This document shows positions 1-45,462 of a stretch of DNA of 45,462 bases, one piece after another. The DNA is taken from assembly GCA_945878555.1 (NCBI GenBank), contig CAMDWI010000026.1, positions 1 through 45,462 of the forward strand, written 5' to 3'. A program made the translations under genes and the position numbers. The DNA comes from Klebsiella pneumoniae. Lineage in GTDB: Bacteria; Pseudomonadota; Gammaproteobacteria; Eutrophobiales; Eutrophobiaceae. The notes below the pieces were generated by a model that ran no database searches, had not been told where the DNA came from, and saw nothing but the letters and a program-made list of their open reading frames with translations. Positions within the stretch are counted from its first letter, which is position 1; each line of letters starts with the position of its first letter.

Positions 1-100
1 TGCCGGAATATTACCCTTCCAGACACGCTGTGAATACATCCATGTACGCTCGAGCGCCGCATCCATGCGGCTAACGGTCTGTCACGGTAATATTCCGGCA
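1..100. repeat. Cloverleaf-like palindromic element, copy 1
   Basis: Positions 1-14 (TGCCGGAATATTAC) are the exact reverse complement of 87-100, forming a closing arm. Inside it, CAGAC (20-24) can pair with GTCTG (77-81). The core then holds three consecutive small palindromes: 35-46 (TACAT-CC-ATGTA), 47-56 (CGCTCGAGCG) and 57-70 (CCGCAT-CC-ATGCGG). Bases 21-80 are identical, in inverted orientation, to 44052-44111, whereas the closing arms of the two copies are unrelated. The element lies about 110 bases past the 3' end of the receiver-HDOD gene, so it may serve as a terminator or 3'-end structure. The arm may extend beyond the left edge of the window. Confidence 0.85.
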
Positions 101-208
101 CCCAATCTGAACTGTCGTGGATTTCGGAACAGTTATTTAGATAACCGCAGACTGCTACCCAACGCAAATCACGCTGCGTGAGCAGGTAATTTCGAATTAT
201 CTAACCAC

Positions 209-1552
209 TTAGTGGATGGTTGCAGTATCGGCTACGTTGCTCATGATCCGTGTGACCCTGGTAGCAACAGACGCGATCGTCGTCGTATCCAGCATCAGCA
301 ATCTGCCCGCAATACTGTCTGACAGGTCTGTTTCGGCCTTGCCGCTGCCGTATCCTGTCTGATTGACCATCTGGTCGGCCAGGTTGACCACGCACAAAGG
401 GCGAGACAAGGGATCGGTGCTCTCTATATCATTATGATAGCTTGCTATCGTTTCAAACTCTTCCGGCAGCTTCCAGCGCTTCAACAAGGCCCCACCAAAT
501 TTTGCATGCTGGCTACGTATCAGCTCCTTGATATCACCGGCATGTTGCTGATACAGGGATGGATTCCGGATCTTGATTTCGGAGATGATCTGGACCAGCA
601 GTAACTTGCCAATATCATGCAACAGTCCCATTGTGAATACCTGTTCAGGAGACTCCAGCTTCAGGTTTTCAGCCAGCAGGAAAGAGGCATGGGCACAGGC
701 AAGCGAATGCTGCCAGAGGTCTTTTAACAGGGTCTGATATTCGGGATCCCGGGTCACATACATCGAGCGGTTGGTGATGACCGATACATAGTTTTTGGTC
801 GTCAACAGTCCCAGCCTGTTGATAGCGTCATCCAGCGTCCTGATATCACTCGCCCCACGGTAATAGGCAGAGTTTGCCACCCCAATCAGTTTTGAGGTGA
901 TACTGGCATCTTTCTTGAGGAACACCGCAATTTCATTAATGGGACAACTCTTCCTGATCATATCAGCCAGCGTCATATCCAGTTCGGGATAGACCGGCAG
1001 ATTGATCTCTCCACGATTCAATATATCGGTGATTTCATCAATCAAACTACCCGTTTGTGCAGGCATGGCTGGCAGGTTCTCGAGGGTTTCCTCTGCTGCA
1101 CTCGTCCCCGTATTCAACTCAGCTATACGCTGATTCAGGACAGCGACCTCCTGCCTCAGGCGTACTATCGTTTCCCGCATTTCGTCGCGTTCCTCAAACT
1201 TGCACAGTGCCTGGGAAATGGCGGGGATACAGGCCTCTTCATAGCCGCGGGTCTTGACCACATAATTATAGGCCCCGGCCCGGATCGCCTGTATCGCCTC
1301 AATCTGGCGTTCAAGCGGTGTTATGATCAGTACCGGGATATAGGTATTGGCGACCAGCGCCTTGATAAAATCCAGTCCATCCTTACCGGTAAAATTGCTG
1401 TCGACAATGACCGCCTGGCATCGTTCGACCAGATATTTCAGCGGTACCGGCTTCGTTATCAGGATGGCGTTGTATTCCCGGCCCATGACGGCCTTCAGCT
1501 TTTCACCTTCAATAAAGTTCGAATTGGCAATTACGATAGTGATATTATTCAT
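209..1552 (-). CDS. Response-regulator receiver + HDOD domain protein
   Basis: This is a 447-residue cytoplasmic signalling protein. Residues 1-120 form a CheY-like receiver: the phosphoacceptor is probably Asp51 (in AVIVDSNF), followed by a Thr near 78 (LLIIT-type strand) and the usual Lys near 98 (YVVKTR). The acidic pair that normally binds Mg at the end of strand 1 is replaced by Asn (IANSNF), so phosphorylation may be weak or absent. A charged helix at about 112-150 looks like a coiled coil. Residues 170-390 form an HDOD domain with a HDIGK motif. Such proteins act in two-component or c-di-GMP-linked regulation, but the target here is unknown. No neighbouring histidine kinase is seen. 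The gene is monocistronic within the window. Confidence 0.85.
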   Translation of the reverse strand: MNNITIVIANSNFIEGEKLKAVMGREYNAILITKPVPLKYLVERCQAVIVDSNFTGKDGLDFIKALVANTYIPVLIITPLERQIEAIQAIRAGAYNYVVKTRGYEEACIPAISQALCKFEERDEMRETIVRLRQEVAVLNQRIAELNTGTSAAEETLENLPAMPAQTGSLIDEITDILNRGEINLPVYPELDMTLADMIRKSCPINEIAVFLKKDASITSKLIGVANSAYYRGASDIRTLDDAINRLGLLTTKNYVSVITNRSMYVTRDPEYQTLLKDLWQHSLACAHASFLLAENLKLESPEQVFTMGLLHDIGKLLLVQIISEIKIRNPSLYQQHAGDIKELIRSQHAKFGGALLKRWKLPEEFETIASYHNDIESTDPLSRPLCVVNLADQMVNQTGYGSGKAETDLSDSIAGRLLMLDTTTIASVATRVTRIMSNVADTATIH

Positions 1553-1729
1553 GGAAATCAGATTCTTTCATCCTGTTTACTGAGTGGCCTAATCATTCCC
1601 GTGACGGTGTATATCCCTGCCCGCCGCAAGGTTACACCTCTGTATATATATCGACAAAAAACCGGTATCCTTTAGGCCTCAGTGATAAATTTTACAAAGT
1701 GCTGATAACGCCACGGGATAAAACGAGAC

Positions 1730-2374
1730 ATGCCTTCAAGAAAAACCCTGACAACACTGGCATTAATGACAGCACTGATGATTATCGGTGCGTTACTTGG
1801 TATATACACCAACCGCTTTTATCACCCTGCCCCGTCTGCGGAGTCTGTTCCCGGCCTGTTATGGCCCAATCCGAAACAGCTGACTGAATTTACGACCATC
1901 AGTCACACCGGCGAAACCTTCGGGCTGGAAAACCTGAAGGGGAAATGGTCTCTCCTGTTTTTCGGGTATACCCATTGTCCCGATGTCTGCCCGATTACCC
2001 TGACATTACTTGGCCAGATCCATGACCGGCTGGAACAGTACGCGAGCCCCGGCCTGCAGACTGTTTTTGTCTCGGTTGATCCGGTACGTGATACCCCGGA
2101 ACGCCTGGCCGGATATATCGGGTATTTTCATCCGGATTTTATCGCGCTTGGCGGCTCGACAGATCAGGTCAAAGGCCTCTCCAGCCAGATCGGCATCGCC
2201 TCAAGTCATGGCGCCGTGGAAGCAGATGGCAGCTACCCGGTCAATCATTCCACCTCCATACTGCTGATAGACCCGCAAGCACGGTTGGCCGGTATATTCT
2301 CTGCTCCGCATGACGGAGAAACGATCATCAGTCAGTTCGCCAGCATCGTGGAATTTATCAACCGGCAAGACTGA
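1730..2374 (+). CDS. SCO1/SenC family copper-dependent assembly protein
   Basis: This 214-residue protein has one N-terminal membrane anchor (about residues 8-26) and a periplasmic thioredoxin fold. It carries the Sco copper site: Cys83 and Cys87 in GYTHCPDVCP and a distal His near 173 (NHSTSILLID). Sco proteins help deliver copper or reduce thiols during maturation of the CuA centre of cytochrome oxidase. The next gene starts one base after its stop codon (TGATATG) and encodes a PCu(A)C copper chaperone domain, the usual partner of Sco in CuA assembly, so the two are almost certainly co-transcribed. Length and motifs are normal for the family. Confidence 0.93.
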   Translation: MPSRKTLTTLALMTALMIIGALLGIYTNRFYHPAPSAESVPGLLWPNPKQLTEFTTISHTGETFGLENLKGKWSLLFFGYTHCPDVCPITLTLLGQIHDRLEQYASPGLQTVFVSVDPVRDTPERLAGYIGYFHPDFIALGGSTDQVKGLSSQIGIASSHGAVEADGSYPVNHSTSILLIDPQARLAGIFSAPHDGETIISQFASIVEFINRQD

Positions 2375-2375
2375 T

Positions 2376-3707
2376 ATGTTTCGCCTGTTTGTCCTGTTGC
2401 TGTTGTTACTGTCTGCAAACTTGTCAGTTCGGGCGGATGAGGTGATCATTTCCGATACGTGGATCGCCGAGGGCCCGCCGAACAGCGCTGTGAATGCCGC
2501 TTACCTGCAGATTGAAAATACAGGTTCATCACAGGTAACTCTGGTGGCCATTGACGGTGCCGGCTTTGAGAAAATCGAGATGCACCGTAGTCTCATGGAA
2601 AATGGAATGGCCACGATGGAGCATGTCAGCCGTGTTGATATCGGGCCGGGTTCCCGGCAGGTTTTCGCGCCTGGCGATTTTCACTTGATGTTATACAATA
2701 CCGGCAAGCCGCCACAATCCGGTGAAACCCGATCATTAAATTTGCACTTCGCGGATGGCACCAGTAGACAGGTCCATGCCGAGGTAAGGAAATCAACAGT
2801 GAATCAGCACCATCAGCACGATGAACATAGCGGAGAAGGTTCCGGACCCCTCGATCGGATCAAGGTGCTCTACCAGCATCTGCTGCCACAACATTTCCTG
2901 TCCGGCCTGATGTATCGGCTGACGCGGATCACCTGGGCACCGTTCAAAGACCGGCTCATCCGTCATTTTATCCAGCTGTACAACGTGGACATGTCGATTG
3001 CGATAGAACCAGCACCCGAAAAGTACCGTCATTTCAATGAATTCTTTACCCGGCCGCTGAAGGCCAGTGTGCGGCCGGTCGATAAAGCGGGCAATGCTGT
3101 TGTCTCTCCGGTTGATGCCGCTGTCAGCCAATATGGACGAATCAGCAACGGCAAATTGATCCAGGCAAAAAACCGTGACTACACGGTAGAGCAACTGCTG
3201 GGTGGTGATGCGGAACTGGCACAACGCTTTAACGATGGCGAGTTTATAACGCTTTATCTCTCCCCTCGTGATTATCACCGCATCCATATGCCCGTGACCG
3301 GCACACTGCAAAGTATGACCTATGTTCCCGGCCAGTTGTTTTCAGTCAGCCCCGCGACCACACGCGGGTTAGACAATCTGTTTGCCCGCAATGAAAGGCT
3401 GGTACAGATTTTTGACTCGGAGATTGGCAGTTTCGCGCTGGTGATGGTTGGTGCCATTTTTGTAGGCAGTATGGAAACGGTATGGGCCGGTCAGGTAACA
3501 CCCGCAGCGGTGAGAACCCTGGACACGCGACATTATCCACTGGCAGGACAGCCCGAAATCCAGCTTGCTAAAGGCAGTGAAATGGGACGTTTTAATATGG
3601 GCTCAACTGTAATACTGTTGTTTCAGCAAGGCAGGCTGGACTGGGACGCGGCCATCAGTACAGACACTTCTGTCCGTCTGGGCCAGAAAATTGCGACGAT
3701 TAAATAG
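2376..3707 (+). CDS. psd: PCu(A)C copper chaperone fused to phosphatidylserine decarboxylase
   Basis: This ORF of 443 residues joins two normally separate proteins. A signal peptide (cleavage probably after VRA, residue 20) leads into a PCu(A)C copper chaperone domain (about 21-140) with the expected His/Met ligands (EMHRS, MEHV and FHLM). A His-rich linker (QHHQHDEH) follows. The rest (about 160-443) is a complete Psd: FFTRPL, a catalytic Asp in SPVDAAV, a His in SPRDYHRIH, and the autocleavage motif MGST with processing expected between Gly409 and Ser410. Psd makes phosphatidylethanolamine from phosphatidylserine and normally acts on the cytoplasmic face of the inner membrane, so a secreted fusion is paradoxical. 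An in-frame GTG with a good ribosome binding site lies at the domain boundary. I chose ATG 2376, directly after the sco stop codon, over a longer frame overlapping sco. Confidence 0.85.
   Translation: MFRLFVLLLLLLSANLSVRADEVIISDTWIAEGPPNSAVNAAYLQIENTGSSQVTLVAIDGAGFEKIEMHRSLMENGMATMEHVSRVDIGPGSRQVFAPGDFHLMLYNTGKPPQSGETRSLNLHFADGTSRQVHAEVRKSTVNQHHQHDEHSGEGSGPLDRIKVLYQHLLPQHFLSGLMYRLTRITWAPFKDRLIRHFIQLYNVDMSIAIEPAPEKYRHFNEFFTRPLKASVRPVDKAGNAVVSPVDAAVSQYGRISNGKLIQAKNRDYTVEQLLGGDAELAQRFNDGEFITLYLSPRDYHRIHMPVTGTLQSMTYVPGQLFSVSPATTRGLDNLFARNERLVQIFDSEIGSFALVMVGAIFVGSMETVWAGQVTPAAVRTLDTRHYPLAGQPEIQLAKGSEMGRFNMGSTVILLFQQGRLDWDAAISTDTSVRLGQKIATIK
2786..2801 (+). promoter_or_regulatory. Internal ribosome binding site and in-frame GTG start for Psd
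   Basis: AAGGA at 2786-2790 lies eight bases before an in-frame GTG at 2799-2801, exactly between the copper-chaperone domain and the Psd domain. Starting there gives a product of about 302 residues without a signal peptide. That is close to the size of a free-standing Psd and suits its cytoplasmic location. This is inferred from sequence alone. Confidence 0.5.
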
Positions 3708-3729
3708 ACGACGCGAACGAGTAGCCGGT

Positions 3730-5172
3730 TTACTGGACGACGCCGAGTACCTTCAGACACAGCCCCATCAACATGCCGGGCATAAACCCGACCAGCAATA
3801 CAGCAATACCGTTCAGACTGAGGATAAACCGCATCTGCTGTGAACCCTTGAACGCAATCATACTTTCGGGCTCATCAAAATACATCAGCTTGACCACGCG
3901 CAGATAATAGAAGGCGCCGATGACGGAGAAGATGACAGCTATTGAGGCAAGCAATACATTACCCGAGGCTATAACTTCTTTCACCACAAACCATTTCGAC
4001 CAGAATCCGGCCAGTGGCGGCACACCAGCCATTGAGAACATCAGGACCAGCATGATAAATGCATACCAGGGACTGCGTCGGGCCAGACCCTTGAAATCAT
4101 TCAGGCTGTCGGCTTCCATACCCTTGCGTCCAAGCAGGATAATCATACCGAAGGAACCCATGCTCATAATGGCGTAGATCAGGATATAGAACATCGAACC
4201 GGCATAGCCGTTCGGCGTACCACTGATCATGCCCAGCAGGAAGAAACCAACATGCGCTATCGTTGAATAGGCCAGCATGCGCTTGATATTGGTCTGTGAA
4301 ATGGCAATGACATTGCCGGTCGCCATCGATAATAATGCCAGCACCATCAACATACCCTGCCAGTCTGCCAGCAAAGGCTGCATACCGTCCGCCAATAACC
4401 TGAAGGTCATCGCAAACGCCGCTATCTTGGGTGCACTGCTGATAAACAGGGTAACGGCCGTTGGCGCACCCTCATAAATATCGGGAACCCACATATGGAA
4501 CGGCACGGCACCCAGCTTGAATGCAATACCCACAATAATAAACACCAGACCAAAAACCAGTAACAGGCTGGAGTTCGCATCGCCATTCTGTGCAATCCAG
4601 GCAGAGATCCCCTGTAAATCGAGTACACCGGTCACACCGTATAACATCGAGATACCGTAGAGCAGCATGCCGGAGGCCATCGCGCCGAGGACAAAATATT
4701 TCATTGCCGCTTCCGAGGCCGTCACCGGATGTTTATGCATCGCGACCATCGCATAGAGGGACAGCGACAATAATTCAAGACCGAGATAGATGGTAAGCAG
4801 GCTGGCTGCTGAAGCCATAATCATCATGCCAAGGACAGCGAACAATCCGAGCACAAAATATTCGCCGCGAATAATCTCGTGCTTCTTCAGATAATCATAC
4901 GAATAGAAGAACACCACCAGGGACACCAGTGCTATCGCCGCCTTCAATACCACACTCATCGGATCAGTGACAAAATGCCCGGAGAAGGCAATTGTTTCCG
5001 TTGCCGGCGATAACCAGACGACCAGAAACGCCACAACCGCCAGCGTTGCCTGGGTAAACCAGTAGGTCAATGCCTTGTCCTCATCAACTATCACTGTATC
5101 AAGAATCAAAATGATACAGGCCATCGTCAATAAGACAATTTCAGGGGTCAGCAGGAGTATTTCCGGGATCAT
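3730..5172 (-). CDS. nuoN: NADH-quinone oxidoreductase subunit N
   Basis: This 480-residue antiporter-like subunit of the complex I membrane arm is one of three proton-pumping modules. It is predicted to have about 14 membrane helices. It shows the Proton_antipo_M hallmarks: a Glu in LGLELLSLSLYAMVAM, a Lys in FKLGAVPFHMWVPD, and a Lys in IKRMLAYSTIAHVGF. It is the last gene of the operon, 13 bases after nuoM. Its 3' end lies 22 bases from the convergent psd stop codon, with no obvious terminator hairpin between them. Length is typical. Confidence 0.97.
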   Translation of the reverse strand: MIPEILLLTPEIVLLTMACIILILDTVIVDEDKALTYWFTQATLAVVAFLVVWLSPATETIAFSGHFVTDPMSVVLKAAIALVSLVVFFYSYDYLKKHEIIRGEYFVLGLFAVLGMMIMASAASLLTIYLGLELLSLSLYAMVAMHKHPVTASEAAMKYFVLGAMASGMLLYGISMLYGVTGVLDLQGISAWIAQNGDANSSLLLVFGLVFIIVGIAFKLGAVPFHMWVPDIYEGAPTAVTLFISSAPKIAAFAMTFRLLADGMQPLLADWQGMLMVLALLSMATGNVIAISQTNIKRMLAYSTIAHVGFFLLGMISGTPNGYAGSMFYILIYAIMSMGSFGMIILLGRKGMEADSLNDFKGLARRSPWYAFIMLVLMFSMAGVPPLAGFWSKWFVVKEVIASGNVLLASIAVIFSVIGAFYYLRVVKLMYFDEPESMIAFKGSQQMRFILSLNGIAVLLVGFMPGMLMGLCLKVLGVVQ

Positions 5173-5185
5173 GACTGTTTAATGG

Positions 5186-6703
5186 TTAACCTGTTTTCGA
5201 CTGCATTATATGATTGAACAGATATTCAATAGACGGATGCATCATATCGAATATCGGTGCCGGCCAGATTCCAAATACCAGCACGGCTATCGCCAGTACG
5301 GCAAGAAAGAAGGTTTCCCTGGCGTTGATGTCCTGCAATTCCGCCACGTGATCATTGGCTACATCACCGAATATCACCCGTTTATACATCCATAATGAAT
5401 AGGCCGCGCCCATGATTAATGTCAGTGCGGCCAGAAATGCTATCCAGAATCCGGACTGGTAGCTGGCGAGGATGACCAGAAACTCACCGACAAAGCCGGA
5501 GGTACCTGGCAAACCGGCATTGGCCATAGTAAACAGCAACATGAATGCGGCAAATTTTGGCATGGTATTGGCAACACCACCATACGAACTGATCTCGCGA
5601 CTGTGCATACGGTCATACAGTACGCCCACACACAGGAACATCGCGCCGGAGATAAAACCGTGGGAAATCATCTGCATCATCGCCCCTTCCAGCGCCATCA
5701 GCGAACCACTGTTGTCCGCGGTAGAGGCAAAAATGGAGAAGACGACGAAAAATCCCAGTGTGACAAAACCCATATGCGAAATGGAGGAATAGGCGATCAG
5801 TTTCTTCATATCGGTCTGCACCAGCGCCACAAAACCGATATAGACGATGGCAATCAATGACAACACGATCATGAATGTGTCGTAGGCCATACTTGCATCC
5901 GGCGCGATCGGCAGGCTGAAGCGGATAAAACCATATCCACCCATCTTCAGCATGATAGCCGCCAGCACCACAGAACCGGCGGTGGGCGCCTCCACGTGGG
6001 CATCCGGCAACCAGGTATGTACCGGCCACATGGGTATCTTCACTGCAAAGGCGAGGAAAAAGGCGATAAATATCAGCTTTTGTTCATTCAGCGACAGCGG
6101 CAAGGCATGCATGTCCGGAATACTGAAACTGCCACCCTTTGCATACATATAAAGCAGGGCAACCAGCATGAATACCGAGCCGAGGAATGTATACAGGAAA
6201 AACTTGATCGTTGCATAAACGCGGCGTGGCCCACCCCAGATCCCGATGATAAGGAACATCGGTATCAGCATCGCTTCCCAGAAGAAGTAGAACAGGATCG
6301 CATCAACCGCTGCAAACACACCATTCATCAGGCCTTCGAGTATCAGGAATGCCGCCATGAACTGTGACACCCGGGATTCAATCACGTCCCAGGCCGAGAG
6401 TATGACCAGGATTGTGGTGAACGTGGTCAACAGGATCAACGGCAGGGCAATACCATCAACACCGAGATGATAGTTGATTTTAAATGCCTCTATCCAGCTA
6501 CGGTATTCGACAAACTGCAGGGCCGGTGTGGTCAGATCAAAATTGGCATAGGCCATCAGTGACAGCACAAACACCAGAATTGAAACCATCAGCGAGAAGA
6601 CCTTTACGGTCTGTTCCTGGCGGTCACCAAGATACAATACCCAGATACCTCCCAGTATCGGGGTCCAGACCAGCAGGCTTAGAAACGGCAGGTTCAGATC
6701 CAT
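5186..6703 (-). CDS. nuoM: NADH-quinone oxidoreductase subunit M
   Basis: This 505-residue antiporter-like proton-pumping subunit of the complex I membrane arm sits between NuoL and NuoN. It carries the conserved Glu of FFWEAMLIPMFLIIGIWGG, the Lys and His of VKIPMWPVHTWLPDAHVEAP, and the Lys pair of KKLIAYSSISHMGF. About 14 transmembrane helices are expected. The gene lies 11 bases after nuoL and 13 bases before nuoN. Length is usual for the family and nothing is missing. Confidence 0.97.
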   Translation of the reverse strand: MDLNLPFLSLLVWTPILGGIWVLYLGDRQEQTVKVFSLMVSILVFVLSLMAYANFDLTTPALQFVEYRSWIEAFKINYHLGVDGIALPLILLTTFTTILVILSAWDVIESRVSQFMAAFLILEGLMNGVFAAVDAILFYFFWEAMLIPMFLIIGIWGGPRRVYATIKFFLYTFLGSVFMLVALLYMYAKGGSFSIPDMHALPLSLNEQKLIFIAFFLAFAVKIPMWPVHTWLPDAHVEAPTAGSVVLAAIMLKMGGYGFIRFSLPIAPDASMAYDTFMIVLSLIAIVYIGFVALVQTDMKKLIAYSSISHMGFVTLGFFVVFSIFASTADNSGSLMALEGAMMQMISHGFISGAMFLCVGVLYDRMHSREISSYGGVANTMPKFAAFMLLFTMANAGLPGTSGFVGEFLVILASYQSGFWIAFLAALTLIMGAAYSLWMYKRVIFGDVANDHVAELQDINARETFFLAVLAIAVLVFGIWPAPIFDMMHPSIEYLFNHIMQSKTG

Positions 6704-6714
6704 ATAAATTCCTG

Positions 6715-8688
6715 TTACTGCATGATTCGATGAACAAAAACTGCCAGCAGTACCAGTAACCCGATGATCATCGTAAACGCATAATCATACAGATGGCCCG
6801 ACTGCAGTACCCGGATCCTGGCAGAGAACCAGCGGACCGCGTGGGCTGTTCCATTTACCAGTAATCCGTCAATAATCTTTACATCACCAATCTGCCATAA
6901 CAGCCGACCCAGATTTCTCGCGCCGCCGGCAAACACAACCTGGTTGATATCATCCAGCCAGTACTTGTTCATCAACGCGCGGTAGATCAGACCGGTATGT
7001 GCCGCAATTTTTGCCGGTATGGCCGGTTGTTTGATATAGAGGAACCAGGCCACAAACACGCCGGCCATTGCCAGATATACCGGAGCCGCCTGGAATGAAT
7101 GCAGGATAAAGGCGGTAATACCGTGGTACTCCTCGCCAATAATCCCTATCACATCATGTTCGGGGGTGACATAGATAGCATCAAGGAAATATCCGCCAAA
7201 CAACATTGGCCCGATCAGGAATGCGCCTATAACGAGTGACGGTATCGCCAGCACCGACAATGGCACAGTCACGACCGCCGGTGACTCATGCAAATGTTCC
7301 TCGGTATGGTGATCCATCCGCTTCTCGCCATGGAACACGAGGAAGAACAACCGGAAAGAGTAGAGTGCGGTAATAAATACACCACTGAGCACCGCTACAT
7401 AGGCCCAGTCAGCAAATGGCAGGTGCGAATGATGTACTGCCTCAATAATCGCATCCTTTGAGAAAAATCCGGCCGTGCCCGGGAAACCTATCAACGCAAG
7501 CGAGCCTATCAACGAGGTAATCCAGGTGACGGGCATGTGACGATATAACCCGCCCATCTTGCGCATGTCCTGCTCATGGTGCATGCCCATAATGACCGAA
7601 CCGGCGGCAAGGAACAGTAATGCCTTGAAGAAGGCATGGGTGACCAGATGGAATATCGCCGCCGAGTAGGCCGATACACCGAGCGCCACTGTCATATAAC
7701 CCAGCTGTGACAGGGTTGAATAGGCAATAACGCGTTTAATGTCGTTCTGCACCAGGCCGAGCAGACCCATGAAAAATGCAGTTATCGTTCCGATGACCAG
7801 GATAAACGTCAGTGCTGTCTCTGACAGTTCGAACATCGGTGACATCCTGGCGACCATGAAGATACCGGCCGTCACCATCGTCGCCGCATGGATTAACGCG
7901 GAGATCGGGGTCGGGCCTTCCATTGAATCAGGCAACCACACATGTAATGGCACCTGGGCCGACTTGCCCATCGCGCCGATAAACAGACAGATACAGATGA
8001 CCGACATCAATGACCAGTCCGTACCCGGCAGGATCTGGACGGTTGCGGTCGCAAAGGCCGGCAACTGGGCAAACACCTCATTATAATCCAGCGTCTTGAA
8101 CGTCATCACCACAGCGGCAATACCGAGCAGGAAACCGAAGTCGCCAACCCGGTTGACAAGAAACGCCTTCATATTGGCAAATATTGCCGAATCACGCTTG
8201 AACCAGAAACCGATCAACAGATAGGACACCAGACCGACCGCTTCCCAGCCAAAAAACAGCTGCATGAAGTTGTTCGACATGACCAGCATCAGCATTGAGA
8301 AGGTAAACAGCGAGATATAGCTGAAAAAACGCTGATATCCCGGGTCCTCGTGCATATAGCCGATAGTGTAGATGTGGATCATCCACGAAACAAAGGTGAC
8401 CACTACCATCATCGTGACCGATAAACGGTCAACCAGAAACCCGACATGCAGCGACAAACTACCGGTAGTCAGCCAGGTATAGATCGTCTGGTTAAAGATT
8501 TCGCCGCCATCAAAAACGATATGCTTGTAAGCATACAGTGACAACAGGCTGGAAATACCTACGCCAATAATGGTGACCCAATGGGCACCATTCCGCCCGA
8601 TAACACGCCCGAACAGGCCGGCGATAATCGAGCCGATCAGGGGTGCGAGTACTATGGCGAGATAGACTGATTTCATGTCTGTTGGCAT
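6715..8688 (-). CDS. nuoL: NADH-quinone oxidoreductase subunit L
   Basis: This 657-residue distal proton-pumping subunit has about 16 transmembrane helices and the long lateral amphipathic helix that runs along the membrane arm. It shows the conserved Glu of FFGWEAVGLVSYLLIGFW, the motif GKSAQVPLHVWLPDSMEGPT, and the Lys of KRVIAYSTLSQLGYM. The region from about residue 500 to the end contains the C-terminal helix HL and the final anchor. It starts four bases after nuoK and is followed 11 bases later by nuoM. Confidence 0.97.
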   Translation of the reverse strand: MPTDMKSVYLAIVLAPLIGSIIAGLFGRVIGRNGAHWVTIIGVGISSLLSLYAYKHIVFDGGEIFNQTIYTWLTTGSLSLHVGFLVDRLSVTMMVVVTFVSWMIHIYTIGYMHEDPGYQRFFSYISLFTFSMLMLVMSNNFMQLFFGWEAVGLVSYLLIGFWFKRDSAIFANMKAFLVNRVGDFGFLLGIAAVVMTFKTLDYNEVFAQLPAFATATVQILPGTDWSLMSVICICLFIGAMGKSAQVPLHVWLPDSMEGPTPISALIHAATMVTAGIFMVARMSPMFELSETALTFILVIGTITAFFMGLLGLVQNDIKRVIAYSTLSQLGYMTVALGVSAYSAAIFHLVTHAFFKALLFLAAGSVIMGMHHEQDMRKMGGLYRHMPVTWITSLIGSLALIGFPGTAGFFSKDAIIEAVHHSHLPFADWAYVAVLSGVFITALYSFRLFFLVFHGEKRMDHHTEEHLHESPAVVTVPLSVLAIPSLVIGAFLIGPMLFGGYFLDAIYVTPEHDVIGIIGEEYHGITAFILHSFQAAPVYLAMAGVFVAWFLYIKQPAIPAKIAAHTGLIYRALMNKYWLDDINQVVFAGGARNLGRLLWQIGDVKIIDGLLVNGTAHAVRWFSARIRVLQSGHLYDYAFTMIIGLLVLLAVFVHRIMQ

Positions 8689-8692
8689 CGCA

Positions 8693-8998
8693 TCATCCCT
8701 TCAAGCTATCCAGATCGGCAACATTTATGGTGCTCCTGTTCCTGAACAGCACCACCAGTATCGCCAGACCGATGGCTGATTCTGCCGCCGCGACAGTCAG
8801 GATGAAAAACACGAATATCTGACCGTTGATATCATGCAGGAAGTGGGAAAAGGCGATGAAATTCATATTGACCGACAGCAACATCAACTCGATACACATC
8901 AACAGGATAATCACGTTTTTACGATTGATAAAAATACCGGCAACACTGATACAGAACAGGATCGCGGCAAGTATGAGTACATGGCTGAGTGTAATCAT
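8693..8998 (-). CDS. nuoK: NADH-quinone oxidoreductase subunit K
   Basis: This 101-residue, three-helix subunit of the complex I membrane arm is homologous to MrpC and ND4L. It contains the two membrane Glu residues used in proton translocation, one in [11 protein letters not shown] and one in [13 protein letters not shown]. Its start overlaps the nuoJ stop by four bases, implying translational coupling. nuoL follows four bases after its stop. Confidence 0.97.
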
Positions 8999-9600
8999 GG
9001 GGTCTTCTTCTCCGCCGCCATCTTGACCACACGTACGCGGTCCCTGCTCTTGACCAGTACCTGTTCATCCGGATTCTGCGTCTTCGCGGAACGTGCCTTG
9101 CGCAGTGTCAGACTGATGGCGGCAACAATCGCCACCAGCAGGATCGCGCCGGATATTTCAAACGGATACAGATAGTCGGTATAAAGCAGTATGCCCAGCT
9201 CACGGGTATTGCTGTAATCCAGCGGCGGCTCGGTCACCACATCCAGATGCGCTGCATCCAGATAGACTGTTTTAAGAACCATGCCCATTGCCACAGCCAT
9301 TAATACGGCAACTACCACACCGACCGGGAGGAACCGGGCGAACCCTTCCCGCATCTTCGCCAGATTGATATCCAGCATCATCACCACAAACAGGAACAAC
9401 ACCATGACCGCACCGACATAGACCAGTATCAGGATGATGGCGAGAAATTCCGCTCGCATCAGCAACCAGATGGTTGCGCTGGCAAAAAATGCCAGCACCA
9501 GAAACAGGGCAGCATGCACAGGATTACGGACTGTTATGACCATGGTGGCCGATAACAGCATCACTGCTGCAAAGAAATAGAAGATGTATAGTTCAAACAT
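8995..9600 (-). CDS. nuoJ: NADH-quinone oxidoreductase subunit J
   Basis: This 201-residue membrane subunit (ND6-like) is predicted to have five helices. The third helix region ([18 protein letters not shown]) is the conserved segment that contains the pi-bulge coupling quinone chemistry to proton pumping. A charged C-terminal tail ends in AAEKKTP. The gene overlaps nuoK by four bases and lies 37 bases after nuoI. Length is normal. Confidence 0.96.
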
Positions 9601-9637
9601 AAATGGTTTTTTTCAGTTCTCTATAAGGCCGGGTTGC

Positions 9638-10126
9638 TTACCTGTACATTGCGTCCCTGGCTCGGGCTGCTGCAATCTCTTGCTCATACTTGTCCCCGTT
9701 TTCGAGCAGACGTTGTTTTGTCATCAGCAGATCTCCCCGCTTCTCGCCATGATATTCAAAAATATGCGTCTCCACGATTGAATCGACCGGACAGGACTCT
9801 TCACAGAATCCGCAAAAGATACATTTGGACAGATCGATGTCATAACGTGTGGTACGACGTGTACCGTCTGCACGTTGCTCGGAATCAATGGTAATTGCCA
9901 GAGCCGGACACACTGCCTCGCATAACTTGCAGGCGATACAGCGCTCTTCCCCGTTCGGGTAGCGCCGTAATGCATGCAGGCCACGGAAACGTGGCGACAT
10001 GGGCGTTTTTTCCTCGGGGTAAAATATCGTGATTTTGCGCTTGAACAGGTATTTGCCTGTCAATTGCAGACCCTTGATCAGTTCCCACAGCAGCAGTCCC
10101 TGGAAATATTGTGTGACTTTGGTCAT
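9638..10126 (-). CDS. nuoI: NADH-quinone oxidoreductase subunit I
   Basis: This 162-residue TYKY-type ferredoxin subunit carries clusters N6a and N6b in the peripheral arm. Two 4Fe-4S motifs are complete: [16 protein letters not shown] and [16 protein letters not shown]. The N-terminal helix lies along the membrane and contacts NuoH. It passes electrons from NuoG to the N2 cluster in NuoB. The gene lies 18 bases after nuoH and 37 bases before nuoJ. Confidence 0.97.
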
Positions 10127-10144
10127 TTCGTCTCTCGTCGCCCG

Positions 10145-11257
10145 TTAATCGAACCAGGGTGGTATACCGGTAACCACCATCGCCGAAATTATCACAATCC
10201 AGACGATGGTAATCGGCAGGAATACCTTCCAGCCGAGGCGCATAATCTGGTCATAGCGGTAGCGGGGAAATGTTGCCCGGAACCACAAAAACAGAAACAG
10301 GAAAAGTGAAGTCTTCGCCAGCAACCACACGACCGAAGGTTCACCAATGACCGGCACACCTTCCAGAGGTGACAACCAGCCACCCAGAAACAGGATGGAC
10401 GCCAGTACGGATATCAGCACCATGTTGGCGTATTCGGCCATAAAGAAGATCGAGAATGCCATGCCGCCGTATTCAACGTGAAAACCGGCCACAATTTCAG
10501 ACTCACCTTCAGCAACGTCAAACGGCGCACGGTTGGTCTCGGCCACGCCAGAGATAAAATAGATGATAAACACCGGGAACAAGGGTAGCCAGAACCAGTG
10601 GAGGATACTGCCGCTCTGGGCCTGGATTACTTCACCGAGGTTCAGACTGCCTGCAGCGATCAGTACGCAAACAAGTGCAAAACCCATCGCAATTTCGTAG
10701 GAAACAATCTGTGCCGCTGAGCGGATAGCGCCGAGGAATGCATATTTGGAATTGGAGGCCCAGCCTGCAATGATAATGCCGTATACCGCAAGAGAGGTCA
10801 GTGCGAGGATATAGATCAGACCCGCATTGATATCTGCCAGCACCATCACATCATCAAACGGTATCACGGCCCAGGCGGCAATTGCCGGGGCAAACGACAG
10901 GATCGGCGCAATGATAAACAGTGTCTTGTTCGCACCGGTCGGGATAATAATTTCCTTGAACATCAACTTGACTGCGTCGGCAATCGGCTGACCAAGGCCC
11001 CACAGCGGATAACCCAGAAAACCGACCCGGTTCGGGCCAATGCGGCCCTGGATATAACCGATAATCTTGCGTTCCGCATAGGTGATATAGGCCACCATCA
11101 ACATCAGCGGGGTAATGATCGCGACAATTTTAACGATGGAACCGGCAACAACCAGCGCCTCGTCCTGCAGGGATTCTGGCACAATGACACCGATTACGAC
11201 CATCAGGATGTTCGTCTCAATCCACCCGAAAATTGTGCCTAATACTGTGCTTAACAT
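10145..11257 (-). CDS. nuoH: NADH-quinone oxidoreductase subunit H
   Basis: This 370-residue ND1-type membrane subunit forms much of the quinone chamber and the junction with the peripheral arm. It shows the family signature RIGPNRVG and the acidic loop [20 protein letters not shown] next to HVEYGGM. Eight or nine helices are expected. It is slightly longer than the E. coli protein because of an extended N-terminal helix. The gene starts six bases after nuoG and ends 18 bases before nuoI. Confidence 0.97.
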
Positions 11258-11263
11258 GGGCGC

Positions 11264-13627
11264 CTATACTTTCCTGATCGTGATATCACTGAACCATGAT
11301 CCCAGAACGGCAGTCGCCGGGTGGGCCGCATGGATTAAAACGGTATTGTCAGGCAACCTGCTGTCGACGAGACAGGCCATATCCAGCGTGACGCCCTGCT
11401 GTTCTACCCTGACCTTGTCACTACTGTTCAGACCGAGAGTGGCTGCGAGTGTACTGCTGATACGCACATTCGCATCGGCTACGTCCGCCGTTTCCTGCAA
11501 CGCCGGTGCCCGCCTTACCAGCGAGTCGACTGAATTCATTGGTACTTCGGTAATACGGTAGACCTGATTACCAGATACTGGCAATGCATCCGGTTTAGCC
11601 CAGTCAGAACGGTTATCCGGTGTAATGCCAGTAATGAGCTTGCCAAGCTCAGAGCGGATTTCATCTATCGACTGGTAGTCCGTGCCAGCGATACCCAGAT
11701 GATTAGCCAGTACACGTAACACCTTCCAGCCCGGGCGGGCCTCGCCCGGTGCACTGACACAGGCTGAAAATGCCTGTGACTGACCGGCGACGTTAACGGT
11801 CGTACCCTCATTTTCGGCATAAATGGCTATAGGTAATAATACATCGGCGTGTTTCAGTAACGAGTCAGACTTGTACGGGGTGAATGCAATCACAGACTGT
11901 GCCTGCTCCAGACCTTCCAGTACCAGGCGGGTATTTGCGCAATCCAGATCCGGTTCGATATTAAACAAGAGATAGTTCGACTGTTTCTGTTCAAACATAC
12001 TGCGGGAATTCAGGCCCGGCTTGTCCAGCTTCTGTGCAGCGGGTCCACGGTGCGGAACGGCACCGGCCAACCAGGCACCGGCCTCGTTTGCGGCCTCACC
12101 AAGATAACCAAAACCTGATCCGGACAGTTCTGCAATATGCCCGGCCAGATAACGCAGCGTTGCATATTGTGGATGGGCGGTAAACAGATTGCCTGCCAGT
12201 ATGGCGGACTGTTTGGCCGCGATCAGTTTGTTTGCTATTACACGGTGCGCATCCGCAACCGTCACATCATCCAGCAAGCGGCCAACATCTGCCTGCTTGC
12301 CGGAAATTTCACAGACGGCCTTCAATACAGCCGCGAACTCGCGCACCAGTGCCACCGGTCCGGCTATCAGTTTCGTGCCGATGCGGTAGTTAAAGTCATA
12401 ATCGACCGGATTGATGACCATCACGTCCGAACCACGTAGCGCGGCCTTGCGTAAACGCAGGTTCAGAAGCGGTTGTTGCTTGCGTGGATTTGCACAGACC
12501 AGCAGTACGGCATCCAGTTTTTCCAGATCCGTAATGGACTGGCCCAGCGAGGGAAATACGGCATCATGCTGTGCATCGGAGAAATCCGTCTGATGCAGAC
12601 GATGATCGATATTGTTGCTGCCCGCCGCACGGACTATTTTCTGTAATAACCAGGACTCTTCAGTTGTCGCTGTCGGTGAGACCAGCGCGCCGAGGTTGTT
12701 TGCTGCCTGCTTTATCCTGTCGCTGACCAGTTTGAATGCCGTATCCCAGTCACATTCGCGCCAGCTGCCATTTTCCTTCAGCATCGGTACAGTCAGGCGG
12801 TCTTCGCTGTACATACCCTCGTAGCTGAAGCGGTCACGGTCAGACAACCAGACCTCATTAATGTCTTCATTCTGTGCCGGGACCACACGTTTGACCTGAT
12901 CGCGCTTCACATGGAAGTGGATATTTGAACCGGTACCGTCATGCGGTGCGACCCCCGGATACTGGGTCATTTCCCAGGTGCGGGCCGAGAAACGAAATGG
13001 CTTCGAGGTCAACGCACCGACCGGGCACACATCGATTACATTACCCGACAACTCTGACACCATGCTCTTTTCCACATAGGTGCCGATTTCCATATATTCG
13101 CTGCGACCGGTTGCACCGAGTTCACGCAGGCCGGCAATTTCCTCTCCGAACCTGACGCAACGTGTGCAATGGATACAACGGGTCATTTCCGTCTGCACCA
13201 GTGGACCGATATTCTTGTCTTTTACGACCCGCTTCTTTTCCTGATAACGAGAGACGTCCGAGCCATAACCCATGGCCAGATCCTGCAACTCACATTCACC
13301 GCCCTGATCACAAATCGGGCAATCCAGCGGATGGTTTATCAACAAAAATTCCATCACCGCCTTCTGCGCGTCCCGTGCATAGGCGGAGCGGGTCTGCACC
13401 TTCATACCGTCCATGACCGGGGTCGCACAGGCGGGTAATGGTTTGGGCGCCTTTTCCACCTGCACCAGACACATCCTGCAGTTGGCAGCGATTGTCAGTT
13501 TCGGGTGATAGCAAAAACGCGGGATATAGATATCGTTCGCATCGGTCACCTCGATCAGCATCTGTCCCTTGCGGGCCTGCAGCGGTTTGCCGTCTACTTC
13601 GATTGTAATTGTGTCGTTATCAGCCAT
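11264..13627 (-). CDS. nuoG: NADH-quinone oxidoreductase subunit G
   Basis: This 787-residue largest peripheral subunit starts with a 2Fe-2S ferredoxin domain (FCYHPKLTIAANCRMCLVQVE, with a later CATPV). A His/Cys3 4Fe-4S site follows (HPLDCPICDQGGECELQD), then a second 4Fe-4S site (CIHCTRCVRF plus CPVGAL). The remainder is a molybdopterin-oxidoreductase-like fold without cofactor function. A seventh-cluster (N7) Cys motif, CxxC-x3-C, is not apparent in the C-terminal half. The C-terminal part (about 430-787) is the least conserved region. The gene is 17 bases after nuoF and six before nuoH. Confidence 0.96.
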   Translation of the reverse strand: MADNDTITIEVDGKPLQARKGQMLIEVTDANDIYIPRFCYHPKLTIAANCRMCLVQVEKAPKPLPACATPVMDGMKVQTRSAYARDAQKAVMEFLLINHPLDCPICDQGGECELQDLAMGYGSDVSRYQEKKRVVKDKNIGPLVQTEMTRCIHCTRCVRFGEEIAGLRELGATGRSEYMEIGTYVEKSMVSELSGNVIDVCPVGALTSKPFRFSARTWEMTQYPGVAPHDGTGSNIHFHVKRDQVKRVVPAQNEDINEVWLSDRDRFSYEGMYSEDRLTVPMLKENGSWRECDWDTAFKLVSDRIKQAANNLGALVSPTATTEESWLLQKIVRAAGSNNIDHRLHQTDFSDAQHDAVFPSLGQSITDLEKLDAVLLVCANPRKQQPLLNLRLRKAALRGSDVMVINPVDYDFNYRIGTKLIAGPVALVREFAAVLKAVCEISGKQADVGRLLDDVTVADAHRVIANKLIAAKQSAILAGNLFTAHPQYATLRYLAGHIAELSGSGFGYLGEAANEAGAWLAGAVPHRGPAAQKLDKPGLNSRSMFEQKQSNYLLFNIEPDLDCANTRLVLEGLEQAQSVIAFTPYKSDSLLKHADVLLPIAIYAENEGTTVNVAGQSQAFSACVSAPGEARPGWKVLRVLANHLGIAGTDYQSIDEIRSELGKLITGITPDNRSDWAKPDALPVSGNQVYRITEVPMNSVDSLVRRAPALQETADVADANVRISSTLAATLGLNSSDKVRVEQQGVTLDMACLVDSRLPDNTVLIHAAHPATAVLGSWFSDITIRKV

Positions 13628-13644
13628 TGCCTGTCCGCCGCCGG

Positions 13645-14952
13645 TTATGCGGCCTTGTATTCGGGACTGTCGATAATGCTGCGTCCCTTGTTTTTAATCA
13701 TGTATTCGAATTCGTGACGGTAATGTTTCATGAAACTCTGTACCGGCCAGGCCGCCGCGTCACCAAGTGCGCAAATGGTCCTGCCTTCAATCTTGTTGGC
13801 CACATCGACCAGCTTGTCCATGTCTTCCATCACGCCCTTGCCATCGAGGATACGTTGCAGCATACGGTACAGCCAGCTGGTGCCTTCACGACAGGGTGTG
13901 CACTGGCCACAGGACTCGGCCGCATAAAACTGCGAGATGCGACATAACATCTTTACCATGCAGGTGGAGTCATCCATGATCACCACAGCACCCGAACCCA
14001 GCATCGAACCGGCCTGTTTGATCGAGTCATAATCCATATTGGCCTTCAACATCATCTCACCCGGCAATACCGGAACCGATGACCCACCCGGTATGACGGC
14101 CTTCAGCTTTCGGCCATGACGGATTCCACCAGCCAGCTCAAGCAGATCGGCGAACGGTGTACCCATCGGGATCTCGAAATTACCCGGTTTGTTCACATGA
14201 CCGCTGACTGAAAAACATTTGGTACCACCACTGTTTGCAACGCCAAGATCCGCAAACCACTTTGCACCATTGCGTATGATGGACGGGGCTGAGGCAAAGG
14301 TCTCGGTATTGTTGATGGTGGTCGGTTTGCCATACAACCCGAAGTTGGCCGGGAATGGTGGCTTGAAACGCGGCAGACCTTTTTTGCCCTCGAGTGAATT
14401 CAGCAGGGCGGTCTCTTCACCGCAGATATAGGCACCCGCACCGAGCGTTGCATATATATCAATACTGGTATCCGAGCCAAGGATGTTGTTACCCAGATAA
14501 TTGTTTGCATACGCCTCTTTCAGCGCATTTTCAAAGCGGGTAAACGGTTCATCCATAAATTCGCCGCGCATGTAGTTATAACCCACCTTTGTGCGCATCG
14601 CATAACAGGCAATCGTCATACCCTCAACAAGCGCGTGTGGATTAAAGCGCAGGATATCGCGATCCTTGCAGGTCCCCGGCTCACTCTCGTCCGAGTTACA
14701 CACCACATATTTTGGTCCTTCAAACTTCGCGGGCATGAAACTCCACTTCAGACCGGCCGGGAATCCCGCTCCGCCCCTGCCACGCAGGCCGGAGGCCTTC
14801 ATTTCGTCTATGACCTGCTCCGGGGTGATCCCCTCGCGGATAATTTTTTTCAGCGCCTCGTAACCACCGACCCGGTGGTAGTTTTCGAGCGTCCACGGCT
14901 GGTCGACACCAAGCGTGGCATAACAGACCAGATTTTGTTTTATCTCAGCCAT
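13645..14952 (-). CDS. nuoF: NADH-quinone oxidoreductase subunit F
   Basis: This 435-residue NADH-oxidising subunit binds FMN and cluster N3. The glycine-rich NADH/FMN segments are [16 protein letters not shown] and [20 protein letters not shown]. Cluster ligands are in [12 protein letters not shown] with a distal Cys in [13 protein letters not shown]. It forms the electron-input module with NuoE and the N-terminal part of NuoG. Its start codon overlaps the nuoE stop by one base, and nuoG follows 17 bases after its stop. Confidence 0.97.
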
Positions 14953-15452
14953 CAGTCCAGTTTGTCCAGGATTTCATCAATCTTCGCATTGGTCAGGTTT
15001 TCATAATAGACATGGTCGACCATCATCATCGGCCCACCACAACAGGCCGCCAGACATTCCTCTTCCTTCTTCAGAAAGATTCGACCGTCTGTTGTGGTCT
15101 CCCCGGTCCTGATACCAAGCTTCTTTTCTGTGTAATCAACGATCGCATCTGACCCTGTCAGCATGCAGGAGATATTTGTGCAGATGGAAACACTGTGCCG
15201 ACCTACCGGTTTTGTTTCCAGCATCGAGTAGAAACTGGCCACTTCATACACTGCAATCGGTGGCATCTCCAGATATTCAGCAACTGCATCCATTAATTCG
15301 GTGGTCAAAAATCCGTTGTTGTCATGCTGGACTTCACGCAGCGCCGCGAGTACGGCAGATTGCTTGCGATCAGCCGGATACTTTGCCAGCCAATGATCAA
15401 TCTGCTCACGGGCATGGTGGGACAATTTGCCCTTTGAATCCGTCACACTCAT
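14952..15452 (-). CDS. nuoE: NADH-quinone oxidoreductase subunit E
   Basis: This 166-residue thioredoxin-like subunit carries the off-path 2Fe-2S cluster N1a. The four Cys ligands are visible as [10 protein letters not shown] and [13 protein letters not shown]. An N-terminal helical bundle (about residues 15-70) docks on NuoF. The gene is translationally coupled on both sides: its start overlaps nuoD by four bases and its stop overlaps nuoF by one. Confidence 0.97.
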
Positions 15453-16702
15453 CTGTCCACCTCACCAAACACGATGTCCTGGGTACCAATGACCGCTACC
15501 ACGTCTGCCAGCATATGGCCCTGGACCATTTCATTCATCGACGACAGGTGGACAAAACCGGGTGCACGAATCTTCAGACGATACGGTTTGTTTGCACCAT
15601 CGGAAACCAGATAAATACCAAACTCACCCTTCGGATGTTCAACGGCGGCATAACACTCGCCTTCCGGCACACAGTAACCCTCAGTGAACAGCTTGAAATG
15701 GTGGATCAATGATTCCATATCGTCCTTCATCTCTTCACGTGTCGGCGGCACCAGCTTGTGGTTGTCCAGAATGACCGGGCCCGGGTTTTTGCGCAACCAG
15801 TCAACACATTGTTTGATAATCCGGTTGGACTGACGCATTTCCTCTACCCGCACCAGGTACCGATCGTAACAGTCCCCGTTCACACCGACCGGGATATCAA
15901 AGTCAACCTGGTCATAAACTTCATACGGCTGTTTCTTGCGCAGGTCCCATTCCACGCCGGAGCCCCGCAGCATCGGGCCGGTAAATCCCAGCTGTAACGC
16001 GCGTTCCGGGGTGACCACACCGATACCTACCGTCCGCTGTTTCCAGATTCGGTTGTCCGTCAGCAGCGTCTCATATTCATCAACGCAACCGGGGAACCTG
16101 GCGGTAAACGCCTCAATAAAATCCAGCAGTGAGCCCTGGCGGATCGCGTTCAGATCGGCCACGTGTTTTGCATTCTTCCAGGCCGAGGTCTGGTATTTTG
16201 GCATCTCGCCGGGCAGATCACGGTAGACACCGCCGGGGCGATAATACGTGGCATGCATACGTGTACCGGAGACCGCTTCATAACAGTCCATCAGGTCTTC
16301 GCGCTCACGGAAACAATACAGGAACATCGTCATTGCCCCGATGTCCAGACCATGCGCACCCAGCCACATCAGGTGGTTCAGGATACGGGTAATTTCGTCA
16401 AACATGACGCGAATATACTGGGCACGGATCGGCGGGGTCACGCCCAGCAACTTCTCGATCGCCAGTACATAGGCATGTTCGTTACACATCATGGAGACAT
16501 AATCAAGCCGGTCCATGTAACCGATACTCTGGTTATACGGCTTGTTTTCAGCCAGCTTCTCGGTACCACGGTGCAACAGGCCGATATGCGGGTCTGCACG
16601 CTCAATGATTTCGCCGTCCATCTCCAGCACCAGGCGCAACACACCGTGCGCCGCAGGATGCTGCGGACCGAAGTTCATCGTCATGTTTCTGATTTCAGGC
16701 AT
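15449..16702 (-). CDS. nuoD: NADH-quinone oxidoreductase subunit D
   Basis: This 417-residue 49-kDa subunit is related to the NiFe-hydrogenase large subunit and forms the quinone-binding site with NuoB. Conserved segments include [15 protein letters not shown], the His-containing loop [14 protein letters not shown], and the C-terminal [10 protein letters not shown]. It is a separate gene rather than a nuoCD fusion as in E. coli, which is the usual arrangement outside the enterobacteria. nuoC ends 47 bases upstream, and nuoE overlaps its stop by four bases. Confidence 0.97.
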
Positions 16703-16749
16703 TCAATCTCGACTCGGTAATCGTGGGTTACGCTTAATTCTGGTTCTGG

Positions 16750-17424
16750 TTATTTGTTCGGTGTCTCAAAACGGTCATCATGGCGGATGACCTTCGGTAC
16801 CAGCACGCGGTTCTTGATCGTCACCGGCTGGTAAACCACACGTTTCTTGTCCGGGTCATAACGTACCTCGACATTGCCTTCCAGCGGGAAGTCCTTGCGG
16901 AACGGATGGCCGATAAAGCCGTAATCTGTAAGTATACGGCGCAGATCCGGATGGCCTTCAAACAGGATACCGAACATATCAAACGCCTCACGTTCGAACC
17001 AGTTTGCACACGCCCAGATATCGACAACAGAATCAATCCGCGGTGGCATCCCATCAAGAAATACCCGCACCCGCAGGCGACGATTATGGCTGACCGACAT
17101 CAGATGATAAACAACCGCAAATCGTGCCGGCTTGTTCAGATGTTCATCATGGACATTCTGGCTGACACCACGGCTGAAGCCTGTTGTGGTGGTTTCCTGG
17201 GTCTCCCAGTCGGACTTGCCGTAGCGCTGGTAATCAATGCCACACAGATCAATCAGTTGTTCGAACTGGCAATCCGGGTTTTTACACAGTGTACCCAGGA
17301 CCTCTATCGCATGATTCTGCGGTACTTCCAGTGTCAATTCATTCCGGTAGATATTTGACGAGCCCAGCTTGTCACCGAACAGCCCGGACAACAGTGTTTG
17401 AAATTGTAACAACGATTCCGACAT
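16750..17424 (-). CDS. nuoC: NADH-quinone oxidoreductase subunit C
   Basis: This 224-residue 30-kDa structural subunit packs against NuoD and NuoI and has no cofactor. The family signature is present: [20 protein letters not shown], followed by [19 protein letters not shown]. It ends in a short charged tail ([10 protein letters not shown]). The gene lies 15 bases after nuoB. A 47-base gap before nuoD is the largest spacing in the operon but contains no obvious promoter. Confidence 0.97.
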
Positions 17425-17439
17425 TTTCCGGTTGTATTC

Positions 17440-17925
17440 CTAGGCGGAGATAATATTGACTTTGCCGCGTTTAATTTTTTTCTGTAGCTGGATGATTCCA
17501 AACAACAAGGCCTCAGCTGTAGGCGGACACCCCGGTACATAAATATCCACCGGCACTATCCGGTCACAACCACGCACGACTGAATAGGAATAATGGTAAT
17601 AACCACCGCCATTGGCACAGGAACCCATTGAGATGACCCAGCGCGGTTCGGGCATCTGGTCATACACCTTGCGCAAGGCCGGCGCCATTTTGTTGACCAG
17701 CGTACCGGCGACTATCATTACATCGGACTGGCGGGGACTTGGACGGAAGATAATGCCGAAACGGTCCAGATCGTAACGGGACGCGCCCGCATGCATCATT
17801 TCGACCGCACAACAGGCCAGACCAAACGTCATCGGCCACATAGAACCGGTCCTGGCCCAGTTAACGAGATTGTCAAACGAGGTGGTGACTATCCCCGGTT
17901 CATGGATTTTCTCATCTACTCCCAT
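17440..17925 (-). CDS. nuoB: NADH-quinone oxidoreductase subunit B
   Basis: This 161-residue PSST-type subunit carries the terminal 4Fe-4S cluster N2 that reduces quinone. The tandem Cys pair is in [10 protein letters not shown], with further ligands in [15 protein letters not shown] and [12 protein letters not shown]. Its start overlaps the end of nuoA by about 10 bases, implying coupling. Length and motifs are standard. Confidence 0.98.
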
Positions 17926-18272
17926 TCCAGAGCACCTTTACGCCATTCATAGATAAAGCCGACCACGAGTACGGCAAGAAAGATCATCATCGCCCAGAAC
18001 CCGGCAATACTGACTTCACGCAGCGCCACGGCCCAGGGCAGGAAAAAAGCGATTTCAAGATCAAAGATAATAAACAGGATGGCAACAAGGTAATAGCGTA
18101 CATCGAACTTCATACGGGCATCTTCAAACGCTTCAAAACCGCACTCATACGGTGACATCTTCGCGTCATCATGGCGTTTTGGCCCAAGTACATAGCCTAT
18201 AACAAAAAACGCCGTACCCATCACCACTGTGATGATCAGGAAGATCAGTATTGGAACGTAGTTTTCAAGCAT
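17916..18272 (-). CDS. nuoA: NADH-quinone oxidoreductase subunit A
   Basis: This 118-residue, three-helix membrane subunit (ND3-like) is the first gene of the operon. It shows the conserved loop [23 protein letters not shown], whose Cys lies near the quinone site, and the acidic helix [15 protein letters not shown]. It lies about 80 bases downstream of a strong promoter at 18358-18386. The upstream secG and tRNA-Leu genes found in many relatives are absent here. Confidence 0.97.
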
Positions 18273-18310
18273 TTCGTTATTCTAAACCTGTATCCGTATC
18301 CGGTTTAAAT

Positions 18311-18341
18311 AAAAAACAGACCACCTGGATTACCAGGGGCC
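18311..18341 (-). terminator. Terminator-like hairpin in the nuo leader
   Basis: Read on the minus strand, GGCCCCTGG (from 18333-18341) pairs with CCAGG-T-GGTC (from 18319-18328) across a TAAT loop, with one bulged T. Two bases later comes a run of six T (18311-18316). This has the form of an intrinsic terminator, yet it sits between the predicted nuo promoter and the nuoA start, with no gene upstream on this strand. It could therefore be an attenuator. Confidence 0.5.
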
Positions 18342-18357
18342 AGACGTGATGGGCGGC

Positions 18358-18386
18358 ATTATAGCCGGAAGACCCGGGGCTGTCAG
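18358..18386 (-). promoter_or_regulatory. Sigma70-type promoter of the nuo operon
   Basis: On the minus strand, CTGACA (from 18381-18386) and a perfect TATAAT (from 18358-18363) are separated by 17 bases, five and six matches to the consensus boxes. Transcription would start near 18351 and give a leader of about 78 bases before nuoA. This is the best promoter match I found in the window. Confidence 0.7.
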
Positions 18387-18642
18387 CGAAATGATGTGTA
18401 AAATTTCATCTGAAATATCAGGCATCAGGATCGCGCTGATAACGGTACGGCGATGAGAATTATTATCGTCATCCGCATGATGATAAGATTCAGTGACCAC
18501 ATAACCCGATACTGGTCTCACCTATCCTCGCCAATGACAGTGCTAATTGTCCTTACGACGCGATTTGCGAACCGGATATACTGCTCTACGTGTGCAAATG
18601 GACCGGCACGATGCAGCACGACTATCATTTTATTCATCAACT
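18387..18642. other. Intergenic region upstream of the SDR gene
   Basis: This stretch lies between the divergent nuo promoter and the SDR gene. A TATACT (18577-18582) could be a -10 box for the SDR, but no convincing -35 accompanies it. No gene, RNA or repeat is evident. An ATG-rich reading frame leading into the SDR from 18547 lacks a ribosome binding site. Confidence 0.4.
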
Positions 18643-18654
18643 GGGAGAACTGGA

Positions 18655-19410
18655 ATGACTGTAGTAAATCAGGACCTGGCAGGCCGTGTCGTACTGGTCA
18701 CCGGCGCATCGCGTAATATTGGTCGCGCAATTGCTCATGCCCTGGCACAGGCTGGGGCTAACGTTGCCGTACACGCGGTCAGTGACCGTGTAGCAGCCAC
18801 GGAAACCGTACGTCTGGTCGAGGCCGCAGGAGTCAAGGCGATGCTGGTCATGGGCGATTTAAGTGACCCGGCCATCGCGCCACGTGTCATTGATGAAGTG
18901 ATTGCCGGATTTGGTAGGCTGGATGCGCTGATAAATAACGCCGCCATCCGTCCGGAGCGGGCATTTGCGGAAATAAGCTTTGCTGAATGGCGTCAGGTTA
19001 TGGGTGTCTGCCTTGATGCGGTGTTCCTGACCACACAGGCTGCCCTGCCACACATCAGTAAAAGTGACCGCGGGGCCATCATTAATATAGGCGGACTGAC
19101 CGGGCATACCGGGGCCGCCCATCGCGCCCATGTAATCAGTGCCAAATCGGCCGTGGTCGGATTAACGAAGGCGCTGGCACACGAACTGTCAGCACAAGGT
19201 ATTACCGTCAATTGCGTTTCGCCCGGTCTGATCGATACCTTGCGTGCTGATGGCAGCTCCCCGCATCACCATGCCAGCACCAAAAATCTGGTCCAGCGCC
19301 GTGGTCGCCCGGAAGAAGTGGCCGATATGATTACGTACCTTTGTAGCGCACAGACCCGCTATATCACCGGCCAGACCATCCATGTGAATGGTGGGGCCTA
19401 TTTACCCTGA
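18655..19410 (+). CDS. SDR-family protein lacking the usual catalytic Ser/Tyr
   Basis: This 251-residue protein has a Rossmann fold of the classical short-chain dehydrogenase type. The cofactor motif TGASRNIGRAIA and the structural LINNAA motif are present, and VNGGAYL closes the chain. The active site is abnormal. Where FabG-type enzymes have NISS and YxxxK, this protein has NIGG and VISAK, so Ser and Tyr are replaced by Gly and Val while Lys is kept. The fold probably still binds NAD(P), but ordinary SDR chemistry is doubtful. I chose ATG 18655 because GGAGA lies six bases upstream. The gene is monocistronic and convergent with the molybdenum hydroxylase genes. Confidence 0.85.
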   Translation: MTVVNQDLAGRVVLVTGASRNIGRAIAHALAQAGANVAVHAVSDRVAATETVRLVEAAGVKAMLVMGDLSDPAIAPRVIDEVIAGFGRLDALINNAAIRPERAFAEISFAEWRQVMGVCLDAVFLTTQAALPHISKSDRGAIINIGGLTGHTGAAHRAHVISAKSAVVGLTKALAHELSAQGITVNCVSPGLIDTLRADGSSPHHHASTKNLVQRRGRPEEVADMITYLCSAQTRYITGQTIHVNGGAYLP

Positions 19411-19446
19411 ACATACATCTGCAGTTCAGGATTAAAAAACTGATTA

Positions 19447-21771
19447 TCAGGCCTTCGATGCCAGCGCCGCCTTCACCCGCGCGGCGGTCAACGGTGCCTT
19501 GCGGAAGCGGATACCGGTTGCGTCAAACAGTGCATTGGCGATCGCTGCCGGGGTCACTCGTGTTACCGGTTCGCCCGCGCCCATTGGCCCGAGCTCGGGA
19601 CGATTGATCTTTACGATTTTCACTTCCTCAGGCACATCAGCAGCCTCAACAATCGGATAGGTCGCCCAGTCAACCGAGTGGACTGTCTTCTCGTCAAACT
19701 TCACCTCTTCAAACAGCGTACGACTGGTCGCCTGGATCAGATTGCCTTCTATAGTGCGGTCCAGCGTGAACGGATTGATGATCAATCCATAATCCGAACC
19801 GACGAAGAATCGGCGTACCCAAATGCGTCCTGTTTGCGGATTGACTTCAATCTCTGCAATGACCGCATTGACTGCACCGTTACGCTGTGCGTAGGAGATG
19901 CCCATACCTGTCAACACGCCTTTCGCACCCGTTTTTTTACGTGCAGCGGTTCGTGGCTCCCACTTCGCCAGTTCAGCCACTGCCTTGATCACATCGGCAT
20001 CACGCGAGTCAGTTATGTATTTCAGACGGAATGCAACCGGATCCATACCGGCGGCGTAAGCCATCTCATCAATGAATGATTCAGATGCAAAATGAATCTC
20101 GGCACCGTACGGGTCCCGCAGGTGCGAGACACGTAACGGCGAGGCCATTTCCCGTAACGGTTTGATGGCATCCCAGCTGTAACGCTTGTTGGCAAAGCCG
20201 TAAGAGTTTGCCGGCTCGGACATCGTCCAGTTGCGCTTGCGCGTGTGTCCCAGCAACTGTCCGGCCAGGGTCTCGCTCGGGCTGTGTTCACGTGAACTGA
20301 CATCCTGACGTGAAAATCCTTTCAGATGGAAATGCCAGGCACTGGCCGTGCCGTCCTTGTCCACAGCGGCACGCATACGGATGACCGAGGCCGGGCCTTT
20401 CGGGTCCCAGGCAATACCTTCATTACGCATCCACTGCACGCGCACCGGCGCACCGACGGCCTTCGACAAAACAACTGCATCCAGCACACCATCGGCAGAA
20501 TCGGAACGTCCGTACGAGCCCGGTCCCGGACCCCAGATACCACGCACCGGGACCTGTTTGCCTTCTTCCAGCGTCAGCCCCATCATCTTTGCAGAACAGG
20601 AGGCGGTGTCATAAAATTTCTGTGAATCAGTCCAGACCGTACCGCCGGTGGCGCTCAATTCGGCCATACCCAGTGAGGGCGCCATACGCGCATGACTCTG
20701 GAACGGCCATTCATATTCCACATCCAGCAGATTGGCCGCACCGGTCAGTGCAGTATCGACATTACCAATGTCCTCTACCACCTCGGACTTGTCGGCCGGT
20801 GCCTGGCGGATATGGTCATGTAACTTTTCCCAGGTGGTCGGGAAACCGCCTTTGGATTCGTCCCAGGTCACCTTTAATTCACGTGAGGCACGGATGGCAT
20901 CCCATTCCTTCGGTGCCACCACTCCGACAAAATCCTTTTCAACCACAACCTGGACACCGGGGATATGCGAAACCGAGGCCTTGTCTACCGAGACCACGGT
21001 TGCACAAGCCACTGTCGGCCTGACCATGCGACCATGTAATACGCCGGGCACACGTGCGTGTGAGGCAAAGGCAGTCGAGGGTATGATCTTGCCACTGATA
21101 TCCTTGCGGAGCACCGGGGTACCGACGACCTTGTAGTTCGCCGGGTCTTTCAGTTTTGCGCGACTCTTCAGACCGAGCTCGTTTCCAAACTTACCATTCC
21201 ATTCGAGCGGCACATTAAATAGTTTGTCACCGATGATCTCGCCATAACTGATTGACTTGCTGTTATCGCCCTGGTCGTGGATAACACCATCGGTCACAGC
21301 CAGCTTGTCTATTCCGACATTCAATTGTGCAGCGGCCTTCTCCAGCAGGACCAGACGTGCCTCGGCGGCGGCCTCACGCAAGGCGACACCGGAATCACTG
21401 ACGCCGGAGCTGCCACTCGCGCCACCCTGATCGGCCATCACCCAGGTATCACCAAACACAACGGTGACACGGTTAATATCGACATCCAGCTCTTCAGCCA
21501 CCATCTGGCTGATCGCTGTATCTACACCCTGGCCCATGTCCATCTTGCCCCAGTAGGCAGTGACATCACCTTTGTTGTTGATGGCAATCCAGGTATCCAG
21601 TCGCGTGGGATCCAGTGTACGTGCCTCCGGAAATACGGTCAGGTCTTCCGCTGCCAGCAGCGCCCGTCCCGGCATACTCATACCCAGCACCAGCGCACCA
21701 CCACCGCGTATTGCATTCAGCAGCAGGTCGCGTCTGGCAATTTTCAGATCATTCAAGGTCTCGATTATCAT
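19447..21771 (-). CDS. Molybdopterin-binding aldehyde/xanthine dehydrogenase-like large subunit (IorB type)
   Basis: This 774-residue molybdenum-hydroxylase large subunit resembles isoquinoline 1-oxidoreductase beta. The N-terminus has ARRDLLLNA followed by a hydrophobic Gly/Leu stretch, a probable Tat signal or anchor as in other IorB proteins. Family motifs include MGQGVDTAISQMVAEEL, GGASGSSGVSDSG, FQSHARMAPSLGMAEL and GPGPGSYGRSD. The segment GAGEPVTRVTPAAIANAL contains the expected active-site Glu. It would hydroxylate an N-heterocycle or oxidise an aldehyde, with electrons passing through the small Fe-S subunit encoded just upstream. Start and stop overlap by four bases, so the two genes are coupled. 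The substrate is unknown, and no FAD subunit is present, as expected for the IorAB class. Confidence 0.88.
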   Translation of the reverse strand: MIIETLNDLKIARRDLLLNAIRGGGALVLGMSMPGRALLAAEDLTVFPEARTLDPTRLDTWIAINNKGDVTAYWGKMDMGQGVDTAISQMVAEELDVDINRVTVVFGDTWVMADQGGASGSSGVSDSGVALREAAAEARLVLLEKAAAQLNVGIDKLAVTDGVIHDQGDNSKSISYGEIIGDKLFNVPLEWNGKFGNELGLKSRAKLKDPANYKVVGTPVLRKDISGKIIPSTAFASHARVPGVLHGRMVRPTVACATVVSVDKASVSHIPGVQVVVEKDFVGVVAPKEWDAIRASRELKVTWDESKGGFPTTWEKLHDHIRQAPADKSEVVEDIGNVDTALTGAANLLDVEYEWPFQSHARMAPSLGMAELSATGGTVWTDSQKFYDTASCSAKMMGLTLEEGKQVPVRGIWGPGPGSYGRSDSADGVLDAVVLSKAVGAPVRVQWMRNEGIAWDPKGPASVIRMRAAVDKDGTASAWHFHLKGFSRQDVSSREHSPSETLAGQLLGHTRKRNWTMSEPANSYGFANKRYSWDAIKPLREMASPLRVSHLRDPYGAEIHFASESFIDEMAYAAGMDPVAFRLKYITDSRDADVIKAVAELAKWEPRTAARKKTGAKGVLTGMGISYAQRNGAVNAVIAEIEVNPQTGRIWVRRFFVGSDYGLIINPFTLDRTIEGNLIQATSRTLFEEVKFDEKTVHSVDWATYPIVEAADVPEEVKIVKINRPELGPMGAGEPVTRVTPAAIANALFDATGIRFRKAPLTAARVKAALASKA

Positions 21772-22247
21772 GATATGTCCCCCCCGGCCATTTCATCTGC
21801 GGCGCTGCGCACCGCGCGCAGGATCGCCATGTGTGTACCGCAACGACATTTCAGCCCGGCCAGCGCATCACGAATTTCTGCATCTGTCCGTTTCGGATTT
21901 TTCTCCAGAAACGCAACCGAGGTCATGACCCAGCCATTGATACAATACTGGCATTGTCCGGCCTCGGACTTGATAAAGGCCTTCTGGACCGGATGGGGAT
22001 TTTCAGGAGTGCCTATGCCGTCAAGTGTTCGTATCTTGCCCTTGATGGCAGAGACCGGTGTACTGCAGGAGCGTATCGCCACACCGTCATGGATAACAGT
22101 ACACGCACCACACTGTGCGAGGCCGCATCCGAATTTCGGGCCTTTCAGCTCCAGATCATTCGTTAACGCGTACAGCAAGGGCATGTCCGGTTCAGACTCA
22201 ATCTGATGGTCTGTACCATCCACGTTAATCGTATATTGCTTCGCCAT
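21768..22247 (-). CDS. (2Fe-2S)-binding small subunit of molybdenum hydroxylase (IorA type)
   Basis: This 159-residue partner of the IorB-like subunit has an N-terminal plant-ferredoxin-type 2Fe-2S site (FGCGLAQCGACTVIHDG) and a C-terminal four-helix domain with the second 2Fe-2S site (CQYCINGWVM and CRCGTH). It passes electrons from the molybdenum site to an external acceptor, often a c-type cytochrome in this class. It is the first gene of the pair; its ATG follows an AGGAGCT-like ribosome binding site in the minus-strand leader. Confidence 0.92.
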   Translation of the reverse strand: MAKQYTINVDGTDHQIESEPDMPLLYALTNDLELKGPKFGCGLAQCGACTVIHDGVAIRSCSTPVSAIKGKIRTLDGIGTPENPHPVQKAFIKSEAGQCQYCINGWVMTSVAFLEKNPKRTDAEIRDALAGLKCRCGTHMAILRAVRSAADEMAGGDIS

Positions 22248-22342
22248 GGCAGGAGCTCCTCAATCGGATTACTGGATATTATCCAGTGTAACCCGAACTT
22301 GCGGGCATGCTCAAGGAATCCTTGGTTGCAGACGGGTTTACC

Positions 22343-22786
22343 TTAATTGCGTTTTTTGAACAATATGGCGTCCAGGCTGAGCGGACCCGGGCCATAGGCA
22401 AACAGGACCATAAACACCAGAAAATACACAGTCGCGAGTTCACCACCATTAAATGTCGGGAACCAGGCGGCATGCGAGGACAGATAAGCCATCACCATCA
22501 GGACCGCGGTTAACAGGGCGGCAGGCCGGGTAAACAGGCCCAGAATAACCAGAATACCGACATAAAACTCGATAAATCCGGCTATCCAGAGCATATTGAT
22601 ACCGACATCAATACCAAAGAAATCCTTGCCGCCAAAAAATGGTTGTACCTTCTCACCGAAGGTTTTTGCATAGCCATGCCCGACCACCATCATCAATCCG
22701 GACACGATACGCATCAGATCCATCGATACAGTCTGTAATTTTACAGCTACGCCATCCAGTCTGGAATTCAGCTTGCACAGAATCAC
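22343..22786 (-). CDS. DoxX family membrane protein
   Basis: This 147-residue integral membrane protein of the DoxX/DoxD-like family has four predicted helices. Conserved features are LMRIVSGLMMVVGHGYAK near the start, the FIEFYVGILVILGLFTRPAA segment, and a final FAYGPGPLSLDAIL. Family members are associated with quinone- or thiol-linked redox processes, but the function here is unknown. Translation probably begins at GTG 22786, since AGGAG lies six bases before it; a later Met is possible. It lies upstream of the IorAB pair on the same strand with a 95-base gap. Confidence 0.85.
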   Translation of the reverse strand: MILCKLNSRLDGVAVKLQTVSMDLMRIVSGLMMVVGHGYAKTFGEKVQPFFGGKDFFGIDVGINMLWIAGFIEFYVGILVILGLFTRPAALLTAVLMVMAYLSSHAAWFPTFNGGELATVYFLVFMVLFAYGPGPLSLDAILFKKRN

Positions 22787-22937
22787 GCCATTCTCCTTTT
22801 ATTAAATCCTGATTGTGTACCCTAGTATTGGCTTTTTTAGGCATTGAATCAAATTGACTGATCCGGCGCCAGTGTAAACCGTACACAGCATGCACAGTAT
22901 TTGCACAATTGATAGGCCAAACGGTTCTTGCGCCAAA

Positions 22938-22967
22938 TTGCCAGAGGGATTGAAATTCCATTACTAT
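22938..22967 (+). promoter_or_regulatory. Promoter for the exported hydroxyacid dehydrogenase
   Basis: TTGCCA (22938-22943) and TACTAT (22962-22967) are 18 bases apart, giving five and four matches to the sigma70 boxes. Transcription would start near 22974, leaving a leader of about 49 bases before ATG 23023. This supports the 23023 start over a longer frame beginning at 22975. Confidence 0.45.
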
Positions 22968-23022
22968 ACAAAAAGTGTCAACTATCACAGGGTCGTTACC
23001 CTTAACCATTCGGGATAAAATC

Positions 23023-24147
23023 ATGAATCAACTCGATAAAATATTGTTAGCCTGTTTATTGTCCCTGCCGGCTGCACTGGTGCACGCGCAAATGCCGAAG
23101 GATTTAAATGCAGCTATTGCAGAGATGGCCCTGGAAGAACAGGAACCGGCGGTCAGGGATGTGCCCGGATGGCGCAAACCGGACAAGGTCTATATCAACT
23201 TTTCCGCGTATGGCCCCAAGGATGAATTGCCAATGATGCTGGAGTCTGCGCAAAAGGCGGTCGGTGATGTAGAGATTGTGCAGATTGACGGTAAGCCGGG
23301 CGAGGATATCATCAATAACGTCGAGGCGATGGTTGGACGCTGCAATCCGGACATACTGGCCACGGCACCAAAGCTGCGCTGGTTCCAGCATTCCTCACAC
23401 GGTATAGAGGACTGTCTGAACCCGACAGTAGCCGCACGCGATTTCATCATGACCAATGCCCAGCATACCTCCGGGCCACCGATTGCCGAACATGTCATCG
23501 CGATGATGATGATGCTGGGACGCGGATTGCATGTGTTTCATTCCGCACAGTCCCAGGGCGAGTGGATCGACCGCAATATTCCCTACCCGATTATCGAGAT
23601 CGGCGGCAAGACCATGCTGATAGCCGGTCTGGGTGGCATCGGTACCGAGGTCGCCCGCCGTGCCCATGCGCTCGGTATGACGGTGCTGGCCACCCGCAAT
23701 TCGAGCCGTGAAGGTCCGGATTTTGTTGAATATGTCGGGCTGTCGGATGAATTGCTGGAGCTGGCCAAACGCGCTGATGTGGTCGTCAATGCACTGCCGC
23801 TGACCGATGAGACTCACGGTCTGTTTAACAAGCAGTTTTTTGATACGGTGAAGAAGGGTGCCATCTTTATCTCGTTCGGTCGCGGCGAAAGCACCGTAAC
23901 CGCTGACCTGATCGCCGCACTGAAGGACGGCCGGATTTCAGGTGCGGGACTGGACGTCACCGATCCGGAACCTCTGCCACAGGGACATGAACTGTGGAAA
24001 CAACCGAATGTGATCATCACGCCGCATATGGCCTCAACGACCGATCAGGGACGCTGGAGACGCTGGGTCGTCGTGCTGGAAAACCTGCGTCGTTATGTGA
24101 ACGGCGACAAACTGCTCAGTGTGGTAGATAAAAAGCGGGGTTATTGA
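23023..24147 (+). CDS. D-2-hydroxyacid dehydrogenase with a signal peptide
   Basis: This 374-residue protein belongs to the NAD-dependent D-2-hydroxyacid dehydrogenase family. The first 22 residues (MNQLDKILLACLLSLPAALV then HAQ) form a clear Sec signal peptide. The cofactor domain has GLGGIGTEVARRAHALGM. The catalytic Arg (SFGRGES), Glu (DVTDPEPLP) and His (ITPHMAST) are all present, so the enzyme should be active if NAD is available. Export of an NAD-dependent enzyme is unusual. It is divergent from DoxX-IorAB and convergent with the tripartite transporter operon, which suggests a role in organic-acid metabolism, but the substrate cannot be told. Confidence 0.87.
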   Translation: MNQLDKILLACLLSLPAALVHAQMPKDLNAAIAEMALEEQEPAVRDVPGWRKPDKVYINFSAYGPKDELPMMLESAQKAVGDVEIVQIDGKPGEDIINNVEAMVGRCNPDILATAPKLRWFQHSSHGIEDCLNPTVAARDFIMTNAQHTSGPPIAEHVIAMMMMLGRGLHVFHSAQSQGEWIDRNIPYPIIEIGGKTMLIAGLGGIGTEVARRAHALGMTVLATRNSSREGPDFVEYVGLSDELLELAKRADVVVNALPLTDETHGLFNKQFFDTVKKGAIFISFGRGESTVTADLIAALKDGRISGAGLDVTDPEPLPQGHELWKQPNVIITPHMASTTDQGRWRRWVVVLENLRRYVNGDKLLSVVDKKRGY

Positions 24148-24163
24148 TTAGCGGATTGATTAC

Positions 24164-24189
24164 GGGGGTGGTGTGATTGCACCACCCCC
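24164..24189. terminator. Bidirectional terminator-like hairpin
   Basis: GGGGGTGGTG (24164-24173) and CACCACCCCC (24180-24189) form a perfect 10-bp GC-rich stem with the loop TGATTG. It lies between the convergent dehydrogenase and TctC-like genes. No T-run follows on either strand, so it may act as a transcript-end stabiliser or barrier rather than a textbook intrinsic terminator. Confidence 0.6.
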
Positions 24190-24213
24190 ACATCGGGATT
24201 TGTACAGTAAGAT

Positions 24214-25131
24214 TTATTTGTTGGTCTGTTCCTTCACCAGCTTCGCAAACTCCTCTCCCGGCATGTATCCCTCATACATATTCGTATTGCTGAGGAACTG
24301 TGCAAATTCCGGATGGGCGACAACCTTGACCATCACCTCATTCAGTTTTGCGACCACGTCGTCCGGCACATCCCTGGCCACCATCAGACCGCGCCAATGC
24401 TCGGTCACAATGTCGTATCCCTTTTCCTTCAATGTCGGTACAGCATCATAGGGTGGGAAACGGGTCTCGGTCGCCAGCGCGAGTACACGCACCTTGCCGG
24501 CCTGGAAGTGCGGGTTCACCTCACCCGGGTTCGACACAACCGCATTAATATGCCCGCCAAGCACGGCCACCACCGGTTCACTCCCGCCCTTGTACGGGAT
24601 ATAGTTCAGGTCGATACCGGCCGCTTTTTCGAAGTCCATCACCAGACCTTCGTCTACTGACTTCACACTGAAACCACCCATCGTCAGCTTGCCCGGGTTT
24701 GCCTTCGCATATGCGATCAAATCTTCAATGGTGGCAAACGGACTGTCAGCTCGCACCGTCACCACAAACGGGTCACGTACCATGCGACTGACATATTTGA
24801 AATCATCAATGGATAACTTGCCTGACGGATCCGGAAACAGCTCTGTCATGCTGCGGGTGTTGCTCATGATCGTATAACCATCCGGCTTCTGGTTTTTCAC
24901 ATAACTCATCGCTACCATTCCGCCTCCGCCTTCGCGGTTGACAACGGCCATTGGTTGTCCGAGATATTGCTCACTGATCTTGGCAATCACACGTGCCATC
25001 AGGTCATGGCTGGATCCAGCACTCGACCAACAAATCAGCGTGATCGGTTTTTCAGGATACTCCGCCCGTACTGCACCCGCAGTCAGACCAAGCAAGATCA
25101 TCACACAGACCAATATTGTTTTCATCTTCAT
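24214..25131 (-). CDS. Tripartite tricarboxylate transporter substrate-binding protein (TctC/Bug family)
   Basis: This 305-residue periplasmic binding protein has a signal peptide ending near VRA (about residue 23) followed by EYPEKPITLI, the usual start of a mature Bug protein. The fold signatures PAGSSHD-like (WSSAGSSHDLMARV), NREGGGG and IPYKGGSEPVVAVLGGHI are present. It would capture an organic anion and hand it to the TctA/TctB permease encoded upstream. It is the last gene of the operon, 30 bases after the MmgE/PrpD gene, with GGAGG before its ATG. The ligand cannot be predicted reliably from sequence. Confidence 0.92.
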   Translation of the reverse strand: MKMKTILVCVMILLGLTAGAVRAEYPEKPITLICWSSAGSSHDLMARVIAKISEQYLGQPMAVVNREGGGGMVAMSYVKNQKPDGYTIMSNTRSMTELFPDPSGKLSIDDFKYVSRMVRDPFVVTVRADSPFATIEDLIAYAKANPGKLTMGGFSVKSVDEGLVMDFEKAAGIDLNYIPYKGGSEPVVAVLGGHINAVVSNPGEVNPHFQAGKVRVLALATETRFPPYDAVPTLKEKGYDIVTEHWRGLMVARDVPDDVVAKLNEVMVKVVAHPEFAQFLSNTNMYEGYMPGEEFAKLVKEQTNK

Positions 25132-25161
25132 AACACCCCTCCGCTTCTTGCCTGGTTTACT

Positions 25162-26604
25162 CTATTTATGTCCGGTCTGGATTAACAGCGCCAGTTCGGA
25201 TGCGTCCGCCATGTCGAGTACGGACTGGCCACCCTTGATCAGTTTCGCGATCCGGTCGGCATCCAGTACACCGTCACAACAGGCCAGCACCTTGTCGGCC
25301 AGTTGTGCGTCGGTCAACGGGTTTTCCGGACCGCCGCGATAACGCTCGTCTGCCTTGCCGGAGACTGACCTGCCGTCCTTCAGCTGAATATGGATGCCGG
25401 ATCGCATTTTGTCAAAGCCCATCGCCTCAATCTCCGGATCAAAGCGGGTCTGCATGCGCTTCTGCATATTCTGCATCGCCTCGCCCTGCACAAAACTGTC
25501 TTCAAACTCCAGTTTGCCCGCCTTGCGATTCAGTGCAACCATAGACAGCACCGCCTGCAGGGAGAACTTCGCCTCCAGATGGTTGCTGGCAATCGGATAC
25601 CGGATCGGATTGAGTATGTTGGAACCGGCGTTGATGATGACCTTCTCGATCTGATCCGGCTTGATATCATTCTCTACGACCAGTTTCACCATCAGGTCGA
25701 TGGTCGGGTGGGTCAACACACCACACGGGTACGGCTTGATACTGACACCCGGTTCAACTATCGTCCACGGCTTGCCAAAATCTTCACTATTGACCTTCGA
25801 CTCGGTCACACCACCGCCCTGCACCGCGAAATAACCCCATGGCCCGTCCAGCGACTGCTTGTCGGCGGTATATCCCTTGTGCGCCAGTATGGCCGCTGTC
25901 ACGCCATTCTCACAGGCACGGCCAACGTGTAATGGCTTTGTCATCGTACCGAAGTTACAACGTATACCTGCAGCGAAGCTGGCGGTGATACCAATACCAT
26001 TACGTAATTTCTCGCCCTTCAGACCAAGCAACTTTGCAGCGGAGGCAAACGCACCGAACGTACCTACAGTGCCGCTCGAATGAAAGCCGCGCTTGTAATG
26101 CTGGGAGTACATCCATTCAGAGATCTTGCACTCGACTTCAAAGCCGGTCAGAAAGGCGAGCATGAAGTCCTTGCCGGATACGCCACCTGTCTGTTGCGCT
26201 ATCACCAACGCGGCTGTCAACGCCGGGATGGTCGGGTGAGTCAGCAAACCATACACATGGTCCGGGTCCTTGCTCACCTGCGAATCATCCCAGTCATGTG
26301 CATGGCCGGCCGTACCGATAACGCGGGCGGCCAGTGCAGCGGGTACTTTGGTATTGCCATGTCCGAGTAACAAGGCGTCGGGTCTGCCACCCTGTTCAGC
26401 AGCGAGTTCAGCCAGCATCGCTGCGGTTTCATGATCAGAGCCCGCTACAAACAGGCCCAGACCGTCGAGCAGACAACGCTTGCCGATTGTGATTGCTTCG
26501 GCCGGGATAGTGGCAAAGGTAGTGGACTCAATAAAACGGGCGGCACGTTCGGTAATCTGGCTATTCTGGGGGACAACGGCATACTGGTTTTGCTGGATTG
26601 ACAT
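25162..26604 (-). CDS. MmgE/PrpD family protein
   Basis: This 480-residue cytoplasmic protein belongs to the MmgE/PrpD superfamily, which includes 2-methylcitrate dehydratase and related isomerases of di- and tricarboxylic acids. Recognisable segments are GTAGHAHDWDD near residue 105, ASFAAGIRCNFGTMTKPLHVGRA, and IKPYPCGVLTHPTIDL. Its position inside a tripartite tricarboxylate transporter operon implies that it acts on the imported substrate. The family includes dehydratases, decarboxylases and epimerases, so the exact reaction is uncertain. Confidence 0.88.
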   Translation of the reverse strand: MSIQQNQYAVVPQNSQITERAARFIESTTFATIPAEAITIGKRCLLDGLGLFVAGSDHETAAMLAELAAEQGGRPDALLLGHGNTKVPAALAARVIGTAGHAHDWDDSQVSKDPDHVYGLLTHPTIPALTAALVIAQQTGGVSGKDFMLAFLTGFEVECKISEWMYSQHYKRGFHSSGTVGTFGAFASAAKLLGLKGEKLRNGIGITASFAAGIRCNFGTMTKPLHVGRACENGVTAAILAHKGYTADKQSLDGPWGYFAVQGGGVTESKVNSEDFGKPWTIVEPGVSIKPYPCGVLTHPTIDLMVKLVVENDIKPDQIEKVIINAGSNILNPIRYPIASNHLEAKFSLQAVLSMVALNRKAGKLEFEDSFVQGEAMQNMQKRMQTRFDPEIEAMGFDKMRSGIHIQLKDGRSVSGKADERYRGGPENPLTDAQLADKVLACCDGVLDADRIAKLIKGGQSVLDMADASELALLIQTGHK

Positions 26605-26635
26605 GATCGGACTCTCTGGCTTGTTCGGTTAAAGG

Positions 26636-28114
26636 TTAAACAACTGGCTTTGCCAGCCAACGTAAAAACAACGGACTGAGCAGGGACAAAGCTGCCAGGA
26701 AGAGCAGCCCGGCACTGATAGGATGGCTGACAAAAATCATATAGTCACCATTCGAGACCATCAGCGCCCTGCGAAAATTCTCCTCCAGTATACCACCGAG
26801 CACCAGCGCCAGGATGATTGGGTTTACCGGAAAATCTATCTTGTTGAGGATATAACCCAGCACCCCGAAACCCAGCATGATCCACACATCTACTATACTG
26901 TTACTGTAGCCATAGCTACCGACGACAGACAGTACCGCAATGACCGATAACATCAACGCCTTCGGTGCCGAGATGATCTTGATCCATACCGGCACGCCGA
27001 TGATTCCGAGTATCAGCTGGAACAGGCTGGAAACTACCAGTGCGGCGAAGATACCGTAGACAATGTTGGCATTGGTCTGGAACAGCATGGGTCCCGGCTG
27101 GATATTATGTAACATCAAGGCTCCGATCAGGATGGACGTCGTTGCCGAGCCAGGTATCCCCAGGGTCAACAATGGTACCAGTGCGCCCCCAACAACCGCA
27201 TTATTGCCGCACTCGGGGGCCGCAATCCCCTCCAGCGACCCCTTGCCAAACATCTCCTTGTGTTTTGAAATACGTCTGGCCTCGTTGTAACAGATAAAGG
27301 AGGCAATCGTCGCACCGGCACCGGGTAAAACACCGATAAGTGAACCGATGATAGATGACTGCAGGTATACCTTCCATAAGCCGGCAAGCTCCCTTAACCT
27401 CGGCATGGCAAACGACATGGTGACAGCCTTGACCCGATCCAGGCCTTTTTCGATATCGATAAAAACGGACGACATTGCAAACAGTCCGATCAATGCCGGG
27501 ATCAGGCTGATGCCATCCATCAACTTGGGCACACCAAACGTGTAGCGTTCCTCGCCGGTAAATCCGTCCAGACCAATTGTGGCAATAAACAGGCCAATAA
27601 ACATAACCAGAAAACCTTTCAGCAGGTTGTCACCGGCAAGACTGGAGATAATCGCCAGACCAAACACGGCCAGCGCAAAATATTCCGGGGCACCAAACGA
27701 CAATGCGACATTGGCGAGCGGTTCGGAAAATGCAAACAGTACGATTGCTCCGGCGATACCGCCGATACTGGAAGCGACAACAGACACCGTCAGCGCAATA
27801 CCCGGCTTGCCCTGCTTTGTCAGTTCATATCCGTCTATGACCGTTGCTGCGGCCGAGGCAGTCCCGGGTGTGCCGATCGCAATTGCGGTAATCGAACCGC
27901 CATATTCTGCTGCCTGGTAGATGGATACCAGCAATAATATGGCAATGATTGGGTCCATACCGAAGGTGAATGGCACCATCAGGGCGACTGTGGTCGAGGC
28001 GCTCAATCCCGGCAAGACACCACATATAATCCCGACAACTACACCCACACAAATGGCCAGCATCGCCGGCAGCGTGGCAATAGTAGAAAAACCAAGCAAC
28101 AGGTTCTCCCACAT
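26636..28114 (-). CDS. Tripartite tricarboxylate transporter large permease (TctA family)
   Basis: This 492-residue inner-membrane protein has about 12 helices. The TctA signatures are clear: GVLPGLSASTTVALMVPFTF, YQAAEYGGSITAIAIGTPGT near residue 70, and a second GVLPGAGATIASFICYNEAR near residue 260 followed by PECGNNAVVGGALVPLLTLGIPGSA. It is the main translocating subunit of a secondary, ion-driven transporter with TctB and TctC. It starts three bases after tctB and is followed after 31 bases by the MmgE/PrpD gene. Confidence 0.95.
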   Translation of the reverse strand: MWENLLLGFSTIATLPAMLAICVGVVVGIICGVLPGLSASTTVALMVPFTFGMDPIIAILLLVSIYQAAEYGGSITAIAIGTPGTASAAATVIDGYELTKQGKPGIALTVSVVASSIGGIAGAIVLFAFSEPLANVALSFGAPEYFALAVFGLAIISSLAGDNLLKGFLVMFIGLFIATIGLDGFTGEERYTFGVPKLMDGISLIPALIGLFAMSSVFIDIEKGLDRVKAVTMSFAMPRLRELAGLWKVYLQSSIIGSLIGVLPGAGATIASFICYNEARRISKHKEMFGKGSLEGIAAPECGNNAVVGGALVPLLTLGIPGSATTSILIGALMLHNIQPGPMLFQTNANIVYGIFAALVVSSLFQLILGIIGVPVWIKIISAPKALMLSVIAVLSVVGSYGYSNSIVDVWIMLGFGVLGYILNKIDFPVNPIILALVLGGILEENFRRALMVSNGDYMIFVSHPISAGLLFLAALSLLSPLFLRWLAKPVV

Positions 28115-28117
28115 ACC

Positions 28118-28573
28118 TCAGTCTCCCAGCAATCCAGTTGGTAACGGTATCGCCAGCGTCTCGACAAACACACCATACAACAGGGCGGTGATTACAAACA
28201 CACTGATCGCTGTCAGTCTGTAGTTACGAAATCCCGCCAGCAGCGGTAACACAAAAAGAAACACTGGCGTTATGATAAAAAAACCGACGGGTTCGACCAG
28301 GGCGATATACAAGGCAGACAGGAAGATAACCGGCAGTCCACGCAATACCATCGGCCCCCCCCGGGATTCGCCGGACACGGGACGGACTACCAGTGTTATA
28401 GACAAGACTATTATAAAGATCAGCACTATCCTGGGGTAAGTGGACGCAGAGATAGCGCCCGCTGAATCAGGCGGGGCCATCTCACCGGTCAGCACATACA
28501 TCAGCACGGAAAGCGCGATCACAATTACGGCAAACAACCGGTCGGGATGGTGTAGCTGGTTCCATACATTCAT
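28118..28573 (-). CDS. Tripartite tricarboxylate transporter small permease (TctB family)
   Basis: This 151-residue small membrane subunit has four predicted helices, including FAVIVIALSVLMYVLTG near the start and FIITPVFLFVLPLLAGFRN later. TctB proteins are poorly conserved in sequence, so the call rests on size, topology and its position three bases upstream of tctA. It is the first gene of a four-gene operon (tctB, tctA, MmgE/PrpD, tctC). GGGGAG lies about 10 bases before its ATG. Confidence 0.88.
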   Translation of the reverse strand: MNVWNQLHHPDRLFAVIVIALSVLMYVLTGEMAPPDSAGAISASTYPRIVLIFIIVLSITLVVRPVSGESRGGPMVLRGLPVIFLSALYIALVEPVGFFIITPVFLFVLPLLAGFRNYRLTAISVFVITALLYGVFVETLAIPLPTGLLGD

Positions 28574-28697
28574 TACAAAAAAGCTCCCCTGTCAGTACGA
28601 GGTATCGACTGGCCTGATAATTCGGTATTTGTCGCTGTCCGGTTGCCATGTCTCAGGCCACAAATAATGATCTGTGGACAGCAGTAAGGTGGCCGTG

Positions 28698-28726
28698 TTG
28701 CCGGGTTTTATTTTATTCTATATTCT
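28698..28726 (+). promoter_or_regulatory. Possible promoter for the exported methyltransferase
   Basis: TTGCCG (28698-28703) and TATTCT (28721-28726) are separated by 17 bases, four matches each to the consensus boxes, in an AT-rich part of the divergent intergenic region. The match is moderate. Confidence 0.35.
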
Positions 28727-28808
28727 CTAAATTAGTAGTTCTTTTAATCTTCGCAGCGAACGCACAAATTCCAGAGTTAATAGTGCCCTGATTAATGGAG
28801 AGTTGACC

Positions 28809-29375
28809 ATGCGTACCTGTCATGCCCAGCGCATCATCTTTTTCGTTCTGTCCATGCTAGCCAGTGTCAGTGTGCTGGCTCAACTGACCAATGCACCGGC
28901 CCGCAAACCCGACATCTTTTATTTGCCTACACCGCCCGAGGTCGTCGATGCGATGATGAAGGTCGCCAATGTCAGCCAGGATGATATTGTCTACGATCTT
29001 GGATCCGGTGACGGGAGGATCGTTATTGCCGCTGCCCGCGACTATGGTGCCTCCGGCGTCGGAATCGACATAGACCCGGCACTGGTCAAGCAGGCCACTG
29101 AAAATGCCATACAGCAAGGCGTCTCTGACAGGGTTCGCTTTATCGAGGCCGACCTGTTTACGGCGGATATCAGTGAGGCCACGGTCGTCACCCTGTATCT
29201 GTTGACCGAATTGAATACCCGATTGATGCCGAAACTGCTGGCCGAACTGAAACCAGGTACACGCATCGTCTCCCATGCATTCCTGATGGGCGATTGGGTA
29301 CCGCACGAAAGACTCGATATCAATGGCAATATGGTTTATTACTGGGTCGTGCCATTACCGGATCCCGCGAACTAA
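28809..29375 (+). CDS. Class I SAM-dependent methyltransferase with signal peptide
   Basis: This 188-residue protein has a probable Sec signal peptide (RIIFFVLSMLASVSVLAQ, with cleavage near residue 23) and then a Rossmann methyltransferase fold. The segment LPTPPEVVDAMM precedes motif I, VYDLGSGDGRIVIAAA, and the acidic strand GVGIDIDPALV follows. ATG 28809 was chosen because GGAGAG lies six bases upstream. Related small methyltransferases in proteobacteria also often carry N-terminal export or anchor sequences. The substrate is unknown, and SAM supply outside the cytoplasm would be a problem, so the N-terminus could instead be an uncleaved membrane anchor. Confidence 0.8.
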   Translation: MRTCHAQRIIFFVLSMLASVSVLAQLTNAPARKPDIFYLPTPPEVVDAMMKVANVSQDDIVYDLGSGDGRIVIAAARDYGASGVGIDIDPALVKQATENAIQQGVSDRVRFIEADLFTADISEATVVTLYLLTELNTRLMPKLLAELKPGTRIVSHAFLMGDWVPHERLDINGNMVYYWVVPLPDPAN

Positions 29376-29410
29376 ATAACGGCCCCCATCCAGCTGCGGA
29401 TTTCCAGCAA

Positions 29411-29462
29411 CCGTCATAATGGCGAACGCCAGTATCCAGTCAAACATTCATAATGCAGGCAT
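29411..29462. repeat. 52-nt direct repeat, copy A
   Basis: This 52-base unit begins CCGTCATAATGGCGAACGCC and ends AATGCAGGCAT. It matches 29536-29587 at all but one base. The one difference (A for C at the ninth base) breaks one pair of the ATACTGGCG-AA-CGCCAGTAT hairpin. The pattern recalls the short CGTCATTCCCGCGAAAGCGGGAATCC-like intergenic repeats known from many proteobacteria. Confidence 0.8.
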
Positions 29463-29535
29463 AACCTCGACTGTTGATTTACCTGATTAACTTTATTGTG
29501 CTGTCTGCGATAACTACCTGGCACATCTCCTCCAC

Positions 29536-29587
29536 CCGTCATACTGGCGAACGCCAGTATCCAGTCAAACATTCATAATGCAGGCAT
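29536..29587. repeat. 52-nt direct repeat, copy B
   Basis: This is the second copy, in the same orientation and 125 bases downstream of copy A. It keeps a perfect nine-pair hairpin, ATACTGGCG-AA-CGCCAGTAT. Similarity continues weakly past the end (CGTTGATTTA against TGTTGATTTA). The two copies fill most of the gap between the methyltransferase and symporter genes, both on the plus strand. The remaining bases there show no gene. Confidence 0.8.
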
Positions 29588-29661
29588 CCCATCTACCGTT
29601 GATTTAACGGTCTGATTTTGTCATGCTGCGTTTAATTCTTACATCACGGGTGGGGCTTTAG

Positions 29662-31152
29662 ATGTCACGTCAAAATACTGGAATGCTGGCCGGTCTGGTT
29701 GTATTTGCACTCATCGTGTTCATGCCGACACCGGATGGGATGCCTGTCACAGCCAAATACACCGCCGCTGTGGCAGTTCTGATGGCGGTATGGTGGATGA
29801 CCGAGGCGGTACCGATACCGGTAACATCCTTATTGCCAATCTTCCTGTTCCCTTTGCTGGGCGTTACCAAGGGCACCGATGTCACCCTCGCCTACGCCAA
29901 CAATCTTATCTATCTGTACATGGGCGGATTCCTCATTGCGGTCGCGATGGAAAAGTGGAATCTGCACCGACGTATTGCACTGCACACCATCCAGATCATT
30001 GGCATTACCCCGGATCGCATCGTGCTCGGCTTTATGGTGGCGACCGGGTTCCTGTCGATGTGGGTGAGTAATACCGCGGCGGCAATGATGATGGTGACAA
30101 TTGCGATGGCCGTCATCAATCAGGTCAGTAATGAAATCAACGCAACCAAATCAGGCACTATCGACACCCGTCCTGGTCATTTCAATTTTGGTGCATCACT
30201 GATGCTTGGAATAGCCTACGCCGCGTCGATAGGTGGCGTCGCCACGCTGGTTGGTACGCCCACCAATGCCGTATTCGCCGGTATCGTGCAGAGCACCTAC
30301 GGCACGTCGATCAACTTTCTCGAATGGATGAAGATAGGCTTTCCACTCGCATTTATTACCCTGATGATTGCATGGTGGTTCCTGGTCAAGGTGGCCTTCC
30401 CCAGCGAGATATCACAGCTACCTGGCGGCAAGGAAACCATCCGCAAGGAAATCACGCTGCTGGGCCGCATGGGTAAGGAAGAAAAAGTTGTGTTTGCCGT
30501 ATTTGGCAGCGTGGCAGTGTTGTGGATACTACGCGGCTTTATCAAGATAGACGCCTTCAGGATGGTAGAGGACTCCACCATCGCCATCGCCGGTGCATTA
30601 TTACTGTTCCTGATACCGTCCAACTTCAAAAAACGTGAATTTGTCCTCGACTGGGAAACTGCCGTCAAAATCCCCTGGGACGTATTGCTGTTGTTTGGTG
30701 GTGGTTTCGCACTGGCCGCCGCGTTTGCCGACTCGGGCCTGACCAATTTTCTCGCAATGAAATTGACCGTGCTTGAAGGTGCCAGCATTTACCTGATCAT
30801 TCCGATCATCATCACGCTGGTCATCTTCCTGACAGAACTGACCTCAAACACTGCCACCAATTCGATCATGCTGCCGATCATGGGCGCACTCGCCCAGGCA
30901 ATGCAGGTACACCCTTATGGCCTGATGGCCGCGACGACGCTGGCCGCCTCGTATGCGTTCATGTTGCCGGTGGCCACACCACCGAATGCCATTGTCTTCG
31001 GCACCCGCTACGTCACCATCAAACAGATGGTCAAGGCCGGGTTCTGGTTGAACCTGATCAGTATCGTATTGATATCGATCGCCGTGCTGTTCCTGCTACC
31101 AGGCCTGTGGGATATCGATTTGTCCACGCTCCCGGCAGAGTTTGTGAAGTAA
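29662..31152 (+). CDS. SLC13/DASS-family sodium:dicarboxylate symporter
   Basis: This 496-residue inner-membrane transporter has about 11-12 helices. It has the two SNT motifs that define the family: SNTAAAMMMVTIAM near residue 137 and SNTATNSIMLPIMGAL near residue 395. Other conserved stretches are TEAVPIPVTSLLPIFLFPLLG, GGVATLVGTPTNAVF and LPVATPPNAIVFG. It would import C4-dicarboxylates or a related anion with sodium. The region also holds a tripartite carboxylate transporter and, at the right edge, a MatC-like carrier, so carboxylate uptake is a clear theme. Confidence 0.93.
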   Translation: MSRQNTGMLAGLVVFALIVFMPTPDGMPVTAKYTAAVAVLMAVWWMTEAVPIPVTSLLPIFLFPLLGVTKGTDVTLAYANNLIYLYMGGFLIAVAMEKWNLHRRIALHTIQIIGITPDRIVLGFMVATGFLSMWVSNTAAAMMMVTIAMAVINQVSNEINATKSGTIDTRPGHFNFGASLMLGIAYAASIGGVATLVGTPTNAVFAGIVQSTYGTSINFLEWMKIGFPLAFITLMIAWWFLVKVAFPSEISQLPGGKETIRKEITLLGRMGKEEKVVFAVFGSVAVLWILRGFIKIDAFRMVEDSTIAIAGALLLFLIPSNFKKREFVLDWETAVKIPWDVLLLFGGGFALAAAFADSGLTNFLAMKLTVLEGASIYLIIPIIITLVIFLTELTSNTATNSIMLPIMGALAQAMQVHPYGLMAATTLAASYAFMLPVATPPNAIVFGTRYVTIKQMVKAGFWLNLISIVLISIAVLFLLPGLWDIDLSTLPAEFVK

Positions 31153-31246
31153 AGGCCAGGAATGTCCCTGCCATCATTTCACCGCACATTTCCGGGTCAC
31201 TGACGTGACCGATCACCTTGCCTTGTCACAATAATTCATCCCGGCG

Positions 31247-32242
31247 ATGGACCTGCTCACCCAGGCGCTGCTCGGTGCCACCACCGCCCAGTCAGCCGCA
31301 ATACCACAGCAGACCCGCATCGCCCTCTCCACCGGCGCACTCGCCGGTCTGCTACCCGATGCCGATGCGCTGATCCGCAGCAACTCCGATCCGCTGCTCG
31401 TACTCGAATACCATCGCCATTTCACCCACTCGCTGTTGTTCATCCCGTTCGGTGCCGCCATTGTTGCCACACTGATCTGGTATTTCTATCGTGCACAGAT
31501 AAGCTATAAACAGGTATATCTGTATGCCCTGCTCGGTATCGCACTCTCTGCCATACTCGACGCCTGCACCAGCTACGGCACCCACCTGCTCTGGCCGTTC
31601 TCCAATGACCGTATCAGCTGGAACCTGATCGCGATCGTCGACCCGGTATTTACCTTGTGCCTGCTGATACCGCTAATCATAGCCGTCCGTCGGAAACTGC
31701 CGAACCCCGCACGCATCGGCATGTTGCTCGCCGCAGGCTACATGTCACTCGCCGCCGTACAACACGACCGCGCCACCACGATAGCAAATGCACTGATCAC
31801 CGAACGCGGACACATAGCCGAACGCCACCTGGTCAAACCGACGATGGCGAATATTCTGTTATGGCGTTCGGTTTACATCAGCGACGGCAGGATCCACGCC
31901 GACGCCGTCCGTGCCAGCGTCTTCAGCGAAAACAAGACCTACCCCGGTGACAGTGTCCCCTTGTTGATACCGGAACAATTATCCTCAATCCCGCCGGATA
32001 GCCGCGCCGCTCACGATCTGAAACGCTTCGCCACATTCTCCGACGGCTGGCTCGCCATCGACCCATCGCAACCGGAACTCGTCGGGGATGCGCGCTATGC
32101 GATGTTGCCGAACAGCAATGTGCCACTCTGGGGGGTATTGATAGATCGAAGCGACCTGGACAAGCCGCTGCAATTTGTAACCAATCGAAGTCTTTCCAGC
32201 ACAGGACGGGATCTGTTTATGCAGATGCTGACGGATAAATAG
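31247..32242 (+). CDS. YdjM-like membrane-bound metal-dependent hydrolase
   Basis: This 331-residue membrane protein belongs to the LexA-binding, inner-membrane-associated putative hydrolase family (YdjM/DUF457-like). It has the N-terminal motif MDLLTQALLGA, the acidic LLPDADALI, and the His-containing YHRHFTHSLLF typical of the proposed metal site. Around four helices occupy residues 60-180, followed by a soluble C-terminal domain from about residue 190. The biochemical role is unknown. It is preceded by a short 94-base intergenic stretch containing the small hairpin GGTCAC-TGAC-GTGACC. Confidence 0.82.
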   Translation: MDLLTQALLGATTAQSAAIPQQTRIALSTGALAGLLPDADALIRSNSDPLLVLEYHRHFTHSLLFIPFGAAIVATLIWYFYRAQISYKQVYLYALLGIALSAILDACTSYGTHLLWPFSNDRISWNLIAIVDPVFTLCLLIPLIIAVRRKLPNPARIGMLLAAGYMSLAAVQHDRATTIANALITERGHIAERHLVKPTMANILLWRSVYISDGRIHADAVRASVFSENKTYPGDSVPLLIPEQLSSIPPDSRAAHDLKRFATFSDGWLAIDPSQPELVGDARYAMLPNSNVPLWGVLIDRSDLDKPLQFVTNRSLSSTGRDLFMQMLTDK

Positions 32243-32589
32243 TTTTTGACAGCTTATCTTGTTCATAAGCCTGACGTCGAACCTCAACGCATCCAGAATC
32301 AGGCACGCCCATTATTTATCCTTCCCCACCCGGGCCAGGAGCTACATATCATTAAAAAGGGAAGCCAGAATTACCCGGTATTCAGAAAGGGACATGCCGG
32401 GTTTATGACCGTTGTTATTACATACGGCGCACTGAACTATTCTGATATAAAAATCATGAAAAGGCGCACGCTGGATATTTGACACAGACTCCGTTATTGT
32501 AGGCCAACACATTGATTAAACGGGAGTTTGTCAAATGGCTGCCAAGTTTACATATAAGATACTATCTTCCATATCGCGCCCTATCACTT
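32243..32589. other. Intergenic flank of the cassette island
   Basis: No convincing gene occupies this stretch. A TTG-initiated frame (32246-32482) has no ribosome binding site or recognisable motif. A 19-residue frame at 32535-32594 has GGGAG eight bases before its ATG, but its stop lies inside the GTTAGGC core site, suggesting a gene whose end was replaced by cassette insertion. No integrase gene or attI is recognisable, and no complete attC precedes GTTAGGC. Confidence 0.45.
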
Positions 32590-32603
32590 GTTAGGCGTGC
32601 GGC

Positions 32604-32966
32604 ATGACTGATAGCGCTAGCAAACCTCAAGAACCCAGTACCAAGCGTGACTCGCTCGGCATCTGTCTGCTCGCTCTACTTGCGGTCCTTCTCGTTGCTG
32701 CATGGGGTTTTGGCATGTCCACGGAAAGGCCGAGCCCGCCTGGGTTGGGGCCTGTCTTCATGGGACTCTTTCTCTTGGTACTCGGCGGCATGTTTTGGGC
32801 AAGCTACTTCATTGCCACCCGCTCCCCGGTGCTTGGATGGCTTCTCAACTTTGCGTCCGGTTGGCCCGGAGCTAAGACCCCAAAAATGGCGTTCTTGTGG
32901 GCACTCGTTGCCTTTATCAGCGGCGTCGGCGCAATCACCGCCGGCCTTGGAATCCCGCTGCTATGA
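32604..32966 (+). CDS. Small membrane protein carried on a gene cassette
   Basis: This 120-residue protein of unknown function has a polar N-terminus (MTDSASKPQEPSTKRDS) followed by three or four hydrophobic segments: LGICLLALLAVLLVAAWGFG, VFMGLFLLVLGGMFWASYF, and FLWALVAFISGVGAITAGLG. Its start lies immediately inside the cassette and its stop is eight bases before the attC inverse core, as in typical one-gene cassettes. There is no clear promoter or ribosome binding site of its own, so expression may depend on an upstream promoter. I do not recognise the family. Confidence 0.7.
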   Translation: MTDSASKPQEPSTKRDSLGICLLALLAVLLVAAWGFGMSTERPSPPGLGPVFMGLFLLVLGGMFWASYFIATRSPVLGWLLNFASGWPGAKTPKMAFLWALVAFISGVGAITAGLGIPLL

Positions 32967-32973
32967 CTCGCCC

Positions 32974-33063
32974 GCCTAACAGCACGCCGCACCCGGACGC
33001 GCGCATCAGCGCCGTGCTTTGCAGAGCTCACCGAGCGCGCGCCGGTGCGCGTGAACGTTAAAT
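32974..33063 (+). repeat. attC recombination site, complete
   Basis: This 90-base site runs from GCCTAAC (32974-32980, matching RYYYAAC) to GTTAAAT (33057-33063, matching GTTRRRY). Inner arms CACGCCGCACC and GGTGCGCGTG pair with one unpaired extra base, the feature that directs strand choice by integron integrases. A GC-rich centre with further self-complementarity lies between them. Confidence 0.78.
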
Positions 33064-33372
33064 GCCCGTTACAACAAAATCAAGGGCAGAGACAATATCA
33101 TTTCTACTAGATTCCGCTGACCCAATCGCCTTCTTTAATATGCTACGAGGCGCACTCGTGATTTGATGGCTTAGTAAGGCGTACCCTTTATTTTTAATCT
33201 TTATTGTGGGGCATAGATTCGTCGGGTAATTCTTATTGGCATTTTCGATTGGTGTTAAAGGAATTACCACTCTGCTATTGAGGGAGTCAAGGAGATTGCT
33301 TTGAACATCTATAAAATAGGGGTAGGTTTTCTTGCTGGCCTTGTCTGGATTTATATAAATGGTAAATTGCAT
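33058..33372 (-). CDS. ccdB: CcdB-family gyrase-poison toxin
   Basis: This 104-residue toxin begins MQFTIYINP, with the family segments YPYFIDVQSNLLDSLNSRVVIPL and a C-terminus ending DFVVTGI. F-plasmid CcdB ends in Trp-Gly-Ile, residues important for binding GyrA; here Gly-Ile is kept and Trp is Thr. CcdB proteins trap DNA gyrase on DNA and are neutralised by CcdA. I chose ATG 33372, two bases after the ccdA stop, over an upstream TTG. The stop codon lies inside the GTTAAAT core site, so the coding region fills the cassette to its very edge. Base composition is visibly more AT-rich than in the flanking genes. Confidence 0.85.
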   Translation of the reverse strand: MQFTIYINPDKASKKTYPYFIDVQSNLLDSLNSRVVIPLTPIENANKNYPTNLCPTIKIKNKGYALLSHQITSAPRSILKKAIGSAESSRNDIVSALDFVVTGI

Positions 33373-33374
33373 TG

Positions 33375-33620
33375 TCAAAATACCCTGTATTTATCTGAAA
33401 AGAGTCCATTTTTCTCAACTAACTCATTGCAAACCTGGATCGCATCACGATTTTCAGCTATCCACTGTTGGCGCTTTTTTTCCCTTACTCTTTCAGCCAG
33501 GGCCTGCTCTAAAGTAGCTGAAAGGTTAATATTCAAACTGCGGGCTTCTGCCAGTAATTCTTTGTTTATGCTTAGATTAGTGGCTTTCTTTGGCGGGTTT
33601 CTGTCATTGATTGGTTGCAT
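33375..33620 (-). CDS. ccdA: CcdA-family antitoxin
   Basis: This 81-residue antitoxin has an N-terminal ribbon-helix-helix DNA-binding domain (KKATNLSINKELLAEARSL, then NINLSATLEQAL) and a C-terminal tail (RQQWIAENRDAIQVCNELVEKNG to DKYRVF in outline) that matches the CcdA toxin-binding region, including the typical W-x-x-EN-x-x-AI pattern. It would bind CcdB and repress the operon. ATG 33620 is preferred because GAGG lies nine bases upstream. It is transcribed first, with ccdB two bases after its stop. The pair reads opposite to the cassette direction, so it must have its own promoter. Confidence 0.87.
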   Translation of the reverse strand: MQPINDRNPPKKATNLSINKELLAEARSLNINLSATLEQALAERVREKKRQQWIAENRDAIQVCNELVEKNGLFSDKYRVF

Positions 33621-33680
33621 TTTTATAATCCTCAACATAAATCATGCGCATGAGTAATACGCATCATCGTAGAGAATGGC

Positions 33681-33740
33681 ATTTAACAAGTCAAGCAAGC
33701 GGCACCCGCTGGCCTTATGGCCCTGGGCCTCCGTCCTTGC
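33681..33740 (+). repeat. Truncated attC of the ccdAB cassette
   Basis: ATTTAAC (33681-33687) is the exact complement of the GTTAAAT core site that opens this cassette and matches RYYYAAC. GCAAG-CGG (33695-33702) can pair with CCG-TC-CTTGC (33731-33740) around a GGCC-TTAT-GGCC hairpin. No GTTRRRY core follows where it should, so the right-hand end seems lost. Confidence 0.55.
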
Positions 33741-33877
33741 GGGAAATACCAGGAGCAGCATTCGTTTTACGCTACATGAGGCCGGGGATCAGTAGACGCT
33801 GATACCAACCCGTTATTTGAACCGGATAACTATAAACGGTGCCGGAATGAATTGCTCATTCCGGCACCTTGTACCTC

Positions 33878-34498
33878 TCATTTAATAATCTTCCAGCTCC
33901 CGTCCTCTTGTAAACAGGCCGTGCCATAGATCTGTTGCGTTCTTCCAGATACATTTGCTTCCGTGTAATACTCGCGGCAGTGTTGTTCTACAGGACCGTT
34001 ACTGGTTTGTTGAGGGGCATATTGTTCCTGCTGCCAGTCTTCGTCACGAATTACACGTGTGTAACCCGGCGCATAACCCAACGATTGTTGAGGATAGACA
34101 GGCACAACAACCTCACGGTAGTAATACGGCCGGTAGTCATGCAGCACAACCCGCGGCGGTGCGGGCCGGTAGTAACGCGGGGTGCGGTGCGAGTTAATAT
34201 AGACCGGATAGGTTGATATCCTTACATCAACATTGAGTCGGCGACGTGAGTCATCATACCGGTCATGTTGCGAACGTCGATTATCTGTATAACGGGGCTC
34301 GCGCCGATCATCCCGATCATGTCGTTCTCGTCGGTCATGCCGATCTGCTTGTTGGCTGAGTGAACTGCAATAGCGGCTATTGTTAAAACAATCCCTGGAA
34401 CCCTGCTCGTGTTTTCTGTCGGGATCAGCGACTGCTGTTCCCACCATCAGGAATGCGCCTGACACGATTAATGCAACCGAACTGCCGAAACGTTTCAT
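33878..34498 (-). CDS. Secreted Arg/Asp/Tyr-rich protein with surface-antigen-like C-terminus
   Basis: This 206-residue protein has a signal peptide (MKRFGSSVALIVSGAFLMVG, cleavage near TAVA-DPD). Residues 50-95 are low-complexity, rich in Asp, Arg and His (DRHDRRERHDRDDRREPRY). Residues 100-165 are rich in Tyr, Pro and Arg. The C-terminal segment, CREYYTEANVSGRTQQIYGT followed by ACLQEDGSWKI, resembles the C-terminus of the 17-kDa surface-antigen/RcnB-like envelope proteins. Two or more Cys in the mature protein may form disulfides. Function is unknown. The gene is monocistronic and divergent from the EamA gene. Confidence 0.75.
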   Translation of the reverse strand: MKRFGSSVALIVSGAFLMVGTAVADPDRKHEQGSRDCFNNSRYCSSLSQQADRHDRRERHDRDDRREPRYTDNRRSQHDRYDDSRRRLNVDVRISTYPVYINSHRTPRYYRPAPPRVVLHDYRPYYYREVVVPVYPQQSLGYAPGYTRVIRDEDWQQEQYAPQQTSNGPVEQHCREYYTEANVSGRTQQIYGTACLQEDGSWKIIK

Positions 34499-34704
34499 AG
34501 TGACCCTCTCCTGTTTCAGGACGATTTACCACTGAATATAAGTAGTACGCTTATATAGACAGGCCGGATCCGGCGTTGTTGCTAATCCGGCAGGCGTTCC
34601 GAAAAATATATATTCGGGCAGTTTGAAATACTCTGGTCTGGAGCTGTTACTAACACCTTCTGTTTCCGGAATAAATCCTGTACGCGACGTCAGAGCGGAT
34701 TTTC

Positions 34705-34710
34705 TATAAT
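34705..34710 (+). promoter_or_regulatory. -10 box upstream of the EamA-type transporter
   Basis: A perfect TATAAT lies 50 bases before the ATG at 34760. The -35 region is poor. Upstream, the divergent intergenic stretch holds two hairpins, GCCGGAT/ATCCGGC (34563-34569 with 34585-34591) and CCGAA/TTCGG (34599-34603 with 34613-34617), of unknown role. Confidence 0.35.
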
Positions 34711-34759
34711 ATTCCGCACAATTAACCTTTAAAAACCCTAAAAACAACAAAACCTCCCC

Positions 34760-35650
34760 ATGTCGAACGACCTCCTTGCCCTGGCTGCCGCAACCTGTTG
34801 GGCGTTTGGTGCGATGCTATCGGTCAATCCTGCAAGACAGTTGGGGGCGATTGCGTTTACGCGCTGGCGCATGTTGATGGTGGGTACGATGTTGTGGCTG
34901 GCAGTCGCAGTTTTGGGTAGGTGGCAGGCCGTTTCATTTATGGATTTTGGCCTGATCGCGCTCAGTGGTTTTATCGGTATCTTTATCGGCGATACAGTCA
35001 ATTTTGCGGCGATGAACCGGCTCGGGCCGCGACGGTCTGGCATGCTGTTTTCGACCAATGCCCTGTTCAGCGCGCTGTTTGGATACGCCATTTTTGATGA
35101 ACGCATGAACACGCAAACGGCGGCCGGCGCGATTTTGACGATAACCGGTGTCATGATTGCGATCATGTATGGCCGACGCAAAAGCGAGGACCATACCTGG
35201 GAGCTGAATCAGGGCCACCACGGTCTGGGCATCCTGTTTGGGCTGCTGGCAGCGGTTTGTCATTCGGTCAGTACGATGATAGCCAAACCGGTCATGGCCG
35301 GAACGATGGACCCGGTGCTCGCCTCTGCCATTCGGGTAACCGTTTCGGTCTGCGGTCACTTTGTGCTGCTCTGGTCCGGGGTCGGTCTGGTAAAACCGGT
35401 TACTGTTCCAATGCGACGAGTGCTGGCACAGACCGCCCTGAGCGGCCTGGTCGGCATGGCACTCGGTATGACCTTTCTGTTACTGGCGCTGCGACTCGGC
35501 GATCTTGGCATGGTCGCGATCCTGTCCTCGGTCACTCCGATCCTGATATTGCCCCTGTTGTGGATATTCCTGCGACGGCCACCGGCAAAGTGGGCCTGGT
35601 TCGGGGCGGTGCTGTCGGTTATTGGAACTGCACTTATCCTTACCCGCTAG
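34760..35650 (+). CDS. EamA/DMT-superfamily transporter
   Basis: This 296-residue inner-membrane protein is predicted to have ten helices in two EamA repeats (about 5-135 and 150-295). Typical features are the early ALAAATCWAFGAMLS, the AMNRLGPRRSGMLFSTNALFSALFGYAIFDE motif in outline near residues 85-115, and the second-repeat GMVAILSSVTPILILPLLWIFL. Such proteins export or import small metabolites, and the substrate cannot be predicted. No good Shine-Dalgarno sequence precedes the ATG, so the start is less certain than the identity. Confidence 0.88.
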   Translation: MSNDLLALAAATCWAFGAMLSVNPARQLGAIAFTRWRMLMVGTMLWLAVAVLGRWQAVSFMDFGLIALSGFIGIFIGDTVNFAAMNRLGPRRSGMLFSTNALFSALFGYAIFDERMNTQTAAGAILTITGVMIAIMYGRRKSEDHTWELNQGHHGLGILFGLLAAVCHSVSTMIAKPVMAGTMDPVLASAIRVTVSVCGHFVLLWSGVGLVKPVTVPMRRVLAQTALSGLVGMALGMTFLLLALRLGDLGMVAILSSVTPILILPLLWIFLRRPPAKWAWFGAVLSVIGTALILTR

Positions 35651-35783
35651 AACTTCCAGCCTGATTTTTACATCATGGAGATCGAGATGCAGAACTCGTT
35701 TACTATCAACCGTGTCAAACTGGCTTTATACTGCTGTCACAATTTGCGGGTAAATATTTACTACTAATTCGAGGGGCGGGTTC

Positions 35784-36743
35784 ATGATTGATTATCACAA
35801 CAGACGGACGTTTCTGAAAACAGTGTCGGCGGCCGGTCTGGCCGGTTTGTTTCCGGTAACCGGTTTCAGCCAGGACCTCGCCGGCACCATCATCAAACGG
35901 GCTATCCCCGGCACGGGTGAGATGATGCCACTGGTCGGACTGGGCTCATCAGCCGCCGTGATGCAAATACTCACCGACGGGCCGGCAACGATCACCGGCT
36001 TGCTCGAAGTAATGGTACAACTGGGTGCCTCAGTGATTGACACCGCACCGCGCGAGCCCGCCATCGACGAGGCCTTTGGCAAGTTGGTTGCGGATGTCCG
36101 CTTCAGGGACAAACTGTTTGTGAATACCAAGATAGGCCGCAACCGCGCGATGAACCTGCGCTCACTTGATAAACAGGCGGGTATTGATCAGATTCGCCAG
36201 ATTGAACAACAATTTAACAGACGACCCACGGACCTGCTACAGATCGACAGTCTGCTGGACATGGATATACACTGGCCTACCTTGCGTGATGCGAAGGCGA
36301 ACGGTGAGGCACGTTATGTCGGTGCGACCACCTCTGATACCGATGGTCATGAACCGATGGAAGCGTTCATGAAACGTGACAAACCTGACTTCGTTCAGGT
36401 CAATTTTTCCCTGCTGGAACCCGACGCGGAGCAACGTATCCTGCCACTGGCACAAGACATGGGTATAGGCGTCATGATCAACAAGCCTTTTGGTGGCGGT
36501 GATTTCTTCAAACGTGTCAGCGGCCTGACACTGCCCGACTGGACCGCCGAGATCGATTGCACCAGCTGGGCCCAGTACAATCTGAAATATATCCTGGGTC
36601 ACCCCGCCATAAATTGCGTGCTGACAGAAACCACAAAAACAAAAAATCTGGAAGAGAACCTGCTGTCTGCCACCGGTCGCCTTCCGGATGAGGCCATGCG
36701 TAAAAAGATGAAGGCCCATTTTGATTCGGTAGCCAAGGCTTAG
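35784..36743 (+). CDS. Tat-exported aldo/keto-reductase-like protein, first of a tandem pair
   Basis: This 319-residue protein has a twin-arginine signal (NRRTFLKTVSAAGLAGLFPV) and an aldo/keto reductase TIM barrel. Of the catalytic tetrad, Asp (VIDTAPRE) and Lys (FVNTKIG) are kept. The Tyr expected five residues after the Asp is Glu, and the His expected in the LLQIH-type strand is Asp (LLQID). Normal NADPH-dependent carbonyl reduction is therefore unlikely, though cofactor or ligand binding remains possible. Tat export would allow a prefolded, cofactor-loaded protein to leave the cell. The start follows GAGGGGCGGG. The next gene, 34 bases on, is a close paralogue. Confidence 0.85.
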   Translation: MIDYHNRRTFLKTVSAAGLAGLFPVTGFSQDLAGTIIKRAIPGTGEMMPLVGLGSSAAVMQILTDGPATITGLLEVMVQLGASVIDTAPREPAIDEAFGKLVADVRFRDKLFVNTKIGRNRAMNLRSLDKQAGIDQIRQIEQQFNRRPTDLLQIDSLLDMDIHWPTLRDAKANGEARYVGATTSDTDGHEPMEAFMKRDKPDFVQVNFSLLEPDAEQRILPLAQDMGIGVMINKPFGGGDFFKRVSGLTLPDWTAEIDCTSWAQYNLKYILGHPAINCVLTETTKTKNLEENLLSATGRLPDEAMRKKMKAHFDSVAKA

Positions 36744-36777
36744 ACATACAAACATACACTGTAAAGGAACGAGACCC

Positions 36778-37734
36778 ATGTTAAACAAGCACACCCGTAG
36801 GGAATTTATTAAAACCGCATCCGCGCTCGGTATGGCCGGCATGCTGCCCGTTAACAGCTTCGCACAAAACACCGGTGCCATGATCACGCGCGCCATTCCC
36901 GGTACGACGGAAATGCTGCCAGTGATCGGTTTTGGCTCGACGGCGGCGGTCAGATTGATAGTCCAGGACGGTCCGGCACAGATGACCGGACTGCTGGAGA
37001 CGATGGTCAAGATGGGCGCCCGCGTGATTGATACCGCTCCGAGGGAAGCGGAGATTGATGAGGCTTTTGGCAAGGTGCTGGTATTACCGCAGTTCAAGGG
37101 CAAGTTTTTTGTGACGACGAAGATTGGGCTGAATCGTTTTCTGGATGTGAGAGAGGTCGACAAGCAAGGTGGTATAGGCCAGTACGAACAGACGAAGAAA
37201 CTGTTCCAGCGCTCCCCGGCGGATCTGATCCAGGTCGAGAGCATGACCGACATGGACCTGCACTGGCCGACGCTGAAGGACTGGAAAAACAGCGGTGAGG
37301 CGCGTTATATCGGCATCACCACCTCGGCCACCGCTGACCATGAGCGTATGGAAGGATATATGAAGAGCGACAAACCTGACTTTATCCAGGTAAATTATTC
37401 GCTGCTGGAGACAGAAGCGGAGCAACGGGTGCTGCCGCTTGCACGTGATATGGGTATAGGCGTATTGATCAACAGCCCGTTCAACGGCGGTGAATTTTTC
37501 AAACAGGTGAAAAGTCACGACCTGCCGGAATGGGCCGCAGAATTTGATTGTACCTCCTGGGCGCAATTCAACCTGAAATATCTGCTAGGCGAGATGGCGA
37601 TCAACAGCATCCTGACGGAGACGACCAAGGTCAGCAATATGGTCGACAATCTGAGTGGCGGCATCGGTCGTCTGCCGGATGAAGCCATGCGCAAGAAGAT
37701 GAAGGCGCACTTCAATTCTCTGGCGAAGGCATAA
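36778..37734 (+). CDS. Tat-exported aldo/keto-reductase-like protein, second of a tandem pair
   Basis: This 318-residue paralogue of the preceding gene starts with a twin-arginine signal (TRREFIKTASALGMAGMLPV). The same active-site substitutions occur: DTAPRE lacks the Tyr, and DLIQVE has Glu in place of His, while FVTTKIG keeps the Lys. The C-terminus LPDEAMRKKMKAHFNSLAKA nearly matches the first copy, so the two arose by duplication. Conservation of the same losses in both copies suggests a selected, altered function rather than decay. AAAGGAACG precedes the ATG, and a hairpin follows the stop codon. Confidence 0.85.
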   Translation: MLNKHTRREFIKTASALGMAGMLPVNSFAQNTGAMITRAIPGTTEMLPVIGFGSTAAVRLIVQDGPAQMTGLLETMVKMGARVIDTAPREAEIDEAFGKVLVLPQFKGKFFVTTKIGLNRFLDVREVDKQGGIGQYEQTKKLFQRSPADLIQVESMTDMDLHWPTLKDWKNSGEARYIGITTSATADHERMEGYMKSDKPDFIQVNYSLLETEAEQRVLPLARDMGIGVLINSPFNGGEFFKQVKSHDLPEWAAEFDCTSWAQFNLKYLLGEMAINSILTETTKVSNMVDNLSGGIGRLPDEAMRKKMKAHFNSLAKA

Positions 37735-37752
37735 TAATACTGCTCTTGTTGT

Positions 37753-37782
37753 AACCTTCCGGGTCCCCGGATCCGGAAGGTT
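37753..37782. terminator. Hairpin after the tandem aldo/keto-reductase genes
   Basis: AACCTTCCGG (37753-37762) pairs perfectly with CCGGAAGGTT (37773-37782) around a 10-base loop. It begins 19 bases after the second aldo/keto reductase stop and ends 10 bases before the next gene. There is no T-run, so it may be a weak terminator or attenuator. Confidence 0.5.
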
Positions 37783-37792
37783 GTATCCTGAT

Positions 37793-38095
37793 ATGAACTT
37801 CCGGGTCCGCCTGATTTTTCCGCTGTCACTTTTAATGCTGTGCGTGTCGTCAGGCCTGGTGCTGGCACATACACCGGTACCCATGAAGAATGTGCCTGCG
37901 GTGGTTCTCGCAGCAGTCCAGCAACGCATGCCGGGACTGCTGGTCTCCGAGGCCAGTGTTGATGTGGAAGGTGACCTCGTCCTGTATGCCATTGCCGGTA
38001 CGGCCAACGACCAGGAAATCGTCGTGGAAGTAACTGCCCAGGGGACTGTGATCCAGATCCTGGATCGGCAGACCTATGAGGAACATGTGGACTAA
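37793..38095 (+). CDS. Small secreted PepSY-like protein
   Basis: This 100-residue protein has a signal peptide (RVRLIFPLSLLMLCVSSGLV, cleavage near LAHTP). The mature part (VPAVVLAAVQQRMPGLLVSE, then GDLVLYAIAG and a strand ending EVTAQGTVIQIL) has the pattern of a single PepSY-like domain, often found in periplasmic inhibitors or sensors. ATG 37793 is preferred to an upstream TTG. It converges on the multihaem cytochrome gene, seven bases away. The assignment is by pattern only. Confidence 0.65.
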   Translation: MNFRVRLIFPLSLLMLCVSSGLVLAHTPVPMKNVPAVVLAAVQQRMPGLLVSEASVDVEGDLVLYAIAGTANDQEIVVEVTAQGTVIQILDRQTYEEHVD

Positions 38096-38102
38096 CTGAC
38101 CG

Positions 38103-38846
38103 TCAGTCGTCGTCCCTTCTATTATCGCCCGACCTTTCCCGACCTCCACCATCGTGATCCGGTTCATCGTGCGCGTTGCGGTGACACTCCACACAATTGT
38201 CGAAATCGCTTATCCCCTCTTCCTCGTGTTCCCGGCGTATTTTGGCCTGGGTGTGTTCGTGGCAGCCATAACAGGTAAATTCCGTGTGGACATTGTTCAC
38301 ATGACAGGTGACACAGGTGGTGTTGTGATGCTTATCCAGCTCGAAGAACTCGTCATGATCAAACGTGGCCGGCGTCCAGGCAGTGGCGCTATGACACTGT
38401 GTACAGTTTTCAGTCAGGTTTTGATGTACTTCGTTTTTCGGTGCGACATGACAACCGGAACACTGTTCCCGCGTCTCGGGTTTGAGCAACTGATGTGAAA
38501 ACGGGTGGGGATTGTCCGCGAGCCGGGTGCCGGTATGGTCGGCATGACATGCCGTACAGTCCTGTTCGGTCAGGTCCTGATGAAATGGCACGCGCATCTC
38601 AGGTTCAGCAATCGTTTCACCGGCGGTTGTACGTATACCAATGTCCTCCACCACATGACAACTGACACACCGTTCCGCTGACGCACCAAAAAATGGAGTG
38701 TGGCACGCAAAACAATCATCTGTCAGATCCTGATGCGCGGGACTCAGGTCACCCGGGCTGATCATCTGATGCGGATATTGGAACGCGAGGACAACCAGCA
38801 CCAGTGAGGCAATGGCGACTACACCGAGTAGCCAGCGGTATTTCAA
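38103..38846 (-). CDS. Membrane-anchored octaheme c-type cytochrome
   Basis: This 247-residue protein has one N-terminal membrane anchor (WLLGVVAIASLVLVVLAF) and eight CxxCH haem sites: CFACH, CVSCH, CTACH, CSGCH, CTQCH, CVTCH, CYGCH and CVECH. Many additional His residues could be distal ligands. The tail is highly charged (DEPDHDGGGRERSGDNRRDD). It resembles cytochrome c3/NapC-NrfH-type electron carriers but I cannot assign a specific family. I propose a TTG start at 38846 because it overlaps the stop of the upstream cytochrome b gene (ATTGA); longer frames would read far into that gene. It probably receives electrons from the quinone pool through its partner. Confidence 0.82.
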   Translation of the reverse strand: MKYRWLLGVVAIASLVLVVLAFQYPHQMISPGDLSPAHQDLTDDCFACHTPFFGASAERCVSCHVVEDIGIRTTAGETIAEPEMRVPFHQDLTEQDCTACHADHTGTRLADNPHPFSHQLLKPETREQCSGCHVAPKNEVHQNLTENCTQCHSATAWTPATFDHDEFFELDKHHNTTCVTCHVNNVHTEFTCYGCHEHTQAKIRREHEEEGISDFDNCVECHRNAHDEPDHDGGGRERSGDNRRDDD

Positions 38847-39463
38847 TTCCAGCCCCAGAATAAAAGTATGGAAATAATGTGGGTCAAAGCCAGCACAGCA
38901 AATGCGAGAGTGATCGGGTAATGGATGACACGCCACTGTTTCACTGTGGCCACCATGAGGCTGTCCCAGTGCAGACGGTCGTCCTGTTGCTCTGTGGTCA
39001 ATCCCTCCGCCTTCAGCTGGGCACGGGTATCCTCCAGTCGCTTATGGGCCCGACGCAACAGAAACTTGCCGGTCAATCCACTACCCACATTCAGCATCAT
39101 CGCGCCGATAGCAAGCCAGGGCAGCCAGGTGTTAAAGTGAATCCCGGCGTGTACCAGTATCAGTAACGAACCTGCCCAGGCGAGTCGTTCATGCCAGCGC
39201 AACAGCTTCACCGGATTACCGGAATGGATGACCTTGCGTTTGCGCAGCGAATAACCAAAGGAGGCCAGGATCATCAGGGTGCCAGGAATACCCAGATAAC
39301 GACCGACCCAGACGATATCAAACAGGTGTAACAGGGCATCACACAGTATGGCCACCAGTACCAGCGCCACCAGCGAGAGGTAAAACGGGACAACTTCCCT
39401 GCCAAACAGGTCTGCCTTGATGTCATTCACGGGATACAAGGTAACAGAAGCTGACACTGACAT
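38843..39463 (-). CDS. Cytochrome b-like membrane protein
   Basis: This 206-residue inner-membrane protein has four to five helices. It carries His residues placed as haem b ligands: LLRWHERLAWAG, LVHAGIHFNTW, and VIHYPITLAFAVLALTHIISI. This pattern suits a cytochrome b561 or ferric-reductase-like quinol oxidase. It is coupled to the octaheme cytochrome gene by an overlap of four bases, so the two likely form a quinol:cytochrome c electron-transfer unit. No good ribosome binding site precedes the ATG. An FNR/CRP-like palindrome sits directly upstream. Confidence 0.75.
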   Translation of the reverse strand: MSVSASVTLYPVNDIKADLFGREVVPFYLSLVALVLVAILCDALLHLFDIVWVGRYLGIPGTLMILASFGYSLRKRKVIHSGNPVKLLRWHERLAWAGSLLILVHAGIHFNTWLPWLAIGAMMLNVGSGLTGKFLLRRAHKRLEDTRAQLKAEGLTTEQQDDRLHWDSLMVATVKQWRVIHYPITLAFAVLALTHIISILLFWGWN

Positions 39464-39464
39464 G

Positions 39465-39478
39465 TTGATCTATATCAT
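39465..39478. promoter_or_regulatory. FNR/DNR-like palindrome
   Basis: TTGAT-CTAT-ATCAT differs from the FNR consensus TTGAT-N4-ATCAA at one base. It is immediately upstream of the cytochrome b start codon, which is unusually close for an activator site and would fit repression or a leaderless transcript. Confidence 0.35.
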
Positions 39479-39649
39479 GGACGGCAAGTTTACAGGCCAG
39501 TGTGTTAGCAGACAGGATCCAGGCTTCAATTCCGGACTGTCTCTTTTAAATCAAAATGCTATAAGAATATAATTATATAGTATTGTTAGTTATTGTTTTA
39601 ACCAATAAACTTCGTCGTTTGTCCAAATCCGGGTCAGGTATCCAGGGGA

Positions 39650-40624
39650 ATGAAGCTTCGTAATCTTGATTTAACCAAGAACGCCGTCAATGAAGAGCAC
39701 CAGCAACTGGGATTGCCTCCGATTGAAGAGGCGGTTGCGCATCCCGGGGAGCATCCGATCCTGAGGTTGTGTGTCTGGCTGGCGGCTATCATGCTCGTGG
39801 TCGCCGTTGCTTACCTGTTACTGCGTCTTTTCAACTTCACCGGCAGTGTGATGGCGGCCGAGGCACTGGTGCTGGAGACCTTGTCGAGCAAGGTGTTCTG
39901 GAGCGCCGTCGCAGTCGGGGTGGTGGCGCAAACGATAGACGGTGCGCTCGGGATGGCCTATGGCATCACCTCCAATACATTTCTGCTGGCCTCGGGTGTC
40001 TCACCGGCGGTGGCAACCGCCAGTGTCCACATCGCTGAGGTCTTCACCACAGGGGTATCCGGTCTGGCCCATGTGCGCATGAAAAATGTAAATGCGAAAC
40101 TGTTTTTACGCCTGCTTATTCCCGGCCTGACCGGCGCGATTGCCGGCGCGTTTCTGGTATCTTCAATCGACGGTGACGTGCTCAAACCGATTATTTCAAT
40201 CTATCTGCTGATCATGGGTCTGTATCTGGTCAGCAAGATCTTCTACCATTACAAACCGACACAGGAAGAACCAAAACATGTCGCCAAACTGGCGTTGTTT
40301 GGTGGCTTTGTTGATGCCGTAGGTGGGGGCGGCTGGGGCCCCGTCGTCACAACCACACTGGTAGGTTCCGGTCACGACCCGCGAACTACCATAGGCTCTG
40401 TCAATTTTGCAGAGTTTTTCCTCACCTTTGGCAGTGCAATCGCCTTTTCCGTACTGGTAGATGATGGCCCCTGGCCTATCGTGACCGGTCTTGTTCTCGG
40501 CGGTATGTTTGCTGCACCACTGGCCGCGTATCTTACCCGCCATGTCCATGCCAAAAAACTGCTGGCAATGGTGGGTATACTGATCGCCCTGGTCAGCGCC
40601 GCCAATCTTTACAGCTGGCTCTGA
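39650..40624 (+). CDS. TauE/SafE-family anion exporter
   Basis: This 324-residue inner-membrane protein has about eight helices. The TauE/SafE pattern is visible as two repeats: one with DGALGMAYGITSNTFLLASG and a later one with GFVDAVGGGGWGPVVTTTLV. Members move sulfite, sulfoacetate and other organosulfur anions, and the substrate here is not known. The N-terminal 40 residues form an acidic cytoplasmic extension. It is divergent from the cytochrome b and octaheme pair, and a cyclase-like gene starts one base after its stop. Confidence 0.88.
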   Translation: MKLRNLDLTKNAVNEEHQQLGLPPIEEAVAHPGEHPILRLCVWLAAIMLVVAVAYLLLRLFNFTGSVMAAEALVLETLSSKVFWSAVAVGVVAQTIDGALGMAYGITSNTFLLASGVSPAVATASVHIAEVFTTGVSGLAHVRMKNVNAKLFLRLLIPGLTGAIAGAFLVSSIDGDVLKPIISIYLLIMGLYLVSKIFYHYKPTQEEPKHVAKLALFGGFVDAVGGGGWGPVVTTTLVGSGHDPRTTIGSVNFAEFFLTFGSAIAFSVLVDDGPWPIVTGLVLGGMFAAPLAAYLTRHVHAKKLLAMVGILIALVSAANLYSWL

Positions 40625-40625
40625 G

Positions 40626-41780
40626 ATGAACAGCACCCGGACTGCCACGGCAGATGCCTATGCACTGGTTGAAACGGGACTGAGCGAACAATGGTATTAC
40701 GGCCGCGAGATTATCCTGTGCTGGTCCTATAGCAAAACCGGTATAGTATTTCTATCGGTACCCTATTACCTGATTGGTGCCTTGATCGCGGCGGAGTCGG
40801 GAGACCCTGACGAGGCCCCGGACATCAGCATACGCGAAATCCTGCGCGGCTCACGTTATGCCAGCGCGGCATCACTAGCCAGAATAAAACAACTGGATGG
40901 AATACACGAAAATTCTGTCATTTTTCCAGAATCACTCAAGCACGGCGATATAGACACGGATGTCATTGATGAACTGATGCGGCGCTACAGTATCAGTTAC
41001 GTGGAAAACCATGCGGTCGCGCTGTTTGATATCGTCGGATTCTCCCGATACACCCCGTTTGAGCAGGTGACCTTGCTTAGCAGCCTGTCCTATTCAATCA
41101 ATGCGGCCTACTACAAGCTGCAGAAACAGGACATTAAAGTCAATTTTGCACGGACGACCACGGGTGACGGATTTTATATCTGGACCAAGGAGTTGACGAT
41201 TGAGAACAACGTTAATCTGTATAACCTGGTACAGATCATTCTGGCTGACAATGCAATCGCACATACCAAGTCGTACGGTCATACCGCACCGGTGCTGAAA
41301 ACGGCGTTTCATATCGGGAATTACTACGAGTTCCATCAGCCGGAAGAGTTACAGCCCACACCTTACAGTTACATCGTCGGTGATGTGACGATCGAGCTGG
41401 CTCGCATTATAGAACATGCGATGCCAGGACAGATACTGATTGGGGACTTTAATTGTGACCTGCCCTCCCCCGATAATCCGAACCAATACATCCACGTCGA
41501 CACGATCAACTTCATCGAGATACTAAAACAGAAGGTCAGTGGTCTGAAAGGTATGTCAATCTCCGAAAAGGAGATAGCCTCGATAGTCTGTTATCTGACC
41601 GGTAAACGGGTGGATGATAATGAGTTTGCCATTTCGCGTTACCAGGTGATCGACAAGCACGAGACCAGTCGTATGGTCTATAACGCCAAGGTGAATATCT
41701 ACCGCAACGACCAGCCACCCATCTTTCTCGGCATCCAGGAAGATGAAGTGTACAGCTCACCGAAGTTCAGCCGGGTCTGA
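40626..41780 (+). CDS. Class III nucleotidyl cyclase-like protein
   Basis: This 384-residue soluble protein has a C-terminal half (about residues 130-275) resembling a class III adenylate/guanylate cyclase. The metal-binding Asp residues appear in ALFDIVGFSRYT and TTTGDGFYIW, and FHIGNYYEF then IVGDVTIELARI follow. In canonical enzymes the last motif is VNxAxR; here the Asn is replaced by Ile while Arg is kept, so catalysis may be altered. The N-terminal 130 residues have a hydrophobic stretch (GIVFLSVPYYLIGALIAAE) but no recognised sensor. It begins one base after the TauE stop (TGAGATG), implying coupled expression. Confidence 0.72.
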   Translation: MNSTRTATADAYALVETGLSEQWYYGREIILCWSYSKTGIVFLSVPYYLIGALIAAESGDPDEAPDISIREILRGSRYASAASLARIKQLDGIHENSVIFPESLKHGDIDTDVIDELMRRYSISYVENHAVALFDIVGFSRYTPFEQVTLLSSLSYSINAAYYKLQKQDIKVNFARTTTGDGFYIWTKELTIENNVNLYNLVQIILADNAIAHTKSYGHTAPVLKTAFHIGNYYEFHQPEELQPTPYSYIVGDVTIELARIIEHAMPGQILIGDFNCDLPSPDNPNQYIHVDTINFIEILKQKVSGLKGMSISEKEIASIVCYLTGKRVDDNEFAISRYQVIDKHETSRMVYNAKVNIYRNDQPPIFLGIQEDEVYSSPKFSRV

Positions 41781-41885
41781 AACCCCGCTTTATCCATAAT
41801 CTTTCCATTTTACTATTTATAATCCAGGCCCAGGATCGGCTATCATTACCGTTTTTGCATGCAAGTAATTCCGGAGGGGGAATCA

Positions 41886-43994
41886 ATGAAGTTAGAGCAA
41901 GTCCGTTTTATTATCCTGCTGGGTCTGGCAGTCGCCATCCCTGTTAATGCACAACCGGCCCAACCGGTACCCCCTGCCACCTCGCAGGACGCCCAGATTG
42001 TTGATTATCCTGCCTCCTTTTTTGAACGTTACCAGCCGCGTACTGCGCTCGATATCGTCAACCAGATACCCGGCTTCGTCCTGAATAACGGGGACAGTGA
42101 ACGCGGGTTCGGCGGTGCGGTGGGTAATGTCATGATCAATGACCGTCGCCCGAGCGCCAAACAGGATCTGCCCTCCCAGATTCTGGGCAGGATCCCTTCA
42201 AACCAGGTCGAGCGGGTGGAACTGATCCGCGGCCAGGTCCGGAACATTGATCTGCAAGGTCATACACTCATCGCCAATGTCATTCTGCGTACTGATGCGC
42301 CGGCCACCGCACGTTGGGAATCTTCCATGCGTTATAACTTCTCGGTTTTTCCACCTACCTATGACCTGGGAGTGTCGTTGTCAGACCGCTGGGGCGACAT
42401 TGAATATAACGCCGGTATACGCGGCCGCAGTGGCAGCAATGGTGATGATGGTACAGACCGGGAATACAACAGCGCCGGTGTGCTCAGCGAAACCACGTTC
42501 GACCGCTTCAACAATCGCGCCTACAACGGTGCCGGTACGCTGAATGCATCCACCTGGCTGGGTGAAAACTTCGTCCGCCTGAACACGGAGCTGTTCGTCG
42601 AATCACGTGATACCCACCTGGGCTCCCATATCACCCCGCAGTTGCCCGGCAATGACCCCGGCCGGGAGGCAACAAATGGTGACATCATGCTGAAGCGCTA
42701 TGAACTCGGTACTGATATTGAGCGGCTGTTGCAAAAGGACCTGCTCGGCAAGGCCATCCTGTTGTTCTCCTACAAGGACAATGATGTACTGGACGATGAA
42801 CTGATCTTTGATACAAATGACCATGTCACCTTGCAGACCATTGCGGATACAGAAACGGTCACCACTGAACTTATCACCCGTTTCGAGTTTGACTGGGCAC
42901 GCTGGGCAGACCACGCCCTGCAGGCCAATTTTGAGCTGGCCTATAACCAGCTGGAAAATGCCCTGTTGCAGACTGAAAATACCGGCACAGGCGCTACCGA
43001 GGTCATCGTTCCGGGTGCGAATACAACAGTCGAAGAGACCCGTGGCGATTTCATGTTGCAGGACACCTGGACATTGGGCGAGTTTGAAGTGGACATGGGC
43101 ATCGGTGGAGAAGTCTCCGAGATCTCGCAGAGCGGAGATGCCGAACAAAAGCGTGACTTCTTTTTTATCAAACCGCTCGCCATGCTGACCTATTCACCGT
43201 CAAAAATCTCACAGACACGATTGCGCGTGTTACGTGAGATCGGCCAGCTGAATTTCAGCGAGTTTGTCAGTACCGCTGTGTTTGAGGACAATGATCTCGC
43301 CCTTGGCAATCCGAACCTGCGCCCGGAGACTACCTGGATCAGCGAGATCAGCCATGAACGGCGTTTCGGGGAGGTAGGAGTGATCACACTGACTGCGTTC
43401 CATCACTGGATTACCGACGTGCAGGACCTGTTACCCATTACCGACGAATTCGAAGTGCCCGGTAATATCGGTGATGGCCGGCGCTGGGGCCTGGAACTTG
43501 AAGGTGCAATGCCGTTGACCTGGCTTGGTCTGGTGGGCAGTCGCCTTGATGTGCAATTACGCTGGCAGGATTCTTCGGTCACCGATCCGGTCACCGGACA
43601 ATCCCGGGTATTGTCGTCGGTCGTGGGCTTCCCCCGCCCGTTCCCGTTTCGCGATGAGCTGGAGCTTATTGGTGTCATAAAATACCGGCAGGATTTTCGC
43701 GAGGCAAAGGTGTCCTGGGGTGGCGATGTACGCGAGCGCCGTGAACGTCCCCGTTTCAAGGTAAATGAGATCGAGATTCTGGACGAGGGTACCGATTTGA
43801 ATCTTTTCGTCGAAACCACACGTTACTTTGACCTGAAGATCCGCCTCGAAGGCCAGAACCTGTTGAACGTCAACCAGTCACGTGACCGTTATCTGTATGA
43901 GGGCCTGCGCGACCTCAGCCCGATCCGCCGGACCGTATTGCGGGACCGCAATGACGGGACGCGATTCTTTATCTCGGTCAGTGGTAATTTCTAG
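41886..43994 (+). CDS. TonB-dependent outer-membrane receptor
   Basis: This 702-residue protein has a signal peptide (ending near NAQPAQ), a plug domain (about residues 35-140, with YQPRTALDIVNQIPGFVLNN and RIPSNQVERVELIRGQ) and a long beta-barrel ending in Phe (RFFISVSGNF), the usual signal for outer-membrane assembly. It would import a large substrate such as a metal chelate or carbohydrate; nothing in the sequence identifies it. No TonB box is obvious near the mature N-terminus. ATG 41886 follows GGAGGGGG closely. A TATAAT (41818-41823) lies upstream without a clear -35. Neighbours suggest no specific ligand. Confidence 0.85.
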   Translation: MKLEQVRFIILLGLAVAIPVNAQPAQPVPPATSQDAQIVDYPASFFERYQPRTALDIVNQIPGFVLNNGDSERGFGGAVGNVMINDRRPSAKQDLPSQILGRIPSNQVERVELIRGQVRNIDLQGHTLIANVILRTDAPATARWESSMRYNFSVFPPTYDLGVSLSDRWGDIEYNAGIRGRSGSNGDDGTDREYNSAGVLSETTFDRFNNRAYNGAGTLNASTWLGENFVRLNTELFVESRDTHLGSHITPQLPGNDPGREATNGDIMLKRYELGTDIERLLQKDLLGKAILLFSYKDNDVLDDELIFDTNDHVTLQTIADTETVTTELITRFEFDWARWADHALQANFELAYNQLENALLQTENTGTGATEVIVPGANTTVEETRGDFMLQDTWTLGEFEVDMGIGGEVSEISQSGDAEQKRDFFFIKPLAMLTYSPSKISQTRLRVLREIGQLNFSEFVSTAVFEDNDLALGNPNLRPETTWISEISHERRFGEVGVITLTAFHHWITDVQDLLPITDEFEVPGNIGDGRRWGLELEGAMPLTWLGLVGSRLDVQLRWQDSSVTDPVTGQSRVLSSVVGFPRPFPFRDELELIGVIKYRQDFREAKVSWGGDVRERRERPRFKVNEIEILDEGTDLNLFVETTRYFDLKIRLEGQNLLNVNQSRDRYLYEGLRDLSPIRRTVLRDRNDGTRFFISVSGNF

Positions 43995-44024
43995 ATAAGA
44001 GATCCAGATTCCAGTAAAGATCGG

Positions 44025-44138
44025 GATCAGCCGTCTGGCTATAATTGTGAAAGACCGTTAGCCGCATGGATGCGGCGCTCGAGCGTACATGGATGTATTC
44101 ACAGCGTGTCTTGAACGATTATAGCCAGACGGCTGATC
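44025..44138. repeat. Cloverleaf-like palindromic element, copy 2
   Basis: Positions 44025-44045 are the exact reverse complement of 44118-44138, a perfect 21-bp closing arm. The inner 60 bases (44052-44111) are identical, in inverted orientation, to 21-80 of the first copy, with the same three small hairpins. The arm sequence is unrelated to the arm of copy 1. It lies between the convergent TonB receptor and PabC-like genes, a natural place for a bidirectional terminator. Confidence 0.88.
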
Positions 44139-44158
44139 TACCAAGGAATCGTGTTCTG

Positions 44159-44815
44159 TTATACAAGCAAGACTTCTCGCCAGCCTATCTGTGAGTTAAT
44201 CAGATAAACCTTTGTGCAGGTTTTTAAATCTTTGAGCAGTATGGGTCGTTCTACCAGGCGGCCCTGCTGCATCAGGTTAGCGCGGCAGGTACCCGGCCGG
44301 ACACCATTACCGGATGGCGGGGTGTAATAGACCCCGTCAATATCAACGACCAGGTTGGAAGTGGCGGACCCGGTTACTTCCCCCCGGGTGTTCCATAACA
44401 GAACCTCATCCACACCCTCAACAGTGCTGATGAGCTCATCAAAATGATCACGGCGTGTGGTGCTGTGATATATAAAGATATTGTCAGTATCGACCGGCTT
44501 GCTCGCAGGTGACGCCCGCACCGGCCGCCGATCTTCACTCGCCGGTTTTGCCATCATGTTGAGGACGCCGTCACTATGCAGCTCGACCCGGACGAGACTG
44601 TCGCAGGTCAGGTTTTTCACCACATCATCCAGCTGCGCCAGTATACTTGCCTCATCGTAAGCAAATGACAACTGTTCGGCTGAGGCATTTAACCGTTGCA
44701 GATGCTCGGGCAACAACCAGAATCCGCAACAATCTTCCCATAAAATCGTTTCAACCAGGGCAAAGTCTGTCTGCTCGCCGGCGGGAATATTGGTCTTGTC
44801 CTGTAACTGTGACAC
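44159..44815 (-). CDS. Aminotransferase class IV-like protein lacking the PLP lysine
   Basis: This 218-residue protein is most like 4-amino-4-deoxychorismate lyase (PabC) and the PabC part of PabB-PabC fusions. Recognisable segments are ALVETILWEDCCGFWLLPEH, EVTGSATSNLVVDIDGVYYT and GVRPGTCRANLM, and it ends with KVYLINSQIGWREV. The PLP-binding Lys expected in the HKTTxR motif is Ser (YHSTTRRDHFDEL), which should abolish Schiff-base formation. Translation probably starts at GTG 44815, with AGGAG six bases upstream. It may be a decayed, regulatory or repurposed relative. No pabB lies nearby. Confidence 0.8.
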   Translation of the reverse strand: MSQLQDKTNIPAGEQTDFALVETILWEDCCGFWLLPEHLQRLNASAEQLSFAYDEASILAQLDDVVKNLTCDSLVRVELHSDGVLNMMAKPASEDRRPVRASPASKPVDTDNIFIYHSTTRRDHFDELISTVEGVDEVLLWNTRGEVTGSATSNLVVDIDGVYYTPPSGNGVRPGTCRANLMQQGRLVERPILLKDLKTCTKVYLINSQIGWREVLLV

Positions 44816-45063
44816 AGTGAACTCCTGAATATGGCGATCTCTGAAAGTAATATATCAGGGGTCCTGTAACTGCCCTGCCCGCCTGTAATACTGGCGGCGA
44901 ACCCCGAACGTGCCCTTGCCTAAAGCAGGCATTGCCCAGATTACAGCAAGGCACGAAACAGACAACTGAAAAATATTCCATCAGGCTATTGTCAGCCGAG
45001 GTTTAATTCGATAGTTTCTGTCCGGATAATCAGTTAAATACATTCGGGGAAGGGGGTCAGTTA

Positions 45064-45462
45064 ATGTCTGTCGAAATTTCTGCAATAGTGGGTCTGGCAA
45101 TCATGTTTATTATCGCCACGGCCCTGCCGATCAATATGGGTGCGCTGGCATTTGTAGGCGCGTTTATCATCGGTATGCTGGCAGAAATGCCTACAAAAGA
45201 TGTGTTTGCCGGATTTCCGGCTGATCTGTTTGTAACGCTGGTCGGTATCACCTACCTGTTTGCCATCGCCCAGAAAAACGGGACGATAGACTGGCTGGTA
45301 CATAAGGCCGTGTGGCTGGTACAGGGGCGTATCGCGGCAATGCCCTGGGTTATGTTCATCGTAGCCGGGGTTTTGACCAGCGTCGGTGCGGTCAGTCCGG
45401 CAGCTGTTGCCATCATCGCGCCGATCGCGCTCAGCTTTGCCTATAAATACCGTATCAGCCCG
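45064..45462 (+). CDS. MatC-type dicarboxylate carrier, partial (right edge)
   Basis: This is the first 133 residues of a membrane carrier cut by the window edge. It matches the N-terminal MatC domain of dicarboxylate carriers: early ALPINMGALAFVGAFIIGML, then FPADLFVTLVGITYLFAIAQ, KNGTIDWLV, and GAVSPAAVAIIAPIALSFAY. Four to five helices are already visible. Full-length members have about 430-470 residues. The start at ATG 45064 follows a GGAAGGGGG stretch. It adds a third carboxylate uptake system to the region. Confidence 0.85.
   Translation, partial: MSVEISAIVGLAIMFIIATALPINMGALAFVGAFIIGMLAEMPTKDVFAGFPADLFVTLVGITYLFAIAQKNGTIDWLVHKAVWLVQGRIAAMPWVMFIVAGVLTSVGAVSPAAVAIIAPIALSFAYKYRISP

What the first reader, a model, noticed from the sequence alone, without database searches (positions are those of the whole stretch)
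1..100. Conserved three-hairpin core closed by a copy-specific stem
The core (21-80) is identical over 60 bases to 44052-44111, yet the closing arms are unrelated in sequence: 14 bp here, 21 bp in the other copy. Each arm is perfectly self-complementary. A conserved loop with completely replaced but still paired stems is the signature of either strong selection on structure or a mobile unit that inserts into existing hairpins. With its three inner hairpins the whole would fold like a cloverleaf. I know no named family that fits.
Basis: partly seen in the sequence, partly recalled or inferred. Interest (0 to 1): 0.85.

Follow-up and report, generated by a model that had tools for sequence, protein, structure and literature searches.

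The report
Mobile hairpin with swappable paired arms
A short non-coding DNA element, found in dozens of copies mostly behind genes in this bacterium and in about a fifth of the sampled genomes of its class (likely Gammaproteobacteria), keeps a nearly fixed hairpin core while its closing stem differs between copies in matched pairs, and it likely spreads like the Yersinia repeat YPAL, whose core it shares.

Summary
The 58-60 nt core occurs in 73 distinct sequences among the stretches of this genome that I fetched, and in 76 of 369 genomes sampled from its class. It folds as a three-way junction (closing stem plus two hairpins, not three).

The arms differ between copies yet pair: 57 of 65 own copies have at least 20 Watson-Crick pairs of 26, against 0 of 3546 cross-pairings of unlike arms. 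In this genus they belong to the element: many loci share one arm type, and orthologous copies show paired substitutions. G-U pairs are almost absent in the arms, which points to pairing kept at the DNA level.

The unit here is about 175 bp with inverted ends CTAAATAACTGTTCCGAA. It sits mostly between convergent genes (34 convergent, 21 tandem, 2 divergent), and its ends often hold their stop codons. The core is shared with Yersinia YPAL/RU-2 and Rfam Ysr224; inverted ends and lack of target duplications differ, so it is a relative, not YPAL itself. No clean empty site and no transposase were found.

Boldest open reading: on the other strand both loops match the CsrA/Rsm site CANGGANG.

The parts
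1..140 (+). copy 1 of the element (left end missing; the contig starts inside it, contig C24 likely holds the rest)
   Evidence: (L423)
1..15 (+). left arm, pairs with 86-100
22..79 (+). conserved core GAC...GTC (three-way junction)
27..49 (+). inner hairpin P2, loop 39-42 (TCCA; on the other strand ACATGGATGT)
51..76 (+). inner hairpin P3, loop 62-65 (TCCA; on the other strand CATGGATG)
86..100 (+). right arm
119..140 (+). right inverted end GGATTTCGGAACAGTTATTTAG
43991..44167 (-). copy 2 of the element, between two convergent ORFs (41859-43994 + and 44159-44815 -)
43991..44012 (.). outer inverted end of copy 2 (degenerate), holds the stop codon of the + ORF at 43992-43994
44025..44045 (.). 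arm of copy 2, pairs with 44118-44138
44053..44110 (-). conserved core of copy 2
44118..44138 (.). other arm of copy 2
44145..44167 (.). other outer inverted end of copy 2, holds the stop codon of the - ORF at 44159-44161

Best explanation
It is a short non-coding repeat that shares its core with the Yersinia element YPAL, sits in dozens of copies mostly behind genes, likely moves with the help of a transposase supplied from elsewhere, and has closing arms that differ in matched pairs, likely because only their pairing matters. SHOWN: the core is nearly fixed while arms, and the stems of both inner hairpins, differ by paired changes. In this genus the arms belong to the unit, which ends in inverted repeats CTAAATAACTGTTCCGAA that often hold the stop codons of the ORFs on either side, and it lies mostly between convergent ORFs. 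INFERRED: copies spread by an enzyme acting on the hairpin or on the outer ends. Landing behind genes is tolerated because it only replaces a gene tail. Arm pairing is kept at the DNA level (cruciform or single-strand hairpin used in movement, with arm-to-arm templating perhaps helping), since G-U pairs are no more tolerated in the arms than mismatches.
For: Copies. Besides C24, eight places in the genome match 92-94 nt of copy 1 at 97-100%; three of them are at contig ends and may be parts of fewer loci, the other five lie inside contigs with other neighbours. Arm pairing: at least 12 of 14 in 77 of 103 pattern hits against 13 of 2042 cross-pairings. Covariation 0.667 against 0.168 shuffled, and 0.780 against 0.176 in a second set. 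Arm G-U cells: 2 of 756 and 3 of 476. Orthologous copies, 17 pairs counted of 20: core 41/983, arms 65/908, flanks 952/9414 differences; 14 compensated and 35 one-sided pair changes, 5 of the latter to or from G-U. Context by length-called ORFs: own 34 convergent, 21 tandem, 2 divergent; G004 23, 13, 1; gene gaps in five long stretches 13, 26, 15. 65 of 148 adjacent stop codons lie 77-93 nt from the core centre, i.e. at the unit's ends. YPAL core: score 60 against at most 42 in 500 shuffles.
Against: No clean empty site. The G004 ortholog of copy 2 looks like a deletion remnant that keeps part of an outer end. Other site comparisons were blurred by other rearrangements or lacked the neighbour gene. 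No target-site duplication at 64 elements with both ends. No transposase: the 76 neighbouring facing ends in fetched loci all lie within 420 bp, and 10 ORFs beside unpaired ends show no transposase domain; no genome-wide search for one was run. The core also sits in an unrelated outer frame in G103, so core and ends may have separate histories. One-sided changes outnumber compensated ones between near relatives, and half of the compensated ones come from one locus.
Confidence: 0.66

Rival explanations
1. The core inserts into loops of existing hairpins such as terminators, so the arms are target DNA.
For: In Marinobacter records cores and P3 stems are alike while arms are unrelated. Hairpin loops of the element itself carry inserts in own genus, G008 and G071. 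A few copies have outer arms followed by a T run (L282, L290).
Against: Arm types shared by many loci. Copies lying about 70 bp behind a terminator-like hairpin with a T run (L031) or just behind one (L085). No matching hairpin at the two unoccupied sites read. Not tested in Marinobacter, where it would matter most.
Confidence: 0.1
2. The element works as RNA at mRNA 3' ends (terminator or stabiliser), and selection on the RNA fold keeps the arms paired.
For: Position behind genes. PMC2229807 (passage) says YPAL might influence RNA stability of upstream transcripts. Strong RNA folds. Tandem-context copies lean to the TCC strand as sense: 16 to 5 in own genome, 7 to 6 in G004.
Against: G-U pairs are almost absent in the arms. 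One-sided changes involve G-U in only 5 of 35 cases, about what one in six equally likely changes would give (my arithmetic).
Confidence: 0.2
3. The complementary strand is an RNA with two CsrA/Rsm sites, one per hairpin, so the copies act as scattered CsrA-binding sites.
For: On that strand the P2 loop reads CANGGANG in 54 of 54 and 33 of 34 sequences, the P3 loop in 45 of 54 and 31 of 34. The consensus A/U-CANGGANG-U/A and the SELEX site RUACARGGAUGU, mostly with a six-base loop, are in print (passages of PMC4353343 and PMC7652899). CsrA is found in 71 of 76 genomes with the element against 242 of 293 without (lists compared by eye; Fisher p 0.019).
Against: No bias to the GGA strand as sense; if anything the reverse. 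Five genomes with the element gave no CsrA match, one of them 98% complete (three listed as without a match, two inferred from absence in the list of matches). P2 invariance in A1 is partly fixed by the search pattern, and A2 was found with a model built from A1. No binding data.
Confidence: 0.2

Closest known systems
YPAL / RU-2 of Yersinia (De Gregorio 2006, not held; described in PMC2229807 and PMC2759123, passages read)
   Same: Same core (score 60 against at most 42 in shuffles), 167-168 bp against about 175 bp, many copies, internal pairing.
   Different: Here the unit has terminal inverted repeats and no target duplication. YPAL is described with internal repeats and 3-26 bp duplications. 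Its outer sequence does not show CTAAATA...TATTTAG.
Rfam RF02770 Ysr224 (Yersinia sRNA 224)
   Same: Its consensus holds the same core. PMC9029176 lists it among the 20 most prevalent sRNAs in bacteria (passages).
   Different: All matches in 20 genomes here are below its gathering score of 70 (best 42.2).
Bacterial MITEs at tail-to-tail genes (P. fluorescens R0/R2, PMC2718517, passages read)
   Same: Non-coding, inverted repeats, high copy, tail-repeat-tail bias.
   Different: R0 and R2 share ends with insertion sequences; no such partner was found here. Conserved three-way-junction core spread over a class.
REP / GTAG- and CGTC-tagged repeats (PMC3733652, passages read)
   Same: High-copy palindromes outside genes, compensated stem changes.
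   Different: REPs are 20-40 bp with a GTAG or CGTC tag; this unit is about 175 bp with a fixed core.
CsrB/RsmZ-type sponge RNAs
   Same: Hairpins that show GGA in a six-base loop on one strand.
   Different: Mobile-looking DNA repeat, two sites per copy, no sense-strand bias.

Membership tests
YPAL/RU-2 | shared core sequence | tested here: met
YPAL/RU-2 | inverted repeats internal, not at the ends (PMC2229807) | tested here: not met
   inverted ends CTAAATA...TATTTAG in own genus, G008, G071, G159
YPAL/RU-2 | target-site duplication of 3-26 bp (PMC2229807) | tested here: not met
   64 elements: 2 repeats of 3 bp (0.83 expected), 1 of 4 bp (0.38 expected), none of 5-9 bp; longer ones not tested
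YPAL/RU-2 | inserted close behind stop codons (recalled from the 2006 paper, not read) | tested here: met
YPAL/RU-2 | sites with and without the element between close strains | tested here: inconclusive
   element absent at some orthologous sites but none clean
Rfam RF02770 Ysr224 | score at or above the gathering cut-off (70) | tested here: not met
   best 42.2 in 20 genomes; none in the window
MITE | short, non-coding, terminal inverted repeats, many copies | tested here: met
MITE | autonomous transposon with the same ends | tested here: inconclusive
   none among 76 facing end pairs in fetched loci nor among 10 ORFs beside unpaired ends; genomes not scanned for it
REP/REPIN | 20-40 bp palindrome with GTAG or CGTC tag | tested here: not met
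   length and core; definition
REP/REPIN | linked RAYT transposase | not tested
CsrA/Rsm-binding RNA | GGA in a six-base hairpin loop closed by C-G | tested here: met
   CANGGANG in both loops in 30 of 34 sequences of A2, sequence level only
CsrA/Rsm-binding RNA | the GGA strand is the RNA strand behind genes | tested here: not met
   tandem contexts 5 GGA-sense against 16 TCC-sense in own genome, 6 against 7 in G004
CsrA/Rsm-binding RNA | binding by CsrA | not testable with these tools
   needs a bench test

The most novel reading that the evidence does not exclude
A class-wide mobile element carries a ready-made CsrA/Rsm docking module: two adjacent hairpins whose loops, on one strand, are the CANGGANG site. 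By multiplying behind genes it would turn mobile DNA into a distributed CsrA sponge, with the drifting arms as a mere clamp that holds the two sites together.
Probability: 0.18. Interest if true: 0.85.

Novelty: new variant of a known kind. Interest (0 to 1): 0.6.

Why it matters
It ties a repeat known from Yersinia to a family found in 76 of 369 sampled genomes of the class, and gives it a defined three-way-junction core. It also gives a natural case in which a long stem stays well paired while its sequence turns over, with G-U pairs shunned. That makes DNA-level pairing, as opposed to RNA folding, testable. If the loop match to the CsrA site is real, mobile DNA would be feeding a global regulator.

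Tried and rejected
Three inner hairpins: only two are conserved. Insertion into terminators: arms are shared between loci, and some copies lie behind a terminator-like hairpin. Phage, plasmid or E. coli carriage: no match in viral contigs (exact pattern), phages, plasmids or E. coli genomes; against that, a table in PMC2847712 gives 3 YPAL matches in E. coli, which my composite query did not find. Rfam: no family at its gathering score in the window; weak microRNA-type matches to the long stem ignored. A clean empty site was sought for copy 2, copy 1 (the neighbouring gene gave no match in G004), a G008 copy, a 20 kb stretch with three copies and a G004 copy; none was clean. Literature by sequence string gave nothing related. 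The paper on YPAL itself is not held.

Rows dropped before counts; 5 truncated hits and 17 without GTC in range. Alignment A1: 52 of the 81 sequences printed (which asked for at least 10 standard arm pairs, G-U allowed) plus the two window copies; 3 of 20 pairs skipped, and ambiguous tandem-array or broken pairs left out; edge, far and inside-ORF copies kept apart as printed; identical copies merged; cross-pairings only between arms differing at more than 8 of 26.

Full report
What is there. Window 1-100 and 44032-44137 fold into a long closing stem around a core that is identical over 60 bases in the two copies. A covariance model built from relatives and from these two copies finds just these two places in the window, at 76 bits each. 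Copy 1 is cut by the contig start; a copy at the end of contig C24 shares its right flank and is likely the other half of the same locus. Copy 2 lies between two convergent ORFs, and both stop codons fall in its outer ends.

How common it is. BLAST searches of this 3.55 Mb genome score only 40 candidates each and list 40-42 matches. With model-based searches and fetched stretches I count 73 distinct core-bearing sequences, identical ones merged and contig-end halves possibly counted twice. In the same genus G004 has many; G001, G002 and G003 gave no match. Named records (80 of 119 stretches listed with titles) are mostly Gammaproteobacteria such as Marinobacter, Stenotrophomonas, Microbulbifer, Rheinheimera and Halopseudomonas; two carry alphaproteobacterial MAG labels.

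Structure. The alignment of 54 sequences gives a three-way junction: arms plus GAC/GTC, hairpin P2 with an unpaired GTRAA, and hairpin P3. The closing helix (17 pairs) is paired in 97.3% of cells, and each of its 14 arm pairs occurs as all four Watson-Crick types. The covariation score is 0.667 against 0.168 in shuffles and at most 0.14 in slid versions. A second set of 34 sequences from 29 loci, found by the model and aligned to it, gives 0.780 against 0.176. In 103 pattern hits, not chosen for pairing, at least 12 of the 14 arm positions pair in 77, against 13 of 2042 when arms of different copies are combined. In own copies 57 of 65 have at least 20 Watson-Crick pairs of 26; none of 3546 cross-pairings of unlike arms does.

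DNA or RNA pairing. G-U makes up 2 of 756 arm cells in A1 and 3 of 476 in A2, beside 14 mismatches there. Between orthologous copies of G000 and G004, 5 of 35 one-sided changes involve G-U. An RNA helix under selection should favour G-U over true mismatches; this does not. At the loop-closing positions of P2 and P3, A-T and G-T alternate.

How the arms change. In 17 orthologous pairs, differences are 41/983 in the core, 65/908 in the arms and 952/9414 in the flanks. There are 14 compensated and 35 one-sided arm-pair changes among 454 pairs; 7 of the 14 are from L288/L316, where the arms are nearly replaced. By my arithmetic about 2 double changes would be expected if both sides changed independently. 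So arms are inherited with the element and change a little less than the flanks, with an excess of paired changes; but correction is not instant.

The larger unit. In this genus the ends are CTAAATAACTGTTCCGAAATCC and its complement, about 175 bp apart. Almost the same ends occur in other families (G071, 107 matches; G159) and in another genus of the same family (G008). The same ends also frame quite different palindromic repeats (L401, L407, L419, L422, L427) and coreless forms of 55, 93 and 102 bp (L426, L398, L408). In G103 the core sits in an unrelated frame, and the inner hairpin is flipped in two of the copies. The core is thus a module with more than one outer frame. No target duplication is seen at 64 units. 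All 76 neighbouring facing ends in the fetched loci lie within 420 bp, and 10 ORFs beside unpaired ends (GMP synthase and glutamine synthetase among them) show no transposase domain.

Place in the genome. Own copies: 34 convergent, 21 tandem, 2 divergent, 5 inside a called ORF, 11 not classed. G004: 23, 13, 1, 1, 10. Gene gaps of at least 60 bp in five long stretches of this genome, copies included: 13 convergent, 26 tandem, 15 divergent. Of 148 adjacent stop codons, 65 lie 77-93 nt from the core centre, the ends of the unit. ORFs were called by length only. Tail-to-tail bias is known for other repeats (PMC2718517, passages).

Relation to known things. The 168-nt RU-2/YPAL printed in PMC2759123 holds the same core on its other strand (score 60, best of 500 shuffles 42), as does the consensus of Rfam Ysr224. 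But two described YPAL features, internal repeats and 3-26 bp duplications (PMC2229807, passage), were tested and not met here. I therefore call it a relative of YPAL. In the held library 17 papers hold the word YPAL; in the passages I saw of six of them it is named for Yersinia and Erwinia, with 3 matches in E. coli in one table, and I saw no link to a class-wide family. PMC9029176 (passages) lists Ysr224 among the most prevalent sRNAs, so part of the spread is already visible in annotation. Sequence-string searches gave nothing related.

The CsrA reading. On the complementary strand the P2 loop is ACANGGAYGU in all 54 sequences of A1, though the search pattern fixed most of it. In A2, which the pattern did not choose (but a model built from A1 did), CANGGANG is in 33 of 34 P2 loops and 31 of 34 P3 loops. 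The free positions of the printed consensus are the variable ones here. Against it: no bias to that strand as sense, and five element-bearing genomes without a CsrA match. The 71 of 76 against 242 of 293 difference may only reflect genome reduction. I leave it as the boldest reading that is not excluded.

Noticed in passing
L183, L184, L246 (own genome); L429-L431, L435 (G071); L436-L439 (G008): Copies with roughly 50-100 bp inserts in the loop of P2 or P3; several of the inserts bring a further hairpin with a TCC loop.
   Followed up: partly
L401, L407, L419, L422, L427: The same end sequence CTAAATANNTGTTCCGAAW frames unrelated palindromic repeats (CTCGCAATGAC type and CGTCATGCCGGG type).
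   Followed up: partly
L415, L421 (G008): A unit with the same ends holds CCCACAGGATGTGGG and GGACAGGATGTCC hairpins (in two tandem copies in L421), like the CAGGA(U/A/C)G repeats described for CsrB in PMC7652899.
   Followed up: no
L279, L291, L293, L294: Tandem pairs of the element about 140-150 bp apart, same strand.
   Followed up: no
L059, L064, L081, L105: Pairs of copies in opposite orientation, cores about 200-350 bp apart, in several genera.
   Followed up: no
L119, L125: Contigs of a MAG titled Klebsiella pneumoniae; the L125 copy has the arms and core variant of the G004 copy L231, so the label is likely wrong.
   Followed up: no
L064, L079, L168 (L064 and L079 are Stenotrophomonas; L168 not named in the listing): Short tandem repeats (for example aagccaa and ggtcgta units) lie right beside copies.
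   Followed up: no
window 1; starts of contigs C8, C24, C32; end of C29: Several contigs of this assembly break at copies of the element.
   Followed up: partly
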